59,894 nt of DNA from an uncultured Sphingosinicella sp. (lineage in GTDB: Bacteria > Pseudomonadota > Alphaproteobacteria > Sphingomonadales > Sphingomonadaceae). Below the pieces are notes generated by a model that was not told the DNA's origin, searched no databases, and saw only the letters and a list, made by a program, of their open reading frames with translations. Of this stretch, positions 1 through 59,894 are shown piece after piece (positions within the stretch are counted from its first letter, which is position 1; the number at the start of each line of letters is the position of its first letter). A program made the translations under genes and the position numbers. Where the stretch lies: the NCBI RefSeq assembly GCF_902806315.1, contig NZ_CADCWD010000058.1, positions 1 through 59,894 of the forward strand. Direction: 5' to 3'.

Positions 1-1
1 G

Positions 2-382
2 GCGCCGCCCCAGCAGCCGCTCGGCGGCCCTTCCGCACCTGCCGCAGGAGCAGCTGCAACAGGTCCCGTCGTCCTCACCGCGGTCAGCGACGTCTGGGTG
101 CGGGTCTACAATGCAGACGGTGGTCCTTCCTTGCTGCAACGTCAGATGAAGGCGGGTGAAACCTTCGAAGTGCCCGCAACGGCGGAGCGTCCCCTGATCC
201 GCACCGCGCGCGCCGAGGCCCTGCGCGTGCGGGTGGGCAACAGCGATTTGCCCCGGCTCGCCCCCCCGGGTGCGGTGAGCGGCCTCAGCCTTCGCGCCCA
301 GGATCTGCTCGGCGGCGGCGGACAGGCTGCATCGCCACCTGCGGCACCAACGACACAGGCACCGGCTCCTTTGACCGAATAG
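2..382 (+). CDS. RodZ-like cytoskeletal protein, C-terminal part (5' truncated)
   Basis: The window opens inside this gene; only about 126 C-terminal residues are present. A Pro/Ala/Gly linker leads into a compact beta-rich domain (VVLTAVSDVWVRVYN... to about LRAQDLL) that matches the DUF4115 periplasmic domain found at the end of RodZ. It is followed by a disordered Pro/Ala/Thr tail. RodZ proteins have an N-terminal HTH and one membrane helix and link MreB to cell-wall synthesis; those parts lie outside the window, so the assignment rests on the C-terminal domain alone. The TPR gene downstream on the same strand starts 71 bases later and may be co-transcribed. Confidence 0.6.
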   Translation, partial: APPQQPLGGPSAPAAGAAATGPVVLTAVSDVWVRVYNADGGPSLLQRQMKAGETFEVPATAERPLIRTARAEALRVRVGNSDLPRLAPPGAVSGLSLRAQDLLGGGGQAASPPAAPTTQAPAPLTE

Positions 383-453
383 AGGCTTAGCCTCTGGCAG
401 CCGCCGCTCCGATCATGTTATGCTTCCCCTTCTAGCGTATCGGGGGATTGTTC

Positions 454-1308
454 ATGCGTTTTCAGGCTCTTCTCGCCCTGCTCATGGTCGCAACGGCGAT
501 GCCGGCCGCAGCCCAGCCGCAGCCCACCCCGGACAAGCGGATCAAGAAGCTCGAAGACGAAATGCGCGCCGTGCAGCGCAAGGTGTTTCCGGGCGCGGGT
601 CGTCAGGCGATCCTGGAGCCGGAAATCGGCGGTCCGCAAGCGCCCGCTACCCCGGCTGGTGTTCCAGCGGGGAGTGCCGTCGCGGACCTCACGGCTCGCA
701 TCGATGCGCTCGAGGCCCAGCTCGCGCGCCTTACCGGTCAGGCCGAGGAGAGCGCGTTCAAGCTTCGTCAGTATGAGCAACAGGTCACCGCGCTGAGGGC
801 CGAAGCCGAGGCTCGCCAGAGCGCTCCTGTGCCGGCTGCAGCGCCGCTCGCTGCCGAGCAGGCGCCGCCGCAGCAAGCCGCGCTCGCCGCCGCGCCTGCG
901 CCGGTCTCCTCCTCCGGCGACCCGGCCGAAGACGCCTACCTCGCCGGCTTCCGCCTGTGGGAGCAGGGTCGTTTCGCTGAGGCGCACAAGACGCTGGAAG
1001 CGATGGCAGTCCAACACCCCAACCATCGCCGCGCCAGCTGGGCCCGCAATCTCGCCGGCCGCGCGCTCCTTGACGACGGCAAGGCGACGGCCGCCGCCAA
1101 GGCCTTGTTCGCCAATTACGAAGCCGATCCGAAGGGCGAGCGCGCTCCCGACAGCCTCTTCTACCTCGGCGACGCGCTGGTGAAGCTCAAGAAAACCGCG
1201 GAAGCCTGCAAAGTGTACGACGAACTGCAGGGGGTCTACGGCTCCAAGCTGAGCGGCACGATCAAGGGCGGACTGCCCAAGGCGCGCGCCGCGGCAGGCT
1301 GCCTGTAA
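454..1308 (+). CDS. Periplasmic TPR protein, CpoB/YbgF-like
   Basis: This 284-residue protein has a signal peptide at 1-20 (cleavage near AAA-QPQ). A heptad-like coiled coil lies at about 77-123 and a Pro/Ala linker at 124-157. The C-terminal helical region from 158 to the end reads as TPR repeats (DAYLAGFRLWEQGRFAEA..., DSLFYLGDALVKLKK...). This is the layout of CpoB/YbgF, which coordinates Tol-Pal with peptidoglycan synthesis in the periplasm. It is not next to tol-pal here, so the exact partner is unknown. The ATG at 454 is preferred over an in-frame TTG six bases upstream because it opens a clean signal peptide. Confidence 0.75.
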   Translation: MRFQALLALLMVATAMPAAAQPQPTPDKRIKKLEDEMRAVQRKVFPGAGRQAILEPEIGGPQAPATPAGVPAGSAVADLTARIDALEAQLARLTGQAEESAFKLRQYEQQVTALRAEAEARQSAPVPAAAPLAAEQAPPQQAALAAAPAPVSSSGDPAEDAYLAGFRLWEQGRFAEAHKTLEAMAVQHPNHRRASWARNLAGRALLDDGKATAAAKALFANYEADPKGERAPDSLFYLGDALVKLKKTAEACKVYDELQGVYGSKLSGTIKGGLPKARAAAGCL

Positions 1309-1458
1309 GCGGCGAGCAGCCCTGGGGCAGCAGCTCCGGAGCCACTGCAGAGCCGATACAAGTTGCGACCAATCAGGCTGCTCGCTGACGAATCTCTGCG
1401 ACAAGCACGGCCTATCTCCTCTTCAACGCCGATAAAGGCGTCGAACAGGAGCAAGCAC

Positions 1459-1782
1459 ATGAAGAAGATCATTCTCGCAGTCACTGCCACCGCCGCCGCC
1501 CTGGTCGGCGTCGCCGGTCCGGCTCAGGCCCAGTCGTGGCAGTCCATCAACCAGCGCCAGGCGAACCTGTATCATCGCATCGACCAGGGCATCCGGACCG
1601 GCGCCCTCAACCGTAACGAAGCGATCCGCCTGCGTAGCCGCTTTGCGACGCTGCAACGGCTCGAAAGCCACTACCGGCGCGGCGGCCTCACCTTGAGCGA
1701 ACGCCGTGACCTCGACCAGCGCTTCACCACGCTGAGCCGGAGCATCCGGGTTCAGAAGCAGGATCGCCAGGTTCGCCGCTAA
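1459..1782 (+). CDS. Small secreted helical protein of unknown function
   Basis: This 107-residue protein starts at ATG 1459 with an AGGAG ribosome-binding site at 1446-1450. It has a clear signal peptide (MKKIILAV... to about residue 24, AQA). The mature part is short, basic and helical, rich in Arg, Gln and Leu (QRQANLYHRIDQGI, LSERRDLDQRF), without cysteines. I do not recognise a named family; the spacing of hydrophobic residues suggests a small helical bundle in the periplasm. A strong terminator follows the stop directly, so it ends its transcription unit. Confidence 0.75.
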   Translation: MKKIILAVTATAAALVGVAGPAQAQSWQSINQRQANLYHRIDQGIRTGALNRNEAIRLRSRFATLQRLESHYRRGGLTLSERRDLDQRFTTLSRSIRVQKQDRQVRR

Positions 1783-1791
1783 TCCGACCAA

Positions 1792-1825
1792 GGGGGGCGC
1801 TTTCCTTGAAAGCGCCCCCCTTTTT
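1792..1825 (+). terminator. Rho-independent terminator
   Basis: A perfect 13-bp stem (1792-1804 with 1808-1820, loop CTT) is followed by five T. It lies ten bases after the stop of the small secreted protein and just before the convergent membrane-protein gene. Confidence 0.9.
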
Positions 1826-1829
1826 CTTC

Positions 1830-2339
1830 TCAGAAGATCTTGTCGAGCAGGATCCAGACGCAGCCCAGGCCGGTGATGAGCCCGCCCGCCAGCGTCAGCC
1901 TGCCGGCATGCTCGACCAGCCTCGTCTGCGCATCGACGGAAGCGATATATGCCGCAAGCAATCGCTGGGCGAGCGCCGTCGGGTTCTCCTCGATGCCTTC
2001 CGTCGAAAACTCCTCCCCGATCAGCACCGCCTTCACGCACAGCCATGACGAGGCTGCGAGCACGGCCATTCCGACCGCGATCACCAGCGCCTCGAGCGGC
2101 TGGCTCGGCGCGTCGAGGCTGAGCGGCGCGCCTGGCGAGGCGGTGAGCGGGTTGATGCCGGCGGTGATCAACAGCGCGTCAAAGGCAAGCAGGGCACCGA
2201 TCCGGATCGAGAGATCGAGGTCCTTATGCTGCGCATATTGCAGGTCGGCGAGGAAGGCCGGATCGGGCGCCCCGCCGCGGATCGCCTGAAAGGCGCGCAG
2301 CATGGTGCGCGTGGAAGTTTGGCGGCGGCGCAGCGGCAT
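1830..2339 (-). CDS. Membrane protein resembling the Pycsar effector (PycTM) architecture
   Basis: This 169-residue protein has three likely membrane segments at about 45-64, 85-108 and 148-167. Before the first is a charged amphipathic helix (ADLQYAQHKDLDLSIR), and a second amphipathic helix (AYIASVDAQTRLVEHAGR) precedes the last. That arrangement resembles the DUF5706/PycTM family, whose defence members are membrane effectors gated by cyclic pyrimidines. No nucleotide cyclase gene adjoins it, so a defence role is only a possibility. An alternative start is the ATG at 2303. It lies 82 bases downstream of the racemase gene on the same strand and could share its transcript. Confidence 0.55.
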   Translation of the reverse strand: MPLRRRQTSTRTMLRAFQAIRGGAPDPAFLADLQYAQHKDLDLSIRIGALLAFDALLITAGINPLTASPGAPLSLDAPSQPLEALVIAVGMAVLAASSWLCVKAVLIGEEFSTEGIEENPTALAQRLLAAYIASVDAQTRLVEHAGRLTLAGGLITGLGCVWILLDKIF

Positions 2340-2421
2340 GCGCGCGCCTTTGCCACGACCGGCGAGATCAGGCGAGGCCGATCTCGCCCCGCACCTTGCA
2401 CTCGGCGCGCTGCCCCGTGGA

Positions 2422-3168
2422 TCAGGCGTGCTCCGCCTCTTGAACCTCGACCTTCGCCTCGTCGGCCTTCGCAGCAGGCTCGGTGATGATCCACTCGACC
2501 GCGGCCTGGGCGTGCAGCGCGGTGGTGTCGTAGACCGGAAGCACGTTGGCCACAGGGTCGACCAGCAGCACCAGTTCGGTGCAGCCCAGGATCACCGCCT
2601 GCTGCCGCGCCTGACCCATGACGGTGAGGCAGGTCTTGAGCGTGCGGCCGGAGACTCGCGAAACGTGGCCGCGCACCAGTTCCTCGAAGATGATGCGATC
2701 GATTTCCTTGGCGGTGCCGGGATCGGGCACTGAGACGGAGATGCCATGCGCTTCCACCCGCTCGCGCAGGAACGGCTCGGCCATGGTGTGGCGCGTGCCG
2801 ATGAGGCCGGTGCGCTTGACGCCGTCCCTCACCATCTTGGCGGCGGTCACGTCGGCGATGTGGAGCACCTCGATCCCGACCGCATCGGCGACCTGGTCGT
2901 AGAGTTTGTGGGCGGTGTTGCTGCACAGGATCAGGCCCTCCGCCCCCGCATCCTCCAACCGCTTGGCGGAGTCGGTCAGCACCTCGGCAACGGCGTCCCA
3001 GTCGCCGATCGTCTGCAAGTGGCTGAACTTCGCAAAATCGAGGCTCTCGATCAGCAGCGGCGGCGATGCCAGCGGGCCTTTCCTCCTGATCACGCCTTTG
3101 TTGATCTGCTCGTAATACATGGCGGTCGAGACCCAGCTCATCCCGCCGATCATTCCCAGTTTGCGCAC
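2422..3168 (-). CDS. Aspartate/glutamate racemase family protein
   Basis: This 248-residue protein begins MRKLGMIGGMSWVST, the typical N-terminus of the Asp/Glu racemase family (RacX/YgeA type). Both catalytic cysteines are visible: C82 in LCSNTAH and C196 in LGCTEL. These PLP-independent enzymes interconvert L- and D-amino acids by two-base chemistry in the cytosol. The substrate (Asp, Glu or another amino acid) cannot be read from the sequence. A charged tail after about 232 (EPAAKADEAKVEVQEAEHA) is extra to the fold. The gene lies downstream of pnt on the same strand but behind a likely terminator. Confidence 0.85.
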   Translation of the reverse strand: MRKLGMIGGMSWVSTAMYYEQINKGVIRRKGPLASPPLLIESLDFAKFSHLQTIGDWDAVAEVLTDSAKRLEDAGAEGLILCSNTAHKLYDQVADAVGIEVLHIADVTAAKMVRDGVKRTGLIGTRHTMAEPFLRERVEAHGISVSVPDPGTAKEIDRIIFEELVRGHVSRVSGRTLKTCLTVMGQARQQAVILGCTELVLLVDPVANVLPVYDTTALHAQAAVEWIITEPAAKADEAKVEVQEAEHA

Positions 3169-3250
3169 AACCCCACCTCGCTCCGCTTAAGCCCACACCC
3201 GATGACTCGGATGCCCCGAGCCTCCAGCCTAACACCCGCTCCCATTGGTT

Positions 3251-3291
3251 AAAGGCCGCCGGACGAAGTTACCCACCGCTTTTTCGCGGCC
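3251..3291 (-). terminator. Probable terminator of the pnt operon
   Basis: On the minus strand a GGCCGC/GCGGCC stem (3286-3291 with 3254-3259) encloses a smaller CCGC/GCGG hairpin and is followed by TTT. It lies just after the pntB stop. The loop is long, so confidence is moderate. Confidence 0.45.
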
Positions 3292-3299
3292 GGACAGGG

Positions 3300-4712
3300 T
3301 CACCCCATATTCTTGACGATTTCCTCGACCATCTTCTTGGCATCGGCGAGAAGCATCATCGTGTTGTCCCTGAAGAACAATTCGTTCTCCACCCCGGCAT
3401 AGCCGGCGCCGCCCATCGAGCGTTTGATGAACAGCACCGTCTTCGCTTTCTCCACATCGAGCACAGGCATGCCATAGATTGGCGACGACTTGTCGGTTTT
3501 GGCGGACGGGTTGGTGACATCGTTGGCACCGATCACGAAGGCGACGTCGGAACGGGCGAATTCGGAGTTGATGTCCTCCAGCTCGAACACCTTGTCGTAA
3601 TCGACATTGGCTTCGGCCAGCAGCACGTTCATGTGGCCGGGCATGCGGCCAGCGACCGGGTGGATCGCATATTTAACGCTGACCCCTTCCCTCTCGAGCA
3701 GGTCGCCCATTTCGCGAAGCGCGTGCTGGGCCTGGGCGACGGCCATGCCGTAGCCGGGGACGATGATGACCTGTTCGGCCTGCTTCATCAGGAAAGCCGC
3801 ATCTTCCGCCGAGCCGCGCTTGTAGGGGCGGTCGAGGGCGGGTCCGCCGGGCCCGGCAATCGCATCGCCGCCGAAGCCGCCAGCGATCACGGAAATGAAG
3901 CTGCGGTTCATCGCCCGGCACATGATGTAGCTGAGGATGGCGCCCGAGGAGCCGACGAGCGCGCCGGTGATGATCATGGCGCTGTTGCCGAGCGTGAATC
4001 CCATCGCCGCTGCCGCCCATCCGGAATAGCTGTTCAGCATCGACACCACGACCGGCATGTCGGCGCCGCCGATCGGGATGATGAGCAGGAAGCCGATCAG
4101 GAAGGAGAGCGCGGTGACGGTCCAGAACACCCAGCCCGACTGGTCGGTGACGAAATAGGCGATGAGGCCGAGAATGGCGGCCAGGATGCCCAGGTTGATG
4201 ACGTGGCGGCCGGGCAGCATGATCGGCTTGCCGGACATGTTGCCGTTGAGCTTCAGGAACGCGATCACCGATCCGGAAAAGGTGATGGCACCAATCGCCA
4301 TGCCCAGGCCCATCTCGACCCGGCTGACCTGGAGGATTTCACCGTCGGCTCCGAGGATGCCGAAGGCACCCGGGTTGAGATAGGCGGCCGCCGCAACGAG
4401 CACCGCCGCCATGCCGACCAGGCTGTGAAAGGCGGCGACGAGCTGAGGCATCGCCGTCATCGCGATCCGCCGCGCAGTCAGGAACCCGATCGCCGCGCCG
4501 ATCGCGATCGCGATGACGATCTCCGGCAGGCTGGCGATGTCGTGCATGACGAGGGTCGTCACCACGGCAATAGCCATGCCGATCATGCCCATGCGATTGC
4601 CACGCCGCGAGCTTTCCGGGCTGGAGAGCCCGCGCAGCGCGAGAATGAACAAGGCGCCCGCGATCAGATAGGCGAGCGGCACCCAGGCCGGCGTGTCCGC
4701 GACCTCGTGCAT
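3300..4712 (-). CDS. pntB: NAD(P) transhydrogenase, beta subunit
   Basis: This 470-residue integral membrane subunit drives NADP+ reduction by NADH using the proton gradient. The first 270 residues hold a series of hydrophobic helices with the family's Gly-rich turns. The C-terminal NADP(H)-binding domain III has the fingerprint PGYGMAVAQAQHALREM and the later FVIGANDVTNP. The ATG at 4712 shares its A with the TGA of the upstream pnt subunit (TGATG), so an in-frame TTG just before it is unlikely to be the start. It is the last gene of a five-gene coupled operon. Confidence 0.97.
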   Translation of the reverse strand: MHEVADTPAWVPLAYLIAGALFILALRGLSSPESSRRGNRMGMIGMAIAVVTTLVMHDIASLPEIVIAIAIGAAIGFLTARRIAMTAMPQLVAAFHSLVGMAAVLVAAAAYLNPGAFGILGADGEILQVSRVEMGLGMAIGAITFSGSVIAFLKLNGNMSGKPIMLPGRHVINLGILAAILGLIAYFVTDQSGWVFWTVTALSFLIGFLLIIPIGGADMPVVVSMLNSYSGWAAAAMGFTLGNSAMIITGALVGSSGAILSYIMCRAMNRSFISVIAGGFGGDAIAGPGGPALDRPYKRGSAEDAAFLMKQAEQVIIVPGYGMAVAQAQHALREMGDLLEREGVSVKYAIHPVAGRMPGHMNVLLAEANVDYDKVFELEDINSEFARSDVAFVIGANDVTNPSAKTDKSSPIYGMPVLDVEKAKTVLFIKRSMGGAGYAGVENELFFRDNTMMLLADAKKMVEEIVKNMG

Positions 4713-4996
4713 CAACGCCGCTCCTTCTTCTTATACATTGCCAGCATGCGCTCGGTGACGGCGAACCCGCCGAAGATGTTGACGCTCGCCAGCACCACCG
4801 CGATCAGCCCGAGCCACTTGGCGGCGGCGGACCCCGCTTCGGCGGAAGCGATCAGCGCGCCCACGATGATCACCGACGAAATGGCGTTGGTGACCGCCAT
4901 CAGCGGCGTGTGCAGCGCCGGCGTCACTCCCCAAACCACGAAATAGCCGACGAAGCAGGCCAGCACGAAGATCGACAGGATCGAGATGAAGTCCAT
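4712..4996 (-). CDS. pntAB: NAD(P) transhydrogenase, alpha subunit part 2 (membrane)
   Basis: This 94-residue protein holds three membrane helices (IFVLACFVGYFVVWGV; AISSVIIVGALIA; LGLIAVVLASVNIFGGFAVT) and a basic tail. It matches the stand-alone membrane part of the alpha subunit in alphaproteobacteria, where PntA is split in two. It forms the proton channel with PntB. Start ATG 4996 overlaps the stop of the upstream lipoprotein gene by one base (TGATG), and its own stop overlaps the pntB start the same way, so translation is probably coupled on both sides. Confidence 0.95.
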   Translation of the reverse strand: MDFISILSIFVLACFVGYFVVWGVTPALHTPLMAVTNAISSVIIVGALIASAEAGSAAAKWLGLIAVVLASVNIFGGFAVTERMLAMYKKKERR

Positions 4997-5427
4997 CAGC
5001 CGGCGCTCCAATAATCCTTGGGATAGAGCCTCAGCTCCAGCATGCGCAGCAGTTGGGCGTGCTGGCGGTGCCAGCGGTCCTCCCTGAAAGTGGGGCAGCC
5101 CTCCCGCCCGACGCGCAACGGTCCATGCTCCTGAAGCGCCTCGGGGCCGTAGCGGGTCTCCAGAGCGTTCGCGATCCACGCCTCGCGCGCGCTGAACTGG
5201 GTGCGCCACAGATCGTCAACTTCGGCGGGGTTCCGGCCCCAGCAGAGCACGTCCTGCTCGCGAGCAATCTCGCCCGCGGTGCGCATCGCGGAGTATACAG
5301 AGAGATCAGGCGCCCGGCTCCAGCCGGTCCCGACCGCAGGCGGCGGCGGCGTGCTTGGCGCGGCGCAGGCGCCGAGCAGCGTGAGCGAGGCGGCGAGCGC
5401 CAGCGAAGCGAGCCCCCGGCTTTGCAT
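4996..5427 (-). CDS. Lipoprotein embedded in the pnt operon
   Basis: This 143-residue protein has a lipoprotein signal peptide with lipobox LGAC (C21). A short Pro-rich linker and a helical, charged domain with several Trp and Arg follow (AREQDVLCWGRNPAEVDD, RYGPEALQEHG, RWHRQHAQLLRML). I do not recognise the family. It is expected to be anchored to a membrane and to face the periplasm. It is joined by TGATG overlaps to the PH-domain gene upstream and pntAB downstream, so its production is tied to the transhydrogenase. Function unknown. Confidence 0.8.
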   Translation of the reverse strand: MQSRGLASLALAASLTLLGACAAPSTPPPPAVGTGWSRAPDLSVYSAMRTAGEIAREQDVLCWGRNPAEVDDLWRTQFSAREAWIANALETRYGPEALQEHGPLRVGREGCPTFREDRWHRQHAQLLRMLELRLYPKDYWSAG

Positions 5428-5795
5428 CAGCGCTTCGCCAGCACCTGTTGCGCCAGCAGCCGCAGAATCGCCTGCGGATCGGCGTTGCGGGAAACCTTGA
5501 CGCTGATCGGCGTGGCGAGGCTCGAAACCCAGATGTTCAGATCGCTGTCGAGGTCGAGTGTGCCCGCGCTTTCGACCGAGAAGCGCGTGATCGACCGATA
5601 GGGTATGCTCTGAACCGAGGTTTTCGATCCGGTCAGCCCCTGCACGTCGACCAGCACAAATCTCAAGTCCGTCAGGAAAGCCGTGTCCCGCACCGCCTTG
5701 AATGCAGCAAGCACGCGCTCACCCTCAATCAGGATAGGACCGTAACTGCGCTCGATCTCCGCTGGATCGATCTCATGTGCGCTCAATATGCCCAT
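5427..5795 (-). CDS. PH-domain protein embedded in the pnt operon
   Basis: This 122-residue protein resembles the short bacterial PH-domain family: an N-terminal helix, then alternating strands (GERVLAAFKAVRDTAFLTDLRFVLVDVQG, SVQSIPYRSITRFSVES, LDLDSDLNIWVS) and a C-terminal helix (PQAILRLLAQQVLAKR). No signal peptide or membrane helix is visible, so it is probably cytosolic or at the inner face. It starts 13 bases after the pntAA stop and its own stop overlaps the next ATG by one base. Bacterial PH-domain proteins are often hypothetical; a link to the transhydrogenase is inferred only from gene order. Confidence 0.75.
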   Translation of the reverse strand: MGILSAHEIDPAEIERSYGPILIEGERVLAAFKAVRDTAFLTDLRFVLVDVQGLTGSKTSVQSIPYRSITRFSVESAGTLDLDSDLNIWVSSLATPISVKVSRNADPQAILRLLAQQVLAKR

Positions 5796-5808
5796 TTCAG
5801 CCTCCTGT

Positions 5809-6939
5809 TCAGCCGGCCAGCAGCCGCTGGTTCACCACCTGCCCGCCACGTGTCAGGCGGACACCGGCCACGATCTCGTCATCATCCGGCAGCACCGGGC
5901 GCTTGGCCTCCTTGTCCCAGAAGGCGGAGAGGAAGTTGTACAGGTTGCGGGCGTAGAGCGCGGAGGAATCGGCGGCGAGCCGGCTTGCGACATTGCGGTG
6001 CCCGACGATGCGGACGCCGTGGCGCTCGACCACCGCACCGAGAACCGCGCCCTCGACATTGCCGCCCTGCTCCACCGCAAGGTCCACGATCACGCTGCCC
6101 GGCCGCATCGAGGCGATCTGCGCGTCCGAGATCAGCCGCGGCGCCGGCCGGCCCGGTATAAGCGCGGTGGTGATGACAATGTCCTGCTTGGCGATGTGGC
6201 TAGAGACGAGCTCGGCCTGGGCAGCCTTATATTCGTCCGACATCTCGGTCGCGTAACCGCCGCTGCCCTCGCCTTCGATGCCGGCGACGTTCTGGACGAA
6301 AATCGCTTTCGCACCGAGGCTCTCGATCTGCTCTTTGGTCGCGGCGCGCACGTCGGTGGCCGAGACGATCGCGCCCAGGCGCCGCGCCGTCGCGATCGCC
6401 TGGAGGCCGGCAACGCCAACCCCCATGATGAAGACCCGCGCCGCGGCGATCGTGCCGGCCGCCGTCATCATCATCGGAAAGGCGCGGCCATATTCCGCGG
6501 CGGCATCAAGCACCGCCTTGTAGCCGCCGAGATTGGCCTGGCTGGAAAGCACGTCCATCGACTGGGCGCGGGTGATGCGCGGCATGAACTCCATCGCCAG
6601 CGCCTCGACACCCGCCTGCGCATAGCCGTCGACGCGCTCGCGGTAGCCGAACGGGTTCAGCGCGGCGATGACGAGCGCGCCCGGAGCCAGGCCGTTGAGG
6701 CTCGCCGGGTCCGGTCCCTGGACGCCGAACACCGCTTCCGCCCCGCCGAGCACCTGCTCGCGCGGCCCGACCAGCGCTCCGGCGCTCACATAATCCGCAT
6801 CCGAGATCGAAGCGGCCTCGCCGGCCCCGGTCTCGACCGCCATGCTGGCGCCGAGCGCGATGAATTTCTTGACTGTTTCAGGGGTGGCGGAAACGCGCCG
6901 CTCGCCGTCTGCCGTTTCCTTGAGGACCGCGATCTTCAC
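5809..6939 (-). CDS. pntAA: NAD(P) transhydrogenase, alpha subunit part 1 (NAD-binding)
   Basis: This 376-residue soluble subunit carries domain I, which binds NAD(H). It opens MKIAVLKETADGERRVSATP, typical of the alanine dehydrogenase/PntA family. The second Rossmann half has the nucleotide fingerprint GVGVAGLQAIATARRLGAIV followed by the acidic ATDVR. No membrane helices are present, in keeping with the split alphaproteobacterial arrangement where the membrane part is pntAB. The gene sits 13 bases downstream of the small oxidase subunit IV gene and upstream of two non-pnt genes. Confidence 0.96.
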   Translation of the reverse strand: MKIAVLKETADGERRVSATPETVKKFIALGASMAVETGAGEAASISDADYVSAGALVGPREQVLGGAEAVFGVQGPDPASLNGLAPGALVIAALNPFGYRERVDGYAQAGVEALAMEFMPRITRAQSMDVLSSQANLGGYKAVLDAAAEYGRAFPMMMTAAGTIAAARVFIMGVGVAGLQAIATARRLGAIVSATDVRAATKEQIESLGAKAIFVQNVAGIEGEGSGGYATEMSDEYKAAQAELVSSHIAKQDIVITTALIPGRPAPRLISDAQIASMRPGSVIVDLAVEQGGNVEGAVLGAVVERHGVRIVGHRNVASRLAADSSALYARNLYNFLSAFWDKEAKRPVLPDDDEIVAGVRLTRGGQVVNQRLLAG

Positions 6940-6952
6940 CCCGCGGCCGCTG

Positions 6953-7090
6953 TCAGGAAGCGATGATGATGACGACGATCGCCGTCACGATGAAGCTGAT
7001 GATCGTGCCCCACTTCATCATCCACGCGAAGGACGAATAGCTTTTCACATGCGCCTGTACGTCGGCTTGAACTTCGCGGTCGCTCGCCAT
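6953..7090 (-). CDS. aa3-type cytochrome c oxidase subunit IV family microprotein
   Basis: A 45-residue protein reads MASDREVQADVQAHVKSYSS, then a FAWMMKWGT turn and one membrane helix ending IVVIIIAS. A polar N-terminus with H-x3-Y followed by F-x2-MMKWG and a single helix is the pattern of the alphaproteobacterial aa3 oxidase subunit IV family. It is expected in the inner membrane. It lies 13 bases upstream of pntAA and is likely the first gene of that operon, although no oxidase core genes are in the window. Confidence 0.8.
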   Translation of the reverse strand: MASDREVQADVQAHVKSYSSFAWMMKWGTIISFIVTAIVVIIIAS

Positions 7091-7261
7091 TCGATCCTCT
7101 TATCGTCTCCTGCGACACGTTCCTTATCAAGCGCGCGGGCAGGAGGAAAGCTTGGGAAAGCCTTTTCGGCAACGGCAGACGGGACAAGGCTTGCAAGCTA
7201 CCTTAAGTGCAATTTTACCGAATGCGGATAATTGCGTGTAGCCAAGCGTAAAGGGGCAAGC

Positions 7262-8717
<1,456 letters not shown>

Positions 8718-8719
<2 letters not shown>

Positions 8720-8742
8720 GGCCGCCCGATACCGGCCTCTTT
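8718..8742 (+). terminator. Hairpin terminator after the sigma-54 regulator
   Basis: A 7-bp stem GAGGCCG (8718-8724) with CGGCCTC (8733-8739) is followed by TTT. It overlaps an alternative hairpin GCGGCC-TGA-GGCCGC whose loop is the stop codon itself (8711-8725). The T-run is short, so the terminator call is moderate. Confidence 0.45.
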
Positions 8743-8750
8743 ACTGCGCT

Positions 8751-9905
8751 CTACTCGCAGCCCGCTTTGCCTCCACTTGCGCCGTAACGCGCGCGGAAGC
8801 CGGACGCGAAGGCCGCCAGCCTGCTCTCTTCGATTGCGGTACGAAGCCCCTGCATGAGCTGCTGGTAGAAGTGGATGTTGTGCTCGGTCATAAGCATCGC
8901 GCCCAGTATCTCACCCGAGCGGATGAGGTGGTGAAGATAGGCGCGGCTCCAGGTGGCGCAGACCGGGCAGGTGCAGCCGGGGTCCAGCGGGCCCTGATCC
9001 TCGTTGAACCTGGCATTCTTGAGGTTGATCGGTCCCGCCGAGGTGAAAGCCTGGCCCGTCCGCCCTGACCGCGTCGGAAGCACGCAGTCGAACATGTCGA
9101 TGCCCCGTTCGACCGCGCCGACGATGTCGTCGGGCTTGCCCACGCCCATCAGATAGCGTGGCCGGTCCTCGGGAAGCATCGGAGCTGCGAAATCGAGCAC
9201 GCGGAAAGTCTCAGCTTGGCCTTCGCCGACTGCCAGCCCTCCGACCGCATAGCCGTCGAAGCGGATGTCGATCAGCTTTCCGGCTGAGATGCCGCGCAGC
9301 TCCTGGTCGAGCGCGCCCTGCTGAATGCCGAACTGCGCCGCCACTTGCGCATGATCGCCGCCGGCAAGGAATGCGTCGCGAGAGCGGCGGGCCCAGCGCA
9401 TCGAGCGCTCCATGGCCTCCGCCTGCACGTCGCGGGTCGAGGTCGTCGGGACAAGCTCATCGAAAGCCATAACGATGTCGGAGCCGAGCAGGCGCTGTAT
9501 CTCGGTCGAGCGCTCCGGACTGATCATGTGTTTGGTGCCGTCGAGGTGCGAAGCAAAGGAGACCCCCTCCTCACTTCGCTTGGTGAGCTCGGACAAGCTC
9601 ATCACCTGGTAACCGCCGCTGTCGGTGAGGATCGGCCGGTCCCAACCCATGAACCTGTGCAACCCCCCGAGCCGAGCGACGCGCTCCGCGCCAGGCCGGA
9701 GCATCAGATGATAGGTGTTGCCAAGGATGATGTCGGCGCCCGCCGCGCGCACGTCCGAAGGCTTCATCGCCTTCACCGTCGCTGCGGTGCCGACCGGCAT
9801 GAAGGCGGGCGTGCGGATGTCGCCGCGCTTCATCGAGATCAGGCCGGTGCGGGCGCGGCCGTCTGTGGCTGAAACCTGGAACGAGAAGCGGGGACGCTCG
9901 GACAT
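8751..9905 (-). CDS. tgt: tRNA-guanine transglycosylase
   Basis: This 384-residue enzyme swaps guanine 34 for the queuine precursor preQ1 in tRNAs with GUN anticodons. Key residues are visible: D95 in [12 protein letters not shown], the nucleophile D273 in FDCVLPTR, and the zinc site C311-x-C313-x2-C316 plus H342. Length matches the bacterial family. It lies 18 bases downstream of queA, which acts next in the queuosine pathway, so the two form a functional pair. Confidence 0.97.
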
Positions 9906-9923
9906 GCGGCCGCTCCCTATCGG

Positions 9924-10952
9924 CTAGGCTGGCAGAAGCAAACTCGCATCGCCGTAGGAGTAGAAGCGGTAGCCCTCCCGGATCGCATGAGCATAGGCCG
10001 CCTGCATCGGCTCGCGCCCCATCAGTGCGGAGACCAGCATGAACAAGGTCGAGCGGGGGAGGTGGAAGTTGGTGAGCAGGCCATCCACCGCGCGAAAACG
10101 ATAGCCGGGCGTGATGAAGATGGCGGTGTCGCCTTCGAAGGGCTGGATCGTGCCGCTCTCGTCCGCGGCGCTCTCCAGGAGTCGCAAGGACGTCGTGCCG
10201 ACGGGGATGATGCGGCCGCCGTTCGCCCGCACCGCATTCAGGCGTTCGGCGGTGGCAGCGTCGATGCGGCCCGACTCGCTGTGCATGCGGTGCTCGTCGG
10301 TATCCTCCACCTTGACCGGAACGAAGGTGCCCGCGCCCACGTGCAATGTCAGCGTCTCGTGAGCGACACCCGCCGCGCGGAGGCTTTCCATCAGCTCAGG
10401 CGTGAAATGCAGCGCGGCGGTGGGCGCGGCGACGGCGCCTTTCTTCGTCGCGAACATCGTCTGGTAGTCGCTCGCATCCTGCTCGTCGGCGGCGCGCTTG
10501 CCGGCAATATAGGGAGGAAGCGGCATGCGTCCCGCCCGTTCCAGAAGGAGCTCGACAGGCTCATCGCCCGCGAACGTGAGGAGCATGCTTCCATCCTCGG
10601 CGCGTTCGCTCGCGCGCGCAGCAACACCGCTGCCGAAGTCGATCAAGTCGCCGTCGCGGACTCGCTTGGCGTTGCGGATGAAGCCCCGCCAGGCGCGCAG
10701 GGCCTCTCGCTTGTGAAGCGTAGCGCCGATCCTGGCGTCTCCACGCCTCCCCTCCAACTGCGCCGGGATGACACGCGTGTCGTTGAAGACGAGCGTGTCG
10801 CCCGCACGGAGCAAGCTCGGAAGATCGGAGACGAGGCGGTCCGACAGCCGTTCTCCATGAACCAGCAGCAGACGCGCGCTATCGCGCGGGACTGCCGGCC
10901 TCAGCGCAATGCGTTCGCTCGGCAGCTCAAAGTCGAACAGGTCGACGCGCAC
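9924..10952 (-). CDS. queA: tRNA preQ1(34) S-adenosylmethionine ribosyltransferase-isomerase
   Basis: This 342-residue protein begins [20 protein letters not shown], the hallmark start of QueA, and contains [14 protein letters not shown] and the C-terminal [18 protein letters not shown]. It transfers the ribosyl group of SAM to preQ1 in tRNA to make epoxyqueuosine. It lies nine bases after the cyclophilin gene and just before tgt. Confidence 0.97.
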
Positions 10953-10961
10953 GGCGCCGGC

Positions 10962-11669
10962 TTATTGCTGGGTCGGAGCAGTCCCGGCCGGGGCGGTGCC
11001 GATAGACGCCGCCACCGGAGCGGACTGGCGCTGCATCATCGCAGCCACTTCGGCAGGGCCCGGCGGCGCGACATTATCGGCGCCGATCGAGGCGCGCAGC
11101 ACGCGCGAGGGAGATGCGGGCGGCTCGCCCCGCTCGATCGCGTCCACATATTGCATGCCGCTGACAACCCGGCCGAACACGCTGTACTTTGAGTCCAGCG
11201 AGAAGCGCGGCGAAAAGACGATGAAGAACTGGCTGTTCGCGCTGTTTGGCTCGCCCGCGCGGGCAGCCGAGACGGCGCCACGCACGTGCGGGAGCGTATT
11301 GAACTCGGCCGCCAGGTCGGGAAGGGGCGAGCCGCCGGTGCCGGTTGCCGTCGGGTCCCCGGTCTGGGCCATGAAGCCCTCGATCACCCGGTGAAAGACG
11401 ACGCCATTGTAGAAGCCCTGCCGCGCGAGCGTCTTGATACGCTCCACGTGAGCGGGAGCCACATCCGGACGGAGCTGGATGCTGACTCGACCGCCGGTGG
11501 AGAGATCGAGGTGTAGGGTGTTCTCGGGATCGAGCGCCGGCACCTCCAACGGCGCCGTCTTGACGACGGGCGTGGCTGGCTCCGCAGGAGTGGCTTGTGT
11601 CGTCTGCGCGCCGACCGAGCTTGCGAGCAGCGCCCCCGCGCCGAGGGCGAACAAAGATTTCAGACGCAT
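10962..11669 (-). CDS. Exported cyclophilin-type peptidyl-prolyl isomerase
   Basis: This 235-residue protein has a signal peptide (MRLKSLFALGAGALLASSVGA, cleavage about 21). A linker and a cyclophilin domain follow at about 50-205 with VFHRVIEGFMAQTGDPTATGTGG and NSANSQFFIVFSPRFSLDSKYSVFGRV. In the family, the Arg of FHRV and the QFFI strand line the proline site. It should help fold periplasmic proteins. An Ala/Pro-rich tail follows (IGTAPAGTAPTQQ). It precedes queA by nine bases. Confidence 0.93.
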   Translation of the reverse strand: MRLKSLFALGAGALLASSVGAQTTQATPAEPATPVVKTAPLEVPALDPENTLHLDLSTGGRVSIQLRPDVAPAHVERIKTLARQGFYNGVVFHRVIEGFMAQTGDPTATGTGGSPLPDLAAEFNTLPHVRGAVSAARAGEPNSANSQFFIVFSPRFSLDSKYSVFGRVVSGMQYVDAIERGEPPASPSRVLRASIGADNVAPPGPAEVAAMMQRQSAPVAASIGTAPAGTAPTQQ

Positions 11670-11744
11670 AGGACCCCTACCCAGAATTCTAGAATGTTAA
11701 CGAATATAACCCGGTCGGGAGCTAAAGCCCAGAGGCTGAACGCT

Positions 11745-12245
11745 TCATGAGCCTTTGCGGCCGATCTGGTCGACGCGGCGGCGGACATCCTCCGCCACGG
11801 CAGCCGACACGAACTTCTGAATCTCGCCCCCGTAGATCGCGATCTCCTTCACGAGCCGCGAGGCGATCGGCTGGAGCGAAACGTCGGCCATCAGGAAGAC
11901 CGTTTCGATGCGGTCGTTGAGCTGCTGGTTCATGCCGGCCATCTGATATTCGTATTCGAAATCCGCGACGGCCCTCAGGCCGCGGATGATGATCGAAGCG
12001 CTCTCGCGAGTGGCGAAGTCCATCAGCAGCGAATCGAAGCTGACGACCATGATGTCGCCCGAAAGCCCTTCGATCTCCCGCCGAACCATAGCCATGCGTT
12101 CGTCGACGCTGAACATGGGCGACTTGGAGGGATTGGTGGTGACGCCGATGACCAGCCGGTCGACAAGCTTCGCGCCGCGGCGGATGATGTCCATGTGGCC
12201 GAGGGTGACGGGATCGAAGGTGCCGGGGTAAACGCCTGTGCGCAG
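11745..12245 (-). CDS. coaD: Pantetheine-phosphate adenylyltransferase (apparent CTG start)
   Basis: This 166-residue enzyme makes dephospho-CoA from 4'-phosphopantetheine and ATP. The N-terminus must include RTGVYPGTFDPVTLGH, which holds the T/HxGH nucleotidyl-transferase site, but the first in-frame ATG is at 12194, after that motif. In frame upstream of the motif there is a CTG at 12245, with GGAGG at 12255-12251 five bases before it. The only other upstream codons before the ispA stop TGA (12260-12258) are CAG GAG GCA GCC. So CTG is the best start. A later IIIRGLRAVADFEYEYQM motif confirms CoaD. It follows ispA closely. Confidence 0.9.
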   Translation of the reverse strand: MRTGVYPGTFDPVTLGHMDIIRRGAKLVDRLVIGVTTNPSKSPMFSVDERMAMVRREIEGLSGDIMVVSFDSLLMDFATRESASIIIRGLRAVADFEYEYQMAGMNQQLNDRIETVFLMADVSLQPIASRLVKEIAIYGGEIQKFVSAAVAEDVRRRVDQIGRKGS

Positions 12246-12257
12246 GGCTGCCTCCTG

Positions 12258-13160
12258 TCAGTGATCGCGTTCAACGGCGAAGCGGGCGACCGCGCGCAGC
12301 AAATCCGCTTCGGCTCCGAAGCTGTGGAGATGCTGGATGGCTTGGTCGACGAGCAGGTTGGCCTGCTGCCTCGCGCGGTCGGCGCCGAGAAGCGACACGA
12401 AGGTCTCCTTGCCCTTGCCCACATCCTTGCCGACGCGCTTGCCGGTCTTTGCCTCCTCGCCCTCTGCATCGAGAAGGTCGTCGGCGATCTGAAACGCCAG
12501 CCCCACATCGCGGGCATAGCCGCGCAAGGGTCTGCGGCCATCTGCGTGAATGCGGCCCATGATGCCGCCAGCCTCCAGGCAAAAGCCGATGAGTGCGCCG
12601 GTCTTGAGCTGCTGCAGACGTGTTACGGCCGAAAGATCGAGCGAGGTCCGCTCCGCCATCAGGTCCATCATCTGGCCTCCGGCCATGCCCGAAGGACCGG
12701 AGGCGCGGGCCAGCTCCGCGATCAGCTCTGCGCGAACGAACGGATCCTCATGCGTCGCCTCGTCCGCCAGCACTTCGAAGGCGAGCGCGTGGAGCGAATC
12801 TCCCGCCAGCACGGCCGTGCATTCGTCGAACGCCTTGTGGAGCGTGGGCTTGCCACGGCGAAGGTCGTCGTCGTCCATGCAAGGTAGATCGTCATGAACG
12901 AGCGAATAAACGTGGATGCACTCGACCGCGAGCCCGACCCGCAACGCACGCACGCGATCGACGTGGAAGAGCGAGCAGGCCGCGACAACGAGCAAGGGCC
13001 GCATGCGCTTCCCGCCGCCGATCGAGGCGTACCGCATCGCCTCGTAGAGCTGCGCGCGCGGATCGGGCGGGACCGGCAGGAGCGCATCGAACAGCGCGTC
13101 GACCTCGCTCGCAATCTGCTCGAGCGCCGCGGTCAGCCTGATTGACGCGCCGCCGTCCAC
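12258..13160 (-). CDS. ispA: Farnesyl/geranylgeranyl diphosphate synthase
   Basis: This polyprenyl synthase of about 300 residues condenses IPP with allylic diphosphates. It shows GGGKRMRP, the first Asp-rich motif in HDDLPCMDDDDLRRG, GQMMDL, KTG and the second Asp-rich motif QIADDLLD. It should supply farnesyl or geranylgeranyl diphosphate for quinones, carotenoids and undecaprenyl lipids. I chose GTG 13160, just after the xseB stop; an in-frame TTG at 13178 would overlap xseB and has no ribosome-binding site. xseB-ispA is a common bacterial pair (in E. coli followed by dxs, which is absent here). Confidence 0.93.
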   Translation of the reverse strand: MDGGASIRLTAALEQIASEVDALFDALLPVPPDPRAQLYEAMRYASIGGGKRMRPLLVVAACSLFHVDRVRALRVGLAVECIHVYSLVHDDLPCMDDDDLRRGKPTLHKAFDECTAVLAGDSLHALAFEVLADEATHEDPFVRAELIAELARASGPSGMAGGQMMDLMAERTSLDLSAVTRLQQLKTGALIGFCLEAGGIMGRIHADGRRPLRGYARDVGLAFQIADDLLDAEGEEAKTGKRVGKDVGKGKETFVSLLGADRARQQANLLVDQAIQHLHSFGAEADLLRAVARFAVERDH

Positions 13161-13164
13161 GCGG

Positions 13165-13413
13165 TCAGCCTGCGTCAAAGGGCGCCGTGCCGCTCGGGCT
13201 CCCGTCGCGGCCGAACTGGATGCGCTCGATCCGCGCTTGCGCCGCCTGCAGCCGCGCCTCGCATTGCTGCTTCAGCCGGTCGCCCTCGGAGTAGAGGTCG
13301 ATCGACTCATCGAGCGAGGCTTCGCCGCTCTCAAGCTTGCGCACGATCTCCTCCAGCCGCTTCAGGGCCGCTTCGAAGGAGAGCTGCTGGATGGCATCCG
13401 CCTGATCTGACAT
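13165..13413 (-). CDS. xseB: Exodeoxyribonuclease VII small subunit
   Basis: This 82-residue protein, from [20 protein letters not shown], is the small subunit of exonuclease VII. The family signature is present: [25 protein letters not shown] followed by a long helix [17 protein letters not shown]. It binds many copies to the XseA large subunit, which is not in the window. The short tail [10 protein letters not shown] is variable in the family. It is followed directly by ispA. Confidence 0.95.
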
Positions 13414-13445
13414 GAGCCAAGCTTTGGCGGCGGCAGGTGCGAGGG

Positions 13446-14627
13446 TCAAGCCGAGCCGGCTTGGCTGAACCAGTGAACGCCATCGCGAACATCGCGCGCG
13501 GCCCTTCCCGTCACTTCAAGGTGCCTCAGATGCGCCATGGCTTCGCCGGTTGCCAGACCAAGGCTGTTGTCGTCGATCTTGCGGCCGAACAGGACGGGGA
13601 AGCAGTCCACGGCCCGTTGCGGCTCGGCGAGGCGCTCGTGGAGCGCGTCGAGCCGGTCCCGGTGCCCCGCATCCAGCGCATCCAGGCGCGCGTGAAGGCC
13701 GGTGAAGGGATCGCCATGCGAAGGAAGCACGAGCAGCGTGTCGGGCAAAGTGCGAAGCTTCGCGATCGAGGAGAGCCAGTCGCCGAGCGGGTCGCCTTCG
13801 GGTTCGCTAAGGCTGAGCGATATGTTCGAGGTGATACGCGGCAGCACCTGATCGCCCGCGATCATCAGGCCGCCCGCTTCATCGATCAGGCAGGCATGTT
13901 CGGGCGAGTGGCCGTTGCCAGTGAATATCCGCCACGAACGATCGCCGATCCGGAGCACGTCGCCTTCACGGATGCGGACGAAGCTCACGGGCACCGGACT
14001 CACCATGGCGAAGAATCGCCCCCAGCCCTTCGCCCGTTCGGCCTCGATCCGCTCCTCGGGCCAGCCGGCCGCGCGCCAATAGGCGACGGCCTCGGCGGGC
14101 GGCGCCTCGCGAACGTCCGCGGTCAGCATCCGGGCGAACAGCCATTCCTCGCGAGTCATCAGCAGCGGCGACGCGAACCGGGAAGTGAGCCAGCCGGCCA
14201 GGCCCAAATGGTCGGGGTGAAAATGCGTAACGATGACGCGGCTGATGCGGCGTCCGGCCAGCGCAGTGGCGAGCAGGGTGTCCCATGCTTCCCTGCACGG
14301 CGGGATGTCGAGGCCCGTGTCCACGACCGCCCCGTCCTGACCGTCGTCGAGCAGCCAGACGTTCACATGCTTGAGCGAACCCGGGACCGGCAGGCGAGCC
14401 CAGCCGATGCCGGGCGCGACCTCGATCCGCTCGCCCGCTTCAGGCGCGCGGCGGCCGAACGGGTAGGTCAGGCCCTTATGGGCATAAGGCTGATCGGCAC
14501 TCCCCTCCTCCTCACGAGGGGAGGAGCCACGGGGAGTGCTGCGATCCAAATCAGCTCTTGAAGGGATCGACAAAGCCGCGGTCGACCGGCACGGGCTCGC
14601 CCGACGCGCCTGCCAACTCGGTGGCAT
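13446..14627 (-). CDS. MBL-fold metallo-hydrolase (start unresolved)
   Basis: The conserved part starts near LTYPFGRR (about 14479) and contains the metallo-beta-lactamase motif THFHPDHLG, an aspartate in [23 protein letters not shown] and PSHGDPF, so this is a two-metal hydrolase of the glyoxalase II-like superfamily. The substrate is unknown. The start is odd: no ATG, GTG or TTG lies in frame between the trcR stop (14551) and the conserved region. The nearest in-frame ATG is 14627, inside trcR. The stretch in between is filled by a palindrome (14497-14539), which may have replaced the original start. xseB follows 32 bases downstream. Confidence 0.75.
14497..14539. repeat. REP-like palindromic element
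   Basis: GCACTCCCC (14497-14505) and GGGGAGTGC (14531-14539) are exact inverted repeats. Inside lies a second, alternative pairing CTCCCCTC/GAGGGGAG. The shape resembles the short CTCCCCT-rich palindromes dispersed in sphingomonad genomes. It sits between trcR and the MBL gene and lies within the only frame that could extend the MBL protein upstream. Confidence 0.55.
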
Positions 14628-15249
14628 GAGCGGCTTCGGCCTGGCGGGCGGCGGCCTCGCGCTGGGCACGCAGTTCCTCGATCAGCGCCTCGCGATCGCC
14701 GGCGAAGCGCGTGTCCTGCGGCGCTTCGATGCCCGCCGCCTTGGCCGCCTTGGCGACGAGCGCGTCCAGCTCGCGCTGCGAACAGAGGCCGAGCGTGACC
14801 GGGTCCTTGGGCTGGATGTTGGCGATGTTCCAATGGCTGCGGTCGCGGATTGCGGCGATGGTGGTGCGCGTGGTGCCGATCAGCTTGCCGATCTGCCCGT
14901 CGGAAATCTCCGGGTGATTGCGGATGATCCAGGCGATGCCGTCCGGCTTGTCCTGGCGCTTGGAAACCGGCGTGTAGCGCGGCCCCTTGGTGCGGCGCAC
15001 CTGGTCCGGCTCCTTGAACATGTGCAGCCGATAGTCGGGATCGTCCTGGCCGCGGTTGATCTCCTCCTGCGTCAGCTCGCCGGCGCGGATCGGGTCGCGA
15101 CCGGTCAGCTTGGTCGCGGCAGTATCGTCGGCGATCGCCTGCACTTCGAGGATGTGGAGCCCGCAAAAGGCGGCGATCTGCTCGAAGGTGAGCGAGCTGT
15201 TGTCGACCAGCCAGGATGCTGTGGCGTGGGGCATGAGCGGCTGGGCCAC
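14551..15249 (-). CDS. trcR: DUF1013 cell-cycle transcriptional regulator, TrcR
   Basis: This 232-residue protein matches the alphaproteobacteria-specific DUF1013 family, named TrcR in Caulobacter. It opens MAQPLMPHATASWLVDNSSL, then ALTFEQ-type HTH segments (FEQIAAFCGLHILEVQAIAD), a central RLHMFKEPDQVRRTKGPRYTP block and a second HTH (DGQIGKLIGTTRTTIAAIRD). The C-terminal third is a helical, Ala/Glu-rich coiled region. It is thought to act with RNA polymerase in cell-cycle gene control. It stands alone between a terminator upstream and the MBL gene downstream. Confidence 0.9.
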   Translation of the reverse strand: MAQPLMPHATASWLVDNSSLTFEQIAAFCGLHILEVQAIADDTAATKLTGRDPIRAGELTQEEINRGQDDPDYRLHMFKEPDQVRRTKGPRYTPVSKRQDKPDGIAWIIRNHPEISDGQIGKLIGTTRTTIAAIRDRSHWNIANIQPKDPVTLGLCSQRELDALVAKAAKAAGIEAPQDTRFAGDREALIEELRAQREAAARQAEAAHATELAGASGEPVPVDRGFVDPFKS

Positions 15250-15264
15250 TGTGGCGTCTCCAGA

Positions 15265-15296
15265 TAAAATAAGGGCCGCCCCTTACCGGAGCGGCC
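15265..15296 (-). terminator. Terminator of the metallophosphatase-glycosyltransferase operon
   Basis: On the minus strand GGCCGCTCC (15296-15288) pairs with GGGGCGGCC (15282-15274), one G-T wobble, loop GGTAA, followed by a T-rich run (CTTATTTTATC). It follows the glycosyltransferase stop at 15350 and precedes trcR. Confidence 0.75.
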
Positions 15297-15349
15297 GAAG
15301 CGTGTTGGCGATGTAAGCCGCAGTGGCGGTGGAGGCAAGATCGAAACGG

Positions 15350-16369
15350 TCAGGCGGCGGCGCGCCGCTCGACAGGCGAGAGCGCGGACAAGAACTGGCG
15401 CGCACTTTCGGCCCAGCTGAAGCTGCGGGCATAAAGCGAGCAGGCCTGGCGGTCGCATTCCAGAGCGCGGGCGATCGCCCAATCGAGGTCCGGATCCATC
15501 GCGCCGACGCGATCGCGAAGCACATCGACCGGCCCCGGCACCGGATAAGCGGCCACCGGAGTCCCGCAGGCCAGGGCCTCGATCATGACCAGGCCGAAAG
15601 TATCGGTGCGGCTTGGGAATACGAACACGTCTGCACCTACGTAAGCCGAGGCGAGTTCAGCCCCATGGAGCGGACCAAGAAAGAGCGCCTCGGGGTAGAT
15701 TTTCTCCAGCCGGGAAAGCTCCGGCCCACTCCCGACCACCACTTTCGTGCCTTGGGCAGCAGTGCGCAAAAAGGCCTCGATATTCTTCTCGACCGCGACG
15801 CGTCCGACATAAAGTTGGATCGGGCGCGGCAGGGACGCAAACGCTGGATGCGGCGCCGCATCGGGCGAAAAGCAGCCCAGATCCACTCCCCTGCCCCAGT
15901 GTCGGGTGCGGCTGATGCCGTGCGCTTTCAGCGTCCGCTCCATGGTCGGCGTTGATACCAGCACCGCCTCGGCGGGCCCATGAAACCAGCGGATGTAGCG
16001 CCAGAACCAGCTTGCCGGCAGCCGTGTGCGCTTGGCGACATAGTCGGGAAACTGCGTGTGATAGGCGGTGGTGAAGGGGAAGCGGCGCTTAAGGCACCAG
16101 GCGCGTGCAGCGAGACCCAGCGGCCCTTCGGTCGATATGTGGATCGCGTCCGGCGCCGCGGCCTCGATCCGTCCGCCAACCGCGCGGCCAACCGCCAGAG
16201 CCAGACGGATTTCCGGGTAAGTCGGGCATGGCAATGAAGCGAACCGATCGGGCGAGATCAGCTGCACTTCGTGCCCCATCTTCCCAAGTTCGGCATGCAC
16301 CGCCTGCAGCGTGCGCACAACGCCGTTGACCTGTGGAGCCCAGGCGTCCGTGACGATCAGGATGTGCAT
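15350..16369 (-). CDS. Glycosyltransferase family 4 protein
   Basis: This 339-residue GT-B enzyme starts MHILIVTDAWAPQVNGVVRTL, typical of GT4 alpha-mannosyl/glucosyltransferases acting on lipids. The acceptor half ends about 165; the donor half has LYVGRVAVEKNIEAF, VVVGSGPEL, the loop FPSRTDTFGLVMIEALACGTPV with the E-x7-E pair, and a proline-rich PVPGPVDVL. It has no signal or membrane helix. ATG 16369 overlaps the stop of the upstream metallophosphatase by one base. The pairing suggests a role in membrane or envelope glycolipid synthesis, but the sugar and acceptor are unknown. Confidence 0.85.
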   Translation of the reverse strand: MHILIVTDAWAPQVNGVVRTLQAVHAELGKMGHEVQLISPDRFASLPCPTYPEIRLALAVGRAVGGRIEAAAPDAIHISTEGPLGLAARAWCLKRRFPFTTAYHTQFPDYVAKRTRLPASWFWRYIRWFHGPAEAVLVSTPTMERTLKAHGISRTRHWGRGVDLGCFSPDAAPHPAFASLPRPIQLYVGRVAVEKNIEAFLRTAAQGTKVVVGSGPELSRLEKIYPEALFLGPLHGAELASAYVGADVFVFPSRTDTFGLVMIEALACGTPVAAYPVPGPVDVLRDRVGAMDPDLDWAIARALECDRQACSLYARSFSWAESARQFLSALSPVERRAAA

Positions 16370-17262
16370 CAGGCGGCGGCCTGCAGCACGGCATCTTCGG
16401 GCGACCGCGCCGCGATCTCGTCGGCCCAGTGGAGGATCTCCATCCGGCCGTCGAAATGCTCGACTAGCGCCGTGCAGCCCTCCACCCAATCGCCGTCATT
16501 ATAGTAAGTGATGTCGCCATATTGGCGGACCTCCGCGGTGTGGATGTGCCCGCACACCACGCCGGAAACATTCTTCACCCGCGCTTCGTGCGCCACCGCA
16601 TCCTCAAAGCGGGAGATGAACTCGACCGCGTTCTTCACCTTGTGCTTCGCGTGCTTGGACAAAGACCAATATGGCAGGTTGAAGCGGCGGCGGACGGCGT
16701 TCACCACCACGTTCAGCTTCATCAAAAAGCCGTATGCCGCGTCCCCTGCGAAGGCGAGCCACTTGTGCGCCCTCACTACCGTGTCGAACTCGTCGCCGTG
16801 GAGCACAAGCAGGCGTCGTCCATCGGCGGTGGTGTGGATCGCCTTGTTGCGGATCTGCACGCCGCCGAAGTTCATGCCGGCGAACTGACGAAACATCTCG
16901 TCGTGATTTCCGGGGATGTAGACCACCTCGGTGCCGCGCTTGGCGCGCTTCATCAGGCGGCGGACGATCGCATTGTGACGCTCGGGCCAATAATAGCGCT
17001 TCTTCATCCGCCAACCGTCGATGATGTCGCCGACGAGGTAGAGCGTCTCGCTGTCGACATGGTCGAGGAAATCGATCAGCAGCCGGTCGTTGCAGCCGCG
17101 CGTTCCGAGATGCACGTCCGAAATCCAGATGGTTCGGTAGCGGCGTCTCGGGCTCCCTGACGGCCCGACGCTCTTGTCGAGTTTCGAAATGCTTTTCTGG
17201 ACCTTCGCAAGGTCCGCAGAGTCCTGGATTATCTGACCTTCGATACGCGACTGGACCGTCAT
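16369..17262 (-). CDS. Metallophosphatase, UDP-2,3-diacylglucosamine diphosphatase-like (LpxH superfamily)
   Basis: This 297-residue calcineurin-like phosphoesterase has all five metal motifs: ISDVHLG, GDIIDGW, GNHDE, LHGDEFD and CGHIHTAE. The layout resembles LpxH/LpxH2, but the protein is longer than LpxH (about 240) with an extra N-terminal segment to residue 40. It starts at ATG 17262 with GGAGA upstream. It is coupled to a glycosyltransferase, which fits a phospholipid or lipid head-group phosphatase as well as lipid A synthesis. I therefore leave the substrate open. Confidence 0.85.
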   Translation of the reverse strand: MTVQSRIEGQIIQDSADLAKVQKSISKLDKSVGPSGSPRRRYRTIWISDVHLGTRGCNDRLLIDFLDHVDSETLYLVGDIIDGWRMKKRYYWPERHNAIVRRLMKRAKRGTEVVYIPGNHDEMFRQFAGMNFGGVQIRNKAIHTTADGRRLLVLHGDEFDTVVRAHKWLAFAGDAAYGFLMKLNVVVNAVRRRFNLPYWSLSKHAKHKVKNAVEFISRFEDAVAHEARVKNVSGVVCGHIHTAEVRQYGDITYYNDGDWVEGCTALVEHFDGRMEILHWADEIAARSPEDAVLQAAA

Positions 17263-17498
17263 CTGCTGTCTCCCCTGATGGGTTCGACCGACAGTGTATC
17301 GCGTGGCTAGGTGACAGTTCGAATCCGCCAGGCGTGACAGTTCGGTGACGGCGGGAAGTCGCCTCATGCTGCCGCTCCACTGGAAAACCTGGGAGCTGGT
17401 GGAGACTGGTCCGGCAGAGGCCACACCGCGCCGTATAGAGGATGAAACGTCGTTGCCGCGCCTGCGTTGGCCCCTTCGAACAAGACAGGATGCAGATC

Positions 17499-18158
17499 AT
17501 GAACCAGGAGCACGACCAGGCGACCCGCGACGCGAGCGGCAAGGACGCGAACGGAGGCGGCGGCACGATGCGCGGCGGGGTCAAGGACGATCTCGAGGGC
17601 GGTACGACAGGCGCAACGAGCATGACCGGCGGCGACCGTGCCGATGCGGCTACCGGTCAGAGCAGGGGGCTAAGCGACGCCTCGCCGGCGGGAAGGGCCA
17701 GCCCGGCGGGAGACGATATGCGACCGCTGGATGTGGGCAGTGTCGGCGGCAGCCCGGTCGGAGAGAGCGGCGGTGGCGCGCCGACGGGTCCAGGGGGTCA
17801 GGGCTCCTTCGCCTCGGGAACCTACAACGAGCGCGGCAACGTCACGGGGCCGGACAGCCCAGCCGGTGAGGCCGTGAGCCAAGCGGGTGGCAAGGGCCAG
17901 GGCGACGATCTCGCCAATCGACTCGGCGGCGGCGAAAATGCCCGCACTGGCCTCACAGGCGCCGGAGCGGCGAGCGGCGATATGGATGCGGATCGCAGCG
18001 AGGCAACTGGCGCTTCGGTTCGGAATGCGGCCGGAGCGGGCGGGCCCGATGCGGGCAGCCCCGGCGGGATGGGCGGAGTCCGTGCTCAAGGCGGCACCGG
18101 CACCGGCCGGCCACCCGGAGGCGTCAGCCCCCTGCAGAACGAGAGTGGTGGCGACTGA
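17499..18158 (+). CDS. Glycine-rich disordered protein of unknown function
   Basis: This 219-residue protein has no signal peptide or membrane helix. Its composition is dominated by Gly, Ala, Asp, Ser and Pro, with almost no bulky hydrophobics, so it should be intrinsically disordered. Short elements recur: GGG, SPAG, GDD, ATG. It starts at ATG 17499 after an AGGA. A second protein of the same character lies at 45278-45766. I recognise no family; stress-related hydrophilin-type proteins share such composition. A bidirectional terminator follows. Confidence 0.65.
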   Translation: MNQEHDQATRDASGKDANGGGGTMRGGVKDDLEGGTTGATSMTGGDRADAATGQSRGLSDASPAGRASPAGDDMRPLDVGSVGGSPVGESGGGAPTGPGGQGSFASGTYNERGNVTGPDSPAGEAVSQAGGKGQGDDLANRLGGGENARTGLTGAGAASGDMDADRSEATGASVRNAAGAGGPDAGSPGGMGGVRAQGGTGTGRPPGGVSPLQNESGGD

Positions 18159-18211
18159 AGTCGGTAGGTTTGGTAGCCGCCCCCTCCCAGCAGAGCCCCC
18201 CTAACAGGAAC

Positions 18212-18239
18212 AAAAAAGGGCGGCCGAAGCCGCCCTTTT
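18212..18239. terminator. Bidirectional terminator
   Basis: GGGCGGC (18218-18224) pairs with GCCGCCC (18229-18235), loop CGAA. The stem is flanked by A6 on the left and T4 on the right, so it can end transcription of the glycine-rich gene (plus) and of the exbD gene (minus). Confidence 0.85.
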
Positions 18240-18259
18240 CGTTTCAAGAGAACGAGCGC

Positions 18260-18685
18260 TTAGAAGTTGCCGTACGCTTCGTTGCCGACGAAGCCCATGG
18301 CTTCGACATTGGCACGCTTGGTGATCGCAAGCACGTTGTCGACCACTTCGTAGCGGGCTTCCGGATGCGGCTGGAGATGGAGTTCCGGAACCGGAGTCAG
18401 TGTCTGCGTGATATCCAGATACTGGCGCAGCTGGACCTCGTTCACGGCCGTTCCATTCCAGAGAACGGTGCCAGCCGGCTCGATCACGATCTTGTTCTTC
18501 ACAGGATCGATGGGCGGCGGCGTGTTGGTCTGGCTATCGACCGGGAGGTCGAGCTTCACCGCGTGGGTCTGGATGGGGATCGTGATGATGAACATGATGA
18601 GCAGCACCAGCATGACGTCGATCAGCGGCGTCGTGTTGATGTCCATCATCGGTTCGCCTTCGGCGCCACCAGTTGACATTGCCAT
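18260..18685 (-). CDS. exbD: Biopolymer transporter ExbD/TolR (second copy)
   Basis: This 141-residue inner-membrane protein has a short cytosolic N-terminus with the DINTTPLIDVMLVLLIMFII helix, where the Asp of PLID is the proton-carrying residue. A periplasmic domain follows with a DPVKNKIVIEPAGTVLWNG segment. It forms the motor with ExbB to energise TonB. It is the last gene of tonB-exbB-exbD-exbD, 19 bases after the first exbD. Two divergent ExbD copies are common in sphingomonads, which have many TonB-dependent receptors. Confidence 0.93.
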   Translation of the reverse strand: MAMSTGGAEGEPMMDINTTPLIDVMLVLLIMFIITIPIQTHAVKLDLPVDSQTNTPPPIDPVKNKIVIEPAGTVLWNGTAVNEVQLRQYLDITQTLTPVPELHLQPHPEARYEVVDNVLAITKRANVEAMGFVGNEAYGNF

Positions 18686-18704
18686 GGCGTGTTACTCCTA
18701 AAAC

Positions 18705-19193
18705 TTAGAGGCGAGTGACGGAGCCGCCGGGTGCCGGCTCCGAGATGAAGCCGACGCGGCTGAAGCCCGCGCGCTGCATCGTGAAGACGGCGCCGCCGAT
18801 GCACTTATACGGCGTGTTCACGTCGCCGCGAATATGCGCCTCCGGCAGTTCGGTGACATTGGCCGGACCGCCCTGTTTCTCGATCTCGGCCTTGAGCTTC
18901 TCGACCGCACGGTCGAGCAATTGCTGCGAGTTCATCCGCGTCAGGCCCCAATAGACTTCGCAGCCGCCCGCGCCGTCCGCCCGAACTGAGAGGTTCACGT
19001 TCTCAGGCTTGGTCGTGGTCGGCTCGAACCTCACCTTGGGCAAGTTCACGGGCACCGTCTGCAGAACCACGGGCACGGTGATCAGGAAGATGATGAGAAG
19101 CACCAGCATGACGTCGACGAGCGGCGTCGTGTTGATGTCCGACATCGGAGTTTCTTCGCCGTCTCCGCCCGAGGGGCCGGTACTCATCGCCAT
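18705..19193 (-). CDS. exbD: Biopolymer transporter ExbD/TolR (first copy)
   Basis: This 162-residue protein has the ExbD helix INTTPLVDVMLVLLIIFLI with the conserved Asp, preceded by a Gly/Glu N-terminus (SGGDGEETPMSD). Its periplasmic part differs from that of the second copy and has two cysteines (GGCEVYWG; PYKCIGGAV) that could form a disulfide. Both copies share the MAMSTG start. It is separated from exbB by 86 bases that contain a UUCG-type hairpin. Confidence 0.93.
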   Translation of the reverse strand: MAMSTGPSGGDGEETPMSDINTTPLVDVMLVLLIIFLITVPVVLQTVPVNLPKVRFEPTTTKPENVNLSVRADGAGGCEVYWGLTRMNSQQLLDRAVEKLKAEIEKQGGPANVTELPEAHIRGDVNTPYKCIGGAVFTMQRAGFSRVGFISEPAPGGSVTRL

Positions 19194-19245
19194 GATCTGT
19201 TAGTCCTGTTCCAGTCTGTTCCGGGACGCTTGAGGCGCCTGCATC

Positions 19246-19271
19246 TCCGCCGGAGCCGAAGCTCCGGCGGA
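19246..19271 (-). promoter_or_regulatory. Intercistronic UUCG-loop hairpin between exbB and exbD
   Basis: A perfect 11-bp stem (19246-19256 with 19261-19271) has the loop TTCG as read on the minus-strand transcript, closed by C-G, a very stable tetraloop. No T-run follows, so it is unlikely to be a terminator. A position right after the exbB stop fits a 3' mRNA stabiliser that would favour ExbB over ExbD. Confidence 0.6.
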
Positions 19272-19279
19272 AACGCTGC

Positions 19280-20074
19280 TTACATCTTGTTGGCGCTGGC
19301 GGTGGTGGTGCCGGTGGCGCTTCCGGTCGACGTGGTGCCGGCCTTGGTGGTCGTGCCTGTCGGGGTCGTTGCGCCGCCGCGGGCCGCAGTGGCCGGACGA
19401 ACCGAACCGCCCGACATCATGTAGCCATGCACGTCGTTGGTGAAGCGGGCGAGCTCCTCGAGCACCGACTTGTTGCGGCGCATCAGCCAGTTGTAAGCCA
19501 TCACGGCCGGAACCGCCACGGCGAGGCCGAGCGCGGTCATGATGAGCGCCTCGCCCACCGGGCCGGCGACGGCGTCGATCGACGCCTGACCGGACGCACC
19601 GATCTTGATCAGCGCGCGGTAGATGCCGATCACGGTGCCGAACAGGCCGACGAACGGAGCGGTCGAGCCGACCGTGGCGGGCAGCGCAAGGCCGGTCGAC
19701 AGCTTGGACGCGATCGCGCCCTGGCTGCGAGCGAGCGAGCCCATCATCCAGTCATGCTGGTCGATCGGATCGGTAAGCTTGTCGTGCTGTTCCTGAGCGA
19801 TGATCGCATCGTCGACGATCTGGCGGTAGGCGCTGTTCTTCTCGAGCTTGTTGGCGCCTTCGCGCAGGTTCGCCGCCTGCCAGAAGCTGGTGCGCGCCTT
19901 GCGGCCCTGGTTTATGATCTTCTGCTGCTCGAACAGCTTCACGAACAGGATGTACCAGGATGCGGCCGACATGATCACGAGGATGCCGAAGGTCGCGTAG
20001 GCGATGGTTCCGCCCTGCTCGAGTGCGGCCATAAGGCCATAGGGGTTTTCACCGCCTGCTGCTGGTGCTGCCAT
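19280..20074 (-). CDS. exbB: MotA/TolQ/ExbB proton channel family protein
   Basis: This 264-residue protein has three membrane segments: one near 25-47 (IAYATFGILVIMSAASWYILFV) and two in the core (TVGSTAPFVGLFGTVIGIYRAL; ALIMTALGLAVAVPAVMAYNWL). The GLFGTVIG block is the family signature. The last 45 residues form a Thr/Gly/Ala low-complexity tail (TTTKAGTTSTGSATGTT) that is unusual. With the two ExbD proteins it should convert proton flow into work on TonB. Confidence 0.94.
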   Translation of the reverse strand: MAAPAAGGENPYGLMAALEQGGTIAYATFGILVIMSAASWYILFVKLFEQQKIINQGRKARTSFWQAANLREGANKLEKNSAYRQIVDDAIIAQEQHDKLTDPIDQHDWMMGSLARSQGAIASKLSTGLALPATVGSTAPFVGLFGTVIGIYRALIKIGASGQASIDAVAGPVGEALIMTALGLAVAVPAVMAYNWLMRRNKSVLEELARFTNDVHGYMMSGGSVRPATAARGGATTPTGTTTKAGTTSTGSATGTTTASANKM

Positions 20075-20128
20075 GATATTTTCTTCCTCTCAGTCTGACT
20101 GGGTTTGCCTGTGAATGCGGGCTGATAC

Positions 20129-20821
20129 TTAGTCTGCGGGCAGCCGCCACGTGATGCGTGCGCTGGTTGAGTCGGAGGTCGGCTGGCCGTTGCTGTCCTG
20201 GGCCGGCGTAAACCTCGCGCGGGACCTCATGATCCTGCAGGTTGCGCTATCGAGTGCGCTGGAGCCGCTCGACGACGTGATCGTGCAGTTCGTCACCCTG
20301 CCATTGGGGCCGATCTCCAGCCGGAACCCGGTCGTGCCCTGCTCCTCCGAACGAATGGCGGAATCCGGATAGTCGGCGTCCGACACGTAGGAAGCGAGAT
20401 TGGCGCGGGCGCGGGCCGGTTCCACCTTCTGCGCCGGGGGCGGAGGAGGCGGTGGCGGTGGAGGCGGAGGCGCCGGCGGCGCGGGCGGGGCCGGAGGAGC
20501 CGTGTACGTGATCGGCGCGGGCGGCGATTCACGGACTGTCTGGATCACCGGACTCGGCGTGTTGACCCGCACGATCGGCGGCGGCGACACTACGGGCGGC
20601 GGCTGGACCGGCTGGACGTCGGGCGGCGGGGGCGGCGGCTCCTCCTCTGGGGGCGGCGGCTCCTCGACCACGTCGAAGGTTTTAAGATCCTCGGCTGCCT
20701 TCTTGATGACGTTATATGCCAAGCCAGTGACGAACGCGTAGCCGAGAAGAGCATGCAGCAGGGCGACGATGACGATCGCCGCGATGCGCCCGTTGCTCAT
20801 TCCTTGATCAGCATATGCCAT
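20129..20821 (-). CDS. tonB: TonB energy transducer
   Basis: This 230-residue protein has an N-terminal membrane anchor (IAAIVIVALLHALLGYAFVTG) with the conserved His near the start of the helix. A very long Pro/Glu then Pro-only region (about 53-130, including runs of ten or more prolines) is made to span the periplasm. A TonB C-terminal domain follows (DYPDSAIRSEEQGTTGFRLE..., TCRIMRSRARFTPA). It is first in the operon. The divergent 239-base region upstream must hold its promoter; I see no clear Fur box. Confidence 0.93.
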   Translation of the reverse strand: MAYADQGMSNGRIAAIVIVALLHALLGYAFVTGLAYNVIKKAAEDLKTFDVVEEPPPPEEEPPPPPPDVQPVQPPPVVSPPPIVRVNTPSPVIQTVRESPPAPITYTAPPAPPAPPAPPPPPPPPPPPPAQKVEPARARANLASYVSDADYPDSAIRSEEQGTTGFRLEIGPNGRVTNCTITSSSGSSALDSATCRIMRSRARFTPAQDSNGQPTSDSTSARITWRLPAD

Positions 20822-21060
20822 TGATCAGCCACACTCCCTCTCTCGAGTTATTGCCGTAGCGGCCAGACAGACAACGCAGTCGAACCATTACGGGTCCATC
20901 GATGTTTCAACATCACATGGATTAGGGGTGCGTCTCTATCGCGCACCTATTTTCGACGCAATGCTCCTGTTGAAATGGGAAGCCCCGTCCACAAACGGCT
21001 GGAATCCGCCGAAAACGTGGCTAATCATGGGTAAACAACCGGTTTTGGGGGCGTAACGAA

Positions 21061-21918
21061 ATGTTTGTACGCGTAAAGATGAAGCGCTTTGGGGCCGCCG
21101 CAGCGGCGCTTGCGGCCCTTGCTTCGTCGGCTCCTGCCGAATCGCAGAACGCTCCGGTCCCGGCTCCGATGCTCAGCTATGCAGACCTTGCCGACCTCGC
21201 CCTCCCCGCGCCGGTCGTCGCTCATGTTCGCGTGATAGACGCGGCGCGACTGAAGCCGGCGGATGCGCCGGGCATCGGTGCCGGGCGCACGCGCCTCTAT
21301 GTCCAGGCGGAAGTGGTGTCGCTGATCCGCAGCCCGGGCGGCCTTTCCTCTCGGGTCGGCTATCTCGTCGACCTTCCCAACGAAGCCGGCCGTCCGCCCA
21401 AGCTGCGCAAAGGCAGCGAGCATATCCTCTTCGCCCAGCCGGTGCCCGGTCGCGCCGCGGAGCTTCGCCTCATCGGCCCCAACGGGCACCTCGCATTCGC
21501 CGCGGCGGACGCCGATCGCCTGCGTGTCATCTTGCGCGAGGCCGCCGCTCCCGCCGCGGCACCCAAGATCGTCGGGATCGGCAAGGCCTTTCACGTGCCC
21601 GGCTCGTTGCCGGGCGAAAGCGAGACGCAGATCTTCCTGCTCACGGCGGACAATCGCCCAGTCTCGCTGAGTGTGGTGCGCAGGCCCCGGGAGACGCCGA
21701 AATGGGCCGTGGCGCTGACCGAGATCGTTGATGAGGCGGCGGGTCCCCCCAAGCGCGAGAGCCTGCTCTGGTATCGCCTCGCCTGCTCGTTGCCGCGCGC
21801 GCTTCCGCGCCAGAGCATCGCGGACGCGGAGCCGGATCAGGCGAGCGCGATCAGCTCGGACTATCGAGTGGTGCTGGAAGGACTTGGATCCTGCCCCCGG
21901 ACTCGCTCTGCGGCCTAG
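21061..21918 (+). CDS. Secreted protein of unknown function
   Basis: This 285-residue protein has an N-terminal signal peptide (AAAAALAALASSAPA) and a mature part with mixed strands. It reads as an alpha/beta globular protein: SYADLADLALPAPVVAHVRVIDAARL, VQAEVVSLIRSP, VGYLVDLPNEAGRPP, GSEHILFAQPVPG. Two cysteines lie near the C-terminus (LACSLP; GSCPR). I recognise no named family. ATG 21061 has G5 about ten bases upstream; an alternative ATG is at 21079. It is transcribed away from tonB and converges on folB with a four-base overlap. Confidence 0.7.
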   Translation: MFVRVKMKRFGAAAAALAALASSAPAESQNAPVPAPMLSYADLADLALPAPVVAHVRVIDAARLKPADAPGIGAGRTRLYVQAEVVSLIRSPGGLSSRVGYLVDLPNEAGRPPKLRKGSEHILFAQPVPGRAAELRLIGPNGHLAFAAADADRLRVILREAAAPAAAPKIVGIGKAFHVPGSLPGESETQIFLLTADNRPVSLSVVRRPRETPKWAVALTEIVDEAAGPPKRESLLWYRLACSLPRALPRQSIADAEPDQASAISSDYRVVLEGLGSCPRTRSAA

Positions 21919-22316
21919 AAGGAAGCGAGATCGACCCCCACTCCCGCGCAGTCGGGATAGATATCGGGCTTGCGGCTGCGCACGCGGAGTGCAGTGACGC
22001 CCCGGCGAGCGGCAACGAGGTCGTAAATCTCGCGCACGAGCGTCTCCTGCAGGTTGAAGCGCCGGCTCCCCGCCAGAGCGCCGATTTCCGTGCGCATGAA
22101 ATCGTAATTCCATGCGGCCGTCTCATCATCTTCGGCGGCGAAGGAGGCTTCGTCGACCCAGACTTCGACGGTGATCAGCAGCCGCTGGGGGTTGCCGACT
22201 TCGAATTCGTGGAACCCGATGTCGACCGGCAGCGAATAATCTTCCAGCACGATCTTGCGGGTCTTGGGGGCGAGCCGGTCCGGCACGAGACCATCGAGTT
22301 TCGGCATGTGGTTCAT
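21915..22316 (-). CDS. folB: Dihydroneopterin aldolase
   Basis: This 133-residue protein has the FolB/tunnelling fold: KIVLEDYSLPVDIGFHEFEVGNPQRLLITVEVWVDEAS, then NYDFMRTEIGALAGSRRFNLQETLVREIYDLV and a final RVRSRKPDIYPDCAGVGVDL. It cleaves dihydroneopterin on the folate route. ATG 22316 overlaps the stop of the upstream SDR by four bases (ATGA), so the two are translated together. Confidence 0.9.
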   Translation of the reverse strand: MNHMPKLDGLVPDRLAPKTRKIVLEDYSLPVDIGFHEFEVGNPQRLLITVEVWVDEASFAAEDDETAAWNYDFMRTEIGALAGSRRFNLQETLVREIYDLVAARRGVTALRVRSRKPDIYPDCAGVGVDLASF

Positions 22317-23077
22317 GAACTTGGCTCCAGGAATTGAACGTCTCGTTCGAGCCCGAGGAAACGCTGGCCGCCATCCAGGGTGATGGTCTGGCCGGTGATG
22401 GTTGGCGTATCGATGAGAAAGCGGAGCGCGGCGACGATCTGCGCGACATCGACTCCGCGCCGTAGCGCGTTCAGCCTGTGCACGGCTTCGAAATTCTCGC
22501 GGCTCTGCGGCCCTGAGACCAAGGTAACCGACGGTGCGATGCCGCACACACGGATGCCGCGCTCGGCAAAGGCGCGGGCGGTGAGCTCGGTCAGTCCCGC
22601 CAATCCCATCTTGGAGATCGTGTAGGTGAAGTAATCGGGATTGGGGTGACAAAGCTTGGCGTCGAGAAGGTTGACGATCAACCCGCCTGCCTCGCCGACC
22701 TGTTTGGCAAAGGCCTGCGAAAGCAAGGCGGGCGCTCTCAAATTGATGTCCATGTGCGCCTGCCACCCGGCCAGGTCGAACTCCAGCGCCTCGTCAAAGT
22801 TGAAGCGGGAGGCGTTGTTGACCAGCAGCCGCAACGGCGGGAGCCCGTCCAGCCCTGAGAAGATCCTCTCCGCCGCGTCCGGCTCCTCGAGAGCCGCCTG
22901 GACCACCGAGGCGTTGCCGAGTTCGTCCGCGAGCGCCCTCGCCTCTTCCAGCGACCGGTTGCAGTGGATGAGGAGGTGCCAACCGTCGGCGGCGAGTGCG
23001 CGCGCGATTTCGGCCCCGATGCGCTTTGCACCGCCGGTGACGATCGCCGTCCGCGGCCCATGACATTCCGCTGCCAT
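22313..23077 (-). CDS. SDR oxidoreductase resembling pteridine reductase (FolM/PTR1)
   Basis: This 254-residue short-chain reductase starts MAAECHGPRTAIVTGGAKRIG, with the nucleotide-binding TGGAKRIG. Where most SDRs have a catalytic Ser it has Asp in NLLDAKLC, with Tyr 13 residues on and Lys four after that (YTISK). This D-x12-Y-x3-K spacing is that of PTR1/FolM pteridine reductases. It ends TLDGGQRF, also typical. With folB overlapping its 3' end, it probably reduces dihydrofolate or dihydromonapterin using NADPH. Confidence 0.82.
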   Translation of the reverse strand: MAAECHGPRTAIVTGGAKRIGAEIARALAADGWHLLIHCNRSLEEARALADELGNASVVQAALEEPDAAERIFSGLDGLPPLRLLVNNASRFNFDEALEFDLAGWQAHMDINLRAPALLSQAFAKQVGEAGGLIVNLLDAKLCHPNPDYFTYTISKMGLAGLTELTARAFAERGIRVCGIAPSVTLVSGPQSRENFEAVHRLNALRRGVDVAQIVAALRFLIDTPTITGQTITLDGGQRFLGLERDVQFLEPSS

Positions 23078-23153
23078 GGCCGCGCCGGATAGGAGCGGGA
23101 AAGCAGCGCGGCAAGCTTTGCGCTCTTCGCACCGATCCCCTACCTGAAAGCGC

Positions 23154-23723
23154 ATGCCGATGCCGGAGCCCCCGCAAGATCTCAGCAGCCTCTCGCTGGC
23201 CGAGGTCGCTCGCCTCGCAGCCGAGCGCAAGCTGCCGCCGGTCGAGAGCTGGAATCCCAGCCATTGCGGCGCCAGCGACATGCGCATCGCCCGCGACGGC
23301 ACCTGGTTCCACCAGGGGAGCCCGATCGGTCGCCAGGCGATGGTGCGCCTTTTCTCCACCATTCTGAGGCGTGAGCCGGACGGCAGCTACGTGCTCGTCA
23401 CGCCGGCCGAGAAGCTCGACATCGAAGTGGAGGATGCGCCCTTCGTCGCCGTCGAGCTCAAAACCGACGGAGAAGGTCGCGAGCGCTCCCTCGCCTTCCG
23501 CCTCAATACCGGCGACCTGGTGGTCGCGGGCCCCGATCACCCGCTGCGCCTGGCGAGCGCCGAGGACGGTCCCCAGCCCTATGTCGAAGTTCGCAAGGGC
23601 CTGGACGCACTGATCGCCCGGCCCGTTTATTACGAGCTCGCCAATCTGGCTCTCTCGGAAGATGCGGAGCCGCCCGGTCTCTGGAGCGCGGGTGTCTTCT
23701 TCCCGCTGGAGCCGAACGGATGA
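23154..23723 (+). CDS. DUF1285 domain protein
   Basis: This 189-residue protein fits the DUF1285 family: PPVESWNPSHCGASDMRIARDGTWFHQGSPIGRQAMVRLFSTILRREPDGSYVLVTP is its typical core, followed by IEVEDAPFVAVEL and VRKGLDALIARPVYYELA. It is soluble with no signal. Its function is unknown; in alphaproteobacteria it commonly lies beside a Nudix hydrolase and cca, as here. It overlaps the Nudix gene by four bases and starts 76 bases from the divergent SDR gene. Confidence 0.88.
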   Translation: MPMPEPPQDLSSLSLAEVARLAAERKLPPVESWNPSHCGASDMRIARDGTWFHQGSPIGRQAMVRLFSTILRREPDGSYVLVTPAEKLDIEVEDAPFVAVELKTDGEGRERSLAFRLNTGDLVVAGPDHPLRLASAEDGPQPYVEVRKGLDALIARPVYYELANLALSEDAEPPGLWSAGVFFPLEPNG

Positions 23724-24322
23724 GCCTCGCCGCCATGCTCCGCGAGGCGCTCGACCTCGGCCGCCGCGGCTCGCCGGACCTGCTTGCGGGGGATGTGGTC
23801 GACCCCGTCCTCGATCCTGAGCAGCCGATCACCCCGGCTGCGGTGTTGGTGCCCGTGGTGGAGCGCTCCGAGCCGACGGTGATCCTGACCCTTCGCACCG
23901 ACACCGTTCGCAGTCACGCCGGCCAGATCGCCTTTCCGGGCGGCCGGATCGATCCGGGGGACCGCGACGCCGTGGCCGCCGCTCTCCGCGAGGCGGAGGA
24001 GGAGATCGGGCTTCCGCGCAACTGCGTGGACGTGATCGGCACTGCCGACCGATATCGCACCGTCACCGGCTATGAAGTCACTCCCGTCCTTGGCGTGGTT
24101 CCGCCCGACCTGCCGCTCGATCCTCAGCCGACCGAAGTCGCGGCCATTTTCGAGGCGCCGTTGCGCTACCTCCTCGATCCCACCCACCATCTCGTCCGCA
24201 CTGTCGAGTGGCGCGGGCGTGAGCGCAGCTATTATGAGATCGAGTATGAGGGGCGCCGCATCTGGGGGGCGACCGCGGCGATGATCGTCAATCTCAGCCG
24301 CAGGCTCGCGCTCGTCTCATGA
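23720..24322 (+). CDS. Nudix hydrolase, CoA pyrophosphatase (NudL-type)
   Basis: This 200-residue protein carries a Nudix box GGRIDPGDRDAVAAALREAE plus EEIGL and the upstream LRTDTVRSHAGQIAFPGG of the CoA-pyrophosphatase subgroup. It should split CoA or oxidised CoA into 3',5'-ADP and phosphopantetheine. It is the middle gene of a three-gene unit, with ATGA overlaps on both sides (23720 and 24319). Confidence 0.9.
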   Translation: MSLAAMLREALDLGRRGSPDLLAGDVVDPVLDPEQPITPAAVLVPVVERSEPTVILTLRTDTVRSHAGQIAFPGGRIDPGDRDAVAAALREAEEEIGLPRNCVDVIGTADRYRTVTGYEVTPVLGVVPPDLPLDPQPTEVAAIFEAPLRYLLDPTHHLVRTVEWRGRERSYYEIEYEGRRIWGATAAMIVNLSRRLALVS

Positions 24323-25539
24323 AGCTTCCTCAGGCCCCGTGGCGCGCCCGCACGGGCATGCGTCAGCTCCTCGATGCGCTCGGCGCCGCGTCGGGCGACA
24401 CCCGCTATGTGGGCGGAGCGATCCGCGACACCTTGCTCGAGGTCGATGTCAGTGACGTCGACCTCGCGACGCGGCTTGCACCCGAGACCGTGATGGAGCG
24501 GCTCAAAGCTGCCCGCATCAAGGCCGTCCCCACCGGCCTCGCGCACGGCACCGTCACCGCTGTGATCGGCGGCGCGCCCGTGGAAGTGACCACCCTGCGC
24601 CGCGACGTCTCCACCGACGGCCGCCGCGCGACGATCGCTTACACCGACGACTGGCAGGAGGATGCTGCGCGGCGGGATTTCACGATCAACGCTCTCTACG
24701 CCGATCCCATTGAGGGCGAGGTCTTCGACTTCTTCGGCGGCCTTGCCGACCTCGAAGCGCGCCGGGTCCGCTTCATCGGCGATCCGCTCACCCGCATCGC
24801 CGAGGATCATCTGCGGATACTGCGCTTCTTCCGATTCCACGCGCGCTTAGGTGCCGGCGATCCCGATCGGGCGGCGCTCGAGGCCTGCACTGCGCGCGCG
24901 AACGACCTGATGGCGCTGTCGCGGGAGCGCATCGCCGACGAGCTTTTGAAGCTGCTCGGAATTCCGGATCCGACGCCGACGGTCAAGCTCATGGTCGAGC
25001 GCGGCATCCTGAAGCCGGTGCTGCCGGAGATCGGCATCGAGAGCATTAGCAGGTTGAAGGCGCTCGTTCGGCGTGAAGCGGCCGCGGGAACTGCTTCCGA
25101 ACCGCTTCGGCGGCTGGCGGCGCTTCTGCCGGCCGACCCGCAACTCGCCGCCACGCTGTCGGCTCGGCTGCGCCTCTCCAACCGGGCGACCAAGAGGATC
25201 GTCTCGGCGGCTGATCGGAAGCCGGGAGACGGCGCAGAGCCGAAGGCCCTCGCCTACCGGGTCGGGGTCGAGGAGGCCATCGATCGGCTGCTCCTCTCGG
25301 ACGAGGATGAAGCAGGCCTGGAAGAAAAGGTCCGCAGCCTGGCGGGCTACACACGGCCGCCTTTACCCGTTTCGGGGGGGGACCTTATCCAGATGGGGCT
25401 GAGTGCCGGGCCAATCGTGGCGAAGACGCTTCAGGCGATCGAGCGCGAGTGGATCGAGGGCGGCTTTGCACTCGACAACGAAGGGGTGCGGCAACTCGCG
25501 CGCACCCGGGTCGATCAGGCGTTGCGCGCCAGCCAGTAG
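24319..25539 (+). CDS. cca: CCA tRNA nucleotidyltransferase
   Basis: This 406-residue class II enzyme adds or repairs the CCA end of tRNA. The N-terminal core shows RYVGGAIRDTLL, the metal motif VSDVDLATR, the RRD motif DAARRDFTINALY and RVRFIGDPLTRIAEDHLRILRFFRFHARLG. The C-terminal half is helical. The last 25 bases overlap the convergent GGDEF-EAL gene. The location next to DUF1285 and Nudix is conserved in the group. Confidence 0.95.
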   Translation: MKLPQAPWRARTGMRQLLDALGAASGDTRYVGGAIRDTLLEVDVSDVDLATRLAPETVMERLKAARIKAVPTGLAHGTVTAVIGGAPVEVTTLRRDVSTDGRRATIAYTDDWQEDAARRDFTINALYADPIEGEVFDFFGGLADLEARRVRFIGDPLTRIAEDHLRILRFFRFHARLGAGDPDRAALEACTARANDLMALSRERIADELLKLLGIPDPTPTVKLMVERGILKPVLPEIGIESISRLKALVRREAAAGTASEPLRRLAALLPADPQLAATLSARLRLSNRATKRIVSAADRKPGDGAEPKALAYRVGVEEAIDRLLLSDEDEAGLEEKVRSLAGYTRPPLPVSGGDLIQMGLSAGPIVAKTLQAIEREWIEGGFALDNEGVRQLARTRVDQALRASQ

Positions 25540-27293
25540 TCGAGCGCGGCCTGCGGTTCGAGCGGCCGCGCAAAATAATAGCCTTGGCCATGGGTGCAGC
25601 CGAGTTCGGTCAGAGCCTTGGCAAGCTCCTCCGACTCGATCCCCTCTGCCGTGGTCGCAAGACCGAGCGCTTCAGCGAGTGAAAGGATCGCCCGCACGAT
25701 CGCGACCGAGTCGCCGTCGCCCAGCATGCCGGCCACGAAGCTGCGGTCGATCTTGAGCGTATCAATGGGCAGCCGCTGGAGGTAGGAAAGCGAAGTATAG
25801 CCGGTGCCGAAATCGTCCATCGCGACCTTGGCATCGAGGCCTTTCAGCGCCTCCAGCACCTTGGTCGCTCGCTGAGGATCCTGGATAATTGCGCTTTCGG
25901 TCAGCTCCAGCGTGAGCCGGCTTCCTGCAATGCCGCTTGAACTCAGCGCACCCGACACGGCCGCCGCGACGTCGTCGCGGGCGATCTGAATCGCCGACAG
26001 ATTGACCCCGACATAGAGCGGCAGGATCTTGCCCGCCTTCCTGTCCCAGTCAGCCAGCGTCCGCGCGGCGGAATCGAGCGCCCAGCGGCCCAGCGAGAGG
26101 ATCAGTCCCGATTCCTCCGCCACCGGGATGAACTCGGTGGGCGAAATCTGACCGCGATCCTCATGCTCCCACCGAGCCAAGGCTTCGAAGCCGGACACCT
26201 GCCCCGTCGGAAGATCGATCAGCGGCTGGTAGGCGAGTGTCAGCTGGTCGCCTTCGATGGCGCGGCGCAACTCGGTTTCGATGCTGAAGCGGTGGCGGGC
26301 GGCCTTGGCCTGGTTGGCTTCATAAACTTCGCTGCGGCCGGACAGCTTGGAGCGCTTGAGCGCGAACTGGGCGTTGCGAAGGACCTCCTCCGCCAATTCG
26401 ACATTGCCGGTGAGCAATGCGCACCCGACCGAGCAGTCGACCCTGATCTCCAGCTCCGACAGGCGAAAGGGAGTGGTGAGCACGGTGCGGACTCGCTCGC
26501 CGAGCTCCAGTGCGTCCGGGAGGCCGTTGTCGAGCCGCATCAGGATGCCGAACTCGTCGCCGCCGGTGCGGGCGAGGACATCGCCGGCGCGGAGCGCGGA
26601 GAAGAGGCGCCGGGCGAAGCTGATCAGCAGCTCGTCTCCGGCCATCGCGCCGACGCATTCGTTGACGCGGCTGAACCGAGTCATGTCGACGACCACGACC
26701 GAGTAGCTGCCTTCCTTGAAATTGGGGTGCTGCAGGATCTCTTCGACCCGCTCGTTAAAGGCCAAGCGGTTGGGAAGCCCGGTGAGACTGTCGCGCAGCA
26801 TCTCGGCGCGCAGGCTCCGCTCGGTGTCGACCTGGGCGGTCTTGTCGATCAAGGAGATGAGGCAGCGGCGGGTCGAGGTCGCGCCGGAGCTGAGACGGGC
26901 AAGCCGGACGATGAAATGGCGGCCGCCGATCACCTGGCCGTCGCCGGCCTCGAACTGGAGAACGGGTTCCGATCCGTCGGTGAGGAAGTCGCGGAGCGCG
27001 AGGCCGATGGGGCCGCGCTGCAGCGCGTCGATCTGGTCCGTCGGGCAGCCGCCCAGACGCTCGTCGCATCGAGCAAGGCTGCGGAAATGATCGTTGGCAC
27101 GCTCGATCTGGAGGATGCCCTTCGCGCCCTCGCAGACCACCGCGGCGGCGATGGGGAGAGCGTCGAGATATTCCTGCTGCCCGCCCTGCTTTTCCTCTGG
27201 CGAGACGGCCACGCGTAAAGGCTTCGCGACCCGCGGCGGGGCAGCGGCAGGATCCGGCGCTTTTCGGCGCCGGGGCGTGGATGCAGCCTGCAT
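25515..27293 (-). CDS. GGDEF-EAL bifunctional cyclic-di-GMP enzyme
   Basis: This 592-residue cytosolic protein has an N-terminal PAS-like sensor (about 40-150, DALPIAAAVVCEGAKGI...). A GGDEF domain follows (about 160-330) with an intact RTGGDEF, and an EAL domain (about 340-590) with GFEALARW, ELTESAI, MDDFGTGYTSLSYL, LKIDRSFV and TAEGIES. Since both active sites look intact, it could both make and degrade cyclic di-GMP. No membrane helix is visible. It lies downstream of nothing on its strand other than parC, which is transcribed after it with 79 bases between. Confidence 0.92.
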   Translation of the reverse strand: MQAASTPRRRKAPDPAAAPPRVAKPLRVAVSPEEKQGGQQEYLDALPIAAAVVCEGAKGILQIERANDHFRSLARCDERLGGCPTDQIDALQRGPIGLALRDFLTDGSEPVLQFEAGDGQVIGGRHFIVRLARLSSGATSTRRCLISLIDKTAQVDTERSLRAEMLRDSLTGLPNRLAFNERVEEILQHPNFKEGSYSVVVVDMTRFSRVNECVGAMAGDELLISFARRLFSALRAGDVLARTGGDEFGILMRLDNGLPDALELGERVRTVLTTPFRLSELEIRVDCSVGCALLTGNVELAEEVLRNAQFALKRSKLSGRSEVYEANQAKAARHRFSIETELRRAIEGDQLTLAYQPLIDLPTGQVSGFEALARWEHEDRGQISPTEFIPVAEESGLILSLGRWALDSAARTLADWDRKAGKILPLYVGVNLSAIQIARDDVAAAVSGALSSSGIAGSRLTLELTESAIIQDPQRATKVLEALKGLDAKVAMDDFGTGYTSLSYLQRLPIDTLKIDRSFVAGMLGDGDSVAIVRAILSLAEALGLATTAEGIESEELAKALTELGCTHGQGYYFARPLEPQAALDYWLARNA

Positions 27294-27372
27294 AAGGTGC
27301 AGGTGTAAAGGCAGTCGGTTAATTCTCCCTTTCCGCTACGTCACCAAAGGTTAACGCCAGCGACGGGCTTTT

Positions 27373-29616
27373 TCAGAACTTGTTGTCGCGCGGGAAGCCG
27401 ACCGGCGGCATGCGGCCGGCCGCGCCGCGCGCGGTGCGCCAGGCCGAGAGGTCGGGTTCCGATCGGGTGCGGCCGGTGGCCCCGCCCATGCTCCAGCTCA
27501 GTCCTTCCGCGAACTTGAAAGTCTTAACGTCCGAGAGGCCTCCGTCCCGGTAGCGCTGGAGGGCGACCCCCTGGCCGCGGCCCATCTCCGGAAGCTCGGT
27601 CAGCGGAAAGACGACCATCTTCCGATTGTCCCCGATCACCGCGATGTAATCGTCCTCCGGGCCGATCGGCTTGACGAAGGCAAGCTTGGCGCCCGCTTTG
27701 AGGTTCACGACCTGCCGGCCCTTGCGCGTTTCCGCGATGGCGCCGCGCGCCGAGGTGACGAAACCGCGGCCGTCGCTGGAGGTCAGCAGCAATTTGACGC
27801 CGGCGGTGGCGGGCAACAACGCCACGAAATTGCCCTCCCCTTCGACATCGACCATCAGCCGCACCGGCTCCCCGAAACCGCGTCCCCCCGGCAACTTGTC
27901 GGCCGCCAGCGTGAAAAAGCGTCCGTTCTGTGCGGCGAGCAGCAGCTTGTCGGTCGTCTGCGCGTGGAAAGCGAAGGCCGGGCCGTCGCCTTCCTTGAAC
28001 TTCATCGCCTCGGGATTGGCGAGGTCGACATGACCCTTCATGGCGCGGATCCAGCCGCGCTGGGACATGATCACGGTGATCGGCTCGCGTTCGATCATGG
28101 CTTCGAGCGGAATGTCGCGCGCAGGCCCCGCCTCCTCGATCAGCGTGCGGCGCGCGCCGATCTCGGTGTTCTCGGCATAGCGCTTCCTGAGGTCCGCGAG
28201 GTCCTTCTTGAGCCGCGTGCGCTGGCGCGCGGGGCTTTCGATCAATTGCTGCAGCCCCGCGCGCTCCGCCTGAAGCGTGTCGCGTTCGCCGCGGATCTGC
28301 ATCTCCTCCAGCTTGCGCAATGAGCGGAGGCGCATGTTGAGGATCGCCTCGGTCTGGCGATCGGTGAGGCCGAACTCGGCCATCATGACGGGCTTGGGCT
28401 CGTCCTCGGTCCGGATGATCTCGATCACCCGGTCGAGGTTCAAATAGGCGATCAGATAGCCTTCGAGCAGCTCGACCCGGTCCTCGATCTTCTGCACGCG
28501 GAACGTCGCGCGGCGGACCAGCACTTCGAACTGGTGGGCGAGCCAGGCGGTGAGCACGTCCTTGAGGCTCATCACGCGCGGCGTGCGACTGGCATCGAGC
28601 ACGTTCAAGTTGAGCGGGATCCGGACTTCCAGATCGGTCAGCCGGAACAGGCTGTCCATCAGCACGCCCGGATCGACCGAGCGGCTCCTGGGCTCCAGCA
28701 CGATGCGGATAGCCTCGTCGGATTCGTCGCGCACATCCTCCAGGATCGGCAGCTTCTTCTCGGCGATGAGGGCGGCGATCTGCTCGATCAGCTTGCCCTT
28801 GGGCACCTGGAACGGGATCTCCGTCACCACCAGCGACCAAGTGCCGCGCCCAAGATCCTCCTGGCTCCAGCGCGCCCGCACGCGGAAGCTGCCCCGCCCC
28901 GTCCGATACGCGCCGGCGATCGCCTCGGCGCTATCGACGATCACGCCTCCGGTCGGGAAGTCCGGGCCGGCGACGAAATCCATCAACGCCGAATCCTCGG
29001 CCTTGGGATCGTCGATCAGGTGGGTCGCGGCATCGATCAGCTCGGCGGCGTTGTGGGGCGGGATCGAGGTCGCCATTCCGACCGCGATGCCGCTGGCGCC
29101 GTTGGCGAGGAGGTTGGGGAACAGGCCCGGGAAAACTTCCGGCTCTTCCTCTTCGCCATTGTAAGTAGGGCGATAGTCGACCGTGCCTTCGTCGAGGCCG
29201 GCCATCAGCTCGATCGCCGTCTGGGTCAGTCGCGCTTCGGTGTAGCGGTAGGCCGCCGCATTATCGCCGTCGACATTGCCGAAATTACCCTGCCCGTCGA
29301 CCAGCGGGTAGCGCAGCGAGAAGGTCTGGGCGAGGCGAACCATCGCATCGTACACCGACTGGTCGCCGTGCGGATGATATTTGCCGATCGTGTCGCCGAC
29401 GACGCGCGCGCATTTCTTGTAACCAGAAGCCGGATCCAGCCGAAGCAGCCGCATCGCCCAGAGCAGCCGGCGATGCACGGGCTTCAGGCCGTCGCGCACA
29501 TCCGGCAGCGAACGCGCCGTGATCGTGGAAAGCGCATAGACGAGGTAGCGCTGCGACAGCGCCTCATCGAACGGCGTGTCGATCAGCGCGTCAGGCGAAT
29601 CGCCGAGATCAGACAT
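27373..29616 (-). CDS. parC: DNA topoisomerase IV subunit A
   Basis: This 747-residue protein has the ParC start (FDEALSQRYLVYALSTITARSLPDVRDGLKPVHRRLLWAM). The catalytic Tyr lies in AAYRYTEARLT, and the C-terminal half holds beta-pinwheel repeats (DKLLLAAQNGRFFTLAAD; VKLLLTSSDGRGFVTSA). The quinolone-resistance region is GKYHPHGDQSVYDAMVR. It unlinks daughter chromosomes together with ParE, not in the window. ATG 29616; the upstream 251 bases are shared with a divergent lipoprotein gene. Confidence 0.96.
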   Translation of the reverse strand: MSDLGDSPDALIDTPFDEALSQRYLVYALSTITARSLPDVRDGLKPVHRRLLWAMRLLRLDPASGYKKCARVVGDTIGKYHPHGDQSVYDAMVRLAQTFSLRYPLVDGQGNFGNVDGDNAAAYRYTEARLTQTAIELMAGLDEGTVDYRPTYNGEEEEPEVFPGLFPNLLANGASGIAVGMATSIPPHNAAELIDAATHLIDDPKAEDSALMDFVAGPDFPTGGVIVDSAEAIAGAYRTGRGSFRVRARWSQEDLGRGTWSLVVTEIPFQVPKGKLIEQIAALIAEKKLPILEDVRDESDEAIRIVLEPRSRSVDPGVLMDSLFRLTDLEVRIPLNLNVLDASRTPRVMSLKDVLTAWLAHQFEVLVRRATFRVQKIEDRVELLEGYLIAYLNLDRVIEIIRTEDEPKPVMMAEFGLTDRQTEAILNMRLRSLRKLEEMQIRGERDTLQAERAGLQQLIESPARQRTRLKKDLADLRKRYAENTEIGARRTLIEEAGPARDIPLEAMIEREPITVIMSQRGWIRAMKGHVDLANPEAMKFKEGDGPAFAFHAQTTDKLLLAAQNGRFFTLAADKLPGGRGFGEPVRLMVDVEGEGNFVALLPATAGVKLLLTSSDGRGFVTSARGAIAETRKGRQVVNLKAGAKLAFVKPIGPEDDYIAVIGDNRKMVVFPLTELPEMGRGQGVALQRYRDGGLSDVKTFKFAEGLSWSMGGATGRTRSEPDLSAWRTARGAAGRMPPVGFPRDNKF

Positions 29617-29867
29617 GAAGCGAGACCGAGGCGGCGGCCTCGAAGTTCATGAAGTTCACGCACTTCGGCACAAAAAATCCTTTGTCTTCAGCCCCCGCTT
29701 TGCCTGCCGCGATTGCCGCTGAATCGGACACCCCCACGTCGCTGAGCCGCCCGCACAGTGGCACAGCGGCGGCGCTGTAGGAAAGCGCGGAGTTGGGAAC
29801 GAGGAGCTCAGCTTTGCGTTTGTCTACTAATAAGGTAGAGTAACAACTCACACCGAGGAGGATGCCC

Positions 29868-30782
29868 ATGCGAAAGTTGCTTCCCCTCACCGCTCTGGTC
29901 GCGCTTTCCGCCTGCGGAGGCGGCAGCGACGGACGAGGCGGCCACGGATCGGGCCGCTCCGGCCAGGACCAGAATGCTAGCGCCGAAATGCACGACAGCG
30001 CTGCGACCGAGGCCCGCGGGCGTGCCTCCTCAGGGCCAAGCGTCGGCGTCAGCGCGGCGCCCGGCGTCGCCTTCGATTATCGCTACGCATTCCGCCTGCC
30101 GTCCGAACGAATATCCGCCGTCCAAGAGCAGCATGCGCAGGCCTGCGAGAAGCTCGGACTGACGCGCTGTCGCATCATCGGCTTCCGTTACCGTCTGATC
30201 CGGGACGACGAGATCGAGGCGATGCTCGCCTTCAAGCTCGATCCTGCGATCGCGCGGCAGTTCGGCAAATCGGGCGCGGAGGTCGTGGACCGTTCCGAAG
30301 GGATGCTGGTCGACGCCGAGATCAACGGCACGGATGCGGGCACTGCGATCGCGCAGGCCAACCGCACCGAGGCCGAGCTCAACGAGGAACTCCAGCAGGT
30401 CGAGCGCCAGCTCGCCCGCGGCGGCATCCCCGCTTACGAGCGTGCACGCCTCCAGTCGGAAGCTCAGATGCTCCGTCAGCAGATCCGCTCCAACCGGGCC
30501 GGACGGACGGCCAACCAGGAAACGCTCGCGACCACACCGATGGCATTCCACTACGGCTCGGGTGAACTGATTCCCGGCTTCGACACCCGGTCGCCAATCC
30601 GCGCCGCGCTGGAGCAATCGTGGGACAATCTGATCGCGGGCGTCGCGACTTTGCTGCTGATCCTCATCACGCTTCTGCCCTGGGCGGCGCTCGCGCTGCT
30701 CGGCTGGTGGGCGGCGCGCAGGCTGCGGCCGCGAATCGAGCAGTTCGGCCTCAGGCCGCAGCCGGCGCCCATGGAGAGCTGA
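29868..30782 (+). CDS. DUF4349 lipoprotein
   Basis: This 304-residue protein has a lipobox LSAC (C16) followed by a disordered Gly/Ser/Asp linker to about 65. The DUF4349 domain starts with FDYRYAFRLPSERISAVQEQHAQACEKLG and continues with a long helical hairpin (TEAELNEELQQVERQLARG). A membrane helix near 258-290 (LIAGVATLLLILITLLPWAALALLGWW) and a short basic tail complete it. Start ATG 29868 is spaced five bases from GGAGGA; an ATG six bases upstream is less well placed. DUF4349 proteins are envelope proteins of unknown role. Confidence 0.85.
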   Translation: MRKLLPLTALVALSACGGGSDGRGGHGSGRSGQDQNASAEMHDSAATEARGRASSGPSVGVSAAPGVAFDYRYAFRLPSERISAVQEQHAQACEKLGLTRCRIIGFRYRLIRDDEIEAMLAFKLDPAIARQFGKSGAEVVDRSEGMLVDAEINGTDAGTAIAQANRTEAELNEELQQVERQLARGGIPAYERARLQSEAQMLRQQIRSNRAGRTANQETLATTPMAFHYGSGELIPGFDTRSPIRAALEQSWDNLIAGVATLLLILITLLPWAALALLGWWAARRLRPRIEQFGLRPQPAPMES

Positions 30783-30800
30783 TACGCGAAGGAGCGACCT

Positions 30801-30940
30801 CGGCGAGCAGCCACTCGCCGGGGCGCTTATCTGGCCGAGCCTAACCGCGTCCAGCTCGGCGCGCCCCTGGCGGCGGTCCCGCACGGCCGGCCGACCGATC
30901 CCCAATAGGCTCCCGGGCTTTTCGCTTTGCTCGGGAGCCT
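30801..30940 (+). promoter_or_regulatory. Three-hairpin leader upstream of the hydrolase-kynU unit
   Basis: Three perfect stems lie in the 177-base gap: CGGCGAG/CTCGCCG (30801-30807 with 30814-30820); GGGCGC plus GCCGAGC paired with GCTCGGC plus GCGCCC (30821-30866, a seven-base bulge); and AGGCTCCCG/CGGGAGCCT (30907-30915 with 30932-30940), ending 19 bases before the start codon. The first could be the terminator of the DUF4349 gene; the last could control ribosome access to the hydrolase gene. Confidence 0.35.
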
Positions 30941-30959
30941 GTCGCGGTTTAGCTGCGGC

Positions 30960-31943
30960 ATGACCATCACCTTCGCTGGCCGGCTTGCCCTCGGCTCCTG
31001 CTTGGCGCTAGCCGCCTGCTCCGTGACCACGCCCGCCCCCAGCCCGGCGCCCGCCCCGCTAGGGACCGCCGCTCCCGCAGCTTTGATGAAGTGGCCGGAC
31101 CTGCTCGAGCGGCCGCGCCCGGAACCCAGCGCCACCATCGAATATGGCGACAAGGGGATGCAGCGGGTCGACCTCTGGCTGCCGGCCGGCAAGGGCCCGC
31201 ACCCGACCGTGCTGATGGTCCATGGCGGCTGCTGGCAGACCGACATCGCCGACCGCCGCATCATGAACTGGATCGCCGACGACCTGCGCAAGCGCGGCAT
31301 TGCCGTGTGGAACATCGATTATCGGGGCGTCGACCGCGAGGGTGGCGGCTATCCCGGCACATTCGCCGACGCGGCTGCGGCGGCCGATGCGCTTCGGACC
31401 CATGCACCCAAATACAATCTCGACATTTCGCCGCTGGTGGCGACCGGCCATTCGGCAGGCGGGCATCTCGCGCTGTGGCTGGCGGCGCGGCCCGCGGCGA
31501 AGGCGAGCGCGTCCAATCCGCTGATCCCGCGCGGGAGCCCGCTTCTCTCGTCGGACCCATTGAAGATCGACACTGTTGTGAGCCTCGGCGGTCTCCCGGA
31601 CCTTGAAGTCGCAGCCACGCCGCCGGGAAGCGGCTGCGGCACCGAGATCATCGAGAAGCTGGTCGGACCACCCACGCTCAGCAGCCGCAACGTCTATGCA
31701 GACACCTCTGTCCCGCGCCTCGCGCCGTTGGGCATCAAGCAGGTGCTGATCAACGGCCAGCAGGACCGGATCATCCCGACCGCCTACGCTACCGACTACG
31801 AGCGCAAGATGCGGGCGGCGGGTGACGACGTTCGTGTGCGGATGATCGACAACACCGGGCATGTCGAGCTGATCGCGCCCGAAACGGCGGCTTGGGCGGC
31901 GACGGTTGAGGAGATCGAGCGGGCGCTGGGACGGCGTCGGTGA
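30960..31943 (+). CDS. Lipoprotein alpha/beta hydrolase, kynurenine-formamidase-like
   Basis: This 327-residue protein has a lipobox LAAC (C20), a Pro/Ala linker to about 42 and an alpha/beta hydrolase domain. It has the oxyanion motif HGGCW (88-92), nucleophile S165 in GHSAGG, acid D269 in NGQQDR and H301 in NTGH. HGG-x-W is the motif of eukaryote-type arylformamidases (BNA7/AFMID). It overlaps kynU (GTGA), the next enzyme of tryptophan breakdown, which supports that role. The lipoprotein anchor is odd because kynurenine formamidase normally acts in the cytosol. Other esters or amides are possible substrates. Confidence 0.8.
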   Translation: MTITFAGRLALGSCLALAACSVTTPAPSPAPAPLGTAAPAALMKWPDLLERPRPEPSATIEYGDKGMQRVDLWLPAGKGPHPTVLMVHGGCWQTDIADRRIMNWIADDLRKRGIAVWNIDYRGVDREGGGYPGTFADAAAAADALRTHAPKYNLDISPLVATGHSAGGHLALWLAARPAAKASASNPLIPRGSPLLSSDPLKIDTVVSLGGLPDLEVAATPPGSGCGTEIIEKLVGPPTLSSRNVYADTSVPRLAPLGIKQVLINGQQDRIIPTAYATDYERKMRAAGDDVRVRMIDNTGHVELIAPETAAWAATVEEIERALGRRR

Positions 31944-33160
31944 CGTTGGACGAGGCCCGCACGCTCGACGCGGCCGATCCGCTGCGCGCCTTTCGCGACC
32001 GCTTCCACATTCCCGAGGGTTTGATCTACCTGGACGGCAACTCGCTGGGGGCGCTTCCAATAGCGACGGCGGCTCGGCAGCAGGAGGTGGTGGCGAGCGA
32101 ATGGGGCACCTCGCTCATCCGCAGCTGGAACGAGCATGGCTGGATCGAAGCGCCACAGCGGATCGGCGCCAGGATCGCGCCGCTGATCGGCGCGAAGCCG
32201 CACGAGGTGATCGTCGCCGATTCGGTGACGGTGAACATTTTCAAGCTACTGACCGCGGCGGCCGCGCTCGCGCCGGAGCGCAAGACCATCCTTTCCGAGG
32301 CCGGTAACTTCCACACCGACCTCCATGTCGCGAGCGGCGCGGCCGACCTGCTCGGCATGGAACTGCGCATCGCCGAGCGGACCGAGCTGAACGCGGCGAT
32401 CGGCCCGGACACCAACCTCCTCCTCCTCACCCACGTCCACTACAAGGCCGGCTTCCGCTTCGACATGGCCGAGGTCACCGCCCGCGCAAAGGCGGCGGGA
32501 GCGACGACGCTCTGGGACCTCAGCCACAGCGTCGGCGCGGTTCCGCTCCACCTCAACCGCGACGGAGCGGAACTCGCGGTCGGCTGCGGCTACAAATATC
32601 TGAACGGCGGCCCCGGCGCTCCCGCCTTTCTCTACGTCGCCGAGCATCTCCAGGAGCGACTGCGGCCCGCCCTTCGCGGCTGGATGGGGCACGCGGCGCC
32701 CTTCGCCTTTACCGACGATTACGAGCCCGCGCCCGGCGTCTCGCGCTTCCTCGCCGGAACGCCGCCGATGCTCAGCCTGCTTGCGCTGGAGAGCGGCGTC
32801 CAAAGTTTCGACGGAGCCGACATGGACGCGGTGTGGGCGAAGTCGATCGCCCTCTTCGACCTCTTCGCGCGCCTGGCGGAAGGAAGCTGCCCCGAGCTCG
32901 ACTGCATCTCCCCGCGCGATCCGGAGCGGCGCGGCAGCCACATCAGCTTCCGCCATCCCCACGCGTTCGAGATCTGCCAGGCGCTGATCGCCGCCGATGT
33001 CATCGGCGACTTTCGCGCCCCCGACGTGATCCGCTTCGGCCTCACCCCGCTTTACCTCGGCTACGAGGACATCGTGCAGGCGGTGGAACGCATGGCCGAC
33101 ATCCTCGACAGCGGACGCTGGCGCGAGCCGCGTTTCGCAGTGCGCGGCAAGGTGACGTGA
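31940..33160 (+). CDS. kynU: Kynureninase
   Basis: This 406-residue PLP enzyme splits kynurenine to anthranilate and alanine. Visible features are IYLDGNSLGALP near the start, LWDLSHSVGAVPL with the PLP-binding Asp, and GCGYKYLNGGPGAP with the Schiff-base lysine K219. The GTG at 31940 overlaps the hydrolase stop by four bases, so translation is coupled. No tryptophan 2,3-dioxygenase gene is in the window. The protein has no export signal. Confidence 0.95.
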   Translation: MTLDEARTLDAADPLRAFRDRFHIPEGLIYLDGNSLGALPIATAARQQEVVASEWGTSLIRSWNEHGWIEAPQRIGARIAPLIGAKPHEVIVADSVTVNIFKLLTAAAALAPERKTILSEAGNFHTDLHVASGAADLLGMELRIAERTELNAAIGPDTNLLLLTHVHYKAGFRFDMAEVTARAKAAGATTLWDLSHSVGAVPLHLNRDGAELAVGCGYKYLNGGPGAPAFLYVAEHLQERLRPALRGWMGHAAPFAFTDDYEPAPGVSRFLAGTPPMLSLLALESGVQSFDGADMDAVWAKSIALFDLFARLAEGSCPELDCISPRDPERRGSHISFRHPHAFEICQALIAADVIGDFRAPDVIRFGLTPLYLGYEDIVQAVERMADILDSGRWREPRFAVRGKVT

Positions 33161-33202
33161 TCGGCGGCAAGTCACAGTAATCCGCTCGCATTGCGCAGCC
33201 TA

Positions 33203-33286
33203 GCGGCCTCGGTTATAGGCCGCACCACGCCCCGCACGCGCGTTTCGAAGCGAACGCTGCTCGCGGGGCGAAGTCGTTTTTTCGCC
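33203..33286 (+). promoter_or_regulatory. purC leader with competing hairpins
   Basis: A first stem GCGGCC/GGCCGC (33203-33208 with 33218-33223) is followed by CGCCCCGC/GCGGGGCG (33228-33235 with 33263-33270). The right arm of the latter overlaps the left arm of a third stem GGCGAA/TTCGCC (33267-33272 with 33281-33286), whose loop and right arm include T6. The second and third stems cannot both form. This is the geometry of an attenuator or riboswitch, 14 bases before the start codon. Confidence 0.35.
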
Positions 33287-33299
33287 GGAGACTCGCCCC

Positions 33300-34079
33300 A
33301 TGTCCCGCCGCCGCCAGATCTACGAAGGCAAGGCCAAGATCCTCTATGAGGGCCCCGAACCCGGCACCTTGATCCAATATTTCAAGGACGATGCCACCGC
33401 GTTCAACGCGCAGAAAAAGGGCACGATTTCCGGCAAGGGCGTGCTCAACAATCGCATTTCCGAGTATATTTTCACCCTGCTCGGCCAGATCGGCATTCCG
33501 ACCCACTTCATCCGTCGCCTCAACATGCGCGAGCAGCTGATCCGGCAGGTCGAGATCGTGCCGATCGAAGTGGTGGTCCGCAATGTTGCCGCGGGCTCGC
33601 TGTCGAAGCGGCTCGGCATCGAGGAGGGTACGCAGCTCCCCCGCACGATCATCGAATATTATTACAAGGATGACGCGCTCGGCGACCCGATGATCGCGGA
33701 CGAGCATATCGCCTGTTTCGGCTGGGCGAGCCAGGAGGAGATGAACGACATCGCCGACATGGCGGTGCGCGTGAACGACTTCATGGCCGGCCTGTTCGCG
33801 GGCATCGGCATCCGCCTGATCGACTTCAAGCTCGAATTCGGCCGGATCTGGGAGAATGAATATTCCCGGATCATCCTCGCCGACGAGATCAGCCCCGATG
33901 GCTGCCGTCTGTGGGACATGAAGTCGGGCGACAAGCTCGATAAGGACCGCTTCCGCCTCGATCTCGGCGGCGAAGCCGAAGCCTATCAGGACATCGCCCG
34001 CCGCCTGGGCCTGCTCCCGGAAGGCGAGGCCAACATGGTCCTCGACCTCGACAAGCACCGCAAGAAGCGCGGGAAGTAG
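33300..34079 (+). CDS. purC: Phosphoribosylaminoimidazole-succinocarboxamide synthase
   Basis: This 259-residue enzyme joins aspartate to CAIR in purine synthesis. It has [10 protein letters not shown], the ATP-binding Lys region, [53 protein letters not shown] and [14 protein letters not shown]. Length and motifs fit the short bacterial PurC. It stands alone between kynU and a bidirectional terminator; purS, purQ and purL are not adjacent within the window. Confidence 0.97.
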
Positions 34080-34106
34080 GTCTTCCCCAGCTTTCGCCGG
34101 GAGGAA

Positions 34107-34146
34107 TAAAAAAGGCCCGCCGATCCTTGGGACCGGCGGGCCTTTT
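34107..34146. terminator. Bidirectional terminator between purC and the M23 peptidase
   Basis: A 13-bp stem (34110-34122 with 34134-34146, including AAAA/TTTT) with an 11-base loop lies between the convergent purC and peptidase genes. A-run and T-run on either side allow it to work in both directions. Confidence 0.85.
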
Positions 34147-34163
34147 CCTCTCCTATATCTGAT

Positions 34164-34883
34164 TTACTTGGCGGGCTCGCTCGGGCCGCCCATCGCGACG
34201 CGGACGGCGGCGGCGGCGCGGCGCTGGACGGCGAGCAGATAATCGCCCGCTTCCATGAACGGCACCGGGTTCACGGCCTTGCCGTCGATCCGAACTTCAT
34301 AGTGGAGGTGGCTGCCGGTCGAGCGGCCGGTGGAGCCCATATAGCCGATGAGGTCGCCGCGCTTCACGCGCTGGCCCGCACGGACGATGGAGCGGGTGAG
34401 GTGGCCGTAGCGGGTCTGGATGCCGCGGCCGTGGGTGAGTTCGATGAGGTTGCCGTAGCCGTTCGCCCATTCGGAACGGCCAACGATCGCGTCGGCGGTG
34501 GCATAGATGGCGGTGCCGATCGGACCGGCAAGGTCGATGCCGGCGTGCATCGCGGCGCGGCCGCGGAACGGATCGGAGCGGACGCCGTAGCCCGAGGTGA
34601 GCGCGGTGCCCTTGACCGGCTGCGCCGACGGGATGGCGACGCTCGCCTGCGGCTTCTCCATCTGCTTCATGTTCATGAACAGCTGCTTGAAGTTCGGCGC
34701 CGGCGTGGAAAGCGGCCTCACCGCCTCGAAGGGGCCGCCCTGTCCGGCTTGCGCCAAGGCCGGCTCAGCTGCCGCCAGCGACAGCAAAGCGACCAGCGCC
34801 GCGCGGAAAAAACCCACTGGCTTCAAAAAGCTACGGAACTTTCTGCGAGCCGGCACATTGTTCGCATTAACCAATAAAGTCAT
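34164..34883 (-). CDS. M23 (LytM-type) peptidase
   Basis: This 239-residue protein starts MTLLVNANNVPARRKFRSF, has one membrane or signal segment at 24-45 (GFFRAALVALLSLAAAEPALAQ) and an M23 domain at 95-205. Zinc ligands H113 and D117 are in MHAGIDLAG; catalytic H161 lies in YGHLTRS and H192/H194 in SHLHYEV. All are present, so it should be an active peptidoglycan endopeptidase in the periplasm rather than a degenerate activator. An earlier in-frame start 45 bases upstream is not supported. Confidence 0.9.
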   Translation of the reverse strand: MTLLVNANNVPARRKFRSFLKPVGFFRAALVALLSLAAAEPALAQAGQGGPFEAVRPLSTPAPNFKQLFMNMKQMEKPQASVAIPSAQPVKGTALTSGYGVRSDPFRGRAAMHAGIDLAGPIGTAIYATADAIVGRSEWANGYGNLIELTHGRGIQTRYGHLTRSIVRAGQRVKRGDLIGYMGSTGRSTGSHLHYEVRIDGKAVNPVPFMEAGDYLLAVQRRAAAAVRVAMGGPSEPAK

Positions 34884-35013
34884 CGCAATCCCCGATCGAC
34901 CTGACGGTCGGCTCGGCCACGCGCACACGCAGCCTTAGTTACGCAACAAGGGCTTCTTCGGCCCGGTTTAATCCGTCAGGAAGCTGCCCACCCCGTGACG
35001 TGAGCCCAGACTG

Positions 35014-35850
35014 TTAAAGTACCCTTGCCGGGGCAAGCCCTTCATAGAAATCGCGGGACAGACCGGCTTGGTCGCGCGCCGAGTTGTTGAAAGGCGGCTT
35101 CAAAGCCCCCATGCAGTGACGGCTAACGAGCGCCCGCCATTGGTTAACAGGTGAAAACCCACGCGATTCTGCGATTTTCGTAAACCATGTTGTTCCGGGC
35201 GCGACATGACGAATCTCGTCGCGATAGATGCGATCGAGAACGGCGGCGGAACGATGATCGCCCGCCGCTTCGAACCGGCCGACCGTCGCCGGGGTGACGT
35301 CGAGCCCCCTCGCCTCCAGCACCATCGGCACGACGGCAAGCCGGGCGAGCACGTCGCCCGCCGTATTTTCCGCAGCCTCCCACAGACCATCATGCGCGGG
35401 CATCGCCCCATATGACGAGCCGAGAGCGCGTAGCCGGCGGTCGAGCAGCGCGAAATGCATCGCCTCGTCGGCGCCAACGCCGAACCAGTCGGTGACGAAG
35501 GACGGCGAAAAGTCGGCGCCGAACCGCCCGGCTATGTCAAACGCCAGGTCGATTGCGCCGAACTCGATGTGAGCAAGGGCGTGGAGGAGCGCGATCCGGC
35601 CACGCTCGGAGCCGCCCTTCCCGCGCTTCGGCATCTTCCCCGGAGGCAGCAGCTCAGGGCGCGGCGGACGGGCCGGGCGCTCCGGCATGAGCACGTCGAA
35701 GCGATGCGCCAGCCGCCCGGACCGCCAGCCACGAGCCGCCGCACGGGCAGCCTTCACCTTGGCGTCAGGGTCGGCTGCCAGGAGCACGACGCGCGCGGCT
35801 TCGGCAACCGACGTCATCGAAAACGCACCGGAACCTGCTTCAGCCTGCAT
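35014..35850 (-). CDS. DUF455 ferritin-like protein
   Basis: This 278-residue helical protein belongs to the DUF455 family. Metal-binding motifs E-x6-H are visible in HIEFGAIDLAFDI, DEAMHFALLDRRL, and YRDEIRHVAPG, the carboxylate/His pattern of a ferritin-like di-iron centre. The family includes MiaE-like tRNA hydroxylases and remains otherwise uncharacterised. A start at MTSVAEAARVV (35817) is an alternative to the one given. It is divergent from the MpaB-type oxygenase gene. Confidence 0.85.
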   Translation of the reverse strand: MQAEAGSGAFSMTSVAEAARVVLLAADPDAKVKAARAAARGWRSGRLAHRFDVLMPERPARPPRPELLPPGKMPKRGKGGSERGRIALLHALAHIEFGAIDLAFDIAGRFGADFSPSFVTDWFGVGADEAMHFALLDRRLRALGSSYGAMPAHDGLWEAAENTAGDVLARLAVVPMVLEARGLDVTPATVGRFEAAGDHRSAAVLDRIYRDEIRHVAPGTTWFTKIAESRGFSPVNQWRALVSRHCMGALKPPFNNSARDQAGLSRDFYEGLAPARVL

Positions 35851-35918
35851 CCGCTCGCGCTAACGCCTTCACAATGCCTCCCGCAACTTGCTCCACACGG
35901 CTTGCGTTCGCATCGGAC

Positions 35919-36839
35919 ATGCCTCGCCCCCTGACCTTACCCTTGGGCCTGCAGAGCCTCGTCGAGAGGATTGCAACCACCGTCCTCCAGCCTTCCGGCT
36001 CTTCAGCCGTCGATTTCACGCGGCCCACTGGCGAACCTGCGCTGGCCGGCCCGGACTCGATATCCTGGCAGGTATTCCGCAATCCGGTGTCGCTCTTCAT
36101 CGGCGGAGTTGCTGCTGTGATCCTCGAGCTTGGCGAGCCGCGGGTTCGCAGCGGCGTGTGGGAGCATAGCAGCTTCCGTACCGACCCGGTCGACCGCCTC
36201 AAGCGCACCGGTCTCGCTGCCATGCTGACCGTATACGGCGCCCGCAGCGAGGCGGAGAAGATGATCGCCGGCGTCCGCCGCGCCCACGACCGGGTCAGCG
36301 GAGTGACGCCTACCGGCCAGGCTTACCGGGCCAATGATCCGGAGCTGCTGAGCTGGGTGCAGGCGACCGCGCAGTTCGGCTTCCTAGAGGCCTATACGCG
36401 CTACGTGCGGCCGCTTCCTCGGGCCGATCGCGACCGTTTCCATGCGGAAGGTCGTCCTGCGGCCCTGCTCTACGGCTCCGTCGACACGCCGGCCTCCGAA
36501 GCCGAGTTGCGCTCTCTCTTCGCCGCAGTCGCGCCGCGGCTCGAAGGTTCGCCGGTGATCATGGAGTTCCTGGAGTTGATGCGCACGGCGCCTTTAGTTC
36601 CGGCCGCGCTCCGTCCCGTTCAGCGCTTGCTGGTGAGGGGCGCCATCGCCCTCGTTCCCGATGGCCTGCGCCCGCAGCTCGATCTCGGCGCTCGGTGGAA
36701 CCTGCGGTTCGGCGAAGAGGCGCTGATCCGCAGCCTGGCGCGCCTCGCCGACAGAATTCGCCTGGATTCAAGCCCGGCCGCGCAGGCGTGCGTGCGGATG
36801 GCACTTGCCCCCGACTATCTGCACCGCGCCGGGCGCTAG
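35919..36839 (+). CDS. Oxygenase MpaB family protein (DUF2236)
   Basis: This protein of about 306 residues has the MpaB/DUF2236 core: LFIGGVAAVILELGEPRVRSGVW, HSSFRTDPVDRLKRTG, the histidine in RRAHDRVSG, and DPELLSWVQATAQFGFLEAYTRY. These proteins are related to latex-clearing (rubber) oxygenases and bind heme through a conserved His. The natural substrate is unknown. ATG 35919 is preferred; an upstream in-frame ATG is at 35874. The stop overlaps the stop of the convergent transglutaminase-like gene within CTAG. Confidence 0.85.
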   Translation: MPRPLTLPLGLQSLVERIATTVLQPSGSSAVDFTRPTGEPALAGPDSISWQVFRNPVSLFIGGVAAVILELGEPRVRSGVWEHSSFRTDPVDRLKRTGLAAMLTVYGARSEAEKMIAGVRRAHDRVSGVTPTGQAYRANDPELLSWVQATAQFGFLEAYTRYVRPLPRADRDRFHAEGRPAALLYGSVDTPASEAELRSLFAAVAPRLEGSPVIMEFLELMRTAPLVPAALRPVQRLLVRGAIALVPDGLRPQLDLGARWNLRFGEEALIRSLARLADRIRLDSSPAAQACVRMALAPDYLHRAGR

Positions 36840-37492
36840 AATTCGTGCCAGGCGCCGGGCTTGATCCGGTGCTCGCCCCAGCGGAAGCCGTCACCGACGC
36901 CAAACTGGCCTTCCGCGTGAATGCGCACCGCCAACAGGCTGCCATAGCCATGCGGCTGCTGGCGCGGGTTGATCCACCAGCCTGCGCTTGCGTCCCACAG
37001 CTTCACCTCGTCCTCGCCGGTGAGCAAGGCGACGCCTTCGTGGTAGATCACTCCGTCGTCGATCCAGTGGCACGAGACGTCGTCTTCCGACCACTTCTTC
37101 TGCCACTGCTCGGTCGCGTCCGGGCTATATTGCTGGACGAATTGCGCGGGATAGCTGGTCACCCCCCGCGCCCTGAAGGCCTCGTGCGCGATCGCCGCGT
37201 GAGCGCCGCAGTCGAGCGTGTCGCGCTCCACCGCATCACACCAGTGGATCGGCCAGGCGGTCGGGCCCCATTTATACTTCTGCCGCATCCAGCGGGGACC
37301 GCTCAGCAGGTCGCCGCCGTTCAGCTGGGCGAAGTCCATGGCCAGCAGCCATTCGCGCGCAATGTCGCAGCAGGCTTCGCCATGATGGGAGAGGGTGGAG
37401 AACGGAAAATGCTGCCATTTCGCGCTGCAAGAGCGCCGCTCGGCCTCACGCTCGATCAGATCCTGGCGCTTTTCAGCCCCGGCCAAATACAT
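36836..37492 (-). CDS. Transglutaminase-like/papain-fold protein of the ATP-grasp cluster
   Basis: This 218-residue protein has a plausible Cys-His-Asp triad: C95 in TLDCGAHAA, H151 in VIYHEGVAL and D167 in KLWDASAGWW. This order and spacing is that of transglutaminase-like and papain-fold enzymes, which cleave or form amide bonds. No signal peptide is present. It overlaps the end of the ATP-grasp/decarboxylase gene by 20 bases, so it is the second gene of that operon. The reaction is unknown: hydrolysis, amidation or peptide trimming are all possible. Confidence 0.65.
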   Translation of the reverse strand: MYLAGAEKRQDLIEREAERRSCSAKWQHFPFSTLSHHGEACCDIAREWLLAMDFAQLNGGDLLSGPRWMRQKYKWGPTAWPIHWCDAVERDTLDCGAHAAIAHEAFRARGVTSYPAQFVQQYSPDATEQWQKKWSEDDVSCHWIDDGVIYHEGVALLTGEDEVKLWDASAGWWINPRQQPHGYGSLLAVRIHAEGQFGVGDGFRWGEHRIKPGAWHEF

Positions 37493-39749
37493 AGGACATG
37501 CTCCTGTCGTAACCGCCGGCGTCGCAGAAGATCAGAAGGTCGCCGGCGCGAGTCCCTTCCGGGAGTTGGACATTGGCCGCGACGATGTCGTGCTCCATGC
37601 AGAGCCGGCCCATCAGGTGGGTCTTGCCGCGTTTGAGCGGCTGCCATTCACCGGTCTCGCCGCATTGGCGCAGCATGCGGTGCGGGTAGAAGAAATACAT
37701 GGGCAGCTCGGCGATCGATCCGTCCACGACGGCTTCGACATAATCGTCCTCATGCTCCTGGATTTCGAGCACCCGCATCGCCAGCGCCATGGAGGGCTGG
37801 GCCATCGCCTTGCCGGGCTCCGACGCGATCTGGCGCACGTTCGGAAGCACCGCGCGGGCCGTCTCGACCGCCTTTGCGAACTTGTCCTCGTCGCCGTCAT
37901 GCACGTCGTCGGGGAACCAGCCGCCGCCCATGTCGAGCATCTCGATGTCGCGCTCCGTGAGCTTCTCGATCGCACGGCACCATTTCAGGATCGATTCGAA
38001 CAGGTGCCACCATTGCGCCACGCCGACATTGGCGCTCGCCATGTGGAAGTGAACCCCAAACGCCGTGTCGGTCGGCAGCCTTTTCACCGCCTCGACGAGC
38101 TTGGCGAAGGTCGCCGGGCTGTCGAGCGGGATCCCGAAGCGCGAGCGGATGTTGGGCGTGCGAATACGGATGCCGACATGCTTGGACTTCATCTCGCCTG
38201 AGGCGAGCGCGGCCACGCAGCGGTCGAGATCGGCGACGCTGTCGCAGAACACGGCGTGCATCTGCTCGGTAGGCATCAACCCTTCGGGCCACCATTTGCC
38301 TGGGCCGTTGAGGATCACCTGATCCGGCCGGAAGCCGACTTCCAGCGCCTTTTGCGCCTCGGCAAGGCTGATGCATTCGGCCAGGAAGCCGTTGTCGAGC
38401 GCCAGCTTGATCAGCCGCGCGTCGGGGTTCGTCTTGATCGAATAGCCGGTGATCACCTGCACCTCGTTGGTGCTGAGGCGATGCGCCCGCTCCGACGCGC
38501 GCTTGAACAGGCTTGCCGCCGTCGATTCCATGAAGAGGAATTCCGGCGTCTGCACCTGCGCGAAGTCGTAGCTGCCGAGATCCTGCATCATCGTCTCGGG
38601 GATCTTCGCGACCTGCTCCGTTCCGTCGCCGTCGCCGATGACCTCCAGCATGTGCGGATTGGATTCCTGCAGCCGCTCGGCGAGCGCGGGAAGGCCCGAA
38701 GGATGCTTCATCGAATGGCCGACCGCGCCCGCGAAGGGCTCGGGCAGCGGCGGCAGCGGGAAGTCCTTGCGTACCGGGACCTCGAGCACCACTCGCGTGA
38801 ACTCCTCGCCATGGGCGATGCTCGGCTTGGGGATCGCACCCGTGGCTGCCTGCACCAGCAAGGCAGGTAGATTGTGCCCGGCCAAAGTGGCGCCGTGAAC
38901 CCAGGCCGGGAAGCGCGGGTTCATCTCCAGCAGCCAAAGCTCGCCCGCCGCGTCGCGCACCATCTCGAGCTCGCCGCCGCCGGTCCAGTTCAGCGCCTTC
39001 ACCATCCGGCGCAGCGGAACCAGGAACTCGTCCGGCACCTCGGTCACGTCGCCGGCCCAGGTCTTGCCTTCAGGCGTGATGTCGCGCTTGCGCATGCTGA
39101 CGGCGCCGAGCAGCTCGCCCTTATAGGCGCTCAGCATCACCGATTCCTCATAGCCGCTGACATGCGCCTGGAGGAACAGCCGCTGGGTCGCCCAGACCTT
39201 GGAGAGCGCGTTGCGGGCCGCTTCGAACACGTCCCAGCTCGGCGTCCGCGCGGCATCGTAATAGGGCCCCTTCAGCCACACGCGCCAATTATGCTGGCGG
39301 CAGAAGGCGTGCAGATCCCAGTCGCTGTGATCGGTCGAGATGAAGGTCGGGATCTTCACCGGCAGCTCCTTTGCGCCAAGCACTTCGGGCTTGGTGATCC
39401 GCTTCAGCGCCTGCATCGGCGGCGCGAGCAGGTTCGGGTGCCCTTCCGGGAAGATCGAGGCGAGCCACATCGCCTCCAGGTCGCTCCCCGAAATCCACAG
39501 CGCGCCGCCGCCGACGAGCTCGCGCACACGCTCCGCATAGATATCCAGGTCGAGCTCGTCCCACGGTCGTTGAAGCCAGACATCGTCCAGGCCTTCCCAG
39601 TGAATACCGGAGACCCGGTTCGAATATTCGACACCGACTATCTTGGAACTCGGAAATGCCGCGCGAAGAGACCTGACTATTCCTACGCCCGGTTGTGGGT
39701 TTCCTCCACAATAAAGGCCGCTGACATATATTCGGATCTGCGCAGGCAA
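37473..39749 (-). CDS. ATP-grasp ligase fused to a fold-III PLP amino acid decarboxylase
   Basis: This 758-residue protein joins two enzymes. Residues 1-330 read as a pre-ATP-grasp Rossmann part (YVSGLYCGGNPQPGVGIVRS) and an ATP-grasp domain with K160 (WLKGP), QAHVSGYEESVML, GGGELEMVRD and the metal motif LLEMNPRF. Residues 400-758 match the Orn/DAP/Arg decarboxylase family: PLP lysine K439 in YSIKTNPD, HFHMASAN, LDMGGGWFP, SEPGK (usually EPGR) and the C-terminal CDAGGYD. It should ligate a carboxylate to an amine and decarboxylate an amino acid. A product and a precise pathway are not known. It has no export signal. Confidence 0.85.
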   Translation of the reverse strand: MPAQIRIYVSGLYCGGNPQPGVGIVRSLRAAFPSSKIVGVEYSNRVSGIHWEGLDDVWLQRPWDELDLDIYAERVRELVGGGALWISGSDLEAMWLASIFPEGHPNLLAPPMQALKRITKPEVLGAKELPVKIPTFISTDHSDWDLHAFCRQHNWRVWLKGPYYDAARTPSWDVFEAARNALSKVWATQRLFLQAHVSGYEESVMLSAYKGELLGAVSMRKRDITPEGKTWAGDVTEVPDEFLVPLRRMVKALNWTGGGELEMVRDAAGELWLLEMNPRFPAWVHGATLAGHNLPALLVQAATGAIPKPSIAHGEEFTRVVLEVPVRKDFPLPPLPEPFAGAVGHSMKHPSGLPALAERLQESNPHMLEVIGDGDGTEQVAKIPETMMQDLGSYDFAQVQTPEFLFMESTAASLFKRASERAHRLSTNEVQVITGYSIKTNPDARLIKLALDNGFLAECISLAEAQKALEVGFRPDQVILNGPGKWWPEGLMPTEQMHAVFCDSVADLDRCVAALASGEMKSKHVGIRIRTPNIRSRFGIPLDSPATFAKLVEAVKRLPTDTAFGVHFHMASANVGVAQWWHLFESILKWCRAIEKLTERDIEMLDMGGGWFPDDVHDGDEDKFAKAVETARAVLPNVRQIASEPGKAMAQPSMALAMRVLEIQEHEDDYVEAVVDGSIAELPMYFFYPHRMLRQCGETGEWQPLKRGKTHLMGRLCMEHDIVAANVQLPEGTRAGDLLIFCDAGGYDRSMSYVFGRG

Positions 39750-39802
39750 TAGCTATCCTTTCGCCAAGGAGGGCGCTCTTTAGTCTGGTGCTTGTTCAAG
39801 CG

Positions 39803-39838
39803 AGTTGCTGAATACTAGGAAAAGAGCTACTAGCAACT
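39803..39838. promoter_or_regulatory. Inverted repeat in the divergent cluster promoter region
   Basis: AGTTGCT (39803-39809) and AGCAACT (39832-39838) are exact inverted repeats in the 227-base gap between the ATP-grasp/decarboxylase gene and the divergent oxygenase gene. A T-rich block (about 39870-39892) next to it stands out in this high-GC window. An operator controlling both genes is possible. Confidence 0.35.
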
Positions 39839-39976
39839 ATGCGGGGGACGCGGACTAACAAGGATCAAGATGATCGTTTTTATTTTTTATTCGGCTTACT
39901 TGAACGGCGCAGAAGCGCTCGGGTTCCGCGAAGCTTCCTTTGGCCGGCGCCTCACCTGTCCCACAGCGGCAACGGC

Positions 39977-40648
39977 ATGACTGCAAGCGCCGTCTACCCA
40001 GCTTATAAGGACCTCGATCCCTTCATCGATGTCGCTCGCCTAAAGGCCCTCGACACCTATGTCCGCGACCGGATCGAACGACGGCTCGCCGCGTCGCGTG
40101 ACCTCGCTTTTTACACGGGCCCGTTCCTGCTCAACGGCAACGCGCCCCATCTTCCCGGTTCCAAGCTCATCTATTTGTCGAATTCTGCGCGGGAGGAGAA
40201 TTACTACGACCTCGACCGCACCGACCTTTGGCATTCCACGCCCGATGCGGACGAATTCTCCGAATTGATGAGCTTCATCGAAACGTTGCCGTTCAAGGCC
40301 ACCGGCAGGATCATCATCATGTACGATCCGAGCGGCCGCGCGGTCTCCGCCCACCGCGACCATGACAGCCTAGACCTCTGCCACGAGTTCGTCTGGTTCC
40401 GCACGAACTTGGACAAGCCCTTCTACATGCTCGATCCGGAGACGGGCGAGCGGCTCTACGTCCGCTCGCACGCCGCCTGGTTCGACACGGTCAACCAATA
40501 TCATGGCGGCGATGCGACCGGCCGCCTCTCCTTCAGCATCCGCGTGGATGGCGTCTTCACCGATGCTTTCCGCGCGCAGATCCCCTTCCCTTCCGAGAAC
40601 CGCGCCTCGGCGCCCTCGCTGTGGGCGATGGAGTCGGTGCCGGCCTGA
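39977..40648 (+). CDS. 2OG-Fe(II) oxygenase, aspartyl/asparaginyl beta-hydroxylase-like
   Basis: This 223-residue protein has the metal triad of a double-stranded beta-helix oxygenase: H126-x-D128 in AHRDHDSLD and the distal H176 in NQYHGGD, with R183 in TGRLSFS for 2-oxoglutarate binding. Strands LYVRSHAAWFD and SIRVDGVF surround them. This suits the aspartyl/asparaginyl beta-hydroxylase superfamily. The substrate is unknown. It is divergent from the ATP-grasp/decarboxylase gene. An in-frame ATG at 39839 would add 46 residues without family resemblance, and neither start has a good ribosome-binding site. Confidence 0.8.
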   Translation: MTASAVYPAYKDLDPFIDVARLKALDTYVRDRIERRLAASRDLAFYTGPFLLNGNAPHLPGSKLIYLSNSAREENYYDLDRTDLWHSTPDADEFSELMSFIETLPFKATGRIIIMYDPSGRAVSAHRDHDSLDLCHEFVWFRTNLDKPFYMLDPETGERLYVRSHAAWFDTVNQYHGGDATGRLSFSIRVDGVFTDAFRAQIPFPSENRASAPSLWAMESVPA

Positions 40649-40655
40649 AACAAGA

Positions 40656-40697
40656 GCGGCGGGCCGTCCCTGGACGACCCGCCGCGAATTTCTTGTT
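40656..40697 (+). terminator. Terminator after the 2OG oxygenase
   Basis: A GC-rich stem (40656-40669 with 40672-40685, one mismatch) lies between the convergent oxygenase and SWIB genes and is flanked by complementary CAAGA/TCTTG. The T-run after it is imperfect (TTTCTTGTT). Confidence 0.5.
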
Positions 40698-40736
40698 CTG
40701 GACGCGGTGGACGTGAATGCGTCCCCTGCGCAGCCG

Positions 40737-41024
40737 TTACGGCTGGCTCAGATGGCCCGACAGATGCTTGTTCATCTCGAACATAGACACCTTGTCCTTG
40801 CCGCCGAACACTTTCTTGAGCTTGTCGTCGGCCAGGATCTCGCGCTTGTTCTCGGGATTCTGAAGATTGTTCTTCTTGATATATTCCCACATCTTGCTGA
40901 CGACATCGCTGCGCGCGATGTTGCCGGTGCCGGTGATCGCCGCCAGATCTTCCGACGGCTTCAGCGGACGCTGCAAGCCATCCGAACGCGAACCACCCGT
41001 TTTACCCGTAGTGCCCTTTGCCAT
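40737..41024 (-). CDS. SWIB/MDM2 domain protein
   Basis: This 95-residue protein starts at ATG 41024 with GAGGAGG just upstream. A basic Gly/Ser/Thr-rich N-terminus leads into a SWIB domain: LQRPLKPSEDLAAITG, IARSDVVSKMWEYIKKNNLQNPENKREILADDKLKKVF, then SMFEMNKHLSGHL. SWIB folds are known from eukaryotic chromatin remodelling factors and occur as stand-alone proteins in several bacteria, where they may bind DNA or topoisomerase. It is likely cytosolic and nucleoid-associated. Confidence 0.9.
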   Translation of the reverse strand: MAKGTTGKTGGSRSDGLQRPLKPSEDLAAITGTGNIARSDVVSKMWEYIKKNNLQNPENKREILADDKLKKVFGGKDKVSMFEMNKHLSGHLSQP

Positions 41025-41093
41025 TAGAGGCTCCTCCTCGTGAACTGCACCTTCTAGAGCGCAAACGCGCACCGAGTGCAATGGTCTCGGACG

Positions 41094-41927
41094 CTAAGGA
41101 ATTGCGGGGCGCGCTCGACCGAACGGCACGATCTTGTTGTCGGCGTCGTGCCCGATGTCGGCCGAGCCCAAAAAAGGGATGCCCGCGCGCTCGCACCAGA
41201 AGCGGAGGATCTCCTCCTCCGTGTCGCCGAAATCGGGATCGTTCTCGGGCACGAGGCTGCAGCGGCCGAGGCGAATTCCTGCGACTTTGCGGACGTTGGG
41301 GCTGCTCGTGATGTGGAACAGCGCGCGGTCGGTGCGATATGTGTGCTCGGACACGTCCTCCAGTATCAGCACGTGGCCCGAAAGATCCGGCTCGAGAGGC
41401 GTTCCCAGCATGTGGCTGAGAACGGTGATGTTGAACGCGGCGACGGGCGCGCTCCCGTCAATCGAGGGCTCCAGCCCGTCAACGGCGTCTGCCACAAACC
41501 AGTCCAGCACCCGCAGCACGGCAGCCTCGCCGCCATCGCGCTTGATGTCCGCCGGCATGGGCGCATGGACGAGGTGCGGGAAACCGGCGCGGTAGAGGGC
41601 GCCCAGGATGAACCCGGCGTCGCTATATCCGATATAGGTCTTGTCACGCGCGGCCGGCGAGAGGTGCGGGAGGACTGCTTCGGCAATCCGGTTGGATCCG
41701 TAGCCGCCTCTTCCATGCCAAAGCGCGTCGAAAGACGGATCGTTGGCGACCTCTAGGAAAGCCTGGGCGCGGTCGGCGTCCGTGCCGGCAAAATGCTTGT
41801 GCACCACGAAGCATTGCGGGTGGAACACGATCTCCACCCCGGGATGATGCTCGGCTGCAAGCGCCAGCACCCGGTCGGCGACCGATGTCTCGATGGGCGT
41901 GCTCGGCGCCACCACACCAATCCGCAT
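41094..41927 (-). CDS. ldcA: LD-carboxypeptidase (S66 family)
   Basis: This 277-residue protein has the S66 pattern: catalytic S102 in IGYSDAG, the Glu in ILEDVSEHTYR and the His late in GHDADNK. It cleaves the terminal D-Ala from murein tetrapeptides to give tripeptides. No signal peptide is visible, so it should act in the cytosol on recycled muropeptides. It is divergent from mpl, which uses tripeptide, with 74 bases between the two starts; the two genes are functionally consecutive. Confidence 0.92.
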   Translation of the reverse strand: MRIGVVAPSTPIETSVADRVLALAAEHHPGVEIVFHPQCFVVHKHFAGTDADRAQAFLEVANDPSFDALWHGRGGYGSNRIAEAVLPHLSPAARDKTYIGYSDAGFILGALYRAGFPHLVHAPMPADIKRDGGEAAVLRVLDWFVADAVDGLEPSIDGSAPVAAFNITVLSHMLGTPLEPDLSGHVLILEDVSEHTYRTDRALFHITSSPNVRKVAGIRLGRCSLVPENDPDFGDTEEEILRFWCERAGIPFLGSADIGHDADNKIVPFGRARPAIP

Positions 41928-42001
41928 TTCCCTGCCCCTTTAAACGCTTTTGCACATCGCCGCCGCTTCCAAAGGGCGGAGCGCTCCAATAGGGCGAGCG
42001 G

Positions 42002-43402
42002 ATGAATCAGGCCAAATCCTATTTCTTCTGCGGGATCGGCGGCAGCGGCATGCTTCCTCTCGCTTGCATCGTACGCGCGCGCGGCTTCGACGTGGAGGGC
42101 TCCGACCGCTCGCTCGATCAGGGCCGGCTCGCCGACAAGTTCGCATTCCTTCAGCGGCTCGGCATCGGCCTCCACCCGCAGGACGGCAGCGGAATGCGCA
42201 GCGCCGATCAGTTGCTCGTCACCTCGGCGGCCATCGAGGAGACGGTGCCGGACGTGCAGGCCGCCCGCCGTCTCGGGGCCGAGCAAATCACCCGCCCGAA
42301 CCTCCTCGCCCGCCTGTTCAACGCCGCGCCCGTTTCGGTGGCGGTCGGCGGCACCAGCGGCAAATCGACCACGACGGGCATGATCGGCTGGGTCCTCCAC
42401 GAACTCGGCCTCCAGCCGACCGTCATGAACGGCGCCGTGATGAAGAATTTCGTCACCGCCGACACGCCGTTCGCAAGCGCGTTGGTTGGCGAGGGCGACG
42501 CCTTCGTCAGCGAAGTCGACGAGAGCGACGGCTCCATCGCGCTCTACGAGCCGCGCATCGCCGTGCTCAACAATGTGACGCTCGACCACAAGTCGATGGA
42601 CGAACTGCGCGGGCTTTTTCTAAGCTTCGTCGGCAGGGCCGAGACTGCCGTCCTCAACCTCGACGACGAGGAGACTGCTCTGCTGGCGACCAAGGTCGAG
42701 CCGGAACGCCGCATCACCTACAGCTTCCGCGACCCTTCCGCCGACCTTTACGGCAGCAACGTCGCCGAGGAACCGCTCGCAATCTCCTTTGACGTGCTGG
42801 ACAGGAAGAGCGGCGAAACCGTTCCGGTCCGCCTCTCGGTCCCCGGCCGCCACAACGCCTCCAACGCGCTTGCGGCCCTTGCCGCAGCCGTTGCGGCGGG
42901 AGCCGAGCTGCGCAAGGCCGCCGAGGCGCTGGCCGGTTTCGTCGGGCTTCGCCGTCGCTTCGAGGTGGTGGGCACGACGAACGGCATCAGCGTCATCGAC
43001 GATTTCGGCCATAACCCGGACAAGATCGCCGCCACGCTCGACACGCTCCACGCCTTTCCGGGCCGTGTCCTCGCCATGTTCCAGCCCCACGGCTATGGCC
43101 CGTTGCGCACGATGCGGCAGGAGCTGATCGACTGCTTCGCCGCCAAGCTCGGGCGCGACGACGTGCTGATCATGCCCGACCCGGTCTATTTCGGCGGCAC
43201 CGTGGATCGCTCCGTCGGCAGCAACGACATCGTCGAGGGGGTCCGCGCCGCCGGCCGCAACGCCGAGCACATCCCGGATCGCACACAATGCGGCGAGCGC
43301 CTCGCCCAACTCGCCCGCCCCGGCGACCGCATCATCGTCATGGGCGCGCGGGACGATACGCTGACGCAGTTCGCCGCCGACGTGCTTGCAAGGCTCGGCT
43401 GA
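42002..43402 (+). CDS. mpl: Mur ligase Mpl: UDP-MurNAc:tripeptide ligase (murein recycling)
   Basis: This 466-residue ligase has the MurC-type N-terminal [14 protein letters not shown]-loop GGTSGKST (116-123), [12 protein letters not shown] and NNVTLDHK in the ATPase domain, and [16 protein letters not shown] in the C-terminal domain. MurC would also match, but the neighbouring LD-carboxypeptidase and absence of other dcw genes favour Mpl, which recycles L-Ala-D-Glu-mDAP onto UDP-MurNAc. MurC is the main alternative. Start ATG 42002. Confidence 0.78.
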
Positions 43403-43465
43403 AGGGGCGTGTCGCGCCGGCCCGAAGCTATGCTATGCTCCTCGGCAACAGCCCGGAGCCGATCC

Positions 43466-43849
43466 ATGTATCGCCTGCTTATTCCCGCTCTCCTGATTGC
43501 CAGCCCGGCCGCCGCGGCGCCCGATTGGCGGCAGTCCCGTGATTTTGAGGTGCGGCTGTCCAACAACGACATCGAGCCGCAGCGGATCCAGCTTCGCGCC
43601 GGAGAGCCGGTGCGGCTCCGCATCGTCAACATCGACCAAACGGGCCACAGCTTCAGCGCCGGCGCGTTCCTGTCCCGCGCCCAGGTCCGCAACCGCGACA
43701 AGCGCTGGATTTCGGGCGGCAGCATCGCCGTTCCCGCCGGCGATGTGCGCGAAGTGGTGCTGGTCCCCGCCCCTGGACGTTATCGCGCACGCTGCGGCAA
43801 TCTTGTTCACCGGATCTTGGGGATGAGCAGCGAGATTGTCGTCGAATAG
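43466..43849 (+). CDS. Periplasmic cupredoxin-like copper protein
   Basis: This 127-residue protein has a signal peptide (MYRLLIPALLIASPAAAAP). The mature domain of about 105 residues is a beta sandwich with likely copper ligands: His in QTGHSFSAG, Cys in YRARCGN, His in NLVHRI and Met in LGMS. The C-x4-H-x4-M pattern resembles type-1 copper proteins. The partner is not evident. It follows mpl by 63 bases and precedes a basic protein gene by 17. Confidence 0.8.
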   Translation: MYRLLIPALLIASPAAAAPDWRQSRDFEVRLSNNDIEPQRIQLRAGEPVRLRIVNIDQTGHSFSAGAFLSRAQVRNRDKRWISGGSIAVPAGDVREVVLVPAPGRYRARCGNLVHRILGMSSEIVVE

Positions 43850-43866
43850 ACATTGAGAGGTTCACC

Positions 43867-44295
43867 ATGGGCAAGAAGAAAAAGAAGCAGCAAAAGTCCG
43901 AAACCGGAAGCCCGGCCGAAGCTCACCCGACCCATCTGGCCGGTGTGCCACTCCCCACCGAGCTTCGCGAGATCGCCGCAGTGGCCAATCAGTTCGTCAA
44001 GCATCCGGTCGTCAGCCACGTCATCTCGGCCGGCGTGCTCGCGGCCATTGCGGCGCTCGCGGAGAATGAAAGCGTTCGCCGCGCCGCCCGCTCCGCCGGC
44101 GACGAGGCAGAGGACGCTGCCGAAGGCGCCGCGCGCCAGGCGAGCCGCGCCAAGATTGCAATCAAGGCCGCGGCGGGAGCGATGGGCAAGCGCCTGCTCG
44201 ACGAGGTCAAGGACGTCGCCGGGACAAAGAGCAGCGGCAAGGGCGGCAAGTCGGCCAAGCAGGCGAACGGCCGCGAACAACGGGCTACCCAGTAA
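43867..44295 (+). CDS. Basic helical protein of unknown function
   Basis: This 142-residue protein opens with a KKKKKQQK stretch. The middle holds a helix (REIAAVANQFVKHPVVSHVISAGVLAAIAAL) that could be a membrane anchor or a buried helix, then Ala/Asp/Glu-rich helices and a basic Lys/Gly tail (SGKGGKSAKQANGREQ). It resembles histone-like or nucleoid proteins only in composition. No family is recognised. It has GAGAGG upstream of ATG 43867 and is followed three bases later by the OsmC gene. Confidence 0.65.
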   Translation: MGKKKKKQQKSETGSPAEAHPTHLAGVPLPTELREIAAVANQFVKHPVVSHVISAGVLAAIAALAENESVRRAARSAGDEAEDAAEGAARQASRAKIAIKAAAGAMGKRLLDEVKDVAGTKSSGKGGKSAKQANGREQRATQ

Positions 44296-44297
44296 GC

Positions 44298-44792
44298 GTG
44301 GGAAGCCATAGCGCCACCATCGCCTGGCAGGACGACGGCAGCTTTCCTACCGGCCGATACAGCCGTGCGCACGAGATGCGGTTCGATGGCGGCGCGGTGG
44401 TGCGCGGCTCCTCCTCACCGCACGTGGTGCCGCTCCCCTTCTCGGATCCAGCCGGCGTCGATCCCGAGGAGGCGCTGATCGCTTCCGCTTCGGCCTGCCA
44501 CATGCTCTGGTTCCTGAACCTCGCGCAGGAAGCCGGGCTCCACGTCACGAGCTACCTCGACGGGGCCGAAGGTGTGATGGAGCGGGTCGAGCGCGGCAAG
44601 CATGCGATCACCCGCATCGTCCTGCGCCCCCGCATCGCTTTCTCGGGCCGGGAGCCCGATCCGGAGGAACTCAGCGCTCTGCACCATGAGGCGCACGAGC
44701 GCTGTTTCATCGCCAATTCGCTCAAGAGCGAGATTGTGGTGGAAGCGGCCGCGCAAGCGCCTGCTCAGGCGGAGCTTATGCCTGGCGAGTAG
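44298..44792 (+). CDS. osmC: OsmC family peroxide-resistance protein
   Basis: This 164-residue protein has the OsmC fold: HSATIAWQDDG at the start, PEEALIASASACHMLWFLNLAQEAG with the first reactive Cys, and HHEAHERCFIANSLKSEIVV with the second. Family members use the Cys pair to reduce organic hydroperoxides. Start is GTG 44298, two bases after the previous stop. A hairpin with CGGGAGC/GCTCCCG follows the stop. Confidence 0.9.
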   Translation: MGSHSATIAWQDDGSFPTGRYSRAHEMRFDGGAVVRGSSSPHVVPLPFSDPAGVDPEEALIASASACHMLWFLNLAQEAGLHVTSYLDGAEGVMERVERGKHAITRIVLRPRIAFSGREPDPEELSALHHEAHERCFIANSLKSEIVVEAAAQAPAQAELMPGE

Positions 44793-44822
44793 CGGGAGCA
44801 GCACCGTTGCGCTCCCGTTCTT
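44793..44822 (+). terminator. Hairpin terminator after osmC
   Basis: CGGGAGC (44793-44799) pairs with GCTCCCG (44811-44817), 11-base loop, followed by TTCTT. It starts at the base after the stop codon. Confidence 0.55.
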
Positions 44823-44847
44823 ATCCCCAATATCCTTCTTATCCACA
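44821..44847 (+). promoter_or_regulatory. Pair of DnaA-box-like sites
   Basis: TTATCCACA (44839-44847) matches the DnaA consensus exactly and TTATCCCCA (44821-44829) differs at one base. They lie 18 bases apart, in the same direction, in the non-coding stretch after osmC. Other origin features are not evident. Confidence 0.4.
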
Positions 44848-45195
44848 GGTGGATTCCGCTTCACCGACTCGCCTTGGCCTGACACTTTCCCGCCGTGGCC
44901 GAGGCGGAGGAGCTGAGGCGACAGGCCCGCCAGAAGGCCCGGAGCCCCCGAAAGCCGGAGCGTAACAGGCGGGCAGGCGAGCGTCGGGAGGGACGCGAGC
45001 CGGCCGAGTGATCGCCGGACGACGCACTTCCCGAGAACGTCGGCAGCGCCGCGGCCCGTTGGGCGTATGGCGCTGCGAGGGACAGAGCCGGGTTCGCCCC
45101 AGCCGAAGTCCAAAACCGTGCGACGGCGGCCGGCCCTTCGGGTCCGGCGATGGCGCCGGAACGATGGGGGCTGGCGGCGACGCCAGCCCCCATTT
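44848..45195 (+). ncRNA. Candidate structured RNA with terminal hairpin
   Basis: About 350 bases lack any credible ORF but hold a series of stems: CGCCTTGGCC/GGCCGAGGCG (44870-44879 with 44897-44906, one G-U); a long-range GCCCGCC/GGCGGGC (44925-44931 with 44968-44974); GCGTC/GACGC (44981-44985 with 44992-44996); GCAGCGCC/GGCGCTGC (45043-45050 with 45069-45076) enclosing GCCC/GGGC; and a perfect 13-bp terminator-like hairpin (45164-45176 with 45181-45193, loop GCGA) followed by TTTC. This looks like one transcript with its own end. I could not match it to RNase P, tmRNA or 6S RNA, and its 5' end is not defined. Confidence 0.4.
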
Positions 45196-45277
45196 CATTG
45201 CCCGCGTCTGGCCCGGGCTTCTGCCATCTCGGAACGCGACTCCCGCGCGCTTGTTCTTCCCCGAAAGGAGCAAGATC

Positions 45278-45766
45278 ATGACACAGCCAAGCGGAACGGG
45301 CGGCGGCATCAATGGCGCGGAGCTCGCCAATCGCGACGAGGAAGATCTGGGCGGCGCAGGCGGATCGAGCAGCGGCGGCTCGATTTCGGGCACGGGCGAA
45401 CCCTCTGGCGGCACGCTCGGCGGCACCGGCGGCACGACGGGGGGCGTACCCGGCGACATGCTTGGCGGCGAAACTCCGCTCGGCGCGGGCGCGGGCGGCC
45501 TTGCGGGGCTGGACGGCGGCGGCATAGCGGCCGAGGCGGCATCGCTCGGCTCGGCCGACGGTTCGCTCGCCGATGCGGCGGCCGCGCGTCAAGCAGGCGC
45601 GGAACGCCTCAGCGGCGGGCCCACAGGCGCCGAGGCGATCGGCCAAGGCGCACGCCGCGGCGACACCGGCTCGGGCACTCCTGGAGACAAAGGCGATCTT
45701 GGCGGCGGTGGCGGCGGCACCGGCCCGGCTGGAACCGCGAGCCCCGGCGGCGAGGGTCGCGCCTAA
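45278..45766 (+). CDS. Second glycine-rich disordered protein
   Basis: This 162-residue protein starts at ATG 45278 with AAAGGAG seven bases upstream. It is Gly/Ala/Ser/Thr-rich (GGSSSGGSISGTG, GTLGGTGGTTGGVPG) with only a short helical stretch (AEAASLGSADGSLADAAAARQA). There is no signal peptide. It resembles the 17499-18158 protein in composition and in TTG/GGG repeats, but not in full order. The last base overlaps the convergent cfa-like gene. Function unknown. Confidence 0.7.
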   Translation: MTQPSGTGGGINGAELANRDEEDLGGAGGSSSGGSISGTGEPSGGTLGGTGGTTGGVPGDMLGGETPLGAGAGGLAGLDGGGIAAEAASLGSADGSLADAAAARQAGAERLSGGPTGAEAIGQGARRGDTGSGTPGDKGDLGGGGGGTGPAGTASPGGEGRA

Positions 45767-46998
45767 TCTCGAGCGAGTGCGCGGAGGCCGGCCTCAGCCT
45801 CCGTCATATAATCGCGCGTGATCGGCACGGCCTCGCGCTGGCGGATATATTGGACTTGGTAATTGACCATGCCGCCGTGGCGGAACGCGGCCATCGCGCC
45901 CGCCAGGTAGAATTGCCACATGCGGAAGAAGCGCGCGTCGTAAAGCGCCTCGATCTCGGCGCGATGCGCGTTGGTGCGTTCGTACCAGTGCGCGATCGTA
46001 TGGGCGTAGTGGAGCCGCAGCGTCTCGACGTCCGCCACGATCAGCTTGGCCCGCTCGCTGGCCTGCACGATCTCCGACAAAGCCGGATTGTAGCCGCCTG
46101 GAAAGATGTATTTCGACGTCCAGGCATCGGTCGTGCCCGGCTGGCCCATCCGCCCGATCGTGTGGAGCAGCATCACCCCGTCTTCCGCAAGCAGATCGTG
46201 GCACTTGGCGAAGAAGGCGCGGTAATGCGGCGGCCCGACATGCTCGAACATGCCGACTGAGACGATCCTGTCGAACCGTCCTTCGACATTGCGGTAGTCG
46301 ATCAGTTCGAACTTCACCCGATCGGCGACGCCCGCTTCCTCCGCCCGCCGCCGGGCAACGGCAAGCTGCTCCTCCGAAAGCGTGATGCCGAGCACGTCCA
46401 CGTCCGCCGCGCGATTGAGGTAAAGCGCCGTCCCGCCCCAGCCGCAGCCGATGTCCAGCACACGCTGCCCCGGCTTCAATGCGAGCTTGGCCGCAATATG
46501 CGCCTTCTTGTCCGCCTGCGCCTGCTCGAGGCTGTTCCCGGGATCGGTGAAATATGCGCAGCTATATTGGCGGTCCCGGTCGAGGAAGAGATCGTAGAGC
46601 CGGCCGGAAAGGTCGTAATGGTGCGCGACGTTGCGCCGCGAGCGCCGCTCCCAGTTGATGCGGTCGATCCGGGCGAGCGTGCGACCGACTTCCTTGCCGA
46701 TCCCCTTCTTCTTCAGCCGCCCACCTTTGTCCCATGGCGCGTTGGACCTGATGAGGTCGACAAGGGCGACGATGTCGCCCTGCTCGACTACCAGCCGGCC
46801 GTCCATATAAGCTTCGCCGGCACCGAGCCGAGGATCGCGGGCGATGTCGCGGGCGGCGCGGCGATCGGTCAGCCGGATCGCGACCGGCGCCCGCGCCGGA
46901 TCGGGCGTGCCGAAGCGATATTCCTTCCCGTCATGATCGATCGCGATGAGCTCGCCACGCTTGACGACGCGCCTCAGGAGCTTTTCGAGCAGCCACAT
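45763..46998 (-). CDS. cfa: Cyclopropane-fatty-acyl-phospholipid synthase family protein
   Basis: This 411-residue protein has an N-terminal lipid-binding part (to about 120) and a SAM-dependent methyltransferase domain with LDIGCGWGGTALYL, HHYDLSGRLYDLFLD, ITLSEEQLAVA, SVGMFEHVG and HTIGRMG. It transfers a methylene to cis double bonds of phospholipid acyl chains. The C-terminal FRMWQFYLAGAMAAFRHGGM matches the family. ATG 46998 is used; an in-frame TTG lies 12 bases upstream. Confidence 0.9.
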   Translation of the reverse strand: MWLLEKLLRRVVKRGELIAIDHDGKEYRFGTPDPARAPVAIRLTDRRAARDIARDPRLGAGEAYMDGRLVVEQGDIVALVDLIRSNAPWDKGGRLKKKGIGKEVGRTLARIDRINWERRSRRNVAHHYDLSGRLYDLFLDRDRQYSCAYFTDPGNSLEQAQADKKAHIAAKLALKPGQRVLDIGCGWGGTALYLNRAADVDVLGITLSEEQLAVARRRAEEAGVADRVKFELIDYRNVEGRFDRIVSVGMFEHVGPPHYRAFFAKCHDLLAEDGVMLLHTIGRMGQPGTTDAWTSKYIFPGGYNPALSEIVQASERAKLIVADVETLRLHYAHTIAHWYERTNAHRAEIEALYDARFFRMWQFYLAGAMAAFRHGGMVNYQVQYIRQREAVPITRDYMTEAEAGLRALARD

Positions 46999-47091
46999 GC
47001 GGCACCCCAATAAGCGGGACCACTGCCAAGTCCAAGCGCGCTAACTGTCCCTGCGCCAGTCCACTGCGATGAGCCGCCTGGTCTAGCGCAT

Positions 47092-47125
47092 AAAAAAAGC
47101 CACCCTGCGGATACCGCAAGGTGGC
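47092..47125 (-). terminator. Terminator downstream of the microprotein pair
   Basis: On the minus strand a 12-bp stem (47125-47114 with 47110-47099, one T-G wobble, loop TAT) is followed by T7. It ends transcripts from the microprotein genes upstream (47253-47551) before cfa. Confidence 0.85.
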
Positions 47126-47252
47126 CAAGGTTCAGGGAGGAACGCCCACGAGTGGACGTAACGCGCCGCAGCAAGGGGGGAGCCACAACGCGTCTCACCT
47201 TAGATGGGAAGTTGTCAGCCTCGTTCAAGGGGTTGTCGTGATTGTGCCGAGA

Positions 47253-47417
47253 TCAGCCGCCCAGATTCGTCCGCTTGGCGGCCGCGCTTTCGGCCGTCGC
47301 CAGCTGCTGCTCCGCCCGGCTCACCGCCTGCTCGATATCCTCGGCGCTCGCAGGGGGAGGCAGCTGCTGGCCGCACGCGGCGAGCAGGAGGATCAATGGA
47401 AGCGCGAAACGTGACAT
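47253..47417 (-). CDS. Small lipoprotein (54 residues)
   Basis: This tiny protein reads MSRFALPLILLLAACGQQ, with an almost ideal lipobox LAAC (C15), then a helix with Ala, Glu and Gln (AEDIEQAVSRAEQQLATAES). AAAAGGG lies about eight bases before the start. It should be an anchored periplasmic lipoprotein; function unknown. It follows the 35-residue microprotein by 26 bases. Confidence 0.7.
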   Translation of the reverse strand: MSRFALPLILLLAACGQQLPPPASAEDIEQAVSRAEQQLATAESAAAKRTNLGG

Positions 47418-47443
47418 GTGCCGACCCTTTTCGAATGTCCGTC

Positions 47444-47551
47444 TCAGACCCAGAACAGGAAGACGCCCGCAAAGGCGCCGCCCATGAACGGCGTCATCCA
47501 GCTCGTCCGCGCTTTCTTCAGAAACTCTTCCACCCTCAGAACCGCGTCCAC
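47444..47551 (-). CDS. Membrane microprotein (35 residues, GTG start)
   Basis: It starts at GTG 47551 with GGAGGA four bases before. The peptide has an amphipathic N-terminus (DAVLRVEEFLKKARTSW) and a hydrophobic C-terminus (MTPFMGGAFAGVFLFWV). No earlier start is in frame before a TGA. A single-helix membrane peptide is likely. Upstream of the small lipoprotein gene on the same strand. Support is the ribosome-binding site and the composition only. Confidence 0.5.
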   Translation of the reverse strand: MDAVLRVEEFLKKARTSWMTPFMGGAFAGVFLFWV

Positions 47552-47697
47552 GACGTCCTCCGCTCGCTTGATGACGAGCGCCCTTCACCACAGCGGCGGC
47601 GCTGCGGCATCGGGCCTGCGACCGGGGGCACAAAGGCTTCGACCGGGGCGCAGCCGGCACTCCGAAGCGCGTCACATGCGGCTTCGTCGCGGATTCC

Positions 47698-47745
47698 GTC
47701 ATGCTGGTCCCCCGCCCCTCGCCGAAAACCGGGATCCGGCATGAC
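47698..47745. repeat. REP-like inverted repeat
   Basis: GTCATGC (47698-47704) and GCATGAC (47739-47745) are exact inverted repeats, with partly complementary TGGTCCC/GGGATCC next to them. It lies upstream of the sensor kinase gene. Confidence 0.4.
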
Positions 47746-47766
47746 CTTCGCCCGCGAGGTGGCTCG

Positions 47767-48918
47767 ATGCTGATTGCGAGTGACAGCTGGTGGATGGGAC
47801 GCCAAACTAGCGGCTTGATCGAACGGGGAACGGTCACCTGCATGGCGTCTGCTGAAAACGAAGTCCGCTGGCCGGAAGCCATCATGCTGACCATCGCATT
47901 GTGGCTGTTCGTGATGCTCGTCTTCATGCCGGGCATCATCCAGCGCCATGGCGCCGATGTCGGCAGCATCCTGCTCGATTGCTCGACCTTTATCGTCTCC
48001 TTCGCGCTCGCCATGCCGTTGTTCGCGCTCTTCCGGGCTACCCTACGCTATCCGCTCGCGAACCGCATCGCGATCATGCTCGCAGGAGCGATCGTGGCAG
48101 CGGTCCTCCAGACCGTTTTCGATCTGATGTTTACCGGCTGGGTCGCGGCGAATGTCAGAAGCGCCTGGTCCAATATCGCGACCGACCTCGCCCGCGGTTA
48201 CGAAGCGGGCTTTCGCTACCTCTTGGTCTTCCTCGTCAACGTCGCGCTCTTCCAGATCACCTTCTCGCGCCGCCGCGAATTTCATCAGGACCGGCAGCTC
48301 CGAGACGCCCGCTCGGCCGCCCAGCAGGCGCAACTGACGGCGCTTCGCTACCAGCTCAACCCGCACTTCCTGTTCAATTCGCTGAACTCGATCTCCGCGC
48401 TGATCGTCACGCGGCGCAACGAGGATGCCGAGCAGATGACCTCGAAGCTGTCGAGCTTCCTCCGGAATTCGCTTGCCGCCGATCCCGGCCGACTGGTGCC
48501 GCTCGAGGAGGAGTTGTCGCTGATCGAGGAATATCTAGACATTGAAGGCGTACGCTTTGGGGAGCGACTCGCAGTCGAGATCGATTGCGATCCGGAAGCG
48601 GGCGAGGCGCTGGTGCCGAGCTTCATCGTCCAGCCGCTCGTGGAAAACGCCATCAAGCACGGCGTCGCCCCTTCCAAGGAGCCGGTCCAGATCCGGATCA
48701 AGGCGGCGGTCGAGCGCGGCGACCTGTGCATCGATGTCGAGAATGGCTTCGCACAGGATAGTGCCGTGACCAGCTTTGGAAGCTCAGGGGTCGGGCTCAA
48801 GAATATCGAGCGACGGCTCGAGGCGGTTTACGGTCGCCGCGCCAGCCTCACTTCGGAGAAGCAATCCGATCGCTATCTCGCCCGGATCTGCATCCCGGAG
48901 ATCAACGGCAAGAGTTGA
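47767..48918 (+). CDS. LytS-type sensor histidine kinase
   Basis: This 383-residue protein has four hydrophobic segments in the first 190 residues (LTIALWLFVMLVFMPGI; SILLDCSTFIVSFALAMPLFALF; IAIMLAGAIVAAVLQTVFDLMF; YLLVFLVNVALFQITF). The His-kinase domain of the LytS family follows, with the phospho-His in QLNPHFLFNSLNSISALI and the ATPase motifs PSFIVQPLVENAIKHG and SSGVGLKNIERRL. ATG 47767 has GAGGTGG upstream; ATG 47842 is an alternative. The LytTR regulator gene follows 50 bases later, so they form a pair. Confidence 0.9.
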   Translation: MLIASDSWWMGRQTSGLIERGTVTCMASAENEVRWPEAIMLTIALWLFVMLVFMPGIIQRHGADVGSILLDCSTFIVSFALAMPLFALFRATLRYPLANRIAIMLAGAIVAAVLQTVFDLMFTGWVAANVRSAWSNIATDLARGYEAGFRYLLVFLVNVALFQITFSRRREFHQDRQLRDARSAAQQAQLTALRYQLNPHFLFNSLNSISALIVTRRNEDAEQMTSKLSSFLRNSLAADPGRLVPLEEELSLIEEYLDIEGVRFGERLAVEIDCDPEAGEALVPSFIVQPLVENAIKHGVAPSKEPVQIRIKAAVERGDLCIDVENGFAQDSAVTSFGSSGVGLKNIERRLEAVYGRRASLTSEKQSDRYLARICIPEINGKS

Positions 48919-48968
48919 CGGCGCCGCCCGCTTCGCGAATATCGTAACCCTCTCCGGGGGGTGGGAAC

Positions 48969-49727
48969 ATGCGCGTATTATTGGTCGACGATGAACTGCT
49001 CGCGCTGGAGCGGCTGCGGGTCTTCTTCGCCGATATCGAGGATACCGAAGTGGTCGGCCAGGCCCGCGACGGCGACGAGGCTCTGGCCGAGATTGAGCGC
49101 CTGCGCCCCGACCTCGTCTTTTTCGACATCCAGATGCCCGGCCGCACGGGCCTGCGCGCCGCCGCCGACATGAAGGTCGAGCCAAGGCCCGAGATCGTCT
49201 TTGTCACCGCCCACGAACATTATGCCCCCGATGCGTTCGAGGTAGACGCCGCCGACTATCTGCTGAAACCCGTCCGGTTCGAGCGGCTCCGCCATGCCGT
49301 CGAGCGCGCCCGCCGGCGCCGGTCCCTCCGCGAAGCCGCCGAGCGCGCGGGCGAGCTCGAGCAGCAAATCTCCGCCGCGACCAGCCAGGCCGCGTCCCAC
49401 CAGGACGGATTCTGGATTCCGGAGCGCAACGGCCGCCGCTGGGTGCCGATTGACAGCATCGATTGGGTGGAGGCCGCGCGCGATTATGTGCTGCTGCACA
49501 CCAACGTCCGCAGCCACTTGCTGCGGATCACCATGTCGGCGCTGGAAGAGAAGCTCATCGGCACGCGACTGCTGCGCGTCCACCGCTCGGCCTTCGTCCG
49601 GCCGGACAAGGTGACGGAAGTGAAAAAGGAAAACCGCTCGCTCTGCCTCGTGCTCGCCGACGGCGCGACCGTGCAGGTCGGCCCGAGCTACGTGCGGGCG
49701 GTGAAAGAGGCGCTGGAGTTCGACTGA
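48969..49727 (+). CDS. LytTR-family response regulator
   Basis: This 252-residue protein has a receiver domain with DDE at 8-10 and phospho-Asp in FFDIQMPGRTG, the Lys in LLKPVRFERL, then a coiled linker (about 115-140). The LytTR DNA-binding domain follows: DSIDWVEAARDYVLLHT, LLRITMSALEEKL, FLRVHRSAFV-type LLRVHRSAFVRPDKV, and AVKEALEFD. It should be activated by the preceding LytS-type kinase. Target genes are not known. Confidence 0.93.
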   Translation: MRVLLVDDELLALERLRVFFADIEDTEVVGQARDGDEALAEIERLRPDLVFFDIQMPGRTGLRAAADMKVEPRPEIVFVTAHEHYAPDAFEVDAADYLLKPVRFERLRHAVERARRRRSLREAAERAGELEQQISAATSQAASHQDGFWIPERNGRRWVPIDSIDWVEAARDYVLLHTNVRSHLLRITMSALEEKLIGTRLLRVHRSAFVRPDKVTEVKKENRSLCLVLADGATVQVGPSYVRAVKEALEFD

Positions 49728-49915
49728 CGCTCCAGCAGGTGGCGGTGCGCGGCCATGAACAGGCCGGGACGCTCGCGGCACGGCGGAGGGCTCCTGAGGC
49801 CGAACAGCCCCCTCGCCCGGTTCCGGCCGGCGACAGCCACGGACTTGCCCCCGCGAGCCTCGCCATGAAGATACGCTTCACTCATTGTCATGCTCACTGA
49901 TCAGGATGCCGTCCC

Positions 49916-50017
49916 TCAGGGAAGCAGCGGCATCGAGGTGGCGGCGGTGACCAGCATCGTGCTGACGAACAGGGCCGCCACCATGGTCGTCAGGTTGCGG
50001 AAAGTCTCGGCGTTCAT
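49916..50017 (-). CDS. Small hydrophobic protein (33 residues)
   Basis: ATG 50017 has AGGAAG seven bases upstream. The peptide has a polar start (MNAETFRNL) and a hydrophobic stretch (TMVAALFVSTMLVTAATSMP), consistent with a signal or single membrane helix. It lies downstream of the LytTR gene and of the ABC importer operon on the other side, in a 445-base stretch otherwise free of genes. I see nothing else convincing in 49728-49915 or 50018-50172. Confidence 0.5.
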   Translation of the reverse strand: MNAETFRNLTTMVAALFVSTMLVTAATSMPLLP

Positions 50018-50172
50018 CGTCTATCTTCCTGGTTCAGCGACTCCCGATTGAGCCGTTGCCGGGCTGCTAGTGTGACGATGACGGGAGCTGGAGACCTGTT
50101 CGACGGACCTGAGACGCTGCTCGACAAGCCTGCCTTTGCTCGACCAGTGGCGCAACGAGCGCGACGAAGGCG

Positions 50173-51492
50173 CTAGGCCTCGGTCTGCGCGAGCAGTTCG
50201 TTCACCCGCCGCTCCGCGTCCGCCAGCGCTTGCCTGGTCGACTTCTGCCCGTTGAACGCAGCGGCCACTTCCTCGCCGACCAGCCCCTCGATCGCATTCT
50301 GGCGCTGGACTCCGCCGGGCAGCGGCCGCCCGGTGGTGGCGACCGGCGCGATGTTGGTGCGATGCGGCAGCGCTTTGAAGGCGGGGCTTTCGACCACCGC
50401 CTGGAAGGCGGGAAGGTGGCCGGTGCGGGCCCAGTCGAAATTATGGTCCGCGATGAAGCGGAAGAAGCGGGCGATGGCGCGGCGCTGCTCGGGGCTCCGC
50501 TCGCGCTTGGGAACGACCCAGGCGTGGCCGCTGACATAGCTCACGTCCTGCCCCCACAGGCGCGGATAGGGATAGACGGTGTAGCTTTGGTAGAGCGGGC
50601 GCCCCGGCGTGTTCGCCTCCGCCTCGAACTGGCCGATCATCCATGTGCCGGTCGGATAGATGCCGCCCTCCCCGGACATGAAGCTTCCGATGGCGGCCGG
50701 CGTGTCCTGGTTGCGCGTGCTCACTCCTGACGCGGTGATGCCGCGGAAGAAGTCGACGATGCGCTCGGCCTCGGGCGTTTGCAGCCGGATCCGGCGCGGG
50801 CTCGGGAACAGCACCGCATTCTGCGCCAGAAGGTAGGTGTAGACGTTGCGGGCGGCATAAGCGTTGTCGCCGACGAGGCTCTGGATCAGATAGGGCTTTC
50901 CGGTCCGCTCCGTGAACTGACGCGCCTGCGCCAGCATTTCCTCGGGCGAGGTCGGCAGGACGGGCTTGCCGTCCTTCATCAACCCCGCCTGCGCGAACAG
51001 TTTGGTGTTGACGTGAAACAGGCCGCCATGGGTGTCGAACGGCAGCCCGAAGAGCTTGCCGCCAATGGTCACCGCGCTCCGGCTCGCCTCCGTGAGCGCC
51101 GAAGGAGCAAGCCCTGCCTCCGCCAGATAGGGCTCGATCGGCTCGAGCAAGCCTTCGGCGGCATAATCCGAGATAACGCCGGTGTGCATTGTGACAAGGT
51201 CGGGCGGGTCCTTGGCGGCCATCTGCGCGGAAAGCTGCGGGTAGCCCGGCCAGGCGACGACGTTGCTGCTGACGTGCACGTCGGGATTGCTGGCGTTGAA
51301 CTTGTTGATCATCGCCGTGATGATCCCGCATTCGCCCTCCACCTTCGACACGTCGGTCGCGCTGCCATATTCGGCGCCGCACTCGCCGAAGAAGCGCTGC
51401 AGGTAGATCTCCGCCCGATCGCCACCACCGCCGCCTGCCCCGCTGCAGCTCCCCGCGAGAAGCATCGCCGCGACCAGAAAGAACCGCCTCAT
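50173..51492 (-). CDS. ABC transporter sugar-binding lipoprotein
   Basis: This 439-residue protein is a group 1 solute-binding protein: DPPDLVTMHTGVISDYAAEGLLEPIEPYL, LPFDTHGGLFHVNTKLFAQAGL, SGEGGIYPTGTWMIGQFEAEA. The signal peptide (MRRFFLVAAMLLAGSCSG) has a Cys at 16 but with AGSC rather than the usual L-x-G/A-C. It is the last gene of the operon. The start overlaps the permease stop (ATGA). The substrate is probably a sugar or oligosaccharide. Confidence 0.9.
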   Translation of the reverse strand: MRRFFLVAAMLLAGSCSGAGGGGGDRAEIYLQRFFGECGAEYGSATDVSKVEGECGIITAMINKFNASNPDVHVSSNVVAWPGYPQLSAQMAAKDPPDLVTMHTGVISDYAAEGLLEPIEPYLAEAGLAPSALTEASRSAVTIGGKLFGLPFDTHGGLFHVNTKLFAQAGLMKDGKPVLPTSPEEMLAQARQFTERTGKPYLIQSLVGDNAYAARNVYTYLLAQNAVLFPSPRRIRLQTPEAERIVDFFRGITASGVSTRNQDTPAAIGSFMSGEGGIYPTGTWMIGQFEAEANTPGRPLYQSYTVYPYPRLWGQDVSYVSGHAWVVPKRERSPEQRRAIARFFRFIADHNFDWARTGHLPAFQAVVESPAFKALPHRTNIAPVATTGRPLPGGVQRQNAIEGLVGEEVAAAFNGQKSTRQALADAERRVNELLAQTEA

Positions 51493-52325
51493 CGAACCGC
51501 TGTCCCGGCCATGGCGCGCACGATCTGCTTCTGGAACAGCACATAGACGATGAAGATGGGGATCGAAGCGAAGACGGCTTGGGCCATCAGGAAGCCGAGC
51601 CCGCTCGTCTGCGCATAGTTCATCTGCGCGGCGGCAAGGCCCACGGTGAGCGTGTACATGTCGCTGCGGGTCGCCGAGATGAGCGGCCACCAATAAGCGT
51701 TCCAGGAGGCAAGGAAGGTGAACACCCCGAGCGTCGCCTGGGCGGGCATGGTGAGCGGCAGCAGCACCTTCCAGAACAGGGTGAAGCGCGAGGCGCCGTC
51801 GAGCATCGCCGCTTCGTCGAGCTCCTTGGGAATGGCCCGCATATATTGCGTCATGAAGAAGACCCCGAACGGCCCGGCAAGCCCGGGCAGGATCAACCCC
51901 GGATAACTGTTGTGCAGCCGCAAGTCCGCGAACAGCTGGTGCTGCGGCAGGATCACCGCCTGCTCTGGTATCGCGAGCCCCAGCAGGACGAAGATGAAAA
52001 GGGTGCGGCGGAACGGGAAGTCGAGCCGGGCGAAGCCGAACCCGGCGAGGCTGCACAAGGCGAGGACGCCGATCGTGGTTCCGCCCGACACGATGATGCT
52101 GTTGACCAGCCAGCGGAACACCTGGTTGCCCTGCAGGATCGAGCGGTAGTTTTCCAGCGTGTACGGCGGCGACAAGGCGGCCCCGCTATTGCCGATCAGC
52201 GCCTCATTCTCCTTGAGCGAGAGCAGCAAGGTCCAGATCAGCGGCGCCAGCATCACCGCGGCCGCAAGCAGGATCGCAAGCAGCGTCAGCGGCGACCAGC
52301 GGCTGCGGCTTGCCTCAGCGGCCAT
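51489..52325 (-). CDS. Carbohydrate ABC transporter permease (MalG type)
   Basis: This 278-residue permease has about six helices and the EAA loop (MRAIPKELDEAAMLDGASRFTLFWKVLLPL) where the ATPase docks. N-terminal LTLLAILLAAAVMLAPLIWTLLLSL is characteristic of MalG/UgpE. It overlaps the upstream permease gene by 11 bases and the binding-protein gene by four. Confidence 0.93.
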   Translation of the reverse strand: MAAEASRSRWSPLTLLAILLAAAVMLAPLIWTLLLSLKENEALIGNSGAALSPPYTLENYRSILQGNQVFRWLVNSIIVSGGTTIGVLALCSLAGFGFARLDFPFRRTLFIFVLLGLAIPEQAVILPQHQLFADLRLHNSYPGLILPGLAGPFGVFFMTQYMRAIPKELDEAAMLDGASRFTLFWKVLLPLTMPAQATLGVFTFLASWNAYWWPLISATRSDMYTLTVGLAAAQMNYAQTSGLGFLMAQAVFASIPIFIVYVLFQKQIVRAMAGTAVR

Positions 52326-53202
52326 CCTCGCCCTCCGACGCGCGCATGGTCGTCACATATTGGGTGAGGGTGATGAGCACGATGAGCAGGAAGAGGATCT
52401 CAGCCGCCGCAGTGGCGTAGCCCAGCTCCCAGCGAGCAAAGGCGGATTCGAAGATGAACAGCACCATCGTGCGGGTCGAGCCGCCCGGGCCGCCGCCGGT
52501 GAGCAGTTGCGCCTGGCCGAATATCTGCAGCTGCGCCGCCGTCTGCAGCATCACGACAAGCACCAGGGTGCGCCGCAGCGCCGGCAAGGTCACGCGCCAG
52601 AAGGTCGTCCAGCGGCTCGCCCTATCCAGCGCGGCGGCTTCGTAAACGTCGCCCGGTATCTGCTGCAGACCGGCGAGGAACAGCATCATCGGCAATCCGA
52701 CCGACCACCAGATGGTGGTGATGGCGAGCGCCCAAAGCGACCAAGTGGGATGGCTGAGGAACGGAATCGGCTCGGCGCCGATCGCCTGTGCCGTCTCGCC
52801 CAGCAATCCCGCGTCCGGCGCCAGCACGAAGCGCCAGATCAGGGTGACGATGGTGACCGACAGAACCGACGAGGAGAAGAAGACGCCGCGGAACACGGCC
52901 GCGCCCCTGGTGGCCCGATTGAGAGCGAGCGCAAGGGACAACGCGATGACGGTGAGCAGCGGCACGATCATCAGCGCGAGCGCGAAGGTGTTGAGCACCG
53001 AGCGGACGAAGGTCTCGTCTGCGAACAGCCGCGCGTAATTGTCGAAACCCACGAAGCGCCCGCCGCCGAACAGGTCGACCCTCTGGAAGCTGAGCGCCAT
53101 GCCGCTCAGCAGCGGATAGATGAGGATGATGAGGTAAGCGGTCAGGAAAGGCAGGACGAAGAGCAGCCCGCTCCAGTCCCTCCGGTCCGCGCCTCCCCTC
53201 AT
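52315..53202 (-). CDS. Sugar ABC transporter permease (MalF type)
   Basis: This 295-residue permease has six or so helices and an EAA-like loop (QQIPGDVYEAAALDRASRWTTFWRVTLPAL). The N-terminus carries FVLPFLTAYLIILIYPLLSGMALSF, as in MalF/UgpA proteins that lack the MalF extra domain. It overlaps the ATPase gene upstream by four bases. Confidence 0.93.
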   Translation of the reverse strand: MRGGADRRDWSGLLFVLPFLTAYLIILIYPLLSGMALSFQRVDLFGGGRFVGFDNYARLFADETFVRSVLNTFALALMIVPLLTVIALSLALALNRATRGAAVFRGVFFSSSVLSVTIVTLIWRFVLAPDAGLLGETAQAIGAEPIPFLSHPTWSLWALAITTIWWSVGLPMMLFLAGLQQIPGDVYEAAALDRASRWTTFWRVTLPALRRTLVLVVMLQTAAQLQIFGQAQLLTGGGPGGSTRTMVLFIFESAFARWELGYATAAAEILFLLIVLITLTQYVTTMRASEGEDGR

Positions 53203-54299
53203 TCGGGTCGCGCCTCCGCGTGATAGCCGCGTTCCTCGGCATCGAACAGATGCGCCGCCGCGCCGTCGATCCTGAGGCCGACCGTATCGCCCACGTTGAC
53301 GCGGCTATAGCCCTCATCCTCGGCCGTTATGGCCCGGTTGTCCGAAAGCCGCGCATAAACGAGCGTCCGCTCCCCCAGCCGCTCGACCAGTTCGACCTTG
53401 GCCTGCGTCGTCGCCGCCCCGTTCGCCGCCACCGCCACGCTCTCCGGCCGCAGCCCGATCTGCAGTGTGCCGCCGGCCGGCAGCTCGGAGCGCGGCACCC
53501 GCGTCTCGATCTCCGCTCCGTCTCCCAGCCGCACCCGGGCATAAAGCCCGTCGTCCGGCACCAGTTCGACCGGCGCAAGCGTCATCGCCGGCGATCCCAC
53601 GAAGCGAGCGACGAAGGTGTTTGCCGGGCGGCTGTAAATTTCCATCGGCGGCCCGACCTGCTGGATCTTGCGGTCGTTCATCACCACGATGCGGTCGGCC
53701 AGCGTCATTGCTTCGGCCTGGTCGTGCGTCACCATGATGAAGGCCGCGTCGACCCGGCTCCGGATCTGGGCAAGCTCGATGCGCGTGCGCATGCGCAGCG
53801 CCGCGTCGAGGTTGGAGAGCGGCTCGTCGAGCAGGAACAGCTTGGGATGCTTGACGATCGCCCGCCCGATCGCGACCCGCTGCCGCTGCCCGCCCGACAT
53901 CTGGCCGGGCTTCTTGTCGAGATGCACCTCGATCTCGAGCACCCGCGCCGCATCCGCGACCCTTCGCTCGATCTCGTCCCTGGGCACGCCCACGTTGCGG
54001 AGGCCGAACGCCATATTCTCCCGCACGCTCATGTGCGGGTAGAGCGCATAATGCTGGAACACCATGGCGACGCCGCGGTCGCCCGGCGGCACCTGATCGA
54101 TCCGCCGCCCGTCCAGCCGGACCTCGCCGCCATCGAGCGTCTCGAGCCCCGCGATGATCCTGAGCAACGTCGATTTGCCGCTTCCGGACGGCCCAAGGAA
54201 GGCGATGAACTCGCGCGCTTCCATGGTGAGGGAGACACCGTCCAGCACCGCGGTGGCGCCGTAGGACTTGCGAATGTCGCTCAGTTCGAGACTGGCCAA
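53199..54299 (-). CDS. ABC transporter ATP-binding protein (UgpC/MalK type)
   Basis: This 366-residue ATPase has LGPSGSGKSTLLRIIAGLE (Walker A), the Q-loop FQHYALYPHMSVRENM, signature MSGGQRQRVAIGRAIVKHPKLFLLDEPLSNLD with Walker B, the switch VTHDQAEAM, and a C-terminal TOBE-like regulatory domain (from about 240). I place the start at TTG 54299, giving MASLELSDIRKSYG, with GGAGAG before it; an in-frame start 25 codons upstream would add a non-family extension. It is first in the importer operon. Confidence 0.92.
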   Translation of the reverse strand: MASLELSDIRKSYGATAVLDGVSLTMEAREFIAFLGPSGSGKSTLLRIIAGLETLDGGEVRLDGRRIDQVPPGDRGVAMVFQHYALYPHMSVRENMAFGLRNVGVPRDEIERRVADAARVLEIEVHLDKKPGQMSGGQRQRVAIGRAIVKHPKLFLLDEPLSNLDAALRMRTRIELAQIRSRVDAAFIMVTHDQAEAMTLADRIVVMNDRKIQQVGPPMEIYSRPANTFVARFVGSPAMTLAPVELVPDDGLYARVRLGDGAEIETRVPRSELPAGGTLQIGLRPESVAVAANGAATTQAKVELVERLGERTLVYARLSDNRAITAEDEGYSRVNVGDTVGLRIDGAAAHLFDAEERGYHAEARPE

Positions 54300-54434
54300 G
54301 AGCTCTCCGGGGACGCGCGGCTTCCGTTCTTGCGGTCCGCTTGGTCGTTCCGCCGCAGGTTGATGCAGTCGCACGCGCTTGGCAAGACGCCTCGGCGCGC
54401 GCGCCGAGCCCCGAGCACACTCAGGTAAGCGCCC

Positions 54435-54593
54435 CTATTCCTTCCAGGGAAGCTCATCGAAAGCGGGCAGATAGCCGCGGTCCCGATACAGGTTCTCGTA
54501 GATGTCGAACGAAATGCTGCGGTCCTTCACAAACGCAGTGTCGTTCCGCCCTGCGTTGCCGCGCGTCCGGTGCAGTCCCTTGCCGTCTCTCAT
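54435..54593 (-). CDS. Small protein of unknown function (52 residues)
   Basis: ATG 54593 with AAGGG upstream opens MRDGKGLHRTRGNAG. It is basic at the N-terminus and acidic/aromatic at the C-terminus (SISFDIYENLYRDRG, ending DELPWKE). No signal or membrane helix. The composition looks like a genuine, possibly conserved small protein. It lies 19 bases downstream of the 76-residue gene on the same strand and before the ABC ATPase gene. Confidence 0.55.
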   Translation of the reverse strand: MRDGKGLHRTRGNAGRNDTAFVKDRSISFDIYENLYRDRGYLPAFDELPWKE

Positions 54594-54612
54594 GTCACCA
54601 TCCCTTAAGGTC

Positions 54613-54843
54613 TCAGCTGATGCGGAACGAGGGTCCGGGCTTGGCCGGAGCCGGCTTCTCCGGCACGATCCGCTTGGGTGCCGGCGCCGCCGCCCGCGCG
54701 GCCGCCTCCCCGTCATGCGCGGCAAGCTTCAGATAGACGCCGCGCGCGCGGCGCAGCCGGGTGCGTTCAGCTTCCGTCTTGGCCTCGCCAAGCTGCTCCA
54801 GCGCCTCGGCGGCCTTGGCCAGATAATCCTCTTGATTGCTCAT
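54613..54843 (-). CDS. Small helical protein of unknown function (76 residues)
   Basis: From ATG 54843 (GGAAG upstream) it reads MSNQEDYLAKAAEALEQLGEA, a long charged helix with heptad-like Leu, then Pro/Ala-rich tail (APAPKRIVPEKPAPAKPGPS). No export signal. Function unknown. It forms a probable two-gene unit with the 52-residue protein downstream. Confidence 0.6.
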   Translation of the reverse strand: MSNQEDYLAKAAEALEQLGEAKTEAERTRLRRARGVYLKLAAHDGEAAARAAAPAPKRIVPEKPAPAKPGPSFRIS

Positions 54844-54973
54844 GCTCGGTCTTCCGAACTGCAAGCGGGAGCACGACGAGGTCTCTCTGTCACAGGATGC
54901 TTGCGGGAAGATCAGGTGATGGGTGGAACCTAGCAGGTCCCCGACCGGCGCGACACTCATTCTTTGCCCAAGT

Positions 54974-55004
54974 AAAAGGGGCCGGAGTTTCCTCCGGCCC
55001 CCTT
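54974..55004 (-). terminator. Terminator of the rplK-rplA operon
   Basis: On the minus strand a perfect GGGGCCGGAG/CTCCGGCCCC 10-bp stem (54978-54987 with 54992-55001, loop GAAA) is followed by TTTT. It lies 27 bases after the rplA stop. Confidence 0.85.
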
Positions 55005-55031
55005 CATGTCGAAACCAGCATATTGCCGGGT

Positions 55032-55730
55032 CTAGGCGCCCGCGACTTCCGCCGCGTCGATCCTCACGCCTGGCCCCATGGTGGAGCTGACGGCGACCTT
55101 CTTCACATATTTGCCCTTGGCGCCGGCCGGCTTGGCGCGGACGATTGCGTCCACGAACGCATCGAAGTTGCGGCGCAGGTCCTCGTTGGAGAAGCTCGCC
55201 TTGCCGATGCCGCTATGGATGATGCCGGCCTTTTCGACGCGGAACTCGACCTGGCCGCCCTTGGCCGCCTTAACGGCTTCGGTGACGTTCGGAGTGACGG
55301 TGCCGAGCTTCGGGTTCGGCATCAGGCCCTTGGGGCCCAGCACCTTACCGAGGCGGCCGACGATGCCCATCATGTCGGGCGTCGCGATCACGCGGTCGAA
55401 GTCGATGGTGCCGCCCTGGATGGTCTCCATCAGGTCCTCGGCGCCCACCACGTCGGCGCCAGCCGCACGGGCCTCGTCCGCCTTGCCGCCGCGGGCGAAG
55501 ACGGCGACGCGCACGTCCTTGCCGGTGCCGGCCGGGAGCGTCACGACGCCGCGCACCATCTGGTCGGCATGGCGCGGATCGACACCCAGGTTCAGCGCGA
55601 GCTCGATCGTCTCGTCGAACTTGGAAGTGGCGTTGGTCTTGGCGAGCGCGATCGCCTCGTCGACGGCATAGAGCCGCTCGCGGTCCACGCTCGGGCCTTG
55701 CGCCTTCTGCTTCTTGGTCAGCTTAGCCAT
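55032..55730 (-). CDS. rplA: 50S ribosomal protein L1
   Basis: This 232-residue protein matches L1: [76 protein letters not shown] and the C-terminal [17 protein letters not shown]. It binds the L1 stalk of 23S rRNA, and in bacteria also its own operon mRNA as a repressor. It starts four bases after rplK. Confidence 0.98.
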
Positions 55731-55734
55731 CTTA

Positions 55735-56166
55735 TCAGCCCTCCACCACTTCGAGGCCCATCGAGACGGCGCTGCCCTCGATGATCTTGGTCGCCGCGTC
55801 GAGATCGTTGGCGTTGAGATCCTTCATCTTCTGCTCGGCGATGTCGCGCAGCTGCGAACGCTTGATCCGCCCCGCGACCGCCTTGCCCGGCTCCTTCGAA
55901 CCGGCCTTCAGCCCGGCCGCCTTCTTGATCAGGAAGCTCGCCGGCGGCGTCTTGGTCTCGAACGAGAAGCTGCGGTCCGCATAAACGGTGATCACCGTCG
56001 GGATCGGCATGCCCTTTTCGATTTCCTGCGTGGAGGCGTTGAAGGCCTTGCAGAATTCCATGATGTTGACGCCGCGCTGGCCCAATGCCGGGCCGATCGG
56101 CGGCGACGGATTTGCAGCGCCCGCGGGCACCTGCAGCTTCACGTAGCCCGTGATCTTCTTTGCCAT
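55735..56166 (-). CDS. rplK: 50S ribosomal protein L11
   Basis: This 143-residue protein has [42 protein letters not shown], the L11 signature, then [18 protein letters not shown] and a C-terminal RNA-binding part ending [13 protein letters not shown]. It is needed for the GTPase centre of the ribosome. rplK-rplA are together, but secE-nusG are not upstream here; a lipoprotein gene lies there instead, 147 bases away. Confidence 0.98.
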
Positions 56167-56313
56167 GTTTCACTCTCTTTCAAGTTTAGCGGTCCAGACG
56201 GCGAGCCCAGGGGCGCGCCTCCCGCAAAGTTCCAGCTGATGCTTGGAAGAAGGCGCCCATAGCGCAACTGCGGCCCGGAGAAAACCCTCCTCGATCCGCC
56301 AGTCGCAGCCGTG

Positions 56314-57192
56314 CTAGCCCACGCCCCACTCGGCCATCGATGCGCCCGTCCGAGCGTTTTCGAGCGAAACGCTGCTGAGCTCCGCCGAAAGGACACAGAT
56401 CGGGCGCACATTCGGGTCGGTCGACACGCACCTGATCACCCGCCCGTCGGGAAAGGTCTTCAATCGCCCGCTCAGCACCAGGTTGAAGCCGACGCCCGAC
56501 GGGACCTGCTCGAATTCCACCTTCTGCACGGTTTCGAAGGAGCGCGCCGAGCGCCGCGACACCCGCGAATCCGACGAAGTGAAGAATTGTGCAATCCCGA
56601 CCGATCCCGGCCCCTCGCCCGCAATGGGGCCCGCAATAGGGGGCGCCGCCGCCCCGGATGGAGCGCCTTGCCCGCTCGTGGCGGCGGGGGGACAGGCATC
56701 GGCGAACAGCCACGGGCGGGGCAGCCAGAAGCCCTCCGCCGCCTCGAAGGCTTCGCCCGCCATGGCTCCGATCACCGGCTGCGCCTGGGAAAGATCCGGC
56801 GCTGCGCGCACCTTCAGCGCCTGCGTCTCCTCCTCGTAGGACCAGCTCATCGGTCCCGCCGCCGCGTCTCGCGCGGGCCCGCCGCAGCCGAAGCGGATGC
56901 GAAGCGTAAACTGGCGGCCGTCCAGCTCCGACTGCGCCGCGCGATCGTCCACGCCGCCTGCCGATGCGCTTGCCGCCTCGGCGACGCGGCGCAGCAGCGC
57001 CTCACGGTCGAGAGCCGGCGTCGGCAGCGGCAGGGCATCGGTGATCTTAGGTTCGGATGCGGGAGCGGAGGGCGGGCCGGCCGTGTTCCCTTCGCCCGTC
57101 TCCGCCGTCGGCTTGCAAGCGCCGACGACGAGTGCGCCGGCCATCGCAAAGGCGACCAGCGTCTGTCGCGGCAAAAGGCGTCGGCTCCCCAT
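56314..57192 (-). CDS. Lipoprotein of unknown function
   Basis: This 292-residue protein has a signal with lipobox VGAC (C26), followed by a Pro/Glu/Ala linker. Two parts are visible: one with EALLRRVAEAASAS and GRQFTLRIRFGCGGPA, another with a beta-rich C-terminal KVEFEQVPSGVGFNLVLSGRL, ENARTGASMAEWGVG. Several cysteines (RFGCGG; VIRCVST; RPICVLS) may form disulfides. No family recognised. It is upstream of rplK on the same strand but probably a separate unit. Confidence 0.75.
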   Translation of the reverse strand: MGSRRLLPRQTLVAFAMAGALVVGACKPTAETGEGNTAGPPSAPASEPKITDALPLPTPALDREALLRRVAEAASASAGGVDDRAAQSELDGRQFTLRIRFGCGGPARDAAAGPMSWSYEEETQALKVRAAPDLSQAQPVIGAMAGEAFEAAEGFWLPRPWLFADACPPAATSGQGAPSGAAAPPIAGPIAGEGPGSVGIAQFFTSSDSRVSRRSARSFETVQKVEFEQVPSGVGFNLVLSGRLKTFPDGRVIRCVSTDPNVRPICVLSAELSSVSLENARTGASMAEWGVG

Positions 57193-57319
57193 GCCACCTC
57201 TTCTAGCAGAAGCGGACCCATTCGCGAGCCCATCGCTTGCCCGCCGCGCGGCCAGCGGGCAAGGCTGCGGAGCGCCTCGGCTCCTGCCTGGCGGCGCAAG
57301 ACACCCCGGGCGGCAACAG

Positions 57320-58636
57320 ATGAGCGTCGACCAAGTCATCACTCTCCTCGTCCTGGTCGCCGTTGTCGCGGCGCTCATCTGGGACAAGATCCGGGCCGAC
57401 GTGGTCGCCCTGACCGGTGCCGCGGTGCTGCTGATCACCGGCGCGGTGCGCCCGGTCGAGGTGCAGGGCGCCTTCGCCAGCCCCGCCATCATCGCGCTCG
57501 CCTCCCTTTTCGTGATTGCCTACGCGATGGAATTGTCGGGACTGCTCGACAGCGCCATCCGCCGCGGCGTGGACCTGTGCCGGCGCATCGGCGGCGTCGG
57601 CATCTGGCTGCTCGTCGGGCTGTGCGGCGGGGCGTCCGCCTTCCTCAACAACACGCCGATCGTGGTGCTGAGCGCGCCCGTGATCCGGGACGTGGCGAAT
57701 GCGATGAAGCTCTCGCCCAAGCGCTTCCTGATGCCGCTCTCCTATGCCGCGGTGCTCGGCGGCTGCTGCACCTTGCTCGGCACGTCCACCAACCTGCTCG
57801 TCAACGACATGGCCACCGTCGCCGGCCAGCCGCGCTTCGGCATCTTCGAAATCACGCCGGTCGGGCTCATCGTCGCGGCCACCGGCGGCCTTTACCTGCT
57901 CCTCGTGAGTGGCCGCCTGCTCGACCGGGCCGGAAAGAACGCTTCCGTGCCGATGCAAGCCGCCCTGGACGAAGCTGACGAGCCCGGACTTGCCGGGGCG
58001 CAGCTCGGCTCATCACGCGCTTTTGCCGAAGGCCGGCCGCTCCGCCCAGGCCCCGCAATCGTGTCGGCCCTGGTGTTCGTGTCGGTCATCCTGTTCGCAA
58101 GCTTCGATGTCGCTCCGATCGCAGCCTGCGCCTTTGCCGGGGCAGTGCTCCTCATCTTGCTGCGCGTGATCACCGCGGACGAAGCCTATCAGGGCCTCCG
58201 TCCCGACATCCTGATGCTGATCGCGGGCATGGTCGTGCTCGGCATCGCGCTGGAGGAGACCGGCCTCGCCAGTGCCGCGACCGGCGCGATCGTCGACTCG
58301 CTCGACTCGCTCCACCCGCTGCTTGCCCTGATCCTCCTCTACGGAGCGACGCTGTTCCTGACCGAGCTGCTTTCCAACGCAACCGTCGCGGTGCTGATCA
58401 CCCCCCTAGCGGTGGCGCTCGCCGAAACTTTGGGAGTAAGCCCCCGCCCCTTCCTCGTCGCCGTGATGATTGCGGGCAGCGCCGCCTTCGCGACGCCGTT
58501 CGGCTATCAGACGAACGTGCTTGTCTATCAGATGGGCGGCTACAGCTACATGGACTTCGTGCGCGTCGGCCTGCCGCTCAACCTCATCACCTGGATCGCC
58601 GCCGTGGCCGCCATCCCCTTCTACTTTCCGTTCTGA
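57320..58636 (+). CDS. SLC13/DASS-type permease
   Basis: This 438-residue membrane protein has about eleven hydrophobic helices and the two re-entrant motif regions of the SLC13 family: SAFLNNTPIVVLSAPVI and, in the second half, TELLSNATVAVLITPLA. GTSTNLLV and FGYQTNVLVY are the substrate-binding elements. Many bacterial members carry two TrkA-C domains in the middle; this one does not. Substrate probably an inorganic or dicarboxylate anion. ATG 57320. Confidence 0.88.
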   Translation: MSVDQVITLLVLVAVVAALIWDKIRADVVALTGAAVLLITGAVRPVEVQGAFASPAIIALASLFVIAYAMELSGLLDSAIRRGVDLCRRIGGVGIWLLVGLCGGASAFLNNTPIVVLSAPVIRDVANAMKLSPKRFLMPLSYAAVLGGCCTLLGTSTNLLVNDMATVAGQPRFGIFEITPVGLIVAATGGLYLLLVSGRLLDRAGKNASVPMQAALDEADEPGLAGAQLGSSRAFAEGRPLRPGPAIVSALVFVSVILFASFDVAPIAACAFAGAVLLILLRVITADEAYQGLRPDILMLIAGMVVLGIALEETGLASAATGAIVDSLDSLHPLLALILLYGATLFLTELLSNATVAVLITPLAVALAETLGVSPRPFLVAVMIAGSAAFATPFGYQTNVLVYQMGGYSYMDFVRVGLPLNLITWIAAVAAIPFYFPF

Positions 58637-58674
58637 TCGCCACTGGCGCGGCCCTGCGGCGGCCGCGCCCTCCC

Positions 58675-59451
58675 TTATTCCTTGCCCGTGCCCGGCTCCG
58701 CCATGCCGCGGTGCATCTGCGCGGATGCGCCGCCGCCCAGCACCTTGGCGCCGGCCACCTGCAGCTTGTTCATGAGCCCGTGAACCACGCTCCGCTCGCC
58801 TTTCTTCATCCCTTCCCAGCCGGTCTTCGCCACGTCTGCCGGGTCGTCCTTCTTGGACGTGCCGACCTTGGTGTCGTCCATCTCGGCGCGGTGGAAGAAT
58901 TCGGTCTCCGTCGCGCCGGGCTTCAGGCAGGTGACGGTCACTTCCGTCTCCTTCAGCTCATTGTTGAGCGCGTCGGAGAAGCTGTCCACGAACGCCTTGC
59001 TGCCATTGTAGACGGCGTGAAAGGCACCCGCGATGTGCCCGGCGATGGAGCCGGTGATGAGGATCCGGCCCTGGTTCCTCTTCACCATCCTCTGCGCCAC
59101 CTTTTGCACCAGATAAACGGTGCCGGTGACGTTGGTGTCGATCACGTGGCGCCAATCGGCCGGGTCCTGCTCCAGGAAGGAGTGACCGAGGCCGTGGCCC
59201 GCATTGGCCACCAGCACGTCGATCTCGCGCCCGCCTGCCGCGGCGAGCAGCCGGTCGACGCCCTCGAAACTCGACAAGTCCACCTCGACATTTCGCACCT
59301 CGACGCCGAGGCCCTGCAGATCTCGGCTCGCGTCGATCAGCGGCGTGTCGGCCGCGACCAGCAGGTCGTAGCCGTCCTTCGCCGCCAGCTTCGCCAGCTC
59401 CAGCCCGATGCCCGTCGAGGCGCCGGTGACGATCGCGAACTTGCTTGCCAT
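58675..59451 (-). CDS. Short-chain dehydrogenase/reductase
   Basis: This 258-residue SDR has IVTGASTGIG (cofactor binding), VANAGHG, the catalytic Ser in ILITGSIAGH and Y-x3-K in AVYNGSKAFVD. N-terminal DTPLID replaces the usual NADP preference Arg after strand 2. Substrate unknown. It lies 20 bases downstream of the alcohol dehydrogenase on the same strand, so they may act together. Confidence 0.88.
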   Translation of the reverse strand: MASKFAIVTGASTGIGLELAKLAAKDGYDLLVAADTPLIDASRDLQGLGVEVRNVEVDLSSFEGVDRLLAAAGGREIDVLVANAGHGLGHSFLEQDPADWRHVIDTNVTGTVYLVQKVAQRMVKRNQGRILITGSIAGHIAGAFHAVYNGSKAFVDSFSDALNNELKETEVTVTCLKPGATETEFFHRAEMDDTKVGTSKKDDPADVAKTGWEGMKKGERSVVHGLMNKLQVAGAKVLGGGASAQMHRGMAEPGTGKE

Positions 59452-59471
59452 CTTCCCGTCTCCTCTTCAGC

Positions 59472-59894
59472 TCAGGCGGTCTCGAACTGCCGCTCGCGGC
59501 TTTCCTTGACTTGGCCCCTGGGCATGTCCGGCTTCAGCACGATCTTGGTGTAGGCGTCCTGCTCGCTGTGCCAGTGCTTGTACATGTCCGGCCCGTCCTC
59601 CAGGCTCGCGCGGTGCGAGATCATGAAGGTGGTGTCGAGCTTGCCCTCCTGGATCATCTCCAGCAGCGGCTGCGTATATTTCTGCACATGGGTCTGACCG
59701 GTCTTCATCGTCAGCCCCTTCTCCATGAAGGCGCCGATCGGGAACTTGTCCATCATCCCGCCATAGACGCCGGGCACGGACACGCGCCCGCCCTTGCGGC
59801 AGGCAAGGATCGCCTGACGGAAGGCGGCCGGCCGGTCGGTGCCGAGCTTCAGCCACACCTTTGCGTGATCGGCCAGATTGTCGATGCCGAGCCC
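59472..59894 (-). CDS. Zinc-dependent alcohol dehydrogenase, C-terminal part (5' truncated)
   Basis: The gene runs off the window end; about 140 C-terminal residues remain. From LGIDNLADHAKVWLKLGTDRPAAFRQAILACRKGG through VSVPGVYGGMMDKFPIG, GLTMKTGQTHVQKY and ends with KIVLKPDMP it matches the zinc-dependent alcohol/formaldehyde dehydrogenase family. The catalytic Zn-binding residues lie in the missing part. It is first of a two-gene unit with the SDR. Confidence 0.88.
   Translation of the reverse strand, partial: GLGIDNLADHAKVWLKLGTDRPAAFRQAILACRKGGRVSVPGVYGGMMDKFPIGAFMEKGLTMKTGQTHVQKYTQPLLEMIQEGKLDTTFMISHRASLEDGPDMYKHWHSEQDAYTKIVLKPDMPRGQVKESRERQFETA

Follow-up and report, generated by a model that had tools for sequence, protein, structure and literature searches.

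A fused ATP-grasp ligase and PLP decarboxylase in a conserved, apparently mobile cassette, possibly for a small amide-type metabolite

The 59,894-nucleotide window analyzed here, from an uncultured Sphingosinicella sp., encodes a 758-residue protein in which an ATP-grasp ligase is joined to a pyridoxal phosphate (PLP) decarboxylase. This two-in-one enzyme probably couples an amino acid to another compound before stripping the acid group from that amino acid. It is encoded with a Cys-His-Asp protein and opposite a putative Fe(II)/2-oxoglutarate (2OG) oxygenase, in a unit that is conserved and apparently mobile. A small-molecule pathway, as suggested in the initial annotation, is the likeliest role. 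Our leading reading, tentative and close to an even call, is a cassette for a small amide-type metabolite in which ligation is followed by decarboxylation of a side-chain-conjugated amino acid. The features lie where the initial annotation placed their reading frames:

36836..37492, minus strand: transglutaminase-like Cys-His-Asp protein, 218 aa (C95, H151, D167)
37473..39749, minus strand: fusion protein, 758 aa, ORF with a TTG start (ATP-grasp ligase plus PLP decarboxylase)
37473..38609, minus strand: PLP decarboxylase domain of the fusion (K439, the PLP lysine; H567, E644, D676, C717-M718, Y747)
38715..39749, minus strand: ATP-grasp domain of the fusion (K120, K160, E201, E260, E262, E275, N277, R279)
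39750..39976, no strand: divergent intergenic region between the fusion gene and the oxygenase-like gene
39977..40648, plus strand: putative Fe(II)/2-oxoglutarate oxygenase, 223 aa (H126-x-D128, H176, R189)

The Cys-His-Asp frame overlaps the 3' end of the fusion gene by 20 nt, and AAAGGA stands directly upstream of the fusion's TTG start. As listed, the oxygenase-like frame begins at 39839, but alignments with homologs start at about 39977, and the residue numbering used in the initial annotation fits a start at 39977. None of the 15 window neighbors tested outside the cassette had a match in 10 other cassette loci (13 to 18 kb each), so they are not part of it. An RNA element was rejected after Rfam gave no match across 35000-42000. 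Judged from the alignments, chance is excluded as an explanation, since the catalytic sites are kept at 35 to 80% identity across six phyla.

Both halves of the fusion proved to be what had been proposed, with Pfam domains over cut-off and invariant catalytic residues. By its Pfam profile (PF15632, ATPgrasp_Ter, 34.5 bits against a cut-off of 29.1) and its ATP/Mg-site residues, the N-terminal half (residues ~1-345) is a member of the ATP-grasp superfamily. K160, E260, E262, N277, and R279 are invariant in 23/23 rows, window included, E275 is D in two of the 23, and the family profile matches 2pn1, deposited as a carbamoylphosphate synthase large subunit, at an E value of 9e-13. The C-terminal half (residues ~385-758) is an alanine-racemase-fold (fold III) PLP decarboxylase on three grounds: PF02784 and PF00278 both score above cut-off, the PLP lysine is in place, and the model has the fold. 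K439, H567, H569, E644, C717, and D721 are invariant in all 22 rows, again with the window counted. Searched as a whole chain, the AlphaFold2 model of the fusion (mean pLDDT 81.2) gave 1,707 fold matches, of which the best 50 are all fold-III decarboxylases (E 1.1e-15 or better); no ATP-grasp entry and no FigC is among those 50.

To place the decarboxylase among characterized references, we used profile scores. The top solved relative was N-citrylornithine decarboxylase (7kh2, E 6e-89, 302 bits), ahead of diaminopimelate decarboxylase (1twi, 230 bits), BtrK (193 bits), lysine/ornithine decarboxylase (142 bits), and ornithine decarboxylase (113 bits). Comparison of the PLP half as a single sequence also put 7kh2 first, with 59.6 bits against 51.4 for the runner-up. 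This nearest solved relative, together with the Met after the catalytic Cys and the fusion itself, leads us to favor ligation before decarboxylation. According to PMC7857480, FigC, SbnH, AcsE, MccE, and BtrK decarboxylate side-chain-conjugated amino acids and share a clade with diaminopimelate and D-ornithine decarboxylases.

Residues around the active site argue against the familiar members of the family. In PMC7857480, aspartates on the specificity helix and beside the catalytic Cys are described as holding ornithine or arginine; FigC has a Met beside the Cys, and the Asp replaced there is said to bind the side-chain amine of basic substrates. In our family, a Met directly follows the catalytic Cys (M718) in 22/22 rows, and the specificity-helix positions are M684, F687, and Y688 in the window, the last kept in 21 of 22 rows. 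With Asp missing from both places, an ornithine, lysine, or arginine (polyamine) decarboxylase was rejected. The catalytic loop is not free of acids, since residue 719 (Cys +2, E719 here) is acidic in 9/9 fused rows, three of which also have D at position 720. LysA was rejected as well: TIGR01048 was the best-scoring NCBIfam model at 97.1 bits, well below its cut-off of 297.9, and a Met stands where LysA would have an acidic residue after the catalytic Cys. As for SEPGK in place of EPGR, pointed out in the initial annotation, at least 90% of the 24 fused rows have K647; in alignment A7 the residue is R in two of the fused rows and in every one of the 13 split rows.

FigC and FslC come closest. 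The PLP half shares with them the PLP lysine, a Cys-Met pair in its catalytic loop, and the specificity-helix Tyr (PMC7857480), whereas the solved protein is unfused and works with a siderophore (NIS) synthetase. Identity with FigC/FslC was nevertheless rejected, with 73 bits for FslC (NF041039) against a cut-off of 500 and with the proposed citrate contacts replaced. In a pairwise alignment with 7kh2, read by eye, the FigC contacts R387 and N389 fall on M751 and Y753, which are present in 9/9 fused rows of A7. Given this replacement, citrate is not the group conjugated here, and that group may not be an acyl group at all.

In the favored scheme, whose order of steps and substrate are our proposal, the ATP-grasp half would activate a carboxylate as an acyl-phosphate and form an amide, giving an amino acid with a bulky group on its side chain. 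The fused PLP half would then strip the alpha-carboxylate from this conjugate to leave an acylated amine, for example a beta-alanyl, GABA-type, or N-acyl-diamine product. The fusion here and the adjacent separate genes of a distant form point to successive steps. Several results weigh against the scheme: the replaced citrate contacts, the acids in the catalytic loop, an NCBIfam score higher for lysA than for FslC, the lack of FigC among the 50 fold matches listed, and the weak fold matches of the Cys-His-Asp protein. With less confidence, the transglutaminase-like Cys-His-Asp enzyme might transfer or release the amide, and, most tentatively of all, the HxD...H protein could hydroxylate the product in the one clade that has it. 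The amidated, hydroxylated product named in the initial annotation is an inference and was put too strongly there.

Three known pathways offer points of comparison. In butirosin biosynthesis, BtrJ is an ATP-grasp enzyme, and later steps involve an oxygenase and an enzyme for acyl transfer. There, BtrJ and BtrK are two proteins that depend on the carrier protein BtrI, whereas the window encodes one chain with no carrier seen; no acyl carrier protein was found among the Pfam-scanned neighbors of the cassette. The logic of the cassette resembles that of BtrJ/BtrK, a likeness drawn through the pathway description and through BtrK, which belongs to the FigC clade and decarboxylates a side-chain-linked amino acid (PMC7857480). 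Closthioamide assembly has similar activities, with roles proposed for CtaD as ATP-grasp enzyme, CtaF as decarboxylase, CtaJ as transglutaminase, and CtaG as peptidyl transferase, but is carrier-protein-bound, thioamide-forming, and without the fusion, as compared by its description in the available part of PMC6772006. The four E-64 genes cp1A-D likewise encode an Fe(II)/2OG oxygenase, an ATP-grasp enzyme, a PLP decarboxylase, and an amide synthetase. By their description, however, no Pfam domain can be detected in Cp1B, which is similar to homoglutathione synthetase, and the fourth enzyme is of the ANL type rather than transglutaminase-like (PMC12568646). Given E-64 and closthioamide, the earlier statement that no named pathway combines these activities was too strong. 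Among the matches listed in a literature search that covered few subscription journals, neither the fusion nor the split operon appeared in a title or abstract opening, and no paper joined ATP-grasp with a urea transporter or a urea transporter with PqqD.

E-64 and closthioamide lend some weight to the reverse order, which we consider unlikely. Here the PLP half would make an amine from a free amino acid, the ATP-grasp half would link that amine with an acid in the manner of E-64-type pseudopeptides, and the transglutaminase-like protein would add or exchange a further amide. E-64 is built from an acid, an amino acid, and an amine (PMC12568646), and a role has been proposed for CtaF as the source of beta-alanine or diaminopropane for CtaD and CtaJ (PMC6772006). 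However, the aspartates said to hold ornithine or arginine are missing from the fusion (PMC7857480), and the solved protein closest to it in sequence takes a conjugate as its substrate.

The initial annotation had described the smaller minus-strand protein by a Cys-His-Asp triad and had it translated with the fusion. The two genes overlap, and the triad is conserved: C95 and H151 occur in 26/26 rows and D167 in 25, the exception, L016, being misaligned at its C-terminal end. C41, C42, and C85 are also invariant. In the structural model (pLDDT 89.5), C95 opens a helix (95-108), H151 sits on one strand (148-157), and D167 on the next (162-167), the helix-strand-strand order required for the transglutaminase-like superfamily. 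Fold matches were weak, with none at 0.001 and the best, 3isr_A, at E 0.0095 (probability 0.87). The best 50 listed include 11 chains of transglutaminases and as many of arylamine N-acetyltransferases, along with PNGase, LapG, Pei, CtaG, GdmF, cysteine-protease entries, and 7 unnamed axoneme chains; the amide-forming GdmF and CtaG match only at E of at least 0.5. We take transglutaminases, arylamine N-acetyltransferases, PNGase, and the like to share one superfamily, which the model weakly resembles. Pfam gave nothing over cut-off or above chance level, and a PDB profile search gave no relevant match. A GNAT acetyltransferase, raised by one weak Pfam match (E 0.02) that a single member of the 26 gave under the cut-off, was dropped in light of the fold model.

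For the divergent gene, the motif proposed in the initial annotation stood, and no profile match placed the protein in a known family. H126, D128, H176, and R189 are present in 16/16 rows (15 homologs and the window), and this HxD...H...R motif is what makes the protein a putative Fe(II)/2OG oxygenase. Pfam matches across the 16 members were at chance level (best E 0.014), a PDB profile search found nothing relevant, and placement in PF05118 or PF13640 failed, with no hhalign match from a profile low in diversity (Neff 2.0).

The three-gene neighborhood held in part. Each of the 26 fused-type loci extending as far as the 3' end of the fusion has the Cys-His-Asp partner, across Pseudomonadota, Verrucomicrobiota, Acidobacteriota, Gemmatimonadota, and Bdellovibrionota. 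The partner also accompanies L080 and L103, and it occurs on a Streptomyces plasmid. The gene set varies: one clade is marked by the oxygenase-like gene (19/20 rows), and in four other loci, from Pseudomonas, Collimonas, and Pseudobacteriovorax, a urea-transporter-family gene takes its place. Homologs occurring singly, which the initial annotation had named as refuting its reading, were not seen: within the order, the Cys-His-Asp and oxygenase-like families were each found in the same 2 of 296 genomes, flanking the fusion in both, and a search at the level of the phylum found neither in the other 397 of its 398 genomes. Genes flanking the cassette differ between genomes; one cultured host is Sphingomonas xinjiangensis DSM 26736. 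A plasmid gene was rejected, with one full-length fusion relative among 72,556 plasmids, the sole record that also carries the Cys-His-Asp gene. So were a phage gene (two partial matches, no full-length relative among phages) and anti-phage defense (no PADLOC match for the three proteins at E 0.01).

A distant form, at 24 to 34% identity, carries homologous ligase and decarboxylase as two adjacent genes with the same catalytic residues. It differs from the fused cassette in its PqqD-family and transporter genes, the order being PqqD-family gene, ATP-grasp, decarboxylase, urea-transporter gene. Among the loci kept, it is mostly from Bacteroidota, and no Cys-His-Asp homolog was found in the 17 genomes searched. 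The PqqD-family gene, its family checked in three examples, precedes the pair in 42 of 43 loci with room, which is consistent with modification of a ribosomal peptide, the transglutaminase-like protein then acting as peptidase or cross-linker. One fused locus, L014, also has a radical-SAM-like ORF beside it (6827-7831, CNQACKHC read by eye). We regard a peptide or protein substrate as quite improbable, since neither gene recurs beside the fused form (for PqqD, among gene clusters common to at least four loci). The urea-transporter-family gene adjoins all 41 split loci with room as well as the four fused ones; in the split examples that were scanned, its product includes an M23 peptidase domain as a fusion. 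That a Cys-His-Asp amidase, decarboxylase, and oxygenase degrade an amide entering through this channel is very improbable, as a central ligase that consumes ATP points to synthesis, and the transporter and oxygenase-like genes were never found together in the genomes searched.

Returning to ligation followed by decarboxylation, a broader proposal is possible, if somewhat doubtful: that a carrier-free, single-chain enzyme of this kind marks an unrecognized class of small-metabolite pathways in six phyla, spread at least partly by horizontal transfer, with the oxygenase receiving the product in one clade and a urea-transporter-like channel receiving it elsewhere, and with the split form as a conserved, uncharacterized PqqD-ATP-grasp-decarboxylase-transporter operon found mostly in Bacteroidota. 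If so, ATP-dependent amide formation and decarboxylation in one purified protein would be a useful biocatalyst and would open a family of bacterial metabolites. The cassette would also be tied to a conserved operon with a urea-transporter-family membrane protein, so that the substrate of either would inform the other. Two split examples scored with NCBIfam divided between models, one higher with FslC and the other with lysA, and a split version was present on one IMG/VR contig.

The fusion gene and its neighbors form a real and conserved three-gene unit, laid out in the window as follows.

37473-39749, minus strand: fusion ORF, 758 residues, defined by the ORF and its Pfam matches
36836-37492, minus strand: Cys-His-Asp ORF, 218 residues, sharing a 20-nt overlap with the fusion ORF
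start at 39977 (ORF opens at 39839), divergent from the fusion: oxygenase-like protein, 223 residues

Pfam places ATPgrasp_Ter at fusion residues 189-313 and both domains of the PLP-dependent ornithine/DAP/arginine decarboxylases at 423-745, all over the cut-off; nothing over the cut-off was returned for the Cys-His-Asp ORF in Pfam or NCBIfam. A further match to the decarboxylase half in the surrounding draft genome (2.69 Mb), at C55, is weak (30% identity, residues 398-611), and the nearest cassette relatives are mostly sphingomonads. An MPAB/rubber-oxygenase-like gene (PF09995, 35874-36839) overlaps the cassette end tail to tail by 4 nt and has no counterpart in ten other cassette loci compared.

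Relatives were sought in one genome per species across 84,980 species. This search matched 147 stretches, 140 of which encode relatives, and the 77 loci analyzed, taken from the best 80 of these stretches, fell into a fused and a split group. Fused relatives share 35-80% identity, the Streptomyces plasmid included, and their hosts among the best 80 are Sphingomonas and its kin, Caulobacteraceae, Chthoniobacterales, Pyrinomonadaceae and other Acidobacteria, Pseudomonas, Collimonas, Gemmatimonadota, and Bdellovibrionota; with the Streptomyces zaomyceticus plasmid, six phyla are represented. Rows from Streptomyces and Pseudobacteriovorax form very long branches of unsure placement. Several single loci have their own features: an in-frame stop close to the fusion N-terminus in a Sphingomicrobium MAG (L005, near 8070), reflecting decay or assembly error; a SET-domain gene directly 3' of the Cys-His-Asp gene in a Pyrinomonadaceae locus (L012:3042-3476); a nonrecurrent radical-SAM-like ORF with the motif CNQACKHC, immediately past that gene and on the other strand (L014:6827-7831); and, on the Streptomyces zaomyceticus plasmid, a fatty acid desaturase gene immediately following the core pair (L080:11914-13431).

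The initial annotation proposed a three-gene neighborhood, of which the fusion/Cys-His-Asp pair proved constant, but the third gene varies among an oxygenase-like gene, a PF03253 gene, or neither. The Cys-His-Asp gene adjoins the fusion in all 26 of the 30 near loci (L003-L032) that reach the fusion 3' end, the contigs of L028, L029, L031, and L032 stopping within the fusion gene; the pair also occurs on the Streptomyces plasmid and in locus L103. In a 20-row clade (support 100/99) that unites Alphaproteobacteria, Verrucomicrobiota, and Acidobacteriota, the oxygenase-like gene is present in 19 rows (exception, L022) and adjacent in 17 of them, with the L013 copy a fragment at a contig end. For L003 and L012 it lies elsewhere in the assembly, the L012 contig starting just before the fusion. 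Its position differs, with a divergent arrangement in alphaproteobacteria, a downstream copy in L009, and a same-strand upstream copy in four Acidobacteria, so its linkage to the cassette survives rearrangement. Two tandem copies occur at a contig end in a Pyrinomonadaceae genome (L087, L089; G377:C270:2-1397). In Pseudomonas, Collimonas, and Pseudobacteriovorax, a urea-transporter-family gene (PF03253) 3' of the Cys-His-Asp gene replaces it; PF03253 is confined to these organisms' genomes, 4 of the 24 cassette genomes searched, and a search of the same four found no oxygenase-like gene. Pseudomonas, which carries a second PF03253 gene away from the cassette, and Collimonas are sister to the 20-row clade (support 90/93, not a starred branch). 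Neither third gene was found in three Gemmatimonadota genomes or that of L022, absences that are provisional because many cassette genomes are MAGs.

In the distant split form (L033-L079; 47 loci among the best 80, at 24-34% identity), ligase and decarboxylase are consecutive genes that have key catalytic residues in common with the fused form. By sequence clustering, the pair is preceded by a PqqD-like gene in 42 of the 43 split loci whose upstream sequence exceeds 300 nt and followed by a urea-transporter-like gene in all 41 whose downstream sequence exceeds 700 nt. The PqqD family name was checked in L055, L037, and L075, and urea-transporter and M23 peptidase domains in L044, L037, and L075, in each case with NCBIfam scores below cut-off. 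Hosts among the loci kept are mostly Bacteroidota, with Spirochaetes, Riflebacteria, Cloacimonadota, Ignavibacteria, Pseudomonas, and Acidocella. No Cys-His-Asp homolog was found in 17 split genomes (17 of the 47 loci), in a search lacking its own positive control. The conserved split operon, exemplified by L037:7751-12647, encodes a PqqD-family protein, an ATP-grasp protein, an FslC-like decarboxylase, and a urea transporter with an M23 peptidase domain. On a 65.7-kb IMG/VR viral contig (L104:3444-5922), PqqD-like, ATP-grasp, and decarboxylase genes overlap by 1-4 nt, with no downstream ORF of urea-transporter length in the 3.7 kb examined.

Of 149 genomes in the family, the window's own is the sole one with the fusion at E 1e-20. 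Of 296 genomes in the order, the same two, and no others, contain the Cys-His-Asp and the oxygenase-like families, and in both genomes these genes flank the fusion. One of the two, the window's genome, was chosen in advance, which a chance value of 2e-5 for the two-genome coincidence disregards; the fair figure is therefore the second genome's coincidence, 1 in 295. Among 398 phylum genomes, a sample overlapping that of the order, with a limited number of candidates scored per genome, each family occurs in the window's genome only. The ten other cassette loci, nine alphaproteobacterial by title or kinship plus L011 (titled Proteobacteria only, grouping with Caulobacteraceae), resemble the window in cassette genes alone, with none of 15 other window genes matched. 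The Mur-ligase-like, LD-carboxypeptidase, and SWIB genes that neighbor the cassette in the window are still together in two cassette-free genomes of the same genus. We infer that the cassette is mobile, with no mobility gene identified.

The oxygenase-like protein is quite probably a Fe(II)/2OG oxygenase, a putative assignment based on an HxD, H, R pattern invariant in 16 of 16 rows, as are many other columns, and on a motif spacing that we take to fit the 2OG class; library and profile comparison gave no support. The Cys-His-Asp protein was modeled confidently (pLDDT 89.5, pTM 0.84); neighboring strands carry H151 and D167, and C95 opens a helix. The model has weak fold matches that do not reach E 0.001, led by a putative cysteine protease (3isr). 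Those listed also include LapG, transglutaminase 2, arylamine N-acetyltransferases, PNGase, pseudomurein endoisopeptidases, and TglA, presumably largely one superfamily; the amide synthase GdmF and CtaG appear only at E 0.5 and above, and 7 of the 50 are unnamed axonemal chains. Besides the triad, invariant C41, C42, and C85 and near-invariant H36-H37 possibly form a metal site.

By window sequence and family profile alike, the nearest solved relative of the decarboxylase half is N-citrylornithine decarboxylase (302 bits by profile), followed by diaminopimelate decarboxylase 1twi (230), BtrK (193), D-ornithine/D-lysine decarboxylase (181), lysine/ornithine decarboxylase (142), 6knk (124), named as SbnH in PMC7857480, and ornithine decarboxylase (113). 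Counting against this placement, NCBIfam ranks lysA over FslC for the window protein and one of two split examples, all below cut-off. As the 50 fold matches listed for the fusion model are generic fold-III decarboxylases without FigC, the placement rests on sequence. According to PMC7857480, FigC, SbnH, AcsE, MccE, and BtrK form one clade with DAP and D-ornithine decarboxylases, polyamine metabolism is unlikely for members of the FigC/BtrK clade, and in FigC a methionine follows the catalytic cysteine in place of the aspartate that binds the substrate amine. Like FigC, the fused/split family has an invariant Cys-Met; unlike in FigC, the residues aligned with the proposed citrate contacts are Met and Tyr in the fused form and Gln and Met/Leu in the split form. 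E719, an acid two residues past the cysteine, is conserved in fused rows. We infer a conjugated substrate whose conjugated group would not be citrate.

The initial annotation knew of no named pathway with this combination of activities. The combination is not unique: similar sets are described for the E-64 (PMC12568646) and closthioamide (PMC6772006) pathways. We found no published role for the ligase-decarboxylase domain fusion. The most likely mechanism is ligation followed by decarboxylation, in which the ATP-grasp half would act first and the PLP half would then decarboxylate the side-chain-conjugated amino acid, and the cassette product is possibly a new metabolite.
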